This document shows positions 1 through 46,194 of a stretch of DNA of 46,194 nt, piece after piece. How positions within the stretch are numbered: position 1 is the stretch's first letter; every line of letters starts with the position of its first letter. The notes under the pieces are model-generated. The model was given only the letters and a program-made list of their open reading frames with translations, did no database searches and was not told where the DNA came from. Source of the DNA: Blastocatellia bacterium (lineage in GTDB: Bacteria; Acidobacteriota; Blastocatellia; UBA7656; JADIYM01); NCBI GenBank assembly GCA_021463145.1, contig JAJTWZ010000033.1, positions 1-46,194 on the forward strand, given 5' to 3'. Made by a program: the position numbers and the translations under genes.

Positions 1-146
1 GGTCAGGGCGGATCGCTTCGCTCACCGCCCTGACCCCCGGCTATCTTCTGTGACCGCTTCGCGGTCAAAGCCGCGACCCCCGGGCCGACTTTTTGCGACC
101 GTTTCGCAGCCATCGACCCTTTCGCGGTCAAAGCCGCGCCCCCCGG
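1..146. repeat. Short hairpin and 32-bp direct repeat pair
   Basis: Positions 1-11 and 25-35 form a perfect 11-bp inverted repeat. Positions 52-83 and 115-146 are near-identical 32-bp copies (core GCGGTCAAAGCCGCG, itself palindromic) 63 bp apart. Reading frames here are open on several strands only because of the GC-rich repeat composition, so I call no gene. It appears to be the edge of the repetitive block that continues to position 785. Confidence 0.6.
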
Positions 147-214
147 AGTGAACCAGCCGGAGTGTTTCGTGACAGTTCCCCACGCGCCTGCGGCGCACCC
201 CCTCGGACGAAACG

Positions 215-614
215 AGCAGCGTTTCGGGTCCACGGGCCATTCTTAAGCGCCGGAGCGTTTCGGGTCTGCGGGCCATTCTGAAGCGCCGGAGCGTTTCGGG
301 TCCTCCGGCCACTATGAAGCGCCGGAGCGTTTCGGGTCCGCGGGCCATTCTGAAGCGCCGGAGCGTTTCGGGTCCACGGGCCATTCTGAAGCGCCGGCGC
401 GTTTCGGGTCCGCGGGCCATTCTGAAGCGCCGGAGCGTTTCGGGTCCGCAGGCCATTCTGAAGCGCCGGAGCGTTTCGGGTCCGCCGGCCATTCTGAAGC
501 GCCGGAGCGTTTCGGGTCCGCAGGCCATTCTGAAGCACCGGAGCGTTTCGGGTCCGCGGGCCATTCTGAAGCGCCGGAGCGTTTCGGGTCCGCGGGCCAT
601 TCTGAAGCGCCGGA
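215..614. repeat. 36-bp tandem repeat array, 10 full units plus partials
   Basis: Ten head-to-tail 36-bp units start at 236 and then every 36 bp (272, 308, 344, 380, 416, 452, 488, 524, 560). A partial unit lies at 596-614 and a degenerate half unit at about 215-235. Each unit begins GCCATTCTGAAGCGCC and carries GCGTTTCGGGTCC. Units differ mostly in the last 5-6 bases before the next GGCC and by single changes (unit 3 ACTATG, unit 5 CGGCG, unit 9 GCACC). The period is a multiple of three with no in-frame stop, so long ORFs appear in several frames on both strands; these are artefacts. There are no unique spacers, so it is not a CRISPR array. It is best read as a minisatellite. Confidence 0.9.
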
Positions 615-785
615 GGCGCGAAAGCACCAGAGCCCACGGCGTAAGCCGTGGGTATAGCGCCCTAATTCGGTCGAGCCCCGTAGGGGCGAAACACGAATCC
701 GGACTTCTTTCGCCCCTACGGGGCTTTGACCACTCTCCATCCGAAACCCTCGGCTTACGCCGTGGGCTACGGTACTTTCGCGCCT
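604..785. repeat. Two inverted copies of a dispersed palindromic repeat
   Basis: Left arm 614-691 and right arm 708-785, 78 nt each, face each other around a 16-nt centre. Pairing arms are 614-628/771-785 (one mismatch), 631-647/752-768 (17 bp, perfect) and 674-691/708-725 (18 bp, perfect), separated by symmetric unpaired stretches of 2 and 26 nt. Each arm also holds its own hairpin (CCCACGGC-GTAA-GCCGTGGG at 633-652 and CCCC-GTA-GGGG at 676-686). The left arm aligns over about 90 bp with 37236-37327, so this is a REP/MITE-like dispersed family. The element directly abuts the end of the 36-bp array. Confidence 0.8.
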
Positions 786-909
786 TGCGCAAAGGACGGC
801 TACGCCTGGCGCTGGCTGAACATCCGCCAGGCCGTTCACGGTTCGCGAGGCGTCAGCGCCGTTCGTGGTTCACGATGTGCTCCACGTAGCAACTGGGACA
901 AGTGGAGAT

Positions 910-1446
910 CTAGGCGGCCCGGGGTTCGCGCCACACAACCTGGATCCGAACGACCTGCGATGTGACCAACCGCGCCGAACTGTCGTGCGCCTTCTCAGCC
1001 GGCGATAGGAAGATCGCGCGGTCGCCCACGCGAAGACCGCCCTTCCAGAATGCATGCTGCCCACTGACTGCGCCGATCGCGAATGCCTCGTGGCCGTCCG
1101 GCAGCCTGCCGCCGCGAAGAGCGCCAAGGCGTTGCGACGGGATGTACATCGAGAATGTGTAAGTGCTCCGCTCTGTCTCGATGATCAACTGGTCGCCGAC
1201 CGCCAACTCGGCAAACGACACCACATTTCGAAGTTCAGTTACCACACCGTTGTTCATGCGCGTTGACCGGCCTCCAGTTTCGAGATCCCCCAACGTTGCG
1301 CCCTTGTGCAATACTCGGACCACCAGATCGTCCAATGGGCCAAATGGCCTTTTCCTGCCCTTTTCGCGCCGCGGCAGCACATCGAAACGCGAGCGTCCGG
1401 TCTTCCGGACGAGCAGCTGTCCGGCTTTCGGGATGACGAAGGCCAC
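910..1446 (-). CDS. Hypothetical protein, 178 aa
   Basis: I do not recognise this family. The frame opens with GTG at 1446, with no convincing ribosome binding site. The product has alternating hydrophobic/charged strands, including a VGDQLIIETE segment near residue 85 and RVGDRAIFLSPAE near residue 145, which suggests a small beta-rich domain. No signal peptide, membrane segment or catalytic signature is visible. It diverges from the small helical protein at 1535 and lies next to the repeat block. The call rests on the protein-like hydrophobic pattern and the lack of a better frame in this stretch; it could be a false ORF. Confidence 0.45.
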   Translation of the reverse strand: MAFVIPKAGQLLVRKTGRSRFDVLPRREKGRKRPFGPLDDLVVRVLHKGATLGDLETGGRSTRMNNGVVTELRNVVSFAELAVGDQLIIETERSTYTFSMYIPSQRLGALRGGRLPDGHEAFAIGAVSGQHAFWKGGLRVGDRAIFLSPAEKAHDSSARLVTSQVVRIQVVWREPRAA

Positions 1447-1534
1447 CCGAGCCGTGGCGAAACAGGCGATCCTCGGGCATCATTCGCTGACGGCGTGGCT
1501 ATGAACCGATCCCGGATAGTGGACTGGAGGAATC

Positions 1535-1750
1535 ATGGAACAACTCATTCAGATGGTCAGCGAGCGCGCCGGAATAGCGCCTGAAACGGCAAGGACTGCG
1601 GTCGAAACCGTTCTTGGCTTCATCAAGGAACGCCTGCCCGAGCCTCTGGCTTCGCAGGTCGACGGCTTCATTGGCGGCGAAGCGGCTGCAGACGGCGGCG
1701 GTGACGTTCTCGGCGACATCGCCGGCAAGATTGGCGGATTGCTCGGTTGA
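1535..1750 (+). CDS. Small helical protein, 71 aa
   Basis: ATG at 1535 is preceded by TGGAGGAATC, a good ribosome binding site. Residues 1-47 are predicted helical (an EQLIQMVSERAGI helix, then ETARTAVETVLGFIKERLP) and the tail is glycine-rich (residues 48-71, ending IAGKIGGLLG). The two-helix pattern resembles short DUF2267/DUF937-type proteins found in many soil bacteria, whose function is unknown. It is monocistronic, about 230 bp upstream of the HPt operon. The family link is inferred by eye. Confidence 0.65.
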   Translation: MEQLIQMVSERAGIAPETARTAVETVLGFIKERLPEPLASQVDGFIGGEAAADGGGDVLGDIAGKIGGLLG

Positions 1751-1964
1751 GCAATATGCCGTCGCTTGGCGAGGCGCGTCCCACTCGCGAGACTGTCCGG
1801 GTGGGACGCATCGCCCGCCATCGTCCGATCGCGCTACAGAGTTGATTCCTTGCGAGCAGGCTGATTCCTGCCGATAATGTCCTCACTTCCACGTCGAGCG
1901 ACTATCGCCGTCACGACAGCAAGTTTGTACGTCCTGCCCGGACGCCGTTGGTCGCTGATCCCCC

Positions 1965-1970
1965 AGGAGG
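1965..1970 (+). promoter_or_regulatory. Ribosome binding site fixing a TTG start
   Basis: A perfect AGGAGG lies 6 nt upstream of TTG at 1977. No ATG or GTG is nearby in frame, so this site decides the start of the HPt protein. Confidence 0.75.
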
Positions 1971-1976
1971 CTTCCG

Positions 1977-2360
1977 TTGGACGACTGGCCCACAGTCTTT
2001 GCCGGCTTCCGTGCAGCGTTCGTCGAACGTTTACCCACGCAACTGAGCGAGGCGCGCGAGGCGCTCGAATCCCTGACTTCAGCGGCCGGGTCTGACGAAG
2101 CACTTACCAGCCTGCATCGTGTCTTCCACAAGGTCGCCGGTTCGGCCGGAACCTATCTCTTCGACGAGATCGCGCGTGTCGCCACGGACGCCGAATCCCT
2201 TTGCCGCCGCCTGATGGATCGTGGAGGTTCTCCTGAGACCGATCACATCGACGAATTGGCCCGATACATCGTCCGAATCGACTCCGCGTGCGCGGAAGCG
2301 CAACACGAACTGTCAACCGTAAATACAGCCGACTTTCCCGCCGGCCTGCAGAGACTCTGA
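1977..2360 (+). CDS. HPt domain phosphotransfer protein
   Basis: A 127-residue single-domain histidine phosphotransfer protein. The motif FHKVAGSAGTYLF (residues 50-62) matches the HPt active-site helix (H-x-[LV]-K-G-S-A), with His51 as the predicted phosphorylated residue; Ala replaces the common Gly/Lys neighbour at position 54. The rest is amphipathic helix, as expected for the four-helix HPt fold. It starts at TTG behind a perfect AGGAGG. It is the first gene of a co-directional group: coiled-coil protein, OmpA-type protein, Rab-like GTPase, histidine kinase. In known phosphorelays an HPt shuttles phosphate between a receiver and a kinase; the kinase at 5432 and the CheY-like protein at 6983 are natural candidate partners (inference). 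Confidence 0.8.
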   Translation: MDDWPTVFAGFRAAFVERLPTQLSEAREALESLTSAAGSDEALTSLHRVFHKVAGSAGTYLFDEIARVATDAESLCRRLMDRGGSPETDHIDELARYIVRIDSACAEAQHELSTVNTADFPAGLQRL

Positions 2361-2398
2361 AACTCAACCGAGGCCCGCTCGAGCAGCGGTGAACGCCG

Positions 2399-3193
2399 AT
2401 GGCATCCAGAACGTCCGCCGTCAAGGGCGCAAGAAGCGCTCCGAAGTCAGCATCCGCCACCACGACCACCGCGAAGAAGCCGTCGCGCCCGTCGACAGTT
2501 CGCACCGCCGACAGGCCGGCCGCTCGCGCCTCGGCAAAGCCGGCCCCGGTCGCCAAATCCAAACCGAAAGCAGCCAAACCAGCAGCGAGGAGAACACCGA
2601 TGACGACATCGTCCGGAAAGAACCGTCCCGACGCCGATCCCGACGCCAAAGCGCTCACCGCCGCCGGCGAAATGGCCGGCTCCGGTAATCTCGAGAAGGT
2701 CCGCGACATACTCTTCGGATCGCAGATGCAGGCGCTCGACCGCCGCTTCCAGAAACTGGAAGAGCGCATCGTCAAAGAGACGTCTCTGCTTCGCGACGAA
2801 ACCAAGAAGAGGCTCGACGACCTGGATGCGTACGTGAAACGCGAAGTCGACACGATCGTGGACCGTATCCGAACCGAACAGGTCGACCGCTCATCGGCAG
2901 ACAAGGATCTCGGTCAGCAGTTGCGTGAGTCGACGTCGGCCATCGAGTCGAGAATCGCAACACTGGACGAACAGACGGCAAAGGCAGATCGGGAGCTGCG
3001 CCAGGCGCTTCTGGATCAGTCGAAGTCGCTTGGAGAGGAAATCCGGATGAAGGCCGAGGAACTGTCTGCGGCGCTCGACCGCGAGTCCGAGCACCTCACG
3101 AACGACAAGGCGAGCCGATCCGCGCTTGCGTCCCTGTTCATGGAGTTGAGCATGCGGCTCAACAACGAGTTCAACCTGCCGATCGACGAGTAA
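2399..3193 (+). CDS. Coiled-coil protein with Lys/Ala/Pro-rich N-terminus
   Basis: 264 residues from ATG 2399. Residues 1-67 are low-complexity Ala/Lys/Pro/Thr-rich and very basic. Residues 95-135 carry a conserved-looking block (LEKVRDILFGSQMQALDRR...KLEERIVKE), and residues 110-250 are strongly heptad-like, so a long parallel coiled coil is likely. No signal peptide or membrane segment. An alternative start at ATG 2600 (MTTSSGKNRPD) has GAGGAG 7 nt upstream, whereas ATG 2399 lacks a clear site; the mature protein may therefore be 197 aa. The stop is 1 bp before the GTG start of the OmpA-type protein, so the two are almost certainly co-translated. I believe the block after residue 95 recurs beside OmpA/GTPase genes in other bacteria, but I cannot verify this here. 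Function unknown; a cytoplasmic scaffold is plausible. Confidence 0.75.
   Translation: MASRTSAVKGARSAPKSASATTTTAKKPSRPSTVRTADRPAARASAKPAPVAKSKPKAAKPAARRTPMTTSSGKNRPDADPDAKALTAAGEMAGSGNLEKVRDILFGSQMQALDRRFQKLEERIVKETSLLRDETKKRLDDLDAYVKREVDTIVDRIRTEQVDRSSADKDLGQQLRESTSAIESRIATLDEQTAKADRELRQALLDQSKSLGEEIRMKAEELSAALDRESEHLTNDKASRSALASLFMELSMRLNNEFNLPIDE
2587..2592 (+). promoter_or_regulatory. Internal ribosome binding site, alternative start at 2600
   Basis: GAGGAG sits 7 nt upstream of an in-frame ATG at 2600 inside the coiled-coil gene. It is stronger than anything before the upstream ATG at 2399 and would remove the basic low-complexity N-terminus. Confidence 0.5.
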
Positions 3194-3194
3194 C

Positions 3195-4934
3195 GTGTCC
3201 GGACCCGATCCACGGGAGTCGCCCGCCGGGAACGACACCGGCGCAACCGAGCCATTCAACGAGCTGCGGTCGATCCTGCTCGCACCCGAGCAGGAAAGAC
3301 TGCGCCAGCTTCAGGAGCGGCTCGACGACCCGAGGCATCGCGCCGAGGACTTGAGCGGCGTACTGCCCGAAGCGATCGCCATTCGCGCGCGGCGCGACGA
3401 CCGGCTGCTCGTCTCGATGCGTCCAGTCGTATCGGAAGCGATGCGCGACTCGATGCGCCGGGATCCGAAGTCGTTTGCGGACGCGCTCTTCCCGGCGCTC
3501 GGTTCTGCGATTCGAAAGGCTATTGCCGCAACGCTCGGCGAGATGGTCCAGTCGCTCAACCAGGTAATCGAGAACACGTTCTCGGTCCGCGGCCTGAAAT
3601 GGCGGCTGGAGGCGATGCGCACCGGACGGCCTTTTGCCGAAATCGTTCTGCTTCGCAGTCTGGTTTACCGGGTCGAGCAGGTTTTCCTGGTGCATCGTGA
3701 GACCGGATTGCTGCTTCAGCACGTCGAGTCCGGCGCAGCAGCTGCGAAAGACGCGGACATGGCCTCCGCAATGCTGACGGCGATTCGCGACTTCGCGCGC
3801 GACACATTCGACGCCGGCACTGAGGACTCCCTCAACAGCCTGAACATCGGAGACCTGACGGTCTGGATCGAGCAGGGACCGCACGCGATAGTCGCTGCGG
3901 TGATCCGGGGCACGGCGCCGCTTTCGTTCAAGGACGTATTGCGCGAGACGGTAGAGCGAATCCATCTCGAGCAACTCGAACCGCTCGACGACTTTCAAGG
4001 CGATGCGACGCCATTCGAGGCCTCGCGGCCGGCGCTGGAGTCGTGCCTTGTGGCGCAGTACGCCGTGCCCGAGCAGGAAGCGTCGCCGGTACTTAAGATT
4101 GCCACCGCCACACTCGCGCTCGTAATCGTCATTGCGCTCGCGATGTGGGCCTATGCGGCCTGGACCTGGCGGGGCGCCGTTGCGGCGCTGAAATCCGAGC
4201 CCGGAATCGTCGTCACCGAAGCTGAGCGGAACTGGTTCGGCGCGAACCTGGTGGAGGGGCTCCGGGATCCACTGTCGAAGGATCCGCGCGAGATCCTTGC
4301 ACTCCACGGCTACGGGTCTGCGGATGTAAGACTCGACCTGCAGCCGTTCGCCTCGTCGGACGCTGGAATCGTCACGAAACGCGCCCGTGAAGTCCTTCAG
4401 GCGCCCGATGCCGTCGAGTTCGCTTTCGATAACGGCGCCTTGTCGGCGTCTGGAACCGCGCCATCTCCCTGGATTGCTCGCGCCCGCGAGTTCGCTCCGT
4501 TCGTCGCCGGAGTCAGAAGCTACGCCGACGAAAGGCTTCTCGATACGACCGCGGCCGCGATCAAGGCCGAGGCCGAACGGCTTCGCGCCGTTCGTATTCC
4601 GTTCGCGCTCGGTTCTGCCGAACTCGTGCCGGAAGCCGCTGAAGTTGCCCGCTCGGGCGCCGGAATACTGTCGGCTTTGGATACGATCGCTCGCGACGCC
4701 GGGGGCACGCTCCGTATCCGGATCGTCGGTCAGGCCGATGCCTCCGGAACCGATGCGACAAACGCGCGCATCAGCCGGCTTCGGGCCGAGGCCATTGCCC
4801 TGGCGGTGAACACGGCGCAGTTCCGCAATCTGGAATTCGACCTGCAGGGTCTAGGCGCAACGCCCGAGTCCGATCGAACTGTTACATTCCAGGTCGACGA
4901 GTCGTCCCTCTCGCCCCGCAAGGCGAACCAATGA
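3195..4934 (+). CDS. Transmembrane OmpA-type protein with large cytoplasmic N-domain
   Basis: 579 residues from GTG 3195. There is no signal peptide. The single strong membrane segment is at residues ~301-324 (IATATLALVIVIALAMWAY), so residues 1-300 should be cytoplasmic and 325-579 periplasmic. Periplasmic part: a BON-like stretch (~400-450), then an OmpA/MotB C-terminal domain (~466-565) with Asp515 and the NxxxSxxRA pattern (Asn523, Arg530) that binds peptidoglycan in this family. Cytoplasmic part: residues ~155-265 (VEQVFLVHRETGLLLQHV, then DADMASAMLTAIRDF, then a hydrophobic strand AIVAAVIRG) have the strand-strand-helix order of roadblock/longin-like domains, which bind small GTPases; this assignment is my inference. 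Its stop overlaps the start of the GTPase gene by 4 bp (ATGA), giving tight translational coupling. Likely role: linking the cell wall to the GTPase/kinase switch. Confidence 0.85.
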   Translation: MSGPDPRESPAGNDTGATEPFNELRSILLAPEQERLRQLQERLDDPRHRAEDLSGVLPEAIAIRARRDDRLLVSMRPVVSEAMRDSMRRDPKSFADALFPALGSAIRKAIAATLGEMVQSLNQVIENTFSVRGLKWRLEAMRTGRPFAEIVLLRSLVYRVEQVFLVHRETGLLLQHVESGAAAAKDADMASAMLTAIRDFARDTFDAGTEDSLNSLNIGDLTVWIEQGPHAIVAAVIRGTAPLSFKDVLRETVERIHLEQLEPLDDFQGDATPFEASRPALESCLVAQYAVPEQEASPVLKIATATLALVIVIALAMWAYAAWTWRGAVAALKSEPGIVVTEAERNWFGANLVEGLRDPLSKDPREILALHGYGSADVRLDLQPFASSDAGIVTKRAREVLQAPDAVEFAFDNGALSASGTAPSPWIARAREFAPFVAGVRSYADERLLDTTAAAIKAEAERLRAVRIPFALGSAELVPEAAEVARSGAGILSALDTIARDAGGTLRIRIVGQADASGTDATNARISRLRAEAIALAVNTAQFRNLEFDLQGLGATPESDRTVTFQVDESSLSPRKANQ

Positions 4935-5428
4935 TCCAGAAGAAGATCTGCATGCTCGGATCGTTCGCCGTCGGAAAGACGAGCCTGGTTGCACGGTTCG
5001 TTCACAGCATTTATCGCGACCAGTACCTGACGACCGTTGGTGTGAAGATCGACAAGAAGCAGGTCCGCGTAGGCGATAATGACGTCACGCTCATCCTCTG
5101 GGATCTGCACGGCGAGGATGAGTTCCAGAAGATCAGGTCTGCGTATCTCCGCGGATCTTCCGGGTTTCTATTCGTTGCGGACGGCACGCGCAGGTCCACA
5201 TTCGACAAGATTCACGAACTTCAGGAGAACGCCGTATCTGCCGTCGGCGACGTTCCGTTCGTCGTGCTCGTGAACAAGTCGGATCTCAAGCCGGAATGGG
5301 ATGTGGATGCCGAGGCGCTCGGCGCAGCCACCGATCGCGGTTGGACCGTCCTCGAGACCAGCGCCAGGACCGGTGAAGGCGTCGAAGATGCGTTTCTGGC
5401 AATCGCGGAATCTATGTTGAGGCGCTGA
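4931..5428 (+). CDS. Rab/Ras-like small GTPase (copy 1)
   Basis: 165 residues, only the G domain. G1: GSFAVGKTS (residues 10-18). G2: Thr35 in YLTTVGVKID, typical of the Rab switch I. G3: WDLHGED (57-63), where Ras has DTAGQ, so the Gln61 equivalent is Glu62. G4: NKSD (115-118). G5: TSA (143-145). There is no C-terminal cysteine for lipidation, so membrane recruitment would need a partner. It overlaps the OmpA-type gene by 4 bp and is followed after 3 bp by the histidine kinase. Copy 2 at 33920 has the same length and shares about 90 of 165 positions in an ungapped hand alignment. The Gln-to-Glu change, shared by both copies, suggests slow intrinsic hydrolysis or dependence on a GAP (inference). 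Confidence 0.92.
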   Translation: MIQKKICMLGSFAVGKTSLVARFVHSIYRDQYLTTVGVKIDKKQVRVGDNDVTLILWDLHGEDEFQKIRSAYLRGSSGFLFVADGTRRSTFDKIHELQENAVSAVGDVPFVVLVNKSDLKPEWDVDAEALGAATDRGWTVLETSARTGEGVEDAFLAIAESMLRR

Positions 5429-5431
5429 CGG

Positions 5432-6943
5432 ATGGCGGACCTTCCCGATCTGCTCGCCGAGTACCTCGAGACCGCGGTCGTTTCGACCCGCTCGCCCGCG
5501 TGGATGCACGTCGCACACCATGGCGCGCTCGTGGGAGCCGGCGGTCCGCTGGGGATATACGGAATCGCCACCCTTGCACCGGGAGATGCTGTAGCTCCGG
5601 CAGTACCGATGCTCGAAGGACTGCTGCCCCTCGACGAGCCGATCGAACTTCCGTGCGTGGGAATCGGCACGGGACTGCCGGCCGATATTCATCTGATTCC
5701 AGGCGAAGATGGCGACTGGGTGCTGATCCTCGACGCAACATCGGAAGCGATTCTGCGCGGGCTCGTCCAGCAACGATCGAACGATCTGCTTCTCCTTCAG
5801 GCGCGCCACGACGCCCTCGGCAAGGGCCCGCCTGGCGTTCGCGACATTCCATCATCGCTCTCCGCCGTCCTTGGCGCTCTCGTAATCGAGGAAGAAGCAT
5901 CGGGCAACCTGGTCGCGATCGGCCGGCCTCCGCAATGGCTCGCGCGATTCGTCGATCCGGACGCTGAACCGGCCGGGGCCGGAATTGTCGATCGCTTCGC
6001 CTACCTCGAGTCATTCCTTGTCGACGCTCGGGAGTTCTGGGCGCGCGATGCCGGAGCCGTTCTCGAAGGCGGATCGTGGGAAGAGACCGACGACACGGGC
6101 ACGAACGCAAGCCTCGACGCAGTTGCTGTCGGCGTCGGAGGCCGCAGGTTCATCGTCGTGCGGCACGTGGACGAGGCGCGCGACGAACGACGGCGGGTGA
6201 TACAGCGCGCTCGCGAGGTTCGCCTCGACCTGGACCGCCTGCATAGAGATTCGCAGCAGCGGGAGGTGCTGTTCCACTGCCTCGTGCACGACCTCGCGGG
6301 CCCCCTGACGAGCATGAAGGCAATTTTCTCGATGCTGGAGCGAGAGTCCCTGCCGGATTCGATGAAGCGGCTCGTCGACATAGGCACGAGGCAGACAGCA
6401 CGTCAGGAGGAATTGATCCGTGAGATGCTCGACGTATTTGCCGACGAACGCCGTGTTTTCGATCCCGCGACGTTCGACCCGAAGTCGGCACCCGACGTCT
6501 GCTCCTGCGCTCGCTCGGTCGTAAGCGCACTCGTTCCCGCCGCGCGTGCGAAGAGCGTCAATTTGGAGACGGAGGGGTGCGACGAGGCGATGCGCGTCAT
6601 CGGCGATCGGCTCGTGCTGGAGAGGGTGATCTCGAACCTGGTCGAAAACGCCATCCGCCACGTGCCCGACGGCGGCGGCGTCTCCGTGAGAGTCGTCCGC
6701 TCGGACGAAACGGCCTTGGTCGAAGTCGACGACAATGGCCCGGGTGTACCCGACAGCGTGGCCCCCACGCTCTTCCGGCGGCTGTCTCAAGGATCCGGGC
6801 CTCGAGGCAAGGCGGGACTGGGTCTTTACTTCGTGCGAATGACGGTCGAGCGATGGGGGGGCGTCGTCGGATTCACTCCGATGCCCAAGGGTGGATCGCG
6901 CTTCTGGTTCAAGCTGCCCGTCGTAGAGAGCCTCGCGGACTAG
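5432..6943 (+). CDS. PAS-like sensor histidine kinase
   Basis: 503 residues, soluble. Residues 1-125 form a PAS-like domain (YLETAVVSTRSPAW near the start, EGLLP at 62-66, WVLILDATSEAI near 96-107) that is clearly paralogous to the N-terminus of the protein at 34418. Residues ~250-285 are a coiled linker. The dimerisation H-box is LVHDLAGPLTSMKAI with His286 as phosphoacceptor. The ATPase domain has N-box NLVENAIRH, G1 DNGPGVP, F-box LFRRL and G2 GLGLYFVR. It starts 3 bp after the GTPase stop, so it is in the same operon. The convergent response regulator at 6983 ends 40 bp away. A reasonable model is that the GTPase regulates the kinase through the PAS-like domain (inference). Confidence 0.9.
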   Translation: MADLPDLLAEYLETAVVSTRSPAWMHVAHHGALVGAGGPLGIYGIATLAPGDAVAPAVPMLEGLLPLDEPIELPCVGIGTGLPADIHLIPGEDGDWVLILDATSEAILRGLVQQRSNDLLLLQARHDALGKGPPGVRDIPSSLSAVLGALVIEEEASGNLVAIGRPPQWLARFVDPDAEPAGAGIVDRFAYLESFLVDAREFWARDAGAVLEGGSWEETDDTGTNASLDAVAVGVGGRRFIVVRHVDEARDERRRVIQRAREVRLDLDRLHRDSQQREVLFHCLVHDLAGPLTSMKAIFSMLERESLPDSMKRLVDIGTRQTARQEELIREMLDVFADERRVFDPATFDPKSAPDVCSCARSVVSALVPAARAKSVNLETEGCDEAMRVIGDRLVLERVISNLVENAIRHVPDGGGVSVRVVRSDETALVEVDDNGPGVPDSVAPTLFRRLSQGSGPRGKAGLGLYFVRMTVERWGGVVGFTPMPKGGSRFWFKLPVVESLAD

Positions 6944-6982
6944 CGATCCGCATCCCGGGTCCGCTCCAAGCCGCTTTCGCCT

Positions 6983-7351
6983 TCAGGCATCCCGAAGTGC
7001 AACTCGAATCCGGTCGCCCAATGTAACCGGATCGAACGGCTTCTCGAGCACGGCGACCGCCCCGAGTCCAAGCAGCTTTCCGACGTCCGACTCGGCCGGA
7101 TTCGCCGTCATGAAGATCACGGGAACATCCGATGTAGAAGGATCCTGACGGAGGCGCTCGAGCACCGCTGGACCGTCCTCGAGCGGCATGAAGACGTCGA
7201 GCAGGATGACGTCCGGTCGAGTCTCTCGTGCCAGCGCGATGGCCTCGTTGGCCGAAGCCGCTTCGCGGGCAGTCATGCCGCCGAACCTTTCCAGGCCAAT
7301 AGCGGTCAGATACCGGATGTCCGGTTCGTCGTCGAGGATGATAATGCGCAT
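6983..7351 (-). CDS. CheY-like single-domain response regulator
   Basis: 122 residues, receiver domain only. Acidic pocket Asp7/Asp8, phosphoacceptor Asp52 in ILLDVFMP, Thr82 in FMTAN and Lys104 in EKPF are all present. There is no output domain. It is convergent with the histidine kinase, whose stop is 39 bp from this gene's stop; kinase, HPt protein and receiver together could make a phosphorelay. ATG at 7351 is the natural start, since MRIIILDDE is the expected first strand. Confidence 0.92.
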   Translation of the reverse strand: MRIIILDDEPDIRYLTAIGLERFGGMTAREAASANEAIALARETRPDVILLDVFMPLEDGPAVLERLRQDPSTSDVPVIFMTANPAESDVGKLLGLGAVAVLEKPFDPVTLGDRIRVALRDA

Positions 7352-7501
7352 CGTCCAATCCTATGCGGCGCGGAGTGTAGCACCGCGCCGGTCCGGTCAA
7401 GATTTTGAGCATTGGAGGTCAAGGGGATTTGAGCATTTCGCGCCCGGATCGCCAATCGGAGCGCGCTGACGCTTTCATCCGGGTCTGGCACCGAATTTGC
7501 C

Positions 7502-8101
7502 GTGCCGTCAAACGTGAAAACCGACCAACTCGAAGCGTTCGGACTCGGCTTGCTGATCGCTTCCGCGATTGCGTTCACGACGGCAGCCGTCATTCGTGAA
7601 TCCGCGAGGCCGGAGGATCCGGCGGCCGCGTCCGAAGCAGTGAGTCGAACGATCCGGATTTCGATGCAGGCGCGCGCGGCGGGGCGGACCAGCCAGGCCG
7701 ATGCACTGCTCGTAGCGCTTGCGGCGCTTCCGGATGTTCACCGCGACGTTGTAGCCCCTTCCCAGGGGGACGCGCTTGTCGAGGCCGTTCGCAGCCCCGT
7801 TGCGGTGTACGGAGTCGCCGGGGTGATTGGCGTGGCCGGGTTCGCTGCCGTCGCGTGCGCCTCTCGACGGCGCCGTGCAACTCTCTCCCTGCTTGCAGAC
7901 AGGCTCGAAGTGCCAGTTGGATGCCGGGACGCCGCTAGGCTCGTCGACGCGGCCACACGGCTGCTTGCCGGTCACGCGGCCGCCGAGTTCCATCTTCAGA
8001 AGCTTCGCGAGCGCACCGATGCGGCACGGCGACGAAGCCGGCCGGCCGAACCGGCATCCGAATTTGGCCGAATCGTCGAGATTACGGCGGTGGATCCCTG
8101 A
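7502..8101 (+). CDS. Hypothetical membrane protein with two TM segments
   Basis: 199 residues from GTG 7502. Hydrophobic segments at ~13-31 (AFGLGLLIASAIAFTTAAVI) and ~101-119 (VYGVAGVIGVAGFAAVACA), the second followed by a basic SRRRR stop-transfer. The loop (32-100) and C-terminal part (120-199) are Ala/Arg-rich and helical; the latter would be cytoplasmic. I recognise no family. The antisense frame 7508-8104 is also open but yields a Cys/Arg/Gly-rich product without a hydrophobic core, so I prefer this strand. Confidence 0.55.
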   Translation: MPSNVKTDQLEAFGLGLLIASAIAFTTAAVIRESARPEDPAAASEAVSRTIRISMQARAAGRTSQADALLVALAALPDVHRDVVAPSQGDALVEAVRSPVAVYGVAGVIGVAGFAAVACASRRRRATLSLLADRLEVPVGCRDAARLVDAATRLLAGHAAAEFHLQKLRERTDAARRRSRPAEPASEFGRIVEITAVDP

Positions 8102-8209
8102 CACGCTATTCGCCGGGACGAGCCTCGAGCGGCAATCGGGTCGCGGCCTGGCCCATTGCTTCGAAAGTGGCGTGCCTGGGCCCGCGCCATTGGCGGGTAT
8201 GATGCCACC

Positions 8210-9475
8210 GTGTCGAGACCACCAGTGGCAATCGTTGGCGCAGGTGCCGCCGGTCTCATGGCCGCAATTGCCTCGTCTCGTGCAGGCGGAAGAACAGTTC
8301 TATTCGATCGCAGAAGGAAGGTCGGCGCGAAGATCCTGATGTCCGGGGGAACCCGCTGCAACGTCACCAACGCTTCAGTGTCGGAGCGCGACTACGTGAC
8401 CTCGTCGGGGCCATTCGTTCGTAAGGTGCTCCGTCAGTTCCCCCCTGAGGAGACCCGCGAATTTTTCGAGCGGCTGGGCGTCAAGTTGAAGCTCGAGCCC
8501 ACCGGCAAGTTTTTTCCAGTCAGCGACTCGGCCGGCGACGTCCTGACGGCGCTCCTTCGAGCCGTCGATGCCGAGCGCGTCGAGTTGCGCCGGGACATCA
8601 CCGTCGACGGCATCTCCCGGCGCAACGACGGTCTTACGGTCGCCACTTCGGAAGGCGAACTCTACGTCTCCTCGGTTGTACTTGCAACTGGAGGGCTCTC
8701 GTATCCTCAGACCGGCAGTGACGGCCTTGGATACCGGATTGCAGAGCGTCTAGGGCACTCGATAGTCCGGACGTCCGCAGCGCTCACACCGCTGATTGCG
8801 TCGCCGCCAATCCACGCCGGACTCGCCGGAATTACCCTCGACGCCAAGCTTCGAGTTGTATCACGCTCGCGAATCGTCGCCGAGCGGTTCGGATCGCTGC
8901 TGTTCACTCACGCCGGTTACAGCGGCCCTGTCGTCCTCGACATCAGCCGGCACTGGGAGCGCGCTTCGTGGGAGGATCCGGATGCGCAGGTCCTGGCGTC
9001 TTTCGCCGCCGGCAGATCGCAAGAGGACTTCGATGCCCACATCCTCGCCGAGGCCGCTCGCGCGCCGCGGCGTCACGTCGCCAACCTGCTTGCCGCGATC
9101 GTTCCACAGCGTCTCGCCGAAACTCTCATGGCCGGTTCCGGCATTTCCGCCGGCACGATGCTATCCGGACTGGGACGCGACGTGCGGCGTCGGCTCGTCG
9201 ACAGCGTCTGCGCGCTCAGGCTTCCCGTCGATCGCGTCGCCGGATTCGGCAAGGCCGAAGTCACGGCCGGCGGCATTCCGCTTCTCGAGGTCCGGGCGCG
9301 CGACATGTCGTCGAAGATAGTCGACGGGTTGTATTTTGCTGGAGAGATCCTGGACGTCGACGGCTACATCGGCGGTTTCAACTTCCAGTGGGCCTGGTCG
9401 ACAGGTTGGGTGGCTGGCACGGCCGCCGCGAAGCGCGCAGCCGCGTTTCGACATCCCCGGACCCCCCTCGGCTGA
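8210..9475 (+). CDS. YhiN/HI0933-family flavoprotein
   Basis: Starting at GTG 8210 gives 421 aa, with the dinucleotide-binding motif VGAGAAGL a few residues in, as usual for the family. A TTG at 8156 would add 18 residues but has no support. Family signatures are visible: KILMSGGTRCNVTN after the first Rossmann strand, VVLATGGLSYPQTGSDG in the middle, LLFTHAGYSGP, and the C-terminal FAGEILDVDGYIGGFNFQWAWSTG that closes the FAD site. The family (BaiN/RdsA-like) is an FAD-dependent oxidoreductase group whose physiological role is unclear in most bacteria; some gut members are reported to act in bile-acid reduction. No operon partner is evident. Confidence 0.93.
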   Translation: MSRPPVAIVGAGAAGLMAAIASSRAGGRTVLFDRRRKVGAKILMSGGTRCNVTNASVSERDYVTSSGPFVRKVLRQFPPEETREFFERLGVKLKLEPTGKFFPVSDSAGDVLTALLRAVDAERVELRRDITVDGISRRNDGLTVATSEGELYVSSVVLATGGLSYPQTGSDGLGYRIAERLGHSIVRTSAALTPLIASPPIHAGLAGITLDAKLRVVSRSRIVAERFGSLLFTHAGYSGPVVLDISRHWERASWEDPDAQVLASFAAGRSQEDFDAHILAEAARAPRRHVANLLAAIVPQRLAETLMAGSGISAGTMLSGLGRDVRRRLVDSVCALRLPVDRVAGFGKAEVTAGGIPLLEVRARDMSSKIVDGLYFAGEILDVDGYIGGFNFQWAWSTGWVAGTAAAKRAAAFRHPRTPLG

Positions 9476-9907
9476 GATCACCGGATGCCGGGATGCATCG
9501 CCTTACTGCGCGCGGCAATCGTCGGAGGCCGCGTCGTGAAGATGGTTACGTTCGTACGCTCGGGCTCCGGCCACTGGTCGTAGTGGGCGCACCGTCCCGT
9601 CGATGCACCGCGAGCCAGGCGGAGTCGTACCCGGAGCGCCGCCTACGGGCCGGCCGTACAATCCACGACTCGCCCGACGGACGGCCGGCCCGTCGCACTC
9701 CGGTCACGACTCTCCGGGACCGTCCGTCCAACACGAAGCTCGAGGCGTCGCCGATCGTTCCGATTCAGCCGGCGATAGTTCGAAGCACTCGACGGTTATC
9801 CGATTGCCGCAGCTCGGTATCGACTCGGTAGACTCGCGCACAGAGCGCGCGAGTCTACCGAGTGCCGTCATACCCACGCGTGATGGCGCTTTCGAAGCGA
9901 AACGCCA
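9476..9907. other. 432-bp intergenic region without a gene
   Basis: The region lies between the convergent flavoprotein and Asp-box genes. I see no convincing reading frame. It contains GC-rich partial palindromes (for example around 9670-9692) and the long hairpin at 9824-9862 described separately. Confidence 0.6.
9824..9862. terminator. 16-bp perfect hairpin between convergent genes
   Basis: Left arm 9824-9839 and right arm 9847-9862 pair perfectly over 16 bp around a 7-nt loop. It begins 46 bp past the stop of the minus-strand Asp-box gene and lies downstream of the plus-strand flavoprotein gene. Neither side has a T-run, so it is either a non-canonical bidirectional terminator or an mRNA 3'-end stabiliser. 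Confidence 0.5.
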
Positions 9908-12900
9908 TCACTTCTCCCCGATGGGCGGCACTCCCGACGCCCGAACAGCCTCGTTGAATGCCGCGACGTCCGACGTACGAATCGCTTCGAGTTCACCCAT
10001 AATCGAGGTGAACTGGGCGTCCGCATCCCGGTAAAGAACGAGAGCCGCCGCCGTCGGCCTGGCGTCCGCGCCGCTCGACACCGAAGCAATGCCGACGAAC
10101 ACGTGGTCCAGCGCGGGCGCGAAGTTCAGAACGTCCTGACTGCTCTTGATGTCGGGGTTCACGAGCTTTCGCTCGACGGCCGAGAGCTTCTCTATCAAGG
10201 CCTTTGCCGGCTCCTTCAGCGTCGCATCCTTCTTCAGCTTTGCCGCGCGATCGAGGATGCCATTGATCTGCGCCTTCATCTCGCGGATCGAGAGGACGGC
10301 GGCGTGGGTGTCGGTCAGGCGGTCGCGGCAGTTCTTCAACAACTCGAATTGCGCGCGGTAGTCGTCGAGTGATGTCGCAAGCGTTGCATTAGGAGTGATC
10401 ATGAACGGCTGCTCGACGACAGCATCGCCGAACCGGACTCTGACCTGGTACGCACCTGGAGCGACCTTCGGGCCGTCCGACGATCCCCAGAGGATCGCGT
10501 TCGGCACCAGAACGCTGTCGCGCAGGCGCATGTCCCACACGAAACGGTTGAGGCCGGCTTTCGGCTCCGGCAGCCGTTCGACCGCTGGGTCCGGAGGGCC
10601 TTCCGGCTTGCGCGTAGTAAAGGTCCGGAGAACCGTGCCGCCCTGCAGGAACTCGATCGTGACCGGCGACTTGTCGTCAGGCTTCGACCCGAGAACGTAT
10701 TGCACCACCACGCCGTTCGCGGGATTGCGGCCGAATGCGCCACCGCCTTCTTCTCCACCGCCGCCGAAACCGCTCCACCGCATCGCGGCCCTGACCGTGA
10801 AGACGTGCAGTGGCTTCGCGCCTACGGCATCGAGTTCGCGGACCGGCGTCAGGTCATCGAGAATCCAGAAGCCCCGGCCTTGTGTCGAGATGACGAGGTC
10901 GCCGTTCTTTACCTTCATGTCGGTTATCGGCACGACGGGCAGGTTCAACTGGAACGGCTCCCAGTTCGCGCCATCGTCACGTGACACGTGGATGCCGGTC
11001 TCGGTACCGGCGTAGAGCAGGCCGCGCCTGACCGGATCCTCGCGGATCACCCTGGTGAACGAATCCACGGGCAGACCATTGACGATTTTCGTCCAGGTCT
11101 TACCGTAGTCTGCGGTCTTGTAGAGGTACGGCCGGAAATCGTCGTGCTTGTACATCGTCGCAGCGACATAGGCCGTGCCCTTGTCGTGCGGAGACAGGTC
11201 TATCGAGTTCACCTGGATCCACTCCGGCATCCCCTTGGGAGTGACGTTCGTCCAGCTCTTGCCTCCATCGCGCGTCAGTTGGATCAACCCGTCGTCTGTT
11301 CCGGCCCAGATCGTCCCTGCCTCGTGTCTGGACTCGGCCAGGGCAAAGATGGTGCAGTAGGTCTCGACGCTTGTGTTGTCTTTCGTGATCGGTCCGCCCG
11401 ACGACTCCTGCTTCGAGCGATCGTTGCGGGTCAGATCGGTGCTGATCTCCTCCCACGTCTGCCCCTCGTCGCGCGACCTGAGCAGCACCTGCGCAGCGTG
11501 GTAGAGCGTATTGGGATCGTGCGGCGAAAGCAGGATTGGCGCATTCCACTGCCATCGGTACTTCAGATTTTTCGGCGGCTGACCGATAGCGAGCTGGGGC
11601 CACGCCGTAATATCGCGCTGCTGTCCGGTGGCGTGATCGTAGCGGCTGATGGCGCCGCCGTAACACCCTGCGTATACGATCTCTTCCTTTCCCGGCTTCG
11701 GGGCGATCCAGCCACTCTCGCATCCTCCGACTTCGTACCAGCTCTTGTCGTCGATTCCGAAGCCGGAGGTGCGGCTCGGGATCGAAACGGTCTGGTTGTC
11801 CTGCTGTGCGCCGTAGACTCGATACGGCACTCGATCGTCCGTTTCGACCCGATAGAACTGTCCCGTCGGCTGGTTGTCGATCGAGGACCAGGAACGGCCG
11901 CCGTTGAAGCTGACGTTGGCGCCGCCGTCATTCGCCTCGATCATCCGATCCGTGACCTCCGGATCGATCCACAGATCGTGATTGTCACTGTGCGGAGTCC
12001 CGATGCTCGTGTATGTCTGGCCACCGTCCTTCGATACGTGGAAGCCAACATTGAGCACATAAACCTGATCCGGGTTCTTCGGATCGGCATAGAGCCGCGA
12101 GTAGTACCAGGCCCGTTGCCGGAGCTTGTTTTCGCTGTTGACGAGCCGCCAGGACTTCCCGCTGTCGTCCGAGCGGAATACTCCACCCTTAGCCGCTTCG
12201 ACGATCGCCCACAGCCGCTCCGGCCGTGCCGGCGAAACGGTCACGCCGATCTTTCCAACGACGCCTTCGGGGAGGCCTCCGCCCAGCTTCGTCCATGTAT
12301 CGCCGCCATCCGCGGTGCGCCAGATACCGCCTTCCGGCCCACCGCTCTCGAGCGACCAGGGCGATCGGCCGGCCTGCCAGAATCCGGCATAGAGTATGCG
12401 CGGATTCGTCGGATCCATCACAAGGTCGGACGCGCCTGTGCGCTCGCTCACGAATAGCACTTTCTGCCAGGTCGCGCCTCCGTCCTTCGACCTGAAGATT
12501 CCCCGGTCCACGTTTGGTCCCCAGACGTGGCCCAATGCCGCGACGTAGACGATGTCCGGGTTCGCCGGATGCACCCGCACCCGCGAGATCTGGCGGGTGT
12601 TCTCGAGTCCGACGCGTTTCCACGATTCACCTCTATCCGTAGAGCGATACACCCCGTCTCCGTGAGAAACGTTGCCTCGAATCGGCGCCTCGCCCATTCC
12701 GACGTAAACGACGTTCGGATCCGATGGCGCAACGGCAATCGCGCCGACCGAACCGGTCCTGAAATACTTGTCCGAGATGTTCCGCCAGCTCTGTCCGGCA
12801 TCGTCGGTTCGCCACACGCCGCCGCCCGTGGCTCCGAAGTAGAAAAGCCTGTCGTTTCCGGCGACGCCCGCAACGGCGGTCGCCCTGCCCCCGCGGAAGG

Positions 12901-13048
12901 GCCCGATCGACCGATAACGCATGCCGGCAAGCTGATCGGCGACTGGCCTGGCGACGGTCTCGACAGTAGGAGTCGAGGATCGCGCGGAAGACGCAAGGAT
13001 TGGCAGGAGGGCAAAGGCACAGAGCGATGCGACAAGACGACGAGTCAT
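9908..13048 (-). CDS. Secreted Asp-box (BNR/VPS10-like) beta-propeller protein
   Basis: 1046 residues when started at ATG 13048, which has GTGAGGTG upstream and opens directly into a Sec signal peptide (MTRRLVASLCAFALLPIL, cleavage near residue 20-25). An upstream in-frame start at 13156 would bury the signal peptide. At least ten Asp-box motifs (S/T-x-D-x-G-x-S/T-W) recur, such as RTDDAGQSW, RSTDRGESW, RSKDGGATW, RTADGGDTW and TRDGGKSW; they mark blades of tandem propellers. Residues ~800-1046 form a beta/helical C-terminal tail. Such proteins are often annotated as glycosyl hydrolases or sortilin-like, but Asp-boxes are structural and no catalytic residues are identifiable, so the substrate is unknown. 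It is followed by a hairpin at 9824-9862. Confidence 0.88.
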   Translation of the reverse strand: MTRRLVASLCAFALLPILASSARSSTPTVETVARPVADQLAGMRYRSIGPFRGGRATAVAGVAGNDRLFYFGATGGGVWRTDDAGQSWRNISDKYFRTGSVGAIAVAPSDPNVVYVGMGEAPIRGNVSHGDGVYRSTDRGESWKRVGLENTRQISRVRVHPANPDIVYVAALGHVWGPNVDRGIFRSKDGGATWQKVLFVSERTGASDLVMDPTNPRILYAGFWQAGRSPWSLESGGPEGGIWRTADGGDTWTKLGGGLPEGVVGKIGVTVSPARPERLWAIVEAAKGGVFRSDDSGKSWRLVNSENKLRQRAWYYSRLYADPKNPDQVYVLNVGFHVSKDGGQTYTSIGTPHSDNHDLWIDPEVTDRMIEANDGGANVSFNGGRSWSSIDNQPTGQFYRVETDDRVPYRVYGAQQDNQTVSIPSRTSGFGIDDKSWYEVGGCESGWIAPKPGKEEIVYAGCYGGAISRYDHATGQQRDITAWPQLAIGQPPKNLKYRWQWNAPILLSPHDPNTLYHAAQVLLRSRDEGQTWEEISTDLTRNDRSKQESSGGPITKDNTSVETYCTIFALAESRHEAGTIWAGTDDGLIQLTRDGGKSWTNVTPKGMPEWIQVNSIDLSPHDKGTAYVAATMYKHDDFRPYLYKTADYGKTWTKIVNGLPVDSFTRVIREDPVRRGLLYAGTETGIHVSRDDGANWEPFQLNLPVVPITDMKVKNGDLVISTQGRGFWILDDLTPVRELDAVGAKPLHVFTVRAAMRWSGFGGGGEEGGGAFGRNPANGVVVQYVLGSKPDDKSPVTIEFLQGGTVLRTFTTRKPEGPPDPAVERLPEPKAGLNRFVWDMRLRDSVLVPNAILWGSSDGPKVAPGAYQVRVRFGDAVVEQPFMITPNATLATSLDDYRAQFELLKNCRDRLTDTHAAVLSIREMKAQINGILDRAAKLKKDATLKEPAKALIEKLSAVERKLVNPDIKSSQDVLNFAPALDHVFVGIASVSSGADARPTAAALVLYRDADAQFTSIMGELEAIRTSDVAAFNEAVRASGVPPIGEK

Positions 13049-13131
13049 GAACACCTCACGAGTCGATTGACGGAATTCGGACACGGAATGAGACGAGACA
13101 AGGTATTTCGCGGAATCGGCCCGCGAAGTTC

Positions 13132-14109
13132 TCAGTATCTCCAGGAGTCTCCCCAATGAACACGGCGCGCGGCGTGCCAGGCGTCGCTCCTCCCCTTTCC
13201 GACGTGAGCCCGCCGCAGTCCGGCCGGTGTGCAGATCTCCAGTTCGACGACCTTCGGAGGCTTACGCGGATGACGAAGGATTCTCGCAGGCGCCGGCGCG
13301 ACCGGCTCGCGAGTAACGGCGATGTAGGAATACTTCTCGTCCTCGTAGCCGAGTTCCCCGCCCTTTATGCGCCGGTGGAGAGACGAGCGATCCACACGCG
13401 CCGCGAAATGGCACCAGTCGGCGCCGGCCATCGGACACTCGCCGGCGTGTGGGCACGGAGCCGCCACGTTCGCACCGAGCGAAATCAATCGATCTCGATA
13501 TCGACGGATCGCCGAATAGCCTTCCGTGGTGCCCGGTTCGACGATAACGAGAGCACCGCGGGTCGCCTTCCACGCTCGCTCGACCACGTCGCCTGCCCCG
13601 TCGACGGGCAGTTCGCCAAGCGAATAGGCCGCGACGACGAGATCCGCCGGCGGAATCGTCAGATCGGCGAGGCTGGCTTGAACCCAGGAGATCGAAGGCA
13701 AACTTCGAGACTCGACAGCCGCCACCAGTTCGCGTCCAAGCTCGATAAACCCACCGTCACGCTCGACGCACGTCGCCGACTCGAGTGCCGGAAAGCGCGC
13801 TGCGGCCGCCCACACGGCCGTTCCGGGGCCCGAGCCAAGATCCGTCATCGACGCCACCGCAATGTCTGGAGCAACTTCGCAAAGGGCATCGAGCGACGCA
13901 CAGATTGCGCCGAACGTCGCCGGAGCACGGGAAACCCCATAGGCCAGACGCCCCTCGCGCGTAGAGACGTGCCGCTTTCGCGCGTGAGCCTGGGTCGAAC
14001 GGTAGCTCTCAGAGAGTTCTGCGCACGCCTTCTTCAGCACCGCAGCGGGAGTTCCCTCTGCGAGCTCTTCCAACGCACGCCGAATCGGATCGGGCAGATG
14101 ATGAGGCAT
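13132..14109 (-). CDS. Rsm22-family small-subunit ribosomal methyltransferase-like protein
   Basis: 325 residues. SAM-binding motif I is DLGSGPGTAVWAA (residues 90-102), with an acidic strand CVERD further on. The C-terminal Cys cluster Cys219/Cys225/Cys233 (CPHAGECPM then DWCHFAARV) and the following block (RIKGGELGYEDEKYSYI) are hallmarks of the Rsm22/METTL17 family, which assembles the small ribosomal subunit in mitochondria and is reported to carry an iron-sulfur cluster. The bacterial function is not well established. The gene starts 7 bp after the stop of the metalloprotease gene on the same strand, implying co-transcription. Confidence 0.88.
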   Translation of the reverse strand: MPHHLPDPIRRALEELAEGTPAAVLKKACAELSESYRSTQAHARKRHVSTREGRLAYGVSRAPATFGAICASLDALCEVAPDIAVASMTDLGSGPGTAVWAAAARFPALESATCVERDGGFIELGRELVAAVESRSLPSISWVQASLADLTIPPADLVVAAYSLGELPVDGAGDVVERAWKATRGALVIVEPGTTEGYSAIRRYRDRLISLGANVAAPCPHAGECPMAGADWCHFAARVDRSSLHRRIKGGELGYEDEKYSYIAVTREPVAPAPARILRHPRKPPKVVELEICTPAGLRRAHVGKGRSDAWHAARRVHWGDSWRY

Positions 14110-14116
14110 CGGCGCC

Positions 14117-16636
14117 TTAGAAGCCTCCGATCGGATCGCCCTGCGGCGCGGCCAGCCTCTCCGCAGGTTTCTGCGGATCGAAGGGACGATCGAGGAAGCG
14201 GACTATCTCGTTTCGCAGCATTCTGCGGAACGAGGAGGTTGCCCCGGTCACCGGAGCACCGAGCTTCGTCGAAAGTCGTTCCAGCGATTCGAACGCGATT
14301 GACCTGACGGCCGGACTGGCCGAGACGTCGCCCGCGAGCCGCATCAGTCCGTCCGCGACCGTCCGTTGAACTTCGATTCGCACCAGGGTCCGGCTCCCGG
14401 ACTCGCGCGGATCGACCTCGAACGCCTTGCCGATCAGCGCATCGGTGACGTCGGCAAAAGACTGCTGTCTCGCGTCTCGTGCATGACAGGCGACGACACG
14501 CGCGGCGCGATGCGGTTCGAGCAGGCCACGCACGACCAGGTCGGCGGCAATCGACGCGGCCCCGGCCGAATCGAACATCGGGTCCGTTCGCTTCGGGAAG
14601 GCCTCGCGAATGATCGAGTCGGTACCCCACGCGACTGGCGGAATGGCGGCGAGAATGCGGTCCGGCACCTCCAACTCGGCCGGATCGATCGCATCCAGCA
14701 CCGCAGCGAGGGCGTCACGCTGCTGCTCGGGAGGGATGGCCTCGACGGCCGGCTGCGGGCTCGCCGAAGCTCCCTTTCGGACCGAGAAGGCAAAATGAGA
14801 TCCGCCGATCGTCTTGAGTGCCGCCGTCAACTGGTAGCGATGATGGAAGTAGAGTGGAAGAAAGGCGGCCTCGAGTTGGGAGAGCGCCTGGCCCTCGGTC
14901 AGGTTCGTCAATCCGAATCGAGCCATTGCGACCCGCCGCACCTGCATTTCGTGTCGCAGGCTCGCGACGGCATCGTCGCCGTCGTCCCACAGGCTTGCAC
15001 GAGGATCGGCGCCCCCCGCTGGCCGGGCTTCGTCGTCCGACAGGTAACGCATGCCGCCGGCAATCGCCGTCGTGACGATTCGATCCAACTCCGCTCCCGC
15101 GTCGGTTCCCGGAGCGAACTCGCGGTAGCAGTACTCGATCACCGTGCGGTCATAAACGCCGATTCCGGTCGCGTATGCGTCGGAGAGGTCGATGCGCTCC
15201 CCGGCAATGCGCGCTCGAGGCGCGGGATAGTCCATTACTGACGCCCGGTCGCGAGTCGACGCGGCAAAATTGTGGGCCAGACCGATCGCGTGACCAACTT
15301 CATGAGCGGAGAGCTGGCGAATCCGCGCTAGCGCCATCTGCCCGGCAGTAACGCCGTCTCCAGGTTCGACCAGATGCGAGGCGCCGGGACCAGCTGCCAT
15401 TCCGCAGGCGCCATCGTGCTGTGGATCGAGTCCGCCCGCGAGTAGAACGTCCTGGCGGGCGCGCTGGGAATCCAGCGTGACGTTGCCCTTGATGATCTCG
15501 CCGGTTCGAGGGTCGACGACGCTGGCGCCGTATGCCCACCCGCGCGTCGAGCGGTGAACCCAACGGATCATGTTGTAGCGAATATCCATCGGATCCGCAC
15601 CGTCCGGAAGCACCCGGACCTGGAACGCATTGCGGAATCCCGCTGCTTCGAACGCCTGGTTCCACCACCCGGCGCCCTCGACGAGCGCCGAACGGATAGG
15701 TTCGGGAGTTCCGTTGTCGACGTAGTAGACGATCGGCTCGACTGCTTCCGATACGGCCGCGGCCGGATCCCGCTTGACCAACCGGTGCCTGACTATCCAG
15801 CGCTTCTCGATGGGCTCCGTGATCTTCGACGCGTAGTCGTAGAAGGAAATGTAGAGCGACCCGATTCGCGGATCCACGGCGCGCGGCGCAAATCCCGGTC
15901 CGGGCAGTTCCACGAACGAGTGGTGCTGGCGGATGGTCACGGCTGACGCAGTCGGTGCGACGCCGGCGACGAGGTTTCCGCCACGGCCGGGCGTGGTGAA
16001 TGTCAGCGTCGCCTCCATCTCAGTGTTTCGCGGGAAGTTCTTCGTCGCGGGCAGATAGATGGCCGATCTGGATGCATCGAGGCCGTAGGCCCCCTGCTGC
16101 GCTTCACCGAGCCGGACCGCGACGCCGGCCGCGTCGCGAAGCAGGAACGATGTAGCATCGACGATCACTCGCCCGTCGTCTTCGCTTTCCACGGAGAACC
16201 CCCAGAGCACCGACTGGGCGAACGACTCGTCGACTGCTCGCTGCTCGGCCGGGGGTGCGCCAAGCGCTCGATAGCCGGTGTTCCGCTCGACGAGCAGCAC
16301 CTTGGGACCGATGCGAACGAATCGCACGACGTGAGTGGAGACAAGCTGGCCCCTATCCAGTCCGACCGGATTGGATCCGAGGCCAGTGCCAAGCGACACC
16401 TGGTAGAGAAAATCTGTGTCGAGCCGGTTCACTTCCATCAGCAGCGCGCCGCGCTTCGCGTCCCAGGAGAGGGCCACGAAGCCGGGAATCGGCGTGGGCT
16501 TCGGCGCTGGCGCAGGCGCGGGCTCCGGCGCTCGAGGCGCCTGCGATTCCTGCGGAGTCACTGAGGCAGCGGCATTCGACGGCGCGAGGAAGAGCGCAAG
16601 CGCAACGACCAGATGGCAGAGTTGAGTACTTTTCAC
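14117..16636 (-). CDS. Secreted zinc metalloprotease (DUF5117/DUF5118 type)
   Basis: 839 residues from GTG 16636, with GGAGAA upstream. A signal peptide spans residues 1-24 (HLVVALALFLAPSNAAA), followed by a Pro/Ala-rich linker (residues ~32-50). The zinc-binding motif HEVGHAIGLAHN (His445, Glu446, His449, His455) is the extended metzincin form HExxHxxGxxHN, with a candidate Met-turn SVMDYP about 15 residues later. The large N-terminal beta-rich region and C-terminal helical domain match the long DUF5117/DUF5118 proteases common in Acidobacteria, Bacteroidetes and Myxococci. Likely periplasmic or outer-surface; substrate unknown. It is transcribed away from thymidine kinase and upstream of the Rsm22 gene. 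Confidence 0.92.
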   Translation of the reverse strand: MKSTQLCHLVVALALFLAPSNAAASVTPQESQAPRAPEPAPAPAPKPTPIPGFVALSWDAKRGALLMEVNRLDTDFLYQVSLGTGLGSNPVGLDRGQLVSTHVVRFVRIGPKVLLVERNTGYRALGAPPAEQRAVDESFAQSVLWGFSVESEDDGRVIVDATSFLLRDAAGVAVRLGEAQQGAYGLDASRSAIYLPATKNFPRNTEMEATLTFTTPGRGGNLVAGVAPTASAVTIRQHHSFVELPGPGFAPRAVDPRIGSLYISFYDYASKITEPIEKRWIVRHRLVKRDPAAAVSEAVEPIVYYVDNGTPEPIRSALVEGAGWWNQAFEAAGFRNAFQVRVLPDGADPMDIRYNMIRWVHRSTRGWAYGASVVDPRTGEIIKGNVTLDSQRARQDVLLAGGLDPQHDGACGMAAGPGASHLVEPGDGVTAGQMALARIRQLSAHEVGHAIGLAHNFAASTRDRASVMDYPAPRARIAGERIDLSDAYATGIGVYDRTVIEYCYREFAPGTDAGAELDRIVTTAIAGGMRYLSDDEARPAGGADPRASLWDDGDDAVASLRHEMQVRRVAMARFGLTNLTEGQALSQLEAAFLPLYFHHRYQLTAALKTIGGSHFAFSVRKGASASPQPAVEAIPPEQQRDALAAVLDAIDPAELEVPDRILAAIPPVAWGTDSIIREAFPKRTDPMFDSAGAASIAADLVVRGLLEPHRAARVVACHARDARQQSFADVTDALIGKAFEVDPRESGSRTLVRIEVQRTVADGLMRLAGDVSASPAVRSIAFESLERLSTKLGAPVTGATSSFRRMLRNEIVRFLDRPFDPQKPAERLAAPQGDPIGGF

Positions 16637-16721
16637 AAGGAGTTCTCCGGAACGTTCGAGTCGGCCGTCGCGGATTCTCCACTCTCGCTGCTACGATGCA
16701 AAGAAAAACAGGAGAAAGAAC

Positions 16722-17306
16722 GTGGAAGGCATTGGGATGAGCGGGGGTTGGATCGAGGTGATCGCCGGTGGAATGTTCTCCGGGAAGTCCGAAGAATTGA
16801 TCAGGAGACTGCGCCGGGCCGAGATTGCGCGGGTTCCTCTCCAGGTTTTCGTTCCGGCCATGGACACGCGATTCGATCCCAGTCGTGTCATCTCGCGCGA
16901 CAACCGGAAGTTCGACGCACTCGTCGTCAGTTCGACGGACGAAATCCGGTCCAAGTCGGACCCGTCGGCCCAGGTCATCGGGATCGACGAGGTCCAGTTT
17001 TTCGACGACTCGATCGTGGATGTCTGCATGGAGCTCGCGGATGCGGGTAAACGTGTGATCGTGGCCGGCCTCGATCAGGACTATCTCCGCAGACCCTTCG
17101 GTCCGATGCCGGCGCTGCTGGCGGTTGCCGAGATCGTGTCGAAAATGCACGCCGTCTGTATGCAATGCGGTACGCCAGCCCACTATTCGCAACGACTCGA
17201 GGGCGGCGATGCGCTCATAGAGGTTGGCGACTCTACATATGAAGCGCGGTGCAGGAACTGCTTCGTTCCATACACGCAACACGAAGCCGCCAGTGCTGGC
17301 AGGTAG
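16722..17306 (+). CDS. tdk: Thymidine kinase (type II)
   Basis: 194 residues; phosphorylates thymidine to dTMP in pyrimidine salvage. Walker A GGMFSGKS (residues 16-23), Walker B GIDEVQFF (87-94, with the catalytic Glu90 expected in this family), the lasso/zinc domain cysteines Cys146/Cys149 (CMQC) and Cys177/Cys180 (CRNC) are all present, as is the lid Tyr in STYEARC. Start GTG 16722 has AGGAGA about 6 nt upstream; ATG 16737 is an alternative that would lose only five residues. Length agrees with bacterial enzymes (~190 aa). It diverges from the metalloprotease gene. Confidence 0.96.
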   Translation: MEGIGMSGGWIEVIAGGMFSGKSEELIRRLRRAEIARVPLQVFVPAMDTRFDPSRVISRDNRKFDALVVSSTDEIRSKSDPSAQVIGIDEVQFFDDSIVDVCMELADAGKRVIVAGLDQDYLRRPFGPMPALLAVAEIVSKMHAVCMQCGTPAHYSQRLEGGDALIEVGDSTYEARCRNCFVPYTQHEAASAGR

Positions 17307-17503
17307 ATAGCTGCCAACTCGCCCCGGAAGCGCCAGCGACTGGCTGGCCGTTCCGTACACGTCGCGGGCGATGGGCCGCCGGCCCGTCGCTCAGGTTACG
17401 AAGGGCACGGGGTTGCCGGTCCGGCGCCACGCTTGACAACAATGGCCACGAAGCAGTTGCGCCGTCAGCTCCTGCCCTGCGCCTTCACCTCGGAGAACCC
17501 GAT

Positions 17504-18469
17504 CTACGGCTTGGCGCGAGGAGTTGCGGGAGGTGCGGGTGCGCTTCCGGGCGCCTTGGACGCGGCAGGCTCAGCCGGAGCGGGGGGCGCCGCGGGTGGC
17601 TCCACTGCCCCACTAGGCGCCACAGGCGGTACCTGCGGGACCTTTCCGGGCGTGAACGCCCCGCCGCCGATGCCCCCCATGTCGCCAAGCGCCACCGTGA
17701 TCGACGTCATTCCCTCCTGGTCTTCAGACGGCTCGATGACGATTACCACGCCAGGCCCCTTGAGCACGATCCCGTCGGACGACCGGTTCTCCATTTTCTC
17801 GGGCGCTTCGGCCAGCTTGTCGCGATAGAACTCGGCAACTTGATCGATGTCGTCCTCTGTCGTCATCGTGAGGACTCCACCCTTCATTCCACCGAACGTA
17901 CCGTCCACGTGCTCCTCGATGGTCGCATCTTCGTAGTACCACTCCGCCATTACGCCGCGCGGAGCGCCAGGAACCGACGGCGCCGCCTGCTTCCCGACCG
18001 AGGCGGCGGGCGGCGCAGGCGAAGGATCGTCGTTTACATGCAACACGATCGCAACGAGACCGATGAGACAGGCGAGAACGATGGCCACGAGGGCGGCAAG
18101 AAATCCCAATACTCGGCCGGTGCGGCTCTTTCTGATCGGGCCGGACTGAAGCGGGTTCGTCGGCACAGGAGCGCCTATTGCAGTCCCCGGCTGATATCCC
18201 ATTACCGCACCCGGCTGCACGACGACCGAAGGCGGCACGTAGGCGCGAGGCTCGCGCGGCGGAAGCACGGCGCTTCCGTCACCACCGAACGTCGCGAACG
18301 GCGAGACTACTGGCTGAGAAGCAGCCTGCGATGGCTGAGCCTGTTGCTGCTCGAAGCTCCGCGTCGGCGCTTCGTGAAAGCCCTCAGCGCCAAACTGGAC
18401 TCCACAGATCCTGCAGAATCTCGCCTCGTCGGCGTTCTCGGCCCCGCATTTCTGGCAATTGGTCGCCAT
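17504..18469 (-). CDS. Zinc-ribbon, single-TM protein with Pro-rich linkers
   Basis: 321 residues from ATG 18469 (alternatives: ATG 18514 and TTG 18538, the latter giving 344 aa). The N-terminal double-CxxC zinc ribbon (NCQKCGAENADEARFCRICG) is followed by a Gln/Pro/Ala-rich linker, then one hydrophobic helix (VLGFLAALVAIVLACLIGLVAIVL). An extracytoplasmic domain follows (EWYYEDATIEEHVDGTFGGM, then DQVAEFYRDKLAEAPEKMENRS), and the Pro/Ala tail runs to the stop. The outer domain has a repeated beta pattern, but I recognise no family. This architecture (cytosolic ribbon, linker, TM, small outer domain) is common among uncharacterised regulators. Convergent with thymidine kinase and divergent from the NadD-like/NadK fusion. 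Confidence 0.8.
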   Translation of the reverse strand: MATNCQKCGAENADEARFCRICGVQFGAEGFHEAPTRSFEQQQAQPSQAASQPVVSPFATFGGDGSAVLPPREPRAYVPPSVVVQPGAVMGYQPGTAIGAPVPTNPLQSGPIRKSRTGRVLGFLAALVAIVLACLIGLVAIVLHVNDDPSPAPPAASVGKQAAPSVPGAPRGVMAEWYYEDATIEEHVDGTFGGMKGGVLTMTTEDDIDQVAEFYRDKLAEAPEKMENRSSDGIVLKGPGVVIVIEPSEDQEGMTSITVALGDMGGIGGGAFTPGKVPQVPPVAPSGAVEPPAAPPAPAEPAASKAPGSAPAPPATPRAKP

Positions 18470-18624
18470 CGCCGGCGTCGCACTCCCGTCAGTAGTAGTT
18501 GGATTGCCGATCATAGCTGGCGGTCCATACGGCGACAAGGACCGTCACGTTCGGCCGACTTCGTTTGTTGGCCCTGTCCACTGGTGTAGGATGCCGCGAC
18601 CATCGCTCGAGGAGACAGCCCCGC

Positions 18625-20013
18625 ATGTCCAGTCGCATCGCCGTTTTCGGTGGGAGTTTCAATCCCCCAGGCCTCCATCACCGCGAGTTGGTCACGGCCC
18701 TGGCTCGACAGTTCGATCGCGTCATCGTGGTTCCGCACGGTCCGCGCCCCGATAAGCCCGCAACCAGTGACGTCGAACCGATACATCGCGCGGTTATGAA
18801 CGACCTGGCTTTCCGCGGGATTCCCAATGTGCGGCTCGAGCTCTTCGATCTGGAAGCACTCTCCTTCACGCGCACGGACGAACTGGAGCGTATGTTCGCC
18901 AGCGAGGGAGAAATCTGGCACGTCGTCGGCTCCGACCTGGTGCAGAACGGTGCACAGGGGGAATCGTTCATCCACCGAGTGTTCGATCGGGGTCCGGAGC
19001 TTTGGAATACTCTGCGATTTGCGGTCGTGCGACGCTCGGGCTTCGAGATCAACTCGGATGACCTGCCGCCCCGGCACGAGATCGTTGACGCCTCGGTCGA
19101 GGGCTCGACGTTCGATATCCGCGAGCAGGCGTTCCGCCGGCGTTCGCTCGAGGGGCTGGTAACGCCGGAAGTCGCGAGCTACATCGATCGGTATCGGCTA
19201 TACCGCGGTACGCACGTCAGTAACACGGCGAGCTGGAGGGACGAGCCGAGGTTGCTGGTCGTCCACGACGAGCGCAACCCGAAGGCCGTTTCCATCGCCG
19301 ATCGATTCGCCACATTCGCGTCATCGGAACCGAACTGCATTCTGGCCATAGGTGGCGATGGCACGATGCTGGCCGCAATCAGACAACACTGGCGGCTGCG
19401 ACTTCCTTTTTTTGGAGTGAACGCCGGCCACCTCGGCTATCTGCTGAACGGCAACGACCGGGTCCCCGACTCGCTCTTTCCGGACGAAGGAATCACGTTG
19501 AGGCACCTGCCGATGCTCTACGTCGAGACTTTCGGGCCCGACGGTGTCGAGCGCAGCGACCTCTGCTTCAACGATACGTGGCTCGAGCGGGCGGGCAGTC
19601 AGACGGCGTGGATCGAGGTGAAGATCGACGGACAGGTGAGGTTGCCGAAACTGGTGGCCGATGGCGTGCTCGTCTCGACTGCGGCCGGGTCGACGGCCTA
19701 TGCGAAGTCCATGGGCGCCGCGCCGCTTCTCGCCGACACGCCGGCGATCGTCATCGTCGGATCGAACGTGATGCAGCCGCCTGGCTTCCGGTCGGCGTTG
19801 CTCGGGTTGGACTCCGAGATCGAGTGGACGTCACTTGGAGGCGAGAAGCGCCCTCTGATCGGCTACGTCGACGGAATTCCGCAGGGACAGGTCGTGAGAA
19901 TGAAAGTCCGCACGAGCCGCATCGCCGCCGCGGAACTAGGTTTCCTGCCGGACCACGACATGGCGGAAAAGATCGCGCAGCTTCAATTCCCGAACTGGGG
20001 TTCGACGTTTTGA
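18625..20013 (+). CDS. NadD-like nucleotidyltransferase / NAD kinase fusion
   Basis: 462 residues from ATG 18625 (GAGGAG about 9 nt upstream). N-terminal half (1-195): an adenylyltransferase Rossmann fold with FGGSFNPPGLHH (residues 8-19), VVGSDLVQNG, VVRRSGF and the STFDIR motif (161-166) matching the ISSTxxR loop. C-terminal half (~205-462): NAD kinase with GGDGTMLA (243-250), GVNAGHLGYL, NDTWLER (usual NE is ND) and DGVLVSTAAGSTAYAKSMGA. The nucleotidyltransferase HxGH motif is altered: the first His is Gly16 and the Gly is His18, leaving only the last His19. If active, the protein would make (deamido-)NAD and phosphorylate NAD to NADP, the end of NAD(P) synthesis. Assignment is certain for the kinase and good for the first half, but its activity is open. 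Confidence 0.9.
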   Translation: MSSRIAVFGGSFNPPGLHHRELVTALARQFDRVIVVPHGPRPDKPATSDVEPIHRAVMNDLAFRGIPNVRLELFDLEALSFTRTDELERMFASEGEIWHVVGSDLVQNGAQGESFIHRVFDRGPELWNTLRFAVVRRSGFEINSDDLPPRHEIVDASVEGSTFDIREQAFRRRSLEGLVTPEVASYIDRYRLYRGTHVSNTASWRDEPRLLVVHDERNPKAVSIADRFATFASSEPNCILAIGGDGTMLAAIRQHWRLRLPFFGVNAGHLGYLLNGNDRVPDSLFPDEGITLRHLPMLYVETFGPDGVERSDLCFNDTWLERAGSQTAWIEVKIDGQVRLPKLVADGVLVSTAAGSTAYAKSMGAAPLLADTPAIVIVGSNVMQPPGFRSALLGLDSEIEWTSLGGEKRPLIGYVDGIPQGQVVRMKVRTSRIAAAELGFLPDHDMAEKIAQLQFPNWGSTF

Positions 20014-20145
20014 TGGTTGGAGAGAATTGACAGGATCTGACGGGCATACCGGGCTGCCGGAAGCGTTCCGCCATTCCAGTGCATCCGGTAGTCCGCTTGT
20101 CGTGTCGAACCGGTCAATGCGATTCCAACTATTTCATTCTTGATC

Positions 20146-20940
20146 ATGACCAAACGCGCACCGCGACAGGCGATCGGCAAGCTGCTGGTCCACAAGGCCT
20201 TCGAGTCGAAGTTCGTAAAGCACCCTCGCGACATCGCGATATGGATGCCCCCGGGTTTCAGGACCCAACCCGAAGAGCGCTATCCCGTCATGATCCTTCA
20301 CGACGGGCAGAACCTCTTCGATCCAAGGACGTCGTTCATCCCGGGCCACACGTGGAACGCACATCGGCCGGTTGCCCGCATGATCCGCGCCGGTCAGATT
20401 CCGCCGCTCGTGCTCGTCGGCGTGTACAACACGGGTGAGCACCGGATGGACGAGTACACGCCGAGTCGCGACCCCGCGAGAAAACAGGGCGGACAGGCCG
20501 CTGCATACGGCCGGATGATCGTGGAGGAACTTCTGCCCTGGCTCGTTGCCAATCACCGCACGCTCCCGGGCCCCCGGAACACCGCCCTCGGCGGTTCGTC
20601 GCTCGGTGGACTTGCGACACTGGCAATCGGTTTGCAACGGCCGGATGTCTTCGGTGCGCTTGCCGCCTTTTCTCCTTCGGTCTGGTGGGATCGTAAGTGG
20701 ATGGTGAAGAAAGTACTGAAAATGCCCGCACGGACACATCAACGCATCTGGCTGGACATGGGCACCCGGGAGGGTCCGGGCATGCTCGAAGTCGCGCGTG
20801 AGTTTCGCGATGCGCTAGTGACCAAAGGGTGGAGTGAAGGCGAAGATCTCGGATACCTCGAGGCCAGGGGAGCCCAGCACACCGAGCGGGCCTGGGGACG
20901 CCGCTTCGGAATGATGATGGAGTTCCTCGTACGAACTTGA
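20146..20940 (+). CDS. Esterase D/enterochelin-esterase-like alpha/beta hydrolase
   Basis: 264 residues from ATG 20146; a TTG 6 bp upstream is possible. The PF00756-type fold is shown by YPVMILHDGQNLFD near residue 50, nucleophile elbow GGSSLGG (Ser152), FGALAAFSPSVWW, and a C-terminal His in GAQHTERAWGRRF that would complete the triad. No signal peptide, so it is cytosolic. Related enzymes hydrolyse carboxylesters, S-formylglutathione or siderophore esters; substrate cannot be inferred. It is 132 bp from the NadD-like/NadK gene. Confidence 0.88.
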   Translation: MTKRAPRQAIGKLLVHKAFESKFVKHPRDIAIWMPPGFRTQPEERYPVMILHDGQNLFDPRTSFIPGHTWNAHRPVARMIRAGQIPPLVLVGVYNTGEHRMDEYTPSRDPARKQGGQAAAYGRMIVEELLPWLVANHRTLPGPRNTALGGSSLGGLATLAIGLQRPDVFGALAAFSPSVWWDRKWMVKKVLKMPARTHQRIWLDMGTREGPGMLEVAREFRDALVTKGWSEGEDLGYLEARGAQHTERAWGRRFGMMMEFLVRT

Positions 20941-21164
20941 ACCCTTCCCAAAGGCTGGCGTCTGCCCGGCTGAGGTGAGGTAAGAACCACGCGAGACGAA
21001 CGACGGCCGAAGCACTGGCGACCTTGGTCGATGAGCACCGTGCCTGACACGAGGTCGAGCAGATCTGCATGCGTTTGCCGATGCGCGAGTCGGCCATTAC
21101 GGGCACAGAATGCGGGACGTGGCGCCGGAGTGGCCCTCAGCGAACCCGTGGGGGATTCAAAGGA

Positions 21165-24100
21165 TCACCGTCCCGACAGGGCCATTGCAGTCGATATTGT
21201 GACTTCAACCGGTTGCTCTCGCCCAATTCTCCATTCGGCCTCGTAGCCGGAAACGGCCGCCTTGTTGCGTTCGATCGCGACGGCGTCGCGCGGAGGCGCC
21301 GGACCGCCGATCCGCTCCCGCAGCGCCTCGGCCGCGCCCAGCATCTCGGCAGCGCGCTCCGGCCGATTCCAGGCAAGTGCAACTTCCGCCGTTCGCTCCA
21401 GGCACTGCGCGATGAGCCGTTTGAATCCGCTCCGGCTCGCATTCTCCAATCCGGCGCAGACGTGGGCGTACGCGGCGCACGTGTTCTCCTCCGAAACCGC
21501 CGCGTCACAGAGGCAAAGGAGTGTCTCGATGGCGCATTGCCGGTCGCCGATCTCGCGGAAGCCAGCAAGTGCCCGTTCACAGTACTCGCGCGCTGACGCC
21601 GAATCGCCCGACACAAGCGCGGCCACTCCCCGCAACTTGGAAACCGCCGCCAGATTGTGCTTGTTGTCGATCTTCCTCGACAGGGCCAGCGTCTCGTCGA
21701 GCAGCGGGCCCAGGGCCATGAAATCCCCCATCCGGGCCGCGAGCTCGCAAAGGCCTTCCATAGCCAGCGATTCCCCGTAACCGTGGCCGATGCGCCGAAA
21801 GATCTGAAGGGCATTCTCGAGGCTCGACCGCGCGGCCTCGTACCGGCCGCGCTCCATTGCGGTCGTCCCACGGTTCACCTCAGACAACGCCGTTCGTTGT
21901 TCGTCGCCGATGCCGAGCAGGATCGAGTGGCTCTCGTCGAACAGGCGCGCCGCTTCCTCGAAGTCTCCCTTGAGCATACGGACGTTTCCGAGATTGTGCA
22001 GTCCTATCGCGATGCCGGATTCATCGTTGCGCTCACGATCAATTCGAATCGCTTCCTCGTGATACCGCGAACCGGCATCGATGTCGCCCTGGTCGACGGC
22101 GATGCTGCCGACGCGCCCATACGCCCCCGAACGATCCTTCGGAGAAATGACGTCGGATGCCCTCTCGATCGCGGCCTCCATCCACTCGCGGCCTTCGGCA
22201 AGATGCCCGCGCTCGTACCAGAATCGCCACAGCTCCATGGCCATTTCGAATAGAACTACAGGATCTGCCGATTCGCGTGCCGTTTCGAGGGCAGCGCGAA
22301 TGTTTTCTGTCTCGCCAGCCAGCAATCGCCCGAATTCCTCTCCTTCATTGCTGCCAAGTTTCCTGTAGCCGTCACGAGTCATTGCCCGGAAGAAGTCAAG
22401 GTGGCGGTCCCTCAGCGATTCGGTCTGCCTGGCGTCGGCGAGTTTTTCCTTCGCGTATTGGCGGACGCTCTCGAGCAGACGGAACCGGTTTCCTCTCGCG
22501 TTCCAGTCGACGACCACTAACGACTTGGTCACGAGATTCGTCAGCCTGTCGAGGGCCTCGATTCTTTCGCAGGTTTCAGTCGTGCACACGTGCTCGACGG
22601 CCTCGAGGGTAAAGCCTCCCGCGAATACCGAAAGCCGGTCGAGTAGAAGCCTCTCGGGCCCGTCGAGCAGGTCGTAGCTCCAGTCGATCGTCGCCTTCAG
22701 CGTCCGCTGACGATCCGAACCAGAACCGCCGCGCTGCGCCAGTAGCCGGAAGCGGTCGCCGAGCCGCTCCGAAATCTGCGTGACCGAAAGGACGCGAATG
22801 CGCGCCGCGGCAAGTTCGATGGCGAGCGGCAATCCATCCAGCCGTCCACAAAGTCTGCCGATGAGCGCCGCCTCGCCGGCATCCGGCTCGTATCCTGGAA
22901 CGGAGAGGCGCGCTCGCTCGACGAAGAGTCGAACGGCATCGAGTCCGAGATAGTCGTTCGCTGCCAGAACCGCTCGCGTGTCGGGAATGCCAAGGGGCGG
23001 CACGGCCCAGACGCTCTCACCGGCAACGGCGAGGGGCTCCCGGCTCGTGGCAAGGAAGCGGACTCGAGGGCACGACTCCAGCAGCGCCTCGACCAGTCTT
23101 GCGCACGCGTCAAGGACGTGCTCGCAATTGTCGAGCAGGACGAGGCACTCGCGATCGGCGAAAATATCCGCGATCGTGGCGGCAACCGGTACGGAGGGAT
23201 CTTCGCGCACGCCGAGCGCGGTAGCCACCGTTCTCGCGACAAGCGACGCATCGGTGATGGAAGCAAGATCGATGAACCAGATACCGGATGTCACGCCGGA
23301 GGTGATCCCGGATGCGGAGCTCAGCGCGAGCCGTGTCTTCCCGATGCCTCCCGGACCGGTAAGCGTCACGAGCCGGTATCTGGAGACGAGGCGCCGAACA
23401 TCCGCGACCTCGCGCACCCGGCCGATGAAGGTCGTAACGGCTCGCGGGAGGTTCGTGGGCACATCGGCAACGGTGACACGGCCGTCCGCGATAGATCCGG
23501 CTTCCGAATGGCCAGAGCTGGAATCCCGAGTCGCCTGACGCGTGGCTACGTCACAACCGCCGGGCAGCGACGGATCCAGGCCCCGGTCCGACATGAATCG
23601 CTCGAGGACGTCAGCCAGGTCGAGAGCGGAATCGAACCTGTCAGCGGGCTTCTTGGCGAGCGCGCGAAGGACTATGTCGTCGAGTTCCTTCGGAATCGCC
23701 CCGATCCTCGAGCTCGGAGCGGCCGGGGATTCCTCGGCGTGACGCAGAACCACCGCAAACGGCGACGCTGCCTGGAACGGTGGCTTCCCCGTCAACATCT
23801 CGAAAAGCACGCAGCCGATCGAGTACACATCCGCCCTGCCATCTACTTTTTCGCTCAGTGCCTGCTCCGGCGCCACGTAAAGAAACGTACCGACGAGCTC
23901 TTGATCGCCGGTAAGCGACGGCAGCGCGTCGTCCTCGAGGTCGCGGCTCTGCGACAAACGGGCAATACCGAAATCGAGCACCTTTACCGTGATCCGCCCG
24001 CCGCCCACATCCTCGAGGAAAACGTTCTCGGGCTTGATGTCGCGGTGTATGACGCCGGCGGCGTGCGCGGCGTGTGCGGCGTGCGCGATCTGCCGTGCAA

Positions 24101-24437
24101 GTCCTGCCGCAAACGGCACGGGCAATGCACCGGCGGCGCTCAGTTCCTGCCTGAGTGAACGCCCGTCGAGATGCTCCATTACGATGAAGGCGCCGACGCG
24201 CTGGTCCAGGCCGAAGTCATAGATGGTGACGATGTTAGGGTGTTTCAGCCGCGCAATGGCCAGGGCTTCGCGCGCGAAGCCCCTGGCGTCGCCAGGATCG
24301 TCGCGGAGCTCGCGCATGACCTTGATCGCGACGGTTCGATCGAGCTGCATCTGGCTGGCGCGATAAACGGCACCATAGCCGCCCTTCCCTATCAGGGCGT
24401 CGATTCGGTACTTGCCTTCCAGGACTGATCCGATCAT
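21165..24437 (-). CDS. Ser/Thr kinase fused to AAA-type ATPase and TPR domain
   Basis: 1090 residues. Kinase domain (10-280): glycine loop GKGGYGAVY, Lys39 in VAIKV, HRDIKPEN (131-138, catalytic Asp133), DFG (155-157), APE (189-191). After a linker comes a STAND/LuxR-type predicted ATPase: P-loop GPGGIGKTR (361-369), Walker B CLVLLDNCEH (431-440), sensor FLATSREPLAVAGE. The C-terminal third (~700-1050) is TPR-like helical repeats (for example SGIAIGLHNLGNVRMLKGDFEEAARLF, with segments repeating about every 40 residues). There is no membrane segment. Such fusions are frequent in Acidobacteria, Myxobacteria and Actinobacteria as large signalling hubs; ligand and targets are unknown. It is last in a minus-strand run behind the MBL and GH13 genes, and a 12-bp inverted repeat lies just upstream. 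Confidence 0.93.
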   Translation of the reverse strand: MIGSVLEGKYRIDALIGKGGYGAVYRASQMQLDRTVAIKVMRELRDDPGDARGFAREALAIARLKHPNIVTIYDFGLDQRVGAFIVMEHLDGRSLRQELSAAGALPVPFAAGLARQIAHAAHAAHAAGVIHRDIKPENVFLEDVGGGRITVKVLDFGIARLSQSRDLEDDALPSLTGDQELVGTFLYVAPEQALSEKVDGRADVYSIGCVLFEMLTGKPPFQAASPFAVVLRHAEESPAAPSSRIGAIPKELDDIVLRALAKKPADRFDSALDLADVLERFMSDRGLDPSLPGGCDVATRQATRDSSSGHSEAGSIADGRVTVADVPTNLPRAVTTFIGRVREVADVRRLVSRYRLVTLTGPGGIGKTRLALSSASGITSGVTSGIWFIDLASITDASLVARTVATALGVREDPSVPVAATIADIFADRECLVLLDNCEHVLDACARLVEALLESCPRVRFLATSREPLAVAGESVWAVPPLGIPDTRAVLAANDYLGLDAVRLFVERARLSVPGYEPDAGEAALIGRLCGRLDGLPLAIELAAARIRVLSVTQISERLGDRFRLLAQRGGSGSDRQRTLKATIDWSYDLLDGPERLLLDRLSVFAGGFTLEAVEHVCTTETCERIEALDRLTNLVTKSLVVVDWNARGNRFRLLESVRQYAKEKLADARQTESLRDRHLDFFRAMTRDGYRKLGSNEGEEFGRLLAGETENIRAALETARESADPVVLFEMAMELWRFWYERGHLAEGREWMEAAIERASDVISPKDRSGAYGRVGSIAVDQGDIDAGSRYHEEAIRIDRERNDESGIAIGLHNLGNVRMLKGDFEEAARLFDESHSILLGIGDEQRTALSEVNRGTTAMERGRYEAARSSLENALQIFRRIGHGYGESLAMEGLCELAARMGDFMALGPLLDETLALSRKIDNKHNLAAVSKLRGVAALVSGDSASAREYCERALAGFREIGDRQCAIETLLCLCDAAVSEENTCAAYAHVCAGLENASRSGFKRLIAQCLERTAEVALAWNRPERAAEMLGAAEALRERIGGPAPPRDAVAIERNKAAVSGYEAEWRIGREQPVEVTISTAMALSGR

Positions 24438-24445
24438 GGAGTTAC

Positions 24446-24548
24446 GACAGGATCCGCAGGAACTCAGCTTGCCGCACTACGACCTTCGGAGCGATCGAAA
24501 CAGGCGTCTCGACCGTTGAAAATCCTTCAAAATCTCGCGGATCCTGTC
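24446..24548. repeat. 12-bp inverted repeat in the MBL-kinase gap
   Basis: GACAGGATCCGC at 24446-24457 is the exact reverse complement of 24537-24548, 79 bp apart, and the pair fills most of the 129-bp gap between the MBL stop and the kinase start. It could be a regulator binding site or a long RNA stem upstream of the kinase start codon; I cannot tell which. Confidence 0.45.
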
Positions 24549-24566
24549 AACTCCCGGTCGAACGCA

Positions 24567-25487
24567 TCAGTGCGCGCGCGAGTTCTCGTGGCTCTTGTAG
24601 ATCGTTTCGATCCAGCCGTCGGTATTGATGTAGCCCTTACCGTAACGCTCGAATTCTGCAGGGAGACCCTCGGCCTTGCTCTGTTCCAGAGTCTTGCCAT
24701 CCTTGATCTTCTTCTGCACCAAACCCGTCGTCGCAACCAGCATCTGGTGATAGGTCCGCAGATCCTCGAGGGTAGCCAGCGGCCCGTGGCCGGGAATGAT
24801 CTTCACGCCAGGTTTGAGTTTCTCGAGAACCGTACCGATGTTGCGGACATATCCATCGACGGTCCCGCCACTTCTCAGGTCAACGAATGGAAATCCTCCG
24901 TTGAAGAATTGATCGCCCATGTGCACAACGTTCGCGCCCGAGAAAAAGATGATGCTGTCGCCATCCGTGTGACCGCTGGGCACGTGCAGCAGCTTGATCT
25001 CCTCACCGTTCATATGAACGGACAGCGACTCGTCGAACGTGATAACCGGCAGCGCCTCTTTGGAAACCGGGTCGTACTTCTCGCCCTGGATCATTCCTCC
25101 ACTCTCGAGGCGTCGCCGCACGTTCGATTGCGCAACGATAGTCGCCTCAGGGCCGAAGACGGCATTGCCGCCCGTGTGGTCACCGTGAAAATGGGTGTTG
25201 AGAATGAAGCGCAGCTTGTGATTCCCGATGCCCTTGAGCGCCGTGCGAATCTTGTCGGCCAGCGGAGCGAATTGATCGTCCACGATCAGAATGCCGTCCG
25301 GTCCGGCCGAAACGCCGATATTTCCTCCCGCACCCTCCAGCATGTAGATATTGCCGGCGACTCGCGTCACTTTTATTTCGACGCCGGAAAAATCATCCTG
25401 CGCTGGAACAACCGTTGCCGAGGCCAGCACGAACGCCGCGAGCGAAGTGACAATCGATACCATCGAAACCACGCGTGAAAAACCCAT
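24567..25487 (-). CDS. Secreted metallo-beta-lactamase-fold hydrolase
   Basis: 306 residues with a signal peptide (about residues 1-29, VSMVSIVTSLAAFVLASATVVPAQ). Metal ligands: THFHGDH (His99, His101, Asp103, His104), His173 in PSGHTDGD, Asp192 in HMGDQ and His234 in IPGHG, so a binuclear site is complete. The pattern matches the broad periplasmic SoxH/quinoprotein-relay-like MBL group; true beta-lactamase activity is not implied. It sits 42 bp upstream of the GH13 stop and 129 bp before the kinase gene, all on the minus strand. Confidence 0.92.
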   Translation of the reverse strand: MGFSRVVSMVSIVTSLAAFVLASATVVPAQDDFSGVEIKVTRVAGNIYMLEGAGGNIGVSAGPDGILIVDDQFAPLADKIRTALKGIGNHKLRFILNTHFHGDHTGGNAVFGPEATIVAQSNVRRRLESGGMIQGEKYDPVSKEALPVITFDESLSVHMNGEEIKLLHVPSGHTDGDSIIFFSGANVVHMGDQFFNGGFPFVDLRSGGTVDGYVRNIGTVLEKLKPGVKIIPGHGPLATLEDLRTYHQMLVATTGLVQKKIKDGKTLEQSKAEGLPAEFERYGKGYINTDGWIETIYKSHENSRAH

Positions 25488-25529
25488 TGGAACAACCTCT
25501 CGAAGAAATCCTGCCGTGCAGATCCTGCG

Positions 25530-27050
25530 TCAGCCCTCGACGGTTCTGGACACGTCGAAGACATTGAATCCCCAAGCGGGCAGGTCAATATACAGCGCGC
25601 CGTCCGAGAGCTCCTCGCGAGAGCGTTCGTACGACGCGTCACCCATCAGATCTCGAATCGTGTAGCGCTGCGATCCAAGCTCGCCGAAGGCATGAGCGAC
25701 GAAACATTGCCCGCGCTCGGGCCCATAATTGACGACGACGAGCGTGCGCCGCCCTGCATCGCCAGTCCAGGCGAAGGCCACGAACTGCTCCGACGTCGAG
25801 TTGTCGTGCCACGCCGGAGTGCACTCGAGCAGCCGCCAATCGCCGTTTCGAAGCTCCGAGCGCTCGCGAAGGCAGGCAACGAGCCGTGCATAGAATCGGC
25901 CGAGCACCTCATCGACCGGCTCGACCGGCCGGCGGCCGAGATGCATGGGAACGTGCACGACGCGTCCTTCGAACTGCCCTTCGTGAAACAGCCGTAGCCC
26001 AGGGACGAGAAACGTGAGGATTGCCGCTGCCTGGTGCAGCCCGTGAGGAAAAGCGTCGGCAGCCCGGCTCTCGTCGTGGTTCTCCAGAAACCGGGCCGAC
26101 CTGCGCTGGAACGAGAGATCCGCGCGCAAATGGCCTCTTACGCCAGCAGCGTCGCGCGCTTTCAACCGGTCGTAATGGCGCTTGTCGTACGTGTAGTCGA
26201 ATCCCTGCTGCTGCAACTCGTACTCGAGTCCCCAGTAGACCTCGGCCATGAACACGAAATCGAGCCTGCGCCGCCGGATTGCCGTGACAGCTTCGGGCCA
26301 GAACGGATCGTCCACGGGCGCTGAACCATCCACGGGAGCCGAAAGATCTCCCCAGGTACGCCGGAAGACTTCCGGAAGCAGGAGCATCGCCATGTCGCAA
26401 CGCAGTCCGTCGCACCGATCCGCAACGCCGGCGAGCTCGGCAATCATTGCCTGGCGCAGTCCACGGTGGCGATAGTTGAGCTGAAACGTGTCGGGCCAGC
26501 CCGGGAAGAAAGGGTCCCGGCCGTGCGCGAGGATCGCATCGCCCTGGGCTGTAACGACGGGTCGGTAGTTTTGCGGCTCGTGCGCGAGCAGCCCCGCGTC
26601 GGCGTGCAGGAAGAATTCTGGATGCCTGTCGACCCAGGCGTGATCGAGCGCGACGTGATTCGGAACGAAGTCGAGCATCAGATCGAGTCCGCGCTCCGCG
26701 AGACGTCCACGCAACGCCGCGAGAGCTTCGTCGCCTCCAAAATCCTCGTGGACTCTGTACTCGCGAATCGCATACGGCGACCCGCAGATGTCGTCCTCGA
26801 GCAGATCCGGCAGCACTTGCGCGTACTGGGCAAGCCATTCGGGATTCGAGCGCGACACGGCCCGCGACGCGACCCCGGTCTGCCACACGCCGAGGAACCA
26901 GACCCACTCGAAACCCATCTCTGCCAGGTGGTCGAGCAGTGAGTCAGGGACGTCGTCGAGCGTCGCCATTCTGTGCAGTTCGTTGCCGAGTTCTTCGAGG
27001 TAGACGCGTGTGTTGATCTGGTAGAGGGACGGATACGCGGACGCTCGCAT
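25530..27050 (-). CDS. GH13 alpha-amylase family enzyme
   Basis: 506 residues from ATG 27050, chosen because AGGAGG lies 4 nt upstream; the frame stays open further up but that extension is antisense to the next gene's promoter and signal peptide. Conserved GH13 regions: DFVPNHV (127-133), GLRCDMA (215-221, nucleophile Asp219), FMAEVYW (267-273, acid/base Glu270) and FLENHDES (321-328, Asp326). There is no signal peptide, so it is cytosolic. Overall it resembles maltosyl/trehalose-type intracellular enzymes without a starch-binding domain; exact specificity is unclear. The trehalase-like enzyme at 31285 and the sugar ABC ATPase at 32723 suggest local alpha-glucan/trehalose metabolism. Confidence 0.93.
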   Translation of the reverse strand: MRASAYPSLYQINTRVYLEELGNELHRMATLDDVPDSLLDHLAEMGFEWVWFLGVWQTGVASRAVSRSNPEWLAQYAQVLPDLLEDDICGSPYAIREYRVHEDFGGDEALAALRGRLAERGLDLMLDFVPNHVALDHAWVDRHPEFFLHADAGLLAHEPQNYRPVVTAQGDAILAHGRDPFFPGWPDTFQLNYRHRGLRQAMIAELAGVADRCDGLRCDMAMLLLPEVFRRTWGDLSAPVDGSAPVDDPFWPEAVTAIRRRRLDFVFMAEVYWGLEYELQQQGFDYTYDKRHYDRLKARDAAGVRGHLRADLSFQRRSARFLENHDESRAADAFPHGLHQAAAILTFLVPGLRLFHEGQFEGRVVHVPMHLGRRPVEPVDEVLGRFYARLVACLRERSELRNGDWRLLECTPAWHDNSTSEQFVAFAWTGDAGRRTLVVVNYGPERGQCFVAHAFGELGSQRYTIRDLMGDASYERSREELSDGALYIDLPAWGFNVFDVSRTVEG

Positions 27051-27054
27051 GGAA

Positions 27055-27060
27055 CCTCCT
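27055..27060 (-). promoter_or_regulatory. AGGAGG ribosome binding site fixing the GH13 start
   Basis: A perfect Shine-Dalgarno (CCTCCT on the plus strand) 4 nt upstream of ATG 27050. It rules out the much longer 719-codon reading that overlaps the neighbouring gene. Confidence 0.8.
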
Positions 27061-27189
27061 AGGATCGAGCTATGGGGTCTGGCGACGGGATAGTACCGCA
27101 ACCGGCCCCGTTGGCTAGCCTCCGCGAGTTGTGACGCGCCGGCGATGTGCGGCAGACTTTCCGCAAATTCGATCCAGCAAGGAGTATCG

Positions 27190-29259
27190 ATGTCCCAGAC
27201 GCTCAAACTAAGTGCGATAGTTGCAGTCGCACTGGTTTTCACTGCCACGTGTCTGTCCATTACATTCGCCGGCCCGGCACCTCTCGATTCGGACGTCACG
27301 CGCACGGGGAATTCCAGACAGGCATCCCCGAAGGTCGAGCAGAGGCCCGGTTCGAACGGCTCTGCGGCGCGGCCGTTCTCTATCCGGTTCAAGGCCGTAG
27401 TTGGCGCAAAGGAGTTCCGCTGCGGCGAGGCGTACTCCGGCATCGGCACGGCGAAGTCCACCATCACGCCGACGGACTTCCGATTTTTCGTGCACAACGT
27501 CCGGCTCCTGACCGAATCGGGTGTCGAGGTTCCTTTGGCACTTTCGCAGGATAAGCGCTGGCAGTACCGCGATCTTGCACTTCTGGATTTCGAGAATGGA
27601 CGAGGTCCATGCTCGAACGGATCGGCCGTGACGCGCGAAACGGTCGAGGGCACTGCTCCGGACGGGAAGTATGCCGGAGTTCGATTCACGCTTGGTGTAC
27701 CGTTCGATCTGAATCACGAAGACCCGTTGCTGCAGCCTTCGCCGCTGAATCTGACGCACATGCACTGGGTCTGGAATGGTGGCTACAAGTTCCTGCGCCT
27801 TGACCTGAAGTCGACAGGTCAACCCCAGGGACTGGCGATCCACATCGGCAGCACGAGTTGCACGCCGAACACCAGCATGCAGGCCCCCCCGGCCGAATGC
27901 GCGCACCCGAACCGCGCCGAAGTTTCACTTACGGGTTTCAATCCGGAGGCTGACTTCATCGCGGTCGACATTGGCCAGTTGCTGGCCGATGCTAACGTCG
28001 ACGCAAATGCGGAAGGCACCGGTCCGGGATGCATGGCCGAGCCTGGCGACCCGGATTGCGCACCCGTTTTCCGCTCGCTCGGTTTGCCGTTCGGCAATGT
28101 GGCCGGTGGCACTCAGACGGTGTTTCGCGTGGAGAAAGGCGTGAAACGCGTCGTCGCCACGGATCCGGCCTACGTCTGGAACCTGCCCAGTAAATTCCCG
28201 GTGCCGCGAGTGCCCGCCGATAACCCGATGTCGGAGGCGAAGGTCGAGCTCGGCAGGTATCTCTTCTACGACACCCGTCTTTCCGTCAACGGAAAGGTAT
28301 CCTGCGGAACCTGTCACGAACAGTCACGCGCCTTTACCGACGGCAAGTCGCTGGCGATCGGAGCAACCGGACAGGTTCACCCGCGCAACAGCATGACGCT
28401 CGGGAACGTTGCGTACAGCCCTACGCTCACGTGGGCGAATCCTCACCTGCGTGACGTCGAAAGGCAACTCCTCATTCCGCTCTTCGGAGAGGATCCGGTC
28501 GAAATGGGGCTCGCCGGCAAGGAAAAGCGGGTTCTGAAAACTCTCAGGGCCGACCAGCGCTACCGCGCGATGTTTGCCGCGGCATATCCAGGCGAAAATG
28601 ACCCATTTTCGGTACCGAACGTCGCTCGGGCGATCGCGAGCTTCGTCCGGACGCTTATCAGCGGGGGCAGTCCTTACGACACGTATCGGTTCGGGCGGGT
28701 GGCGAACGGAATCTCTGTCCAGGCCAAGAGAGGCGAAGCGCTCTTTTTCAGCGAGCGACTCGACTGCTTTCACTGCCACATCGGCATGAATTTCTCGGGG
28801 CCGCTCGTCTTCGAAGGCCTCGAGCTCGAAGAATCGGAGTTCCACAACAACGGGCTCTACAACATAGACGGCAAGGGCGGCTATCCGGCTCGAAATCGCG
28901 GGCTGTTCGACGTCACCGGCGTGCCGGAGGACATGGGCCGGTTCAAGACCCCTTCGCTCAGGAACCTGAAATTCACGGCGCCATACATGCACGACGGCAG
29001 TCTGGCGACGCTCGACGACGTCATCGATCACTACGAAGCCGGCGGGCGGCTGACGGCATCGGGAAAGCTCGCTGGCGACGGCAGGACGAATCCGTACAAA
29101 AACGCGTTCGTCAAAGGCTTCAAACTTACGCCCGAAGAGCGCGCCGATCTGATCGCATTCCTGATGACACTTACCGACGAAGGCTTCGTTACGGATCCCA
29201 GATTCTCGAGTCCGTTCTCGAAGCCGGAGAAAATTTCGCCTGCACCCAAGTCGAAGTAA
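27190..29259 (+). CDS. MbnP-MbnH fusion: copper-binding domain plus di-haem peroxidase
   Basis: 689 residues from ATG 27190 (AAGGAG upstream); signal peptide 1-27. Residues ~62-320 are an MbnP-type domain, known from the 'metallo-mystery pair' family: HMHWVWNGGYKFLRLD (190-205) is the family hallmark, with cysteines at 78, 141, 224, 237, 281 and 290. Residues ~325-689 are an MbnH/MauG-type di-haem cytochrome c: haem motifs SCGTCHEQ (C372-H376) and DCFHCHIG (C526-H530), and the C-terminal APYMHDGSLATLDDVIDHY block. In methanotrophs MbnH and MbnP are separate proteins, and MbnH oxidises a Trp of MbnP to kynurenine, creating a copper site. Here both are one chain; Trp193 and Trp195 are candidates. 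Periplasmic. The lysyl oxidase-like gene follows after 115 bp. Confidence 0.93.
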   Translation: MSQTLKLSAIVAVALVFTATCLSITFAGPAPLDSDVTRTGNSRQASPKVEQRPGSNGSAARPFSIRFKAVVGAKEFRCGEAYSGIGTAKSTITPTDFRFFVHNVRLLTESGVEVPLALSQDKRWQYRDLALLDFENGRGPCSNGSAVTRETVEGTAPDGKYAGVRFTLGVPFDLNHEDPLLQPSPLNLTHMHWVWNGGYKFLRLDLKSTGQPQGLAIHIGSTSCTPNTSMQAPPAECAHPNRAEVSLTGFNPEADFIAVDIGQLLADANVDANAEGTGPGCMAEPGDPDCAPVFRSLGLPFGNVAGGTQTVFRVEKGVKRVVATDPAYVWNLPSKFPVPRVPADNPMSEAKVELGRYLFYDTRLSVNGKVSCGTCHEQSRAFTDGKSLAIGATGQVHPRNSMTLGNVAYSPTLTWANPHLRDVERQLLIPLFGEDPVEMGLAGKEKRVLKTLRADQRYRAMFAAAYPGENDPFSVPNVARAIASFVRTLISGGSPYDTYRFGRVANGISVQAKRGEALFFSERLDCFHCHIGMNFSGPLVFEGLELEESEFHNNGLYNIDGKGGYPARNRGLFDVTGVPEDMGRFKTPSLRNLKFTAPYMHDGSLATLDDVIDHYEAGGRLTASGKLAGDGRTNPYKNAFVKGFKLTPEERADLIAFLMTLTDEGFVTDPRFSSPFSKPEKISPAPKSK

Positions 29260-29301
29260 ACACGCCACATTCGAGATTCCCGCCGCCATCGAATTCGAGC
29301 T

Positions 29302-29329
29302 TTGTCACTGCAACCTCTTTCAGTATTAT
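29302..29329 (+). promoter_or_regulatory. Sigma70-type promoter for the lysyl oxidase-like gene
   Basis: TTGTCA (29302-29307) and TATTAT (29324-29329) are separated by 16 bp; each matches five of six consensus positions. AAGGAG lies at 29363-29368, 6 nt before ATG 29375. The leader would be about 40 nt. This suggests independent transcription from the upstream MbnP-MbnH gene. Confidence 0.6.
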
Positions 29330-29374
29330 GCCAGTCGCTGGACACCCCCTGATCTCTGTTGCAAGGAGTTCCCT

Positions 29375-31186
29375 ATGGCGTCTGATGTTTCACGTCGAAG
29401 AGGCAAGCTCGCGTCCGTAATGGCCACGAGCGCCGTCGTCATCCTGTCGTCGGTGGCAGCGCACGCAGGTCCGCCACCCGTGGTTCCGGCTGCTCAGACC
29501 CCGGCGCTGCCGGACCTCGTCGTTTCCGTCTCGCGACTCAACAGTTCGTTGCGCATCAGCAACAAGTCGTTCAGCGCGGGGAATTGCTCGGTCGTAGAGG
29601 GCTGTGTCGTCGCGGGCGCGCGTCGCGTGCTCGAATTCGACACCCAGATCGTCAATCAGGGAACCGCGGATGCCGTGCTCGGCTCGCCCTCGTCGCGGCC
29701 CGAGCTGTTCGTTTTCAGCCCGTGTCACGGTCACTTTCACATGCTCGATTCGCTCGACTACTCGATGGCCTACGGCGGCCTCGACGCGGTCTCGCTCTAC
29801 GACAGTTCCACCGGAACGTTCTTCATCTCGAACAAGAATTCGTCCGGCGCCGCGGAACTGGTCTACGGTTTCGGAGCGCCTGGACTGGTCCCGATCTCCG
29901 GCGACTGGAATGCCGACGGCAAGTCGACGAACGGCGTTTACGACCCGGCATCGGGCGGGTTCTTCCTGAAGAACACGACGGCTTCAGGTCCGGCTGACAT
30001 CACGTTCTCGTTCGGCGCCGGTGGCCAGGGTTATGTGCCTGTCGTTGGCGACTGGGACGGCGACGGCGACGATACGATCGGTCTGTATCATCCTGCGTCC
30101 GGCGCGTTCTTCCTCCGCAACTCGAATGCCGGCGGCCCCGCCGATTTGGTATTCGGCTACGGACCCGGCGGCTCGTACGTGCCGGTCACGGGCGACTGGA
30201 ACTCGGACGACATAGATTCGGTCGGCATTTACGTACCTTCGACCGGGACGTTCTTTCTCCGTAACTCGAATTCGAGCGGACCCGCCGACGTCACGTTCTC
30301 GTATGGCCCCGGCGGCGCATTCAAGCCCTTGACCGGTGACTGGAATGGATCGGGCGACGATACGATCGGAATCTACGATCCGGCATCCGGCACGTACTTC
30401 CTCAAGAATTCAAACGCTCCGGGAGCTGCTGACACGGTGTTCGCCTTTGGCGCTGGCGGTCCGACGATGTTGCCGATCGTCGGCGACTGGGACTATGACC
30501 GGGGCGGTGCGACGCTTCCGGGCATCGTCGGCCTCAAGCAGGCATTCTGCTGGCTCGATAGCGCCCGAATTTCGGGCAGTCTTCCCGGCAAGTTCAACTG
30601 CAGCAACCAGGGCATTACCGCTGGCTGGTCGGATATCTATGGACGTGGTCTCGATTGCCAGTGGGTCGACATCACGGGCCTCGCGGCCGGCAACTACCAG
30701 CTTCGGGTCAGCGTGAACGACTCGACCACTCTGGTTACCGAGTCGGATTATTCGAACAACGTCTCGGCGATTCGCGTCAGGATCACGTCGCCAACCGCCA
30801 AGCAGGCGGACTCTCCGAAGGTAAAGGTCACGTTCCCGACGGATGGACAGGAGTTCAAGGTCGGAAAACCGGTCACGATCACCTGGGAGGTCGCCGAGGG
30901 CGCAACGCCTACAACTCAGGAAGTATGGTTCATGCCGACGCCCAAGAATGTGGCGCCGGCCACTGCAGTCGATCACAACGATCCTCATCACGACATGCTC
31001 GCCCGGGCGCGTCCGATCGCGGTGAACCTCTCGCCGAATGCACGCTCGTTCACGTGGATTCCAACCGAGGACGACATCATGGAAATCCCGGCGCAGATCA
31101 TGGTTCGCGTCCAGGACAGCTACAACATGGTCGGAACCGACCAACGGATCGATGGGCTGATCCGTGTCGTGCCGAACAAGAAGTAG
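29375..31186 (+). CDS. Secreted lysyl oxidase-like protein split by a five-repeat insertion
   Basis: 603 residues with a signal peptide (about 1-31). The lysyl oxidase domain is in two pieces. The first (~45-135) contains the copper motif PCHGHFHMLD (His118, His120, His122). The second (~385-470) contains GLKQAFCWLDS, CSNQGITAGWSDIYG, DCQWVDITGLAAGNYQL and TESDYSNNV, which align well with animal LOX; Lys388 and Tyr422 occupy the places of the residues that form the LTQ cofactor. Between them sit five ~48-residue repeats (138-377) of the pattern TIGIYDP..G.FFLRNSN..GPADVTF.YGPGG..P..GDWNGDG, likely a small propeller. The C-terminal region (~480-603) is Ig-like (KVTFPTDGQEFKVGKPVTITWEV). It would oxidise amines or protein lysines outside the cell if active. 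The gene ends before a strong terminator. Confidence 0.9.
   Translation: MASDVSRRRGKLASVMATSAVVILSSVAAHAGPPPVVPAAQTPALPDLVVSVSRLNSSLRISNKSFSAGNCSVVEGCVVAGARRVLEFDTQIVNQGTADAVLGSPSSRPELFVFSPCHGHFHMLDSLDYSMAYGGLDAVSLYDSSTGTFFISNKNSSGAAELVYGFGAPGLVPISGDWNADGKSTNGVYDPASGGFFLKNTTASGPADITFSFGAGGQGYVPVVGDWDGDGDDTIGLYHPASGAFFLRNSNAGGPADLVFGYGPGGSYVPVTGDWNSDDIDSVGIYVPSTGTFFLRNSNSSGPADVTFSYGPGGAFKPLTGDWNGSGDDTIGIYDPASGTYFLKNSNAPGAADTVFAFGAGGPTMLPIVGDWDYDRGGATLPGIVGLKQAFCWLDSARISGSLPGKFNCSNQGITAGWSDIYGRGLDCQWVDITGLAAGNYQLRVSVNDSTTLVTESDYSNNVSAIRVRITSPTAKQADSPKVKVTFPTDGQEFKVGKPVTITWEVAEGATPTTQEVWFMPTPKNVAPATAVDHNDPHHDMLARARPIAVNLSPNARSFTWIPTEDDIMEIPAQIMVRVQDSYNMVGTDQRIDGLIRVVPNKK
29786..30505 (+). repeat. 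Five coding repeats of ~48 codons (GDWNGDG type)
   Basis: Five consecutive units encode residues 138-377 of the lysyl oxidase-like protein. Each has a Y-D/H/V-P-x-[ST]-G-x-[FY]-F core, an N-[ST]-x-x-x-G-x-A-[DE] turn and a GDW[ND] end. The same family, also in five units, forms the C-terminus of the protease at 38275. Confidence 0.9.
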
Positions 31187-31212
31187 AGCGCGCCGATTCC
31201 TTGCAACGAAAA

Positions 31213-31246
31213 GCGCCGGCGGGAGCAATCCCGCCGGCGCTTTTTT
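31213..31246 (+). terminator. Rho-independent terminator
   Basis: A perfect 12-bp GC-rich stem (31213-31224 with 31229-31240), GCAA tetraloop and T6 tail (31241-31246). The AAAA before the left arm makes it usable in the minus direction too, serving both the lysyl oxidase-like gene and the convergent glycosidase gene that ends at 31285. Confidence 0.95.
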
Positions 31247-31284
31247 CGCCCCGAGGAAGACATCTCAGTCGGCCCGGTTCAGGC

Positions 31285-32514
31285 TCAGATTCGAGCCGGA
31301 TCGAACGACGACTCGGCTTCCGGGATCGTGTAAGCCGCGAGCAGGTTCCAACTCCCGAAGTTCGGTGACCACAGGCCGGCGCCAGTTTCCGCGTCGTAGT
31401 TCTCGTGCATTCCTCCGGTCTCGGCGACATCGCGGTCCAGCAACCCCACCACCCGGGATGCGAGCGACCTCGCGGCCTCGTTGTAGCCGTATCGCAGCAG
31501 ACCGTGCATCACCAGCCAGTTCGGAAGGAACCAGACTGGTCCCTGCCAGTTCGAGACCGTCCAGCGCCTGTTCTCGGCCGGAATGAACACTATCCCCCGA
31601 CGCGCCTGGTTGTAGACGAACTCGCAGCGCGCAAGACTCGGCACACCGAATGGTCCCCAGTACTCCGCCTCGTTGAGGACGTGGTCCTCAATGAGCCGCT
31701 TCGCCCTTTCCGCTGTCGGGACTCCAGCCCAGAGGGGCGTCAGGCACGTCCAGGTCTTGACACGAATGCGCTCGATCGCCTCGTCCGATACCGACACGAC
31801 GTCGAAATAGATTCCTTCGACATCGTCCCAGAGAACGACATTCATTCGCCGGGCCGTTTCGATGGCCCGGGATGCGAACCGCTCAGCGTCGTCTTCGCAG
31901 CCCAGTAATTCCGCGATGCGGCTGGCGGCCTGCAGCTCGCGCACCATGTAGGCGTTCACGTCCACCGCCTCGACGGTGAAGTCAGGCAGGTTCACCGTCG
32001 AGGCGTTGTTGTCGACTCCAGATTCGAGCGCCGATCTCCACATGTAGAGCCCGTGACCGCCGACACGGTGCGTCTCCCAGTAGTCGAGGCTCGAGCGCAG
32101 CCGTTCGTAACGCTCCCCTTGCAACCACTTCGAATCGCCGAGAGCGCGGGCCGCAAGCAGACACCCCTGCGCGAGAAACGGCTTCATTCGGTCCGGGAAG
32201 TCCCAGAACTTCTCCGGCGACAACGTGCGGGGCGTGTACCCCGCGGCGGTCGTGAAATGCAGGCAGTTGCACAGCGCATCGCGGAAGGCTTCCGCGCCGT
32301 CCGTCCCGTCGTAGGTAAGCGCAACGCCCTCGAAAAACATGTCCCAGTCGTACTGCTGGGCGTAGACCCCCGCTTGCCGGTCCGCGCCGTCCCCGGCAAC
32401 GGCCGTGGGAACGATGTAGCCAAACGGCAGCAGTCCCGCGTGTTCGCGGACGATGTGGGTCTTTATCTTTTCGATGTGGTCGAAGAGTCGCTTGGGGGTT
32501 GAAGGCGCGGTCAC
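31285..32514 (-). CDS. Trehalase-like glycoside hydrolase (GH37/GH63 clan)
   Basis: 409 residues from GTG 32514, preceded by GAGGTGA; the open frame runs 147 codons further upstream, but only as an antisense shadow of the ABC gene. An (alpha/alpha)6-barrel enzyme: QYDWDMFFEGVAL in the first quarter (the QWDWDSFF-like motif of the clan), MWRSALESGVDNN (catalytic-acid region), NWQGPVWFLPNWLV and GGMHENYDAETG near the C-terminus. There is no signal peptide, so it is cytosolic. Related enzymes hydrolyse trehalose, kojibiose, mannosylglycerate or glucosylglycerate; specificity is not resolvable by eye. Divergent from the sugar ABC ATPase, which supports a carbohydrate role. Confidence 0.85.
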   Translation of the reverse strand: MTAPSTPKRLFDHIEKIKTHIVREHAGLLPFGYIVPTAVAGDGADRQAGVYAQQYDWDMFFEGVALTYDGTDGAEAFRDALCNCLHFTTAAGYTPRTLSPEKFWDFPDRMKPFLAQGCLLAARALGDSKWLQGERYERLRSSLDYWETHRVGGHGLYMWRSALESGVDNNASTVNLPDFTVEAVDVNAYMVRELQAASRIAELLGCEDDAERFASRAIETARRMNVVLWDDVEGIYFDVVSVSDEAIERIRVKTWTCLTPLWAGVPTAERAKRLIEDHVLNEAEYWGPFGVPSLARCEFVYNQARRGIVFIPAENRRWTVSNWQGPVWFLPNWLVMHGLLRYGYNEAARSLASRVVGLLDRDVAETGGMHENYDAETGAGLWSPNFGSWNLLAAYTIPEAESSFDPARI

Positions 32515-32669
32515 TGTGTCACCTCGGGATTGGCGTGGGTGAAAACGGCGGCGGCGAAACCACCGGCACGAACGGGTGTGACAGCAATACCACCGCTCGA
32601 CGTCCGATTCCAAACTCGCCGTTCGCGTCCGGCGGCGCAATCCTCGCTGCCAGACCGTCATCATGCGTG

Positions 32670-32678
32670 TGCTATATT
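32670..32678 (+). promoter_or_regulatory. Possible extended -10 element before the ABC gene
   Basis: TGCTATATT forms an extended -10 (TGnTATATT) 45 bp upstream of ATG 32723, in the divergent gap between the glycosidase and ABC genes. No good -35 is visible. Confidence 0.35.
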
Positions 32679-32722
32679 CCGAGACTCCTCCGTGACGGTT
32701 CATCGTCTTTCCCGGAACTCCC

Positions 32723-33847
32723 ATGGCAGAAGTATCGCTTGCAGGCGTCAGCAAGATTTTCGAGGGAGGAGTGCGCGCGGTGGACCGCGTCGACCTGTCC
32801 GTTCCCGATCGGTCGTTCACCGTGCTGGTGGGGCCCTCCGGTTGCGGCAAATCGACACTGCTCCGAATGATCGCCGGACTCGAAGACATCAGCGAAGGCG
32901 AGATGAGAATCGGCGGAACGCGGGTCAACGAAACTCCGCCGCGCGATCGCGACATAGCGATGGTCTTCCAGAACTACGCGCTCTATCCGCATATGACGGT
33001 GTTCGACAACATGGCGTTCAGCCTGAAGATGAGGCGAGAATCGAGCTCGGAAATTGCCGCTCGCGTACACGAAGCCGCCGAGATGCTGGGACTCGAGAAA
33101 CTGCTGGACCGGCGCCCGAAGGCGCTCTCCGGAGGACAGCGGCAGCGGGTGGCCGTCGGCCGGGCGATAGTCCGGCAGCCCAAGGTCTTCCTCTTCGACG
33201 AACCGCTGTCGAATCTAGATGCGAAGATGCGCGTGCAGACACGGGCCGAACTGGTGCGGCTTCATCGCCGCCTGAATGCGACGATGATCTACGTTACGCA
33301 CGATCAGGCGGAGGCCATGACGATGGGGGATCAGATCGTCGTTCTCCGCGACGGCCGCGTTCAGCAGATCGCGCCTCCTCTCTCGGTTTATGACTCACCA
33401 GCCAACGCCTTCGTGGCCGGTTTCATCGGCAGTCCTCCGATGAACCTGCTTCCATGCAGGCTCGTCGCGAGAGGAGACTCGTTTCGACTGGCCTGCACTT
33501 CGGAAGGCGGCGTGGCCTTCGAGACTGACCTGTGGGACTCTGCCCGAAGGGCCGTCGGATCGTTCGAGGATGGCCGGCCGGTCCTGCTCGGCATCAGACC
33601 CGAGGACGTTCGAGTCTCGATTCCGGCCGACGGCTCGCCGTTCGTCTCTGTCGAGGCGTCCGTCGACCTGGTCGAACAGCTTGGCGCCGAGCAGTTTGTT
33701 ACGTTCCGCCTGGGCTCGTCTCCGATGGTGGCCAGGCTGCAGCCCGACGTCGCCGTCCGGCCCGACGATCGCATTACTTTCCATCTCTGCCTCTCGAAAG
33801 CTGTCTTCTTCGATCAGACGACCGAGGAAGCAATTGGGCCCCGTTAG
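32723..33847 (+). CDS. Sugar-type ABC transporter ATPase (MalK/UgpC family)
   Basis: 374 residues. Walker A GPSGCGKST (37-45), Q-loop VFQNYALYPHMTV (Gln83), signature LSGGQRQRVAVGRA (135-148), Walker B VFLFDEP with the D-loop SNLDAKMR, and H-loop THD (His193). The C-terminal extension (~240-374) contains the regulatory OB/TOBE region (GIRPEDV) typical of MalK/UgpC/MsmX, which energise importers of maltose, trehalose or glycerol-3-phosphate. No permease or binding protein occurs in this window, so it may be a shared 'orphan' ATPase. A hairpin follows at 33847. Confidence 0.95.
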   Translation: MAEVSLAGVSKIFEGGVRAVDRVDLSVPDRSFTVLVGPSGCGKSTLLRMIAGLEDISEGEMRIGGTRVNETPPRDRDIAMVFQNYALYPHMTVFDNMAFSLKMRRESSSEIAARVHEAAEMLGLEKLLDRRPKALSGGQRQRVAVGRAIVRQPKVFLFDEPLSNLDAKMRVQTRAELVRLHRRLNATMIYVTHDQAEAMTMGDQIVVLRDGRVQQIAPPLSVYDSPANAFVAGFIGSPPMNLLPCRLVARGDSFRLACTSEGGVAFETDLWDSARRAVGSFEDGRPVLLGIRPEDVRVSIPADGSPFVSVEASVDLVEQLGAEQFVTFRLGSSPMVARLQPDVAVRPDDRITFHLCLSKAVFFDQTTEEAIGPR

Positions 33848-33880
33848 ATCGAACCGGCAGTTTTTCGTCCCGGCTCGATC
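33847..33880. terminator. Hairpin between the ABC and GTPase genes
   Basis: Arms GATCGAACCGG (33847-33857) and CCGGCTCGATC (33870-33880) pair with one mismatch, with a T5 run inside the loop rather than after the stem. It starts at the ABC stop codon. It may be a weak terminator or processing site. A perfect TTGACA (33883-33888) follows, but its -10 partner is poor. Confidence 0.35.
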
Positions 33881-33919
33881 AATTGACAATCGCAGCCGTT
33901 TCGCGGATTGTCCTCCAGA

Positions 33920-34417
33920 ATGCTTCAGAAGAAGATCTGCATGCTTGGCGCTTACGCTGTCGGCAAGACGAGCCTCGTCAGCCGGTACGTCACGTCTATG
34001 TTCTCCGAGAAATACCTTTCCACGGTCGGCGTGAAGATCGACAAGAAAACCGTCGAATACGGCGGAGAGACCGTGATGCTCATGCTCTGGGACATTTACG
34101 GCGAGGACTCGATGCAGAAGGTGCAGATGTCGTACCTGAAGGGAGCCTCGGGATATCTGCTGGTCGCGGATGCAACGCGGCGCGAGACACTCGACAAGGC
34201 GGTCGCCCTTCACGAACGGGCCGGCGAGGTCGCTGGAAACGTTCCATTCCTTCTGGTCGTCAACAAGTCGGACCTCGTTACCCAGATCGAGATCGACGAT
34301 ACCGCGCTGAGGCCCCTCATCGATTCCGGATGGACGGTCCTTCGCGGCAGCGCGAAGACCGGCGAGGGTGTGGAGGAGGCGTTCTCGACGTTGACTGGCC
34401 GGCTCGTGGGAGGCTGA
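33920..34417 (+). CDS. Rab/Ras-like small GTPase (copy 2)
   Basis: 165 residues from ATG 33920, chosen because it aligns with the first residue of copy 1 (MLQKKICMLG against MIQKKICMLG); a TTG 12 bp upstream is in frame but unsupported. G1 GAYAVGKTS (10-18), switch I Thr35 in YLSTVGVKID, G3 WDIYGED (Glu62 in place of Ras Gln61), G4 NKSD (115-118), G5 GSA. No lipidation cysteine. About 55% identical to copy 1 by ungapped hand count. The start of the PAS-pseudocyclase gene follows directly after its stop, with no gap. The shared unusual G3 motif (WD-[LI]-x-GED) marks the two as a distinct subfamily. Confidence 0.92.
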   Translation: MLQKKICMLGAYAVGKTSLVSRYVTSMFSEKYLSTVGVKIDKKTVEYGGETVMLMLWDIYGEDSMQKVQMSYLKGASGYLLVADATRRETLDKAVALHERAGEVAGNVPFLLVVNKSDLVTQIEIDDTALRPLIDSGWTVLRGSAKTGEGVEEAFSTLTGRLVGG

Positions 34418-35383
34418 ATGGCCGACACTCCGCGCATCGTCCTCGATTATCTTGCGGCTCTCGTCGTCGAGACTCGGTCGCCCGCCTGGATTCGCACGGA
34501 TGACGGAGGCAGGGTGACCGGCTGGGGCGGCGACACTGCCGCGTACCGATTGTCGTCTCTTGCCGAGGGTGAACCCGCCGGTCTCGTCCTGCCGGCGATC
34601 GAAGGCCTGCTTCCGCATTCCGGCGGCCCGCTGCGGCTTCCGGCCGTGGAGCTCAACAGCAGCCAGTTCGTCGACGTGCACGTCTTCGGCGAATCGGAGC
34701 AGTCGTGGGTGCTGCTCACCGATGCCACGCTCGAAACGACGCAACAGGCGATGCTGCAGCAGCGGCTCAACGAGGTGAACCTCGTTCGGGGATGGCACGT
34801 GCGCGCCGCCGACGATCAGATCTCTCGCCTGGATGCCAGCGGACTGGTCGGCGAACTGCCAGCGTTTTCCGAGGAGGGAGAACGGCTGGAGGTCGCAGCC
34901 GCCCAGATTCGGTTCACGGTATCGCTGCCGGCGGCTCCGGAGCTTGCATCGGACGATCTCGTGCCGCTCGGACGAATCCTGCGTGCAATCGCCGAAGCTG
35001 CCACCAACGAGTCGGGCTACGTGACTTCGGTTACACAGGGCTCGTTGTCGGTGCTGTTCGGAGTGCTGCCCGCCGGCGCGACGCCGCAGACTCACGCGGT
35101 CAGGGCAGTGCTCGCCGCCGCCGAGGCGTTTCGCACCCTCGAGTGCGAGAACGCAACGATGGCGGCCGGGATAGCGTCCGGATTCGTCTCCGCGGGTATC
35201 GTTCAGGTAGCCGGCAGCCGCGTTTTCCTTGTGTCCGGCGACTGCGTCAGGGTAGCCAGGCGACTCGCGAGCAATGCGGGTCCCGGGCGGCTGCTCATGG
35301 ATGAAGCGACTCGGCGCGACGCCGGCGATCCGGCCGCGGGGTCGGTTTCTGTCGACGGCGCCTTCTCCCTGAGCTTCTCCTGA
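34418..35383 (+). CDS. PAS-like sensor with degenerate nucleotidyl cyclase domain
   Basis: 321 residues. Residues 1-125 are the same PAS-like domain as in the histidine kinase at 5432 (shared YLxxxVVxTRSPAW, EGLLP, LPxV, WVLxxDATxE and QQRxN). Residues ~155-321 follow the class III cyclase homology domain: YVTSVTQGSLSVLFG (201-215), HAVRAVLAAAEAF (226-238), AAGIASGFVSAGIVQ (249-263), LVSGDCVRVARRLAS (271-285), RLLMDEATRR. Both metal-binding aspartates appear lost: Ser209 stands where KxxGD places Asp, and RFTVSL has no FxD. Arg281 of the NxxSR-type helix remains. Catalytically dead or a non-nucleotide output is likely (inference). Co-translated with GTPase copy 2. The last 181 bp overlap the antisense glycosyltransferase gene. 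Confidence 0.82.
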   Translation: MADTPRIVLDYLAALVVETRSPAWIRTDDGGRVTGWGGDTAAYRLSSLAEGEPAGLVLPAIEGLLPHSGGPLRLPAVELNSSQFVDVHVFGESEQSWVLLTDATLETTQQAMLQQRLNEVNLVRGWHVRAADDQISRLDASGLVGELPAFSEEGERLEVAAAQIRFTVSLPAAPELASDDLVPLGRILRAIAEAATNESGYVTSVTQGSLSVLFGVLPAGATPQTHAVRAVLAAAEAFRTLECENATMAAGIASGFVSAGIVQVAGSRVFLVSGDCVRVARRLASNAGPGRLLMDEATRRDAGDPAAGSVSVDGAFSLSFS

Positions 35384-36993
35384 TCGGTGCAGCTGAGCCG
35401 GTCACACAGATCCCGCCGCAGATAGACCATTTGGTAGTAGTTGGGCCACGTGCTGCTGCCGAAGATCGCCACCAATGAGTAGTTGCCGAATCTCGGATCG
35501 ACGGTGATTGGAGCGGGCTCCGGGCCGTTCACAGTGTAAGGGTTCGTGCTCGTGAACACGGCGGCTGCCGGATTCCGGGCGAAGAAGTAGTCGACGATTT
35601 TCGCCGAGGAAGTCCTCTCCCGCCACCTGTGGGACAGGAACTCGTCGTTTAGTCCACCGAAGTCCACCGTCTTGAGTTTCGAGCGGTAGGGGATGACACC
35701 CGCATCGAGGACGACGACCAGCCACTCGCCTGGTGGCACGCGCTCTCGCAGGAAATCGGCGACTTGAACGTGTTCATCCGCAAGCAACTCGATCGTGTCA
35801 CTTGCGAACCTGATCTCCCTCGGCAGGCCGCCAATGTTAACCGCGATCTGAACGATCAATGCCCCGGCGCAGATCGCCGGCCCGAGTCGGCCGGTTCCAA
35901 CGCGACGCAGTCCTCGCTCCACCAGGACGGCGGCCAATGCGAAAACTATCGGCAGGAACGGAATGAAGAACCGGTACGAGAAGTTCATTGCCAGGGCCGA
36001 TTTGAGGTACAGCGCCGCGCAAGCCACGATGAAGAGGACGCCAGCGGCCAGCGTCGTCCACGCCGTCGACACAGGCCCCACTTTACAGCCGGAACACGGG
36101 CGCCACCGGACTTGGGAAACCGTAGCGGCCGCGCCGGCGAAAAGCGGGACGACGGCGTAGAGCAGGCTGAACTTCAGGAGACTCGACAGCGAATCCCAGG
36201 AGAAGCGTCTCGTCCACTTCGCGTAGTAGGTATTCGGAAACCAGTCCCCGTAGTACCCATGGCGCACCAGGAAGTATGCCACCAGCGGAAGCCCGAGAAT
36301 CAGCCCGACCCTTATCATGAAATTGGGCAGGCCGGAGCGATCGCTTCGTATCCGAACGAATGCGAGCACCGAGACCGCCGATGCGGCGAGTGCCAGGCCC
36401 TCCGGGCGAACCAGACACGTGCCGAGCAGCAGGCCGAGGAGCAGGCACTCCTGAAGGACCCGGCGGCCCGTTCCACCGATACAGGTAGCGAGCGCAATCA
36501 GGCTTGCGATCTCGAACGCCGTGAAGAGCATCGTCTCGAGTCCGCTGAGTGCGTGGGTCACATTCGGTGCGGCAGTGAGATGGAGGACCGCCGCCACGGC
36601 CGCTACAACAGGCCGGCAGCCAAGGCGGCGAACCAGACAGGCGAGCAGCAATCCACCCAGCAGAAATGAAGCGACGCCGACCGATTTGCTGGCCGCATCG
36701 ACGTCGATACCGGCACGGACCGCTGCGGCGAGAAGCACGGGCAACACCAGTCCGGTGTAGCCTTCCACCGGATCTTCACCCACGTTCCAGTTCAGTTCAC
36801 CGTGCATCGCCAGGTTTTCGGCATAGCGATACGTGATGAATGCGTCGTCGACCGTCCACTTCGGAAACAGCACGACGACTACGAGCGCGTAGCCAACAGC
36901 GATCAGGAGGAGCAGTCTGGCCGCAGATCGTTCACGAGTCGAGACGATCGCGTGATCGTCGAACTGCATCGCCGAGGCCTCGAGGTTGTTCAT
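35203..36993 (-). CDS. GT-C family membrane glycosyltransferase
   Basis: 596 residues, about ten hydrophobic helices in residues 25-430. The GT-C signature is the first-loop Asp pair WTVDDAFITYRYAENL (Asp49/Asp50), followed by HGELNWNVGEDPVEGYTG, a pattern typical of polyprenyl-phosphate-sugar-dependent glycosyltransferases related to mycobacterial AftB-like and PMT-like enzymes. The C-terminal ~170 residues form an extracytoplasmic domain. Donor is probably a lipid-linked sugar; acceptor unknown. The last 60 codons overlap the pseudo-cyclase gene end-to-end and are low-complexity, so the functional protein may end near residue 535. ATG 36969 is an alternative start. Confidence 0.85.
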   Translation of the reverse strand: MNNLEASAMQFDDHAIVSTRERSAARLLLLIAVGYALVVVVLFPKWTVDDAFITYRYAENLAMHGELNWNVGEDPVEGYTGLVLPVLLAAAVRAGIDVDAASKSVGVASFLLGGLLLACLVRRLGCRPVVAAVAAVLHLTAAPNVTHALSGLETMLFTAFEIASLIALATCIGGTGRRVLQECLLLGLLLGTCLVRPEGLALAASAVSVLAFVRIRSDRSGLPNFMIRVGLILGLPLVAYFLVRHGYYGDWFPNTYYAKWTRRFSWDSLSSLLKFSLLYAVVPLFAGAAATVSQVRWRPCSGCKVGPVSTAWTTLAAGVLFIVACAALYLKSALAMNFSYRFFIPFLPIVFALAAVLVERGLRRVGTGRLGPAICAGALIVQIAVNIGGLPREIRFASDTIELLADEHVQVADFLRERVPPGEWLVVVLDAGVIPYRSKLKTVDFGGLNDEFLSHRWRERTSSAKIVDYFFARNPAAAVFTSTNPYTVNGPEPAPITVDPRFGNYSLVAIFGSSTWPNYYQMVYLRRDLCDRLSCTDQEKLREKAPSTETDPAAGSPASRRVASSMSSRPGPALLASRLATLTQSPDTRKTRLPAT

Positions 36994-37581
36994 GCCCGTC
37001 GAGTGAACACGAGAGATGTTCCATTACGATTCCTTCAGCCCAGGCGCGAATTCCCCGCGAATTCCCCACGACTCTTCGCAAGATCAGGCGATTCGCCGCC
37101 CGTCGATCCGGATGACGCGCAGCGACGGTTGTCCTCTGGAGCGAAGATGGGTTTTCCCGCAGCCGGCTTGTCCCGTCTTCATGAAGCGCAGGACCGGCTC
37201 GCGCACCTCCCGCCCCCGGCAAGTGCTGCCTTCTTGAAGAGCCGAAGGCGCGAAATAACCTGAGCTCACGGCGCAAGCCGTGGGATATGTGCCGGAGTTC
37301 GGTCGAGTTCCGGATGGGGGCGAAAGTTGACCGTCGCCAACGATCGCCGCTACGGAGCTATCCGCTCATCTACCCGGCCACCCGCGGCCAGCACCGTGGC
37401 CCACAGGCCCACTCGCGCCAATTATGGAATCCGCCGTAGCTCCTCCGAAATCAATGCGGGGCTCCTTCAGGAAACGGGAACAGGCGAACGCCAAGGCGGG
37501 TTGCTCACCCTCCTTCAAGAACGTCCCTGCGGCTCCGCAATCGCCCAGGCCCCGGTCCGCAGCCCGTCTAGACCGCGGCCG
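36994..37581. other. 588-bp gene-free region with repeats
   Basis: No convincing ORF. It holds a perfect 11-bp tandem duplication (GCGAATTCCCC at 37046-37056 and 37057-37067) and the dispersed repeat copy at 37236-37327. It lies between the glycosyltransferase start and the end of the recombinase gene, where the apparent island begins. Confidence 0.65.
37236..37327 (+). repeat. Single copy of the dispersed palindromic repeat
   Basis: Aligns without large gaps to 604-694 (shared GAAG-GCCG-AGGCGCGAAA, a CACGGCG-AAGCCGTGGG hairpin, TTCGGTCGAG, and a GGGGCGAAA end). Identity is roughly 70% by eye. The second hairpin arm has decayed (TTCCGGATGGGGG for CCCCGTAGGGG). There is no inverted partner, unlike at 604-785. 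Confidence 0.75.
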
Positions 37582-38175
37582 CTACTTCCAGAGCCCCTCG
37601 AAGTCGAAGCTGGCAGCCTTCGTGTATCTGGCCGTGTGAGTGATGTAGACGTGTCCGAGGTAGTCCTGGATTAAACGCGTATCGCAGCCTCGGTTCGCCA
37701 GGTAGTAGCCCGTACTGTGCCGTAGCATGTGCGGATGGACGCGAAATCCGAACTCCGCGCGCTCGCCGGCCTGGCGGACAATGTAGTTGACCGCCTGGCG
37801 AGTGAACGGCCCACGTTCGCCAAGGAAGAGATACGGCGAGCCCGCCTCGCCCCGGAGTCGCAGTAAGGCACGGATCGCGCGCAACTCATCGCCAGGAATG
37901 GGCTGAATCGTCGACGTGCCCTGGTTGAGCCTGCGAACGAAGATTCTGCCGACCTCGAGATCAAGGTCGGAGATGCGGACGTCGATCAGTTCGGAGACGC
38001 GAAAAGCATGGCGGAAAGCCATCAGGATCATCAGATGATCGCGTGTTCCGTATTTGTTCTGCTTCGCCGCCAGGAGGAGTCTTCGAATCTCCTCCTCCGT
38101 CAGAAACATCCGCTTTTCGACTCTCGACTCTCCCATCTTCGACTCACTCTTTACATTACGGAGTTTGGCGACCAC
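37582..38175 (-). CDS. FimB/FimE-type tyrosine recombinase
   Basis: 197 residues, catalytic domain only, the length of Fim invertases. Conserved residues: Arg59 (FRVSEL), His149/Arg152 in HMLRHS, His175 in YLGHVYI, Tyr184 nucleophile in TARYTKA. The catalytic Lys of the beta-hairpin, which FimB has in RLKKG, appears replaced: this protein has RRLNQG, so Asn84 sits in its place. Starts: GTG 38175, or ATG 38136 (MGESRVEK). It sits between a repeat-bearing gap and the protease gene. The role could be phase-variation inversion or integration of the neighbouring segment, but I found no matching inverted target pair. Confidence 0.9.
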   Translation of the reverse strand: MVAKLRNVKSESKMGESRVEKRMFLTEEEIRRLLLAAKQNKYGTRDHLMILMAFRHAFRVSELIDVRISDLDLEVGRIFVRRLNQGTSTIQPIPGDELRAIRALLRLRGEAGSPYLFLGERGPFTRQAVNYIVRQAGERAEFGFRVHPHMLRHSTGYYLANRGCDTRLIQDYLGHVYITHTARYTKAASFDFEGLWK

Positions 38176-38274
38176 TTCCGGGCGCCCCCTAAACTACTGA
38201 CAGCACGTGAAGCGTCGGCGCTTACTCTCTACACAAGAGACATTGCGTCACGACCAATTGGCCGACGCTCGTCT

Positions 38275-41200
38275 TCACTGTCCATCCCAGCTCCCGGCGA
38301 CCGGTACGGCTCCCTGGTCACTCGGGCCGAAGGTAAGCTCGACGTCGGCATCGCCTTCGTCGTTCGAATTCCGAAGCAGGAAAGCGCCCGTCGACGGATC
38401 GTAGAGTCCGATCGTGCAGATGTTGTCGCCGTTCCAATCACCGGAGATGGGAAGGTAGCCCTTACCTCCCGCGCCGTACGTGAACGTCAGATCTGCCGGC
38501 CCGTTCGTGTTGGAGTTTCTGAGGAAGAAGACGCCCGTCTCCGGGTTGTAGATTCCAACCGTATCGATGCCATCACCGTTCCAGTCACCGACGATTGGCA
38601 GGAAGCCCGCATTGCCTGGTCCAAGTTGCAGGATGACATCCGCATTACCGGCGGCGTTGATGTTCTTCAGGAAGAAGTTGCCGGTCGAGGGGTCATAGAG
38701 GCCAATCGAATCGACGCCCTCACCGTTCCAGTCACCGGCAATCGGGATCCAACCCAAGTTCGACGGACCATAGGAGAACACATAGTTAGCTCCGCCCGGG
38801 CCGTTGGTGTCGGATAGGAAGACCCCCGCCGTGGGATTGTAGAAGAGTCCCGGGGTATCCGTCCCCGATCGATCCCAGTCTCCGGCGATCGGGACCCAGC
38901 CTGTTCCACCTGGGCCGAACGAGAACGTCAGATCCGCAGCGCCGTCAGTGTTGGTGTTTCTGAGGAACCACCCGGCCGTCGACGGAATGTAGATTCCGAT
39001 CGACTCGCCGAATCGAACGACCTTGACTGTGAACTGAGTCGACGCCGTCAGTCCAACCGCATCAGTAGCCGTCGCGGTGACGAGCGTCTTTCCGTTGGGG
39101 AACGTCGTCCCGGAAGCGGGCGCCGCCGTCACGGCTACCGTCGTACAGTTGTCGGAGGCCGACGGCAACGGGAACGTCACCGTTGCACCGCTGGCCGAAC
39201 TCGACGTCCTGAGGTAGATCGCCGGTACCGGGCCAGCAATAGTGGGTGGCTGAGCGTCAACAACCGTGAATGTCGTAGTGCACGTGCCGGTGTTGTTGGA
39301 CGCGTCGGTCGCCGACACGGTGATCGTATGAACGCCCGGTCCGACCATAGAACCAGCTAGAGGAAGCTGTGAGAGCACCAAGGAACCAGATGCGGTGCAA
39401 TTGTCAACGGCGGTCGAAGCTGATGTGATGTTGGGTACTGGAGCCAGACAGCCAGAAGTAACCTGGAACGACGTGCCAGATGGGCACTGAACCTCAGGCA
39501 GATCGGAGTCAACCACAGTGACCGTTGCTGTACATTGGCTACTCAACCCATCCGGATCGGTCACCGTTAACGTGACCGCCGTTACGCCAAGCTCATAAGG
39601 GCCCGGTGGAGACTGCACGACGACAAGCTCGTCTCCGTCCGGATCCGTTGATCCAGCATCGATGCTCGCGGAAGCCGTGCAGTCTGCCAAAGCTTCAACT
39701 ACGGTATCGGAGCATACGGCCACTGGCGCACGGTTCGCGATAGAGAATCGAAGCAACCAGCCTGCAGATAGCTCACCCCGGTCCCCGCGCGCATTGTCCA
39801 CCACAAAGAGCTTCCAGACTCCATTGGGATCCGATCCTTCGAAGACATCCAGGCCCGTACCGTACTCAGGCAAGGGTGCCGGGGGCGGGAATGCGTCGCC
39901 GAACAACGCCTCGTGATTCGTGGGAAGGTATTCACCAGACACAATCTGCTCGTCATCGGGCAAACCCGCTGCAGCCGTATTCGTAAACGTTATCATCCCA
40001 CTATCAACGTCGCGACCCCCACCGACGTCCGACATCAGGAGAACAGTCTGGCCATCCGGCCCGACCAGAAGCACGTCCAAGTCATCCGGAAACGTATGAT
40101 TGAGCCCGTCTAGGACAACCGACATGCTCTCAATCTCGACACTAGTCGGAGACCGATCGCCACCCCCACCGCCTCCCCCGACTCCGCTGACCTCAATCTC
40201 AGACGGATACGTGGTTGCCTCGCCATGGTCAGGAATAGCCATGGCGTCTCCCACGAACTCGTACTCACCGCCGCCTCCCCGTGCCGTCCTGCTAACGTCG
40301 GCACCGAGCACTCCGCCGGAAGAGCCTCGAGTCGGCGAGACTCCGGTGGTAATGCGTACATTGTCAATAAGCACCGTTAGCCCCAAATTCCAATAATCTC
40401 GAATCTGGCCTTCATTCCCTTCGATAAACATTACAATCGACACCCACTCGTCGAGCGATGAGCTCGGTCGAGGCAGAAGATCACTTCGCTCGCGAAGCCA
40501 GCCGGTAGACTCGATGTTCGCGCAGCCACCCGATTGTCCTTGATACGTGTATTCGGAGCAGGCAATACCCGATGTCGGTGCACCTAATGGAAATACGGAC
40601 TTGAGAATGACGCTCGGTTGCAAATAGCCTGAGGTCCCAGAGTGACTTCCCACGACAAACATTGTGAGAAACGGCAGCTGCGGGAGTGAACTATTGGCAG
40701 CTAGGTCCGGGCCAATTAGGTTATAGTCAAACTCCAATGAATACACGCTTTGACCTGACATGCAAAAGCGTTGACTAATTGAGTTAGAATAAGGTCCCCT
40801 ATCCGACGGCGGAAGATTAATGCGGGCAAAATAGTTTCCGGTAGACGGCTGCACCGATCCGTACTTCGAGAACGGTCCGGGTGACAGCGGACCCGCATTC
40901 GGTGACCAGCCCGCGTGCCATCCAGCAAAATCGCCAGTCTCGAAGCCGCCATTTCGAAACGTGTCGCGAGGAGGCTTGGCCGGATTCTTGAGCGGGTGCA
41001 AAGTTACTGAAAGACATCCAAACGTCATAGTCGGATAGTCCGGGTGAGGAGAACCGCACACGCCATTCGGCCACTCAGCCTGAAACGCGTCGGCAATGGA
41101 CATTCCGGACGATGCAATAAACGACCCTAATACTCGATTCTGAGTGTCTCCCATGAATGGCGTCAATCCAGCCTGCTCTTGCGCCATTACAAAGTTTGCG

Positions 41201-42900
41201 CCTCCACGAATAAAAGCCTCGGGAAACGAGAAACCCCCAGTGACGGGCACGTCCGCTGCATAGCAGGCGCCAAGTGCAATGACGCTGTTCGGATATCCGC
41301 GCCGCGTTGCGTAATCGGCTACAAACTGTGGCGTTATACCATAAATCGAGAACGGAGTTGGATATGCAGGAAATGGTGCCGGATCGCAGTTAGGCGGAGC
41401 CCACTTTTTCATCGTATAAATGCTCAGCCGACGCGGAGTTGACCTGAAGTCTCGCGAGTATTTGGCAGACGTAATCGGGTTCACCAGCTCGCCGGTCATC
41501 AACCCACCCCCGCCACGCGGACCATGTGTAGAGATGTACACAAGTCCGTACTCGGGCATTCTTCGAAGCACATCGACAGTTGCGTACTGGCCTACGAACT
41601 GATCCACTTCATAGTTGCCGCATGGCACATTGGCAATGATTTCCGCAAACTCATCTGCGTTCGAATAATTGGTGCACGGTACTCGCTCGAAGGCAAATGG
41701 GTCGAAAATCAAGACGCGATTATTTTGAATGCGCCTTGCACCTTCCGGCACAGCGAGCTTAGATCTAGAACGGGGCTGATCTTTGCGCGGACGTTGGTCG
41801 ACTGGTCGTGTATCTGGACTCCGCAGCGGCGATACACCGTCGGCGGCAGCGCCTTGCTTCGACTCCGGTTGCGGAAGGGTCGCAGTGTTAAGCAGTAAGA
41901 CGGTACCAGTTAGTCCAGAGTCGTAAGTAATGCTTAGATTTGCAGCGTCCGGGTCTAGATAGGCAGCGATGACAGACTCGTCTCCTATTACTCGATCCCT
42001 AAGTGCAATCGCAGCGCCTATTCGCCCGAGCGTAGGGACATTGCCCTCGTACTCCGTCAATGCGGCCTCTTGAAACGCAACAACTGCGTTCGACTCAGCG
42101 CCCGTGACCGGCACGAGCGCCTCGATTGTAATCGGCGCAGAAGTCGAGGCAAGCTCGCCGTTCTCGGCGCTGACTTGAAGAAAGATCGTTCGAGGGACGG
42201 CGGATGAAAAGGGCCGTCGCAGACTAAACACGCCGTCACCTGCAATGCTGTCTCCGGAAGACTGTGAACCATCGTCGGTCAAAAGGCCGAGACCCTGAAT
42301 GAGTGTGCCATCTTCCTCTATCTCCTCGAGCGATACCTGAAGCGAACTGCTCAGGTCACTATGCGGCACTCGCGCAGAGATAACTACATCCTGTGATCCG
42401 ACCAGCGGAATCCAATCAGGCGTCGCGCTCACATTGCTAATTGAAATGTCAGGCCCGGTCACATAAACAAGCATGCCCGAGATGGCGCTTTCGTCGACAA
42501 GCACTGCAATCTCATTGACCGCAAAAACCTCGATCTGGCGTTGGACTATGTGGACCCCAGATGTGAAGTCGGCGGCACTAACTACGGGCACCTGATTTAT
42601 CGACACATTAGCCGCGCCTGTAGCACCATCAACTTGCTCGACCACCAGTAAGTGCGTCGGCAGGTCACCCTCACCGGCGTAGAACTCATCTTCCACCAGA
42701 CCTTCACTTGCAGTGTATTTGTATGGACCGAATCGCGTATTCGCACCGAACGCGTTTACCAGGGCGGACCTCGTCGATTGAGGCGCGACCAGCAACGGCA
42801 AAGCTGCGGAAGCTCGCTTGACCGCGAACGCACTTTGGGGAAGCCACATCGAGACAATCAGTCCGATGAGCACGGATGTTACTAGGCGGCCGTTAACCAT
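38275..42900 (-). CDS. Secreted caspase-fold protease with P, HYR and repeat domains
   Basis: 1541 residues with a signal peptide (1-26). Order: N-terminal pro-like domains (~30-345; resembles the lipoprotein at 42956), linker rich in Arg/Pro (346-385), caspase/C25-like core (~390-640) with predicted dyad His459 in VYISTHGPRGGGG and Cys546 in VIALGACYAAD, a beta-sandwich (~640-880), a proprotein-convertase P-type domain (~890-1060; PDDLDVLLVGPDG, DPNGVWKLFVVD), two HYR-like domains (~1060-1295, with paired Cys and TDPDG/ATDASNN loops), and five GDWNGDG repeats (1298-1541). A surface or released protease by analogy with gingipain-like enzymes. The last five repeats are the same family as in the lysyl oxidase-like protein. 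The 5' half is noticeably more AT-rich than its surroundings. Confidence 0.85.
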   Translation of the reverse strand: MVNGRLVTSVLIGLIVSMWLPQSAFAVKRASAALPLLVAPQSTRSALVNAFGANTRFGPYKYTASEGLVEDEFYAGEGDLPTHLLVVEQVDGATGAANVSINQVPVVSAADFTSGVHIVQRQIEVFAVNEIAVLVDESAISGMLVYVTGPDISISNVSATPDWIPLVGSQDVVISARVPHSDLSSSLQVSLEEIEEDGTLIQGLGLLTDDGSQSSGDSIAGDGVFSLRRPFSSAVPRTIFLQVSAENGELASTSAPITIEALVPVTGAESNAVVAFQEAALTEYEGNVPTLGRIGAAIALRDRVIGDESVIAAYLDPDAANLSITYDSGLTGTVLLLNTATLPQPESKQGAAADGVSPLRSPDTRPVDQRPRKDQPRSRSKLAVPEGARRIQNNRVLIFDPFAFERVPCTNYSNADEFAEIIANVPCGNYEVDQFVGQYATVDVLRRMPEYGLVYISTHGPRGGGGLMTGELVNPITSAKYSRDFRSTPRRLSIYTMKKWAPPNCDPAPFPAYPTPFSIYGITPQFVADYATRRGYPNSVIALGACYAADVPVTGGFSFPEAFIRGGANFVMAQEQAGLTPFMGDTQNRVLGSFIASSGMSIADAFQAEWPNGVCGSPHPDYPTMTFGCLSVTLHPLKNPAKPPRDTFRNGGFETGDFAGWHAGWSPNAGPLSPGPFSKYGSVQPSTGNYFARINLPPSDRGPYSNSISQRFCMSGQSVYSLEFDYNLIGPDLAANSSLPQLPFLTMFVVGSHSGTSGYLQPSVILKSVFPLGAPTSGIACSEYTYQGQSGGCANIESTGWLRERSDLLPRPSSSLDEWVSIVMFIEGNEGQIRDYWNLGLTVLIDNVRITTGVSPTRGSSGGVLGADVSRTARGGGGEYEFVGDAMAIPDHGEATTYPSEIEVSGVGGGGGGGDRSPTSVEIESMSVVLDGLNHTFPDDLDVLLVGPDGQTVLLMSDVGGGRDVDSGMITFTNTAAAGLPDDEQIVSGEYLPTNHEALFGDAFPPPAPLPEYGTGLDVFEGSDPNGVWKLFVVDNARGDRGELSAGWLLRFSIANRAPVAVCSDTVVEALADCTASASIDAGSTDPDGDELVVVQSPPGPYELGVTAVTLTVTDPDGLSSQCTATVTVVDSDLPEVQCPSGTSFQVTSGCLAPVPNITSASTAVDNCTASGSLVLSQLPLAGSMVGPGVHTITVSATDASNNTGTCTTTFTVVDAQPPTIAGPVPAIYLRTSSSASGATVTFPLPSASDNCTTVAVTAAPASGTTFPNGKTLVTATATDAVGLTASTQFTVKVVRFGESIGIYIPSTAGWFLRNTNTDGAADLTFSFGPGGTGWVPIAGDWDRSGTDTPGLFYNPTAGVFLSDTNGPGGANYVFSYGPSNLGWIPIAGDWNGEGVDSIGLYDPSTGNFFLKNINAAGNADVILQLGPGNAGFLPIVGDWNGDGIDTVGIYNPETGVFFLRNSNTNGPADLTFTYGAGGKGYLPISGDWNGDNICTIGLYDPSTGAFLLRNSNDEGDADVELTFGPSDQGAVPVAGSWDGQ
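38278..39009 (-). repeat. Five C-terminal repeats shared with the lysyl oxidase-like gene
   Basis: Encodes residues 1298-1541 in five units of 46-51 residues. Unit pattern: [ST][IVP]G[IL][YF]-P-x-[ST]-G-x-F-x-L, N-x-N-x-x-G-x-A-[DN], GDWNGDG. Matches the repeats at 29786-30505 in unit length and number. Confidence 0.9.
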
Positions 42901-42955
42901 GATTGCAGTTAATTATGTTCCTGAGAGGTGAGAAGTTGATGAAATGTACCAGGTA

Positions 42956-43999
42956 CTAATAAGGCGGAGGTCTTGTTAAGGTAATCACCCCCTCGATCCC
43001 AGAGCGATACTCAATCGTCAATAGCGAGCAGTCCGGACTGAGGATGGCTCGAGCCACGCGCTTTTCCGATCGTGCCTCTTCAAGTATGGCTCTTGCGGCG
43101 TGTTCGTGCCCATATTCAGCGGACTTGGCTTGAAAGGAAGTGAGGAGCTGCTCTTGAAACGAAGCCATGAACTCGGAGTCGTCCGCGAACCCGCCGGTCG
43201 GGGCGTCTGCGGCATGCTCAGCTGAGTACTCGACGATAGAATCGCTCACTAGTCTGAGTCTGAATATCAAGTTGCCGGACTTCGAATTATCAAGTCTTGT
43301 AGTCGCACTATACGTATACTCGGCAACGTCTCCACTTTCTGTGCGGCCAATGGGTGAAAGGGAAGCAATATCTGACACTCGTATGCCATCCGGTCCTACG
43401 CGCTCTAAGTAGACATCCGGTGAAGTGTGTGTTCGGGGAACAACTACTTTGGCTCGGATATCGAACAAGGTCCTACGGCCGTAAGCGGTCGTAGCTGGAC
43501 GTACCGTAAACTCTGGAACAGCGAACAAGTGACCGATGACGCGTATTGTTACTCCGGCAGAAGTCACATTCACCGGCTCAATGCGAATGCTGTTCTCGCT
43601 GAAAATGCCAATCACGCGCTCGATATGCCTTGCGCCCTCAGGAAGATCGTCGGCCTCAATCACTCGCCTGCCGTTAAGGTCGATATTGACAGTAGCAGCA
43701 GATCCTTCTACTCGATCAACCGTGAGTCTCACCGAATCGAGATTCGACTCGCCACCGAGGAACTCCATCTCAATGGGTTCAGGCAACGTAGCGCACGTTT
43801 GCGGGCCGAATAGTAAGGGCGGAACGCGGTTCACTGCTGAGGTGGCAGCAGCATCGTTGGTGATGGCTGGCGTCTGTAACGAGTGGGCTGATGCTTCTCG
43901 TGTGCCATCCTCCCCAAGCCGCGAATTGCAGCTACCGAAGCTGGCGAGAGCCAACACGATTAGCGCGACACGCGCGGTTCGGAGTACTGCAGCTTGCAA
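42956..43999 (-). CDS. Putative lipoprotein resembling the protease N-terminal domain
   Basis: 347 residues. The N-terminus MQAAVLRTARVALIVLALAS ends in FGSC, an acceptable but weak lipobox, so membrane anchoring is likely. The body has beta-rich domains that resemble residues ~55-345 of the neighbouring protease: both have an LFGP/RFGP opening, an R-x-I-x-V/G-x-F-x-x-N segment, GDGVFSLRR against GDVAEYTYS, and an end that aligns well, AYLDPDAANLSITYDSGLTG with AILSPDCSLLTIEYRSGIEG. There is no protease core. It lies 55 bp upstream of the protease on the same strand and may bind or chaperone it (inference). Composition is more AT-rich than the flanks. Confidence 0.75.
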   Translation of the reverse strand: MQAAVLRTARVALIVLALASFGSCNSRLGEDGTREASAHSLQTPAITNDAAATSAVNRVPPLLFGPQTCATLPEPIEMEFLGGESNLDSVRLTVDRVEGSAATVNIDLNGRRVIEADDLPEGARHIERVIGIFSENSIRIEPVNVTSAGVTIRVIGHLFAVPEFTVRPATTAYGRRTLFDIRAKVVVPRTHTSPDVYLERVGPDGIRVSDIASLSPIGRTESGDVAEYTYSATTRLDNSKSGNLIFRLRLVSDSIVEYSAEHAADAPTGGFADDSEFMASFQEQLLTSFQAKSAEYGHEHAARAILEEARSEKRVARAILSPDCSLLTIEYRSGIEGVITLTRPPPY

Positions 44000-44139
44000 T
44001 TCTGTTCCCCAGTCTCGAGTAGTAGCGACTCGAAGGCGCGCGTTTCAGGATGGTGTGATCCTACAGAAGCTGAGCGGTTTGTAAAGAGCAATCGGCGCGA
44101 TACATCGGCGGCCCCATCATTTCCAGGGAGAACCGCCAC

Positions 44140-46194
44140 ATGCCGAGTGTTCACGAGACCGCGTATCCGAGGCTGAAGAGCTCCTTCTCGCCAGCCGAAC
44201 TCGCTGAGATCTTCACGCCGAAGACGGACGAGCTCAGGCTCGCCGTCAGCGTCGCGACGGGCAGGAGCGCCAGGCTTGCGTTCCTGGTAATGCTCAAGAC
44301 ATTTCAACGCCTTGGATACTTTGTGCCGCTGGCATCGGTGCCAACGACTATTGTCGAGCACATCGGCCAGGCTACGGGACTGACTCCTCAGGCCGACGGT
44401 TTCGCGCGATACGACGTCTCCGGAACGAGACTCCGGCACGCGACGACGATACGCCGCCACCTTGGCATCACTGCGCCTGGACCGGCCGCCCGACGGGTCC
44501 TCGTGCGGGCCATCGGCGAAGCCGCGCTCACGAAGAACGTCCTCGTCGATCTGATCAACGTCGGCATCGAGGAACTTGTGCGTCGACGATTCGAGCTTCC
44601 CGCCTTCGATACCCTGGATCGGACGACGCGTCGGATTCGAGCAACCGTAGCGAGATCGACTTGCCAGTCTGTCGCCAGCGTGCTCGGTGACGAGGAGAAG
44701 GCTCGCATCGACGCCATTTTCATCCTGAACCCTGCCACGCGGCACACTCTTTGGAACAGCTTGAAGGTCGAACCTGGAGCCCCGACGCTCTCCCATCTGC
44801 GCGAACTTATCGCCCGCCTGTCGATCGTCTCGGTCGAGAACGTCGGGGTCAAGGCGCTGGCATTCCTTCCGGACGCGAAGCTCAAGCACTTTGCCATGGA
44901 GGCGCGGACGCTTGATGCCGGTCGTATGCAGGCGCTCGAGCCGAACAAGCGGTACACGCTCGCGGCGGCCTTCCTCGCCGTGCAGTCATCGTCGGCGACG
45001 GACGACGTCGTCGAGATGTTCATCAAGCGGATGAGCAAAATTCACAAGCGGAGCCGCGAAGCGCTCGAACGATATCGACAGGAACACCGGCAGAGGACCG
45101 ATGCGCTCGTCTCGACGCTTCGAGAGATCGTCGTCGCATACAGCGGCGACGGCTCCGCCGACGAACGGATGGCGGCCATCGAAGCCGTCATCGGCGATCG
45201 CTCGGAGCAGGTCATCGAGCAATGCGACGCGCACGCTGCCCATTCGGGCAACAACTTCTTCGGATTCGTCTGGGACTATTTCAATAGCCACCGGACGACG
45301 CTCTTCCATCTGCTTCGAGTGATCCGGCTTCGCTCAACGAGCCAGGATCGCGGACTCGAGGAGGCGCTTCGCTTCGTCGCTTCCTGGCGTCGCAGGAAGA
45401 CCGAGTGGATTCCCGTGGCCCGGCTCGTGCCGAGGCTCGACCTCTCCTGGGTTTCCGACCCGTGGTGGCGGCTCGTGACCGGAAAGCGAAATCGCGAAGC
45501 GATTCCGGAGCGGATCAATCGCCGGCACTTCGAGGCGTGCGTTTTTTCCCAGGTGCTCACCGAGCTGCGCTCCGCCGACATCGCGGTCGACGGGAGCGAT
45601 CGCTATGCCGACTATCGGGATCAGCTCGTTTCATGGGACGAGTACCGCGAGACGATCGAAGCCTACGGCGAGCTCGCCGGCATCCCGGTTCGGGGCGACA
45701 CCTTTGTTTCCCATGCACGGCTGTCGCTTGCGTCGGTTGCGCGAAAGACCGATCGCGCTTTTCCGCACAATGAAGCGGTTCGTATCGAGAACGGCGTTCC
45801 GACGATCCGGAAACCCGATCGCCGAATCGTCCCGGAGAACCTCCGGGCCTTCGAGGAGTACATCTACGTGACTCTCGAACCGGTCAACATTCTCGACGTG
45901 CTCGCCGACACGGAGCGATGGCTCGGCTGGACACGCCACTTCGAGCCCATCTCCGGCCACGAGGCGAAGCTGCCGGATGCGGTCGCACGATACATCGCGG
46001 CCGTCTTCTGCTACGGCTGCAATCTTGGACCATCACAGACGGCACGATCTCTCGAGGCCTTCGACCGTCGACAGGTTGCCTGGGTGAACCTGCGCCACAT
46101 CAGCGACGAGAAGCTCGACCGCGCGATCCGTGACGTCATCAACGCGTACAACCGGTTCGCACTTCCGAAAGCGTGGGGAACGGGCGAGCGCGCT
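44140..46194 (+). CDS. tnpA: Tn3-family transposase, truncated by window end
   Basis: 685 codons open from ATG 44140 (AGGGAG 9 nt upstream) to the last base; no stop is reached. The N-terminal DUF4158-like region (FSPAELAEIFTP, LVMLKTFQRLGYFVPL) and middle part (LRVIRLRSTSQDRGLEEALRF, EEYIYVTLEPVNILDVL, CYGCNLGPSQTA) are typical of Tn3 transposases (~980-1000 aa). The window stops at FALPKAWGTGERA, just where the first catalytic Asp (usually WGxGxxxxxD) is due, so the DDE core is not visible and integrity cannot be judged. No resolvase or clear 38-bp terminal repeat is seen upstream. It diverges from the lipoprotein gene. Confidence 0.92.
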   Translation, partial: MPSVHETAYPRLKSSFSPAELAEIFTPKTDELRLAVSVATGRSARLAFLVMLKTFQRLGYFVPLASVPTTIVEHIGQATGLTPQADGFARYDVSGTRLRHATTIRRHLGITAPGPAARRVLVRAIGEAALTKNVLVDLINVGIEELVRRRFELPAFDTLDRTTRRIRATVARSTCQSVASVLGDEEKARIDAIFILNPATRHTLWNSLKVEPGAPTLSHLRELIARLSIVSVENVGVKALAFLPDAKLKHFAMEARTLDAGRMQALEPNKRYTLAAAFLAVQSSSATDDVVEMFIKRMSKIHKRSREALERYRQEHRQRTDALVSTLREIVVAYSGDGSADERMAAIEAVIGDRSEQVIEQCDAHAAHSGNNFFGFVWDYFNSHRTTLFHLLRVIRLRSTSQDRGLEEALRFVASWRRRKTEWIPVARLVPRLDLSWVSDPWWRLVTGKRNREAIPERINRRHFEACVFSQVLTELRSADIAVDGSDRYADYRDQLVSWDEYRETIEAYGELAGIPVRGDTFVSHARLSLASVARKTDRAFPHNEAVRIENGVPTIRKPDRRIVPENLRAFEEYIYVTLEPVNILDVLADTERWLGWTRHFEPISGHEAKLPDAVARYIAAVFCYGCNLGPSQTARSLEAFDRRQVAWVNLRHISDEKLDRAIRDVINAYNRFALPKAWGTGERA

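Follow-up and report, generated by a model that had tools for sequence, protein, structure and literature searches.

The Group 1 Rup GTPase systems were defined in 2014; according to that analysis, whose Rup tree comprised 71 sequences, Group 1 Rup are the prokaryotic proteins nearest to the eukaryotic Rab/Ras/Rho/Ran group, none of their GTPases had been characterised at that time, the unknown domains of the system were given no fold, and the typical outputs named were of the kinase and c-di-GMP types only (PMC4316618). No bench study of such a system was found in the literature, including that published after 2014. To our knowledge, there is no known GEF or GAP for these GTPases.

A Group 1 Rup locus in a Blastocatellia bacterium

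The locus described here lies in contig JAJTWZ010000033.1, analysed over positions 1 to 46,194 (the window); its features are collected in Table 1. All six ORFs of the array reported in an earlier note on this DNA were recovered, with exactly the spacing given there: +1 bp between the genes of the coiled-coil and OmpA-type proteins, -4 bp between the latter and the GTPase gene, and +3 bp between GTPase and kinase. The HPt gene is separated from the coiled-coil gene by 38 bp, the kinase gene from the receiver gene by 39 bp.

Table 1. Features of the locus and of the second GTPase gene pair (positions in the window).
Feature	Position	Strand	Description
HPt domain protein, stand-alone	1977-2360	+	127 aa, TTG start, first in the run; Pfam Hpt 1.3e-9
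Coiled-coil protein, cytoplasmic, of Rup neighbourhood	2399-3193	+	264 aa, conserved R-x-I-L-F-G motif; family profile 1e-82
OmpA-type single-pass membrane protein	3195-4934	+	579 aa; cytoplasmic helical and longin/roadblock-like domain (predicted), TM helix, periplasmic OmpA-like domain
Longin/roadblock-like domain (predicted)	3624-4040	+	membrane-protein residues 144-282; AF2 and Foldseek
Transmembrane segment	4089-4145	+	residues 299-317; Kyte-Doolittle maximum 2.47 at residue 299
OmpA-like peptidoglycan-binding domain	4593-4907	+	about residues 467-571; conserved G518, N523, R530
Rup-type (Ras/Rab-like) GTPase	4931-5428	+	165 aa, G3 motif DLHGED without Gln; Pfam Ras 1.1e-33
Soluble histidine kinase	5432-6943	+	503 aa; modules A and B, HisKA 5.8e-7, HATPase_c 6.9e-23
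Module A	5432-5815	+	kinase residues 1-128; PAS-like (predicted); conserved QQ 113-114, C-terminal helix
Module B	5837-6226	+	kinase residues about 136-265; PAS-like (predicted); Q258 71/71, R261 68/71, C-terminal helix
CheY-like receiver, stand-alone, convergent	6983-7351	-	Response_reg 2.7e-24; system membership provisional
Second Rup-type GTPase	33920-34417	+	57% identical to the first; alternative start 33908; 28.5 kb downstream
Module A protein, divergent class III cyclase-like C-terminal part	34418-35383	+	321 aa; immediately follows the second GTPase

From its gene content and motifs the locus is assigned as a Group 1 Rup signalling module, all five features of the group that were checked (GTPase motifs, missing G3 Gln, three neighbour types) being present: a single-domain GTPase of the Ras superfamily with eukaryote-like G1-G5 motifs but without the G3 Gln, a cytoplasmic coiled-coil protein encoded alongside, a neighbour carrying an uncharacterised domain, a TM helix and a C-terminal OmpA domain, and an output protein (a kinase here, a kinase or GGDEF/EAL protein in the group) with an invariant Gln in its N-terminal part, for which Q258 and Q113/Q114 are the candidates. 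The composition, for which the earlier note knew no named system, had therefore been described in 2014, and the Group 1 Rup neighbourhood of that paper (PMC4316618) rules out reading the locus as an unnamed system. What sets it apart from the systems of 2014 is the HPt gene at the head of the run and the convergent receiver gene after it, both particular to this locus as stand-alone genes, the presence of modules A and B on one kinase, and the second GTPase with its module A-cyclase-like partner 28.5 kb away.

The nearest PDB match of the GTPase is Rab23 (7e-26). In its homologues (n=95) the GxxxxGKT, T35, DxxG, NKxD and SA motifs are kept, while the catalytic Gln after DxxG occurs in 0/95, E62 being the corresponding residue in the window. 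The second GTPase gene pair is new; its partner protein matches the module A profile at 1e-37 and Guanylate_cyc at 0.031, which is sub-threshold.

Conserved core, and the HPt and receiver genes

The gene order recurs in many phyla, and the operon also occurs in cyanobacteria of the Nostocales. Among sampled relatives, the OmpA protein adjoins the GTPase in 60/66 loci, a coiled-coil homologue is present in 52/58, and an output protein with the same input modules in 67/70. Across 162 genomes of the same class, GTPase and OmpA protein occur together in 29, the OmpA protein alone in 2 and the GTPase alone in 0 (Fisher p ~5e-30, counted without correction for relatedness), and wherever both are found their genes lie within <=3 kb (29/29). 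Chance clustering of unrelated genes is contradicted by this conserved order and co-occurrence, and we regard it as negligible. A peptidoglycan-binding membrane protein is thus truly coupled, in a way conserved across loci, to a eukaryote-like GTPase and a kinase, so that the scattering of related genes, which the earlier note had named as grounds for abandoning its proposal, does not apply to the coiled-coil protein, the OmpA protein, the GTPase and the output; the linkage of the HPt protein is not conserved.

The same note had seen a complete phosphorelay set in the locus; HPt protein, kinase and receiver are indeed all present, but the first and the last fall outside the conserved set. The window's own HPt is the only Hpt match among 78 sampled upstream ORFs, which rules it out as a conserved component, and a close homologue of it beside another such operon was not found in the 162 class genomes; the convergent receiver is likewise not conserved in relatives. 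It may accordingly be that the two are unrelated neighbours and that the module stops at the kinase, whose partner receiver would sit elsewhere, a view which the convergent orientation of the receiver gene also favours and which we consider quite possible while leaning against it, given that the HPt gene lies on the same strand, only 38 bp upstream, and that in two relatives with the same gene order a receiver and an HPt domain are fused to the output kinase. Because of these fusions, the presence of both proteins here is plausible, if lineage-specific.

Predicted folds of the membrane protein and of the kinase input

Among the core proteins, a TM-like segment (Kyte-Doolittle) is found only in the membrane protein; the GTPase, which had been called cell-wall-anchored, is not itself anchored. 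The OmpA match of the window protein taken alone (3e-4) is below the Pfam cut-off, whereas a profile built from its family finds OmpA domains of known structure at E-values as low as 3.8e-16. For the cytoplasmic "unknown" domain of this protein, a longin/roadblock-type fold, as in MglB and several Rab GEFs, is predicted on structural grounds and is new here. The assignment comes from one AF2 model (residues 1-300, pLDDT 82.8) and Foldseek, the domain matching AP sigma, TRAPP, Mon1-Ccz1, MglB, Ragulator and Fuzzy-Inturned with E from 2e-4 to 4e-3. Profile searches of Pfam and PDB gave the domain no significant match at the sequence level: in its family of 69 members, Pfam Fuz_longin_1 appeared in 4/69 (best 0.13) and Robl_LC7 in 1 (0.083), none of them significant, and hhalign against 23 roadblock domains returned a probability of 0.3%. 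A profilin-like architecture is common to the longin, roadblock and PAS folds, and the fold alone is therefore no proof of GTPase binding.

The coiled-coil protein was called as such from its composition and from weak matches to coiled-coil families. Its motif IRDILFG is similar to LRxLLLG at the N-terminus of the membrane protein; the hhalign probability is 8% only.

The input region of the kinase, described earlier as PAS-like, matches no PAS family by sequence, but structure prediction does show the PAS fold: the AF2 model (pLDDT 87.8) has the PAS topology twice, and its best Foldseek matches are tandem-PAS proteins. Modules A and B, searched in isolation, matched no Pfam family (PAS families included) and no PDB profile, and hhalign of one against the other was negative. 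Two PAS-like modules are thus predicted, and this reading of the input region is likewise new here. Fuzzy also appeared among the Foldseek matches of the tandem model (rank 29, E 1.1e-4, TM 0.22), a resemblance that we do not read as homology. In other loci the two modules are often on separate proteins, and the outputs that they head include kinases, cyclases, sigma-54 activators and GGDEF/EAL proteins; modules that face the GTPase would be expected to stay constant, as these do, while the outputs are exchanged.

A putative wall-to-kinase pathway and its rivals

The analysis shows which genes the locus contains, the families to which their products belong, a conserved order, conserved residues and predicted folds; the direction of the signal, the direct contacts, the cue, which may be the state or the mechanics of the wall, and the participation of HPt protein and receiver are inferred. 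The single-pass inner-membrane protein would hold peptidoglycan via its OmpA-like domain and offer its helical and longin/roadblock-like domain to the cytoplasm; the latter, with the coiled-coil protein as a scaffold, would set the nucleotide state of the GTPase as a GEF or GAP; the GTP-bound GTPase would act on the tandem PAS-like modules and alter autophosphorylation of the kinase, the phosphate passing, in this genome, through the receiver and HPt protein of the same locus. That the wall-anchored protein controls the GTPase and the GTPase acts on the kinase is, as a whole, the best explanation, with about an even chance of being right. In its favour count the conserved order, the 162 class genomes, in which the GTPase never occurs without the membrane protein close by, the predicted fold shared with MglB, TRAPP, Mon1-Ccz1, Ragulator and Fuzzy-Inturned, the receiver-HPt-kinase fusions, and the fact that the GTPase is closest, among solved structures, to Rab23, for which Fuzzy-Inturned serves as GEF (PMC6864590); against it count the non-significant sequence support for longin/roadblock and the unconserved HPt and receiver. 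More tentatively, and with somewhat less than an even chance, the Group 1 Rup membrane protein at large may be a peptidoglycan-tethered longin/roadblock-type GEF or GAP of the Rab-like GTPase, in a widespread envelope-sensing switch with exchangeable PAS-headed outputs.

In actinobacterial conservons, a direction with the kinase upstream and the GTPase as output has been suggested. Transferred to the present locus, the PAS-like modules would be a GAP providing a Gln (Q258 or Q113/114) in trans, and the output would be the GTPase or the membrane protein. The Gln in trans is an idea already put forward for Rup GTPases by the authors of 2014, who remarked on this residue (PMC4316618), and it agrees with the G3 Gln missing in 95/95 GTPases and with the invariant Gln of module B, followed three residues on by a near-invariant Arg; the Gln, however, sits in the helix that runs from the final PAS strand into the kinase, where coiled-coil relay residues are expected, and outputs with obvious end products (cyclases, GGDEF/EAL proteins, sigma-54 activators) fit modules A and B as receivers of the signal, so we consider this direction unlikely. 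It has also to be considered that membrane protein and coiled coil mark a position on the wall and that the GTPase, much as MglA does in polarity control, brings the kinase there, no wall signal being sensed; a wall-anchored protein with a coiled-coil partner and the precedent of MglA (PMC4316618) speak for such a landmark, which is unlikely in our judgement, the outputs being enzymes and transcription activators, not motility machinery. If the wall-anchored protein really carries a longin/roadblock regulator, a wall-to-cytoplasm GTPase pathway opens to biochemistry. Such tests can draw on readable outputs, since a single input stage is joined to kinases and cyclases as well as to sigma-54 activators and enzymes of c-di-GMP.

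With MglA/MglB the locus shares a bacterial Ras-superfamily GTPase tied to two-component proteins, and the roadblock fold of MglB resembles the membrane-protein domain as a predicted fold only; its GTPase is Rab-like and not of the MglA family, and Pfam roadblock (Robl_LC7) has no match among its proteins, whereas that system is defined by an MglA-family GTPase with a Robl_LC7 partner gene. Elsewhere in the same genome, on contig C152, a weak GTPase match adjoins a Robl_LC7 gene, likely a separate MglAB pair. The actinobacterial conservon (CvnABCD) consists of the membrane kinase CvnA, the roadblock protein CvnB, CvnC and the MglA-type CvnD; like it, the locus combines a histidine kinase and a Ras-superfamily GTPase in one operon, but its kinase is soluble, with no TM-like segment, its GTPase is of another family, and it has neither a CvnC-type gene nor a separate roadblock gene, no roadblock family match being found.

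If the membrane protein is truly a longin/roadblock regulator, the missing regulator of Group 1 Rup can be named and offers a surface to test, and bacteria become a place to study how the pairing of Rab with longin arose. The bacterial switch would share both parts, a Rab-like GTPase and a longin-type regulator, with eukaryotic membrane trafficking. The likeness to the eukaryotic Rab/longin-GEF pairs (Rab23/Fuzzy-Inturned, Mon1-Ccz1, TRAPP) consists of a GTPase nearest to Rab23 among solved structures and a partner with a predicted longin-type fold; unlike them, the locus has no trafficking machinery, and its partner protein crosses the membrane once and binds peptidoglycan.

Composition of the locus and its published counterpart

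All six genes reported in the earlier note are present, the families assigned to them are confirmed, and the spacing downstream of the coiled-coil gene (+1, -4 and +3 bp) is as described there. The GTPase matches Ras (1.1e-33), and among solved structures its best relative is Rab23 (7e-26), with a Thorarchaeota Rab next; the OmpA domain gives a weak match in the window protein alone and a strong one with the family profile. Among the proteins of the locus, only the OmpA protein carries a transmembrane-like segment (residues 299-317), kinase and GTPase being soluble.

Features of the window
Feature	Position	Strand	Remarks
Tandem array	218-615		36-bp unit, 11.1 copies, 93% matches
HPt	1977-2360	+	
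Coiled-coil protein	2399-3193	+	
OmpA-type membrane protein	3195-4934	+	
GTPase	4931-5428	+	
Histidine kinase	5432-6943	+	
Receiver	6983-7351	-	
Second GTPase	33920-34417	+	57% identity to first; 28.5 kb downstream
Module A protein, divergent class III cyclase-like end	33920-35383 (pair)	+	directly after second GTPase
Phage-integrase-family recombinase	37582-38175	-	Pfam 5e-36
HYR/P-domain protein	38275-42900	-	1541 aa; adjoins recombinase

The claim that no named system has this composition does not hold: it is that of the Group 1 Rup neighbourhood defined by Wuichet and Sogaard-Andersen (PMC4316618), in which a Ras-superfamily GTPase without the Gln of the G3 (DxxG) region is accompanied by a cytoplasmic coiled-coil protein, a protein whose OmpA domain is accompanied by an inner-membrane helix and a conserved unknown domain, and an output protein, typically GGDEF/EAL or histidine kinase, with an invariant Gln in its N-terminal region. 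The three neighbour genes, the output Gln and the GTPase without G3 Gln are all found in the window; the locus is real and conserved, and belongs to a kind already described yet uncharacterised, no later study of Group 1 Rup systems having been found in the open-access papers searched.

Conservation of the gene order

In 80 GTPase loci from one scan of public genomes, read with profiles built from the window proteins and their homologues, the order coiled coil, OmpA protein, GTPase, output recurs: where the flank suffices, the OmpA protein lies immediately 5' of the GTPase in 60 of 66 loci and the coiled-coil gene is present in 52 of 58, and a downstream output bearing module A or B (the PAS-like input modules of the kinase) occurs in 67 of 70. 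The contig labels include Cyanobacteria, Myxococcales, Nitrospira, Acidobacteria/Blastocatellia, Bacteroidetes, Planctomycetes, Verrucomicrobia, Gemmatimonadota, Desulfobacterales and Proteobacteria, among others. Of 162 genomes of the window's class, 31 have the membrane-protein domain and 29 of these, but no others, the GTPase, the two genes always lying within 3 kb (29/29); in the other two genomes the assembly is incomplete (71% and 89%).

The complete phosphorelay proposed earlier stands in part: HPt and receiver genes are present, but an HPt beside the coiled-coil gene is unique to the window among the sampled loci. Since two relatives from the same order have receivers and HPt fused after the output kinase, the window genes could be a split version of such a relay, or its parts could have been gained separately; the window HPt has no recognisable closeness in sequence to those of the relatives. 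On this evidence, the chances that HPt and receiver belong to the system are about even.

No coiled-coil or OmpA gene adjoins the second GTPase. Because cyanobacterial loci place both an A-cyclase and a B-kinase behind one GTPase, the two window loci may represent the halves of this arrangement, each with its own GTPase. Elsewhere, two Rup GTPases occur in tandem (locus L100, 7983-9115) or about 14 kb apart on one Myxococcales contig (L020 and L087). In the window's own genome, a weak GTPase match adjoins a Robl_LC7 gene (contig C152, 31769-32833), likely a separate MglA/MglB pair. The 36-bp array gives rise to long but spurious ORFs in either strand; the recombinase and HYR/P-domain stretch (GC 0.55-0.59 versus about 0.63) is possibly a mobile island.

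Predicted domains and proposed direction of signalling

The main new point is the prediction that a Rab-like GTPase has a wall-anchored partner with a domain of longin/roadblock type. The AlphaFold2 model of membrane-protein residues 1-300 (73 sequences; pLDDT 82.8, pTM 0.55) is helical over residues 18-143 and alpha/beta over 147-282, the latter running helix, two strands, helix, three strands, helix. Foldseek against the PDB, with E-values between 2e-4 and 4e-3 and, for the small single-domain chains, a TM-score by target of about 0.45-0.72, matched adaptor sigma, TRAPP, Mon1-Ccz1, COPI zeta, MglB, Asgard roadblock, Ragulator, FLCN/GATOR and Fuzzy-Inturned chains, which we take, as far as identifiable, to be all longin or roadblock domains; the kinase PAS model, in contrast, gave PAS proteins by the same procedure. 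Comparison with 23 roadblock domains by hhalign was negative, and Pfam gave no significant match, Fuz_longin_1 being the commonest of the non-significant ones (4/69, best 0.13). The cytoplasmic domain probably has this fold; that it regulates the GTPase is a more tentative proposal, a little short of even. The coiled-coil protein (IRDILFG) and the membrane-protein N-terminus (LRxLLLG) have a short motif in common, perhaps a docking or assembly element, with weak support from hhalign.

The kinase N-terminus consists of two modules: residues 1-265 are modelled as PAS topology twice (AlphaFold2, pLDDT 87.8, pTM 0.63), with tandem-PAS proteins (LOV-PAS kinase, PpsR, NifL) as first Foldseek matches and no match of either module to a Pfam PAS model. 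Among 67 loci with A or B, the modules lie on separate proteins in 27 and on one, like the window kinase, in 11; B occurs alone in 21 and A alone in 8. Each module has a conserved Gln in the helix after its last strand (Q113/Q114 in A, Q258 in B), Q258 being kept in 71/71 and R261, one turn further, in 68/71. Through such a Gln acting in trans, an idea from PMC4316618, the modules may serve as GAP for the GTPase. The best reading runs the other way: the wall-anchored membrane protein would set the GTPase state via its longin/roadblock-like domain, and the GTP-bound GTPase would act on the PAS-like modules and so on the kinase, the relay continuing through receiver and HPt.

Range of outputs

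Of 114 module A/B proteins, some truncated, 44 carry HATPase_c by Pfam and 15 a class III cyclase; sigma-54 activation domains occur in 10, and GGDEF and EAL account for 7 apiece. Outputs within the window's class comprise A-kinase, B-kinase, B-kinase-receiver, B-PAS-kinase-receiver-receiver-HPt, a B-PAS-sigma-54 activator, and A-cyclase followed by B-kinase. The modules thus form a constant front end with an exchangeable output, of a range wider than the two types named in 2014 as typical of Group 1 Rup systems (PMC4316618).
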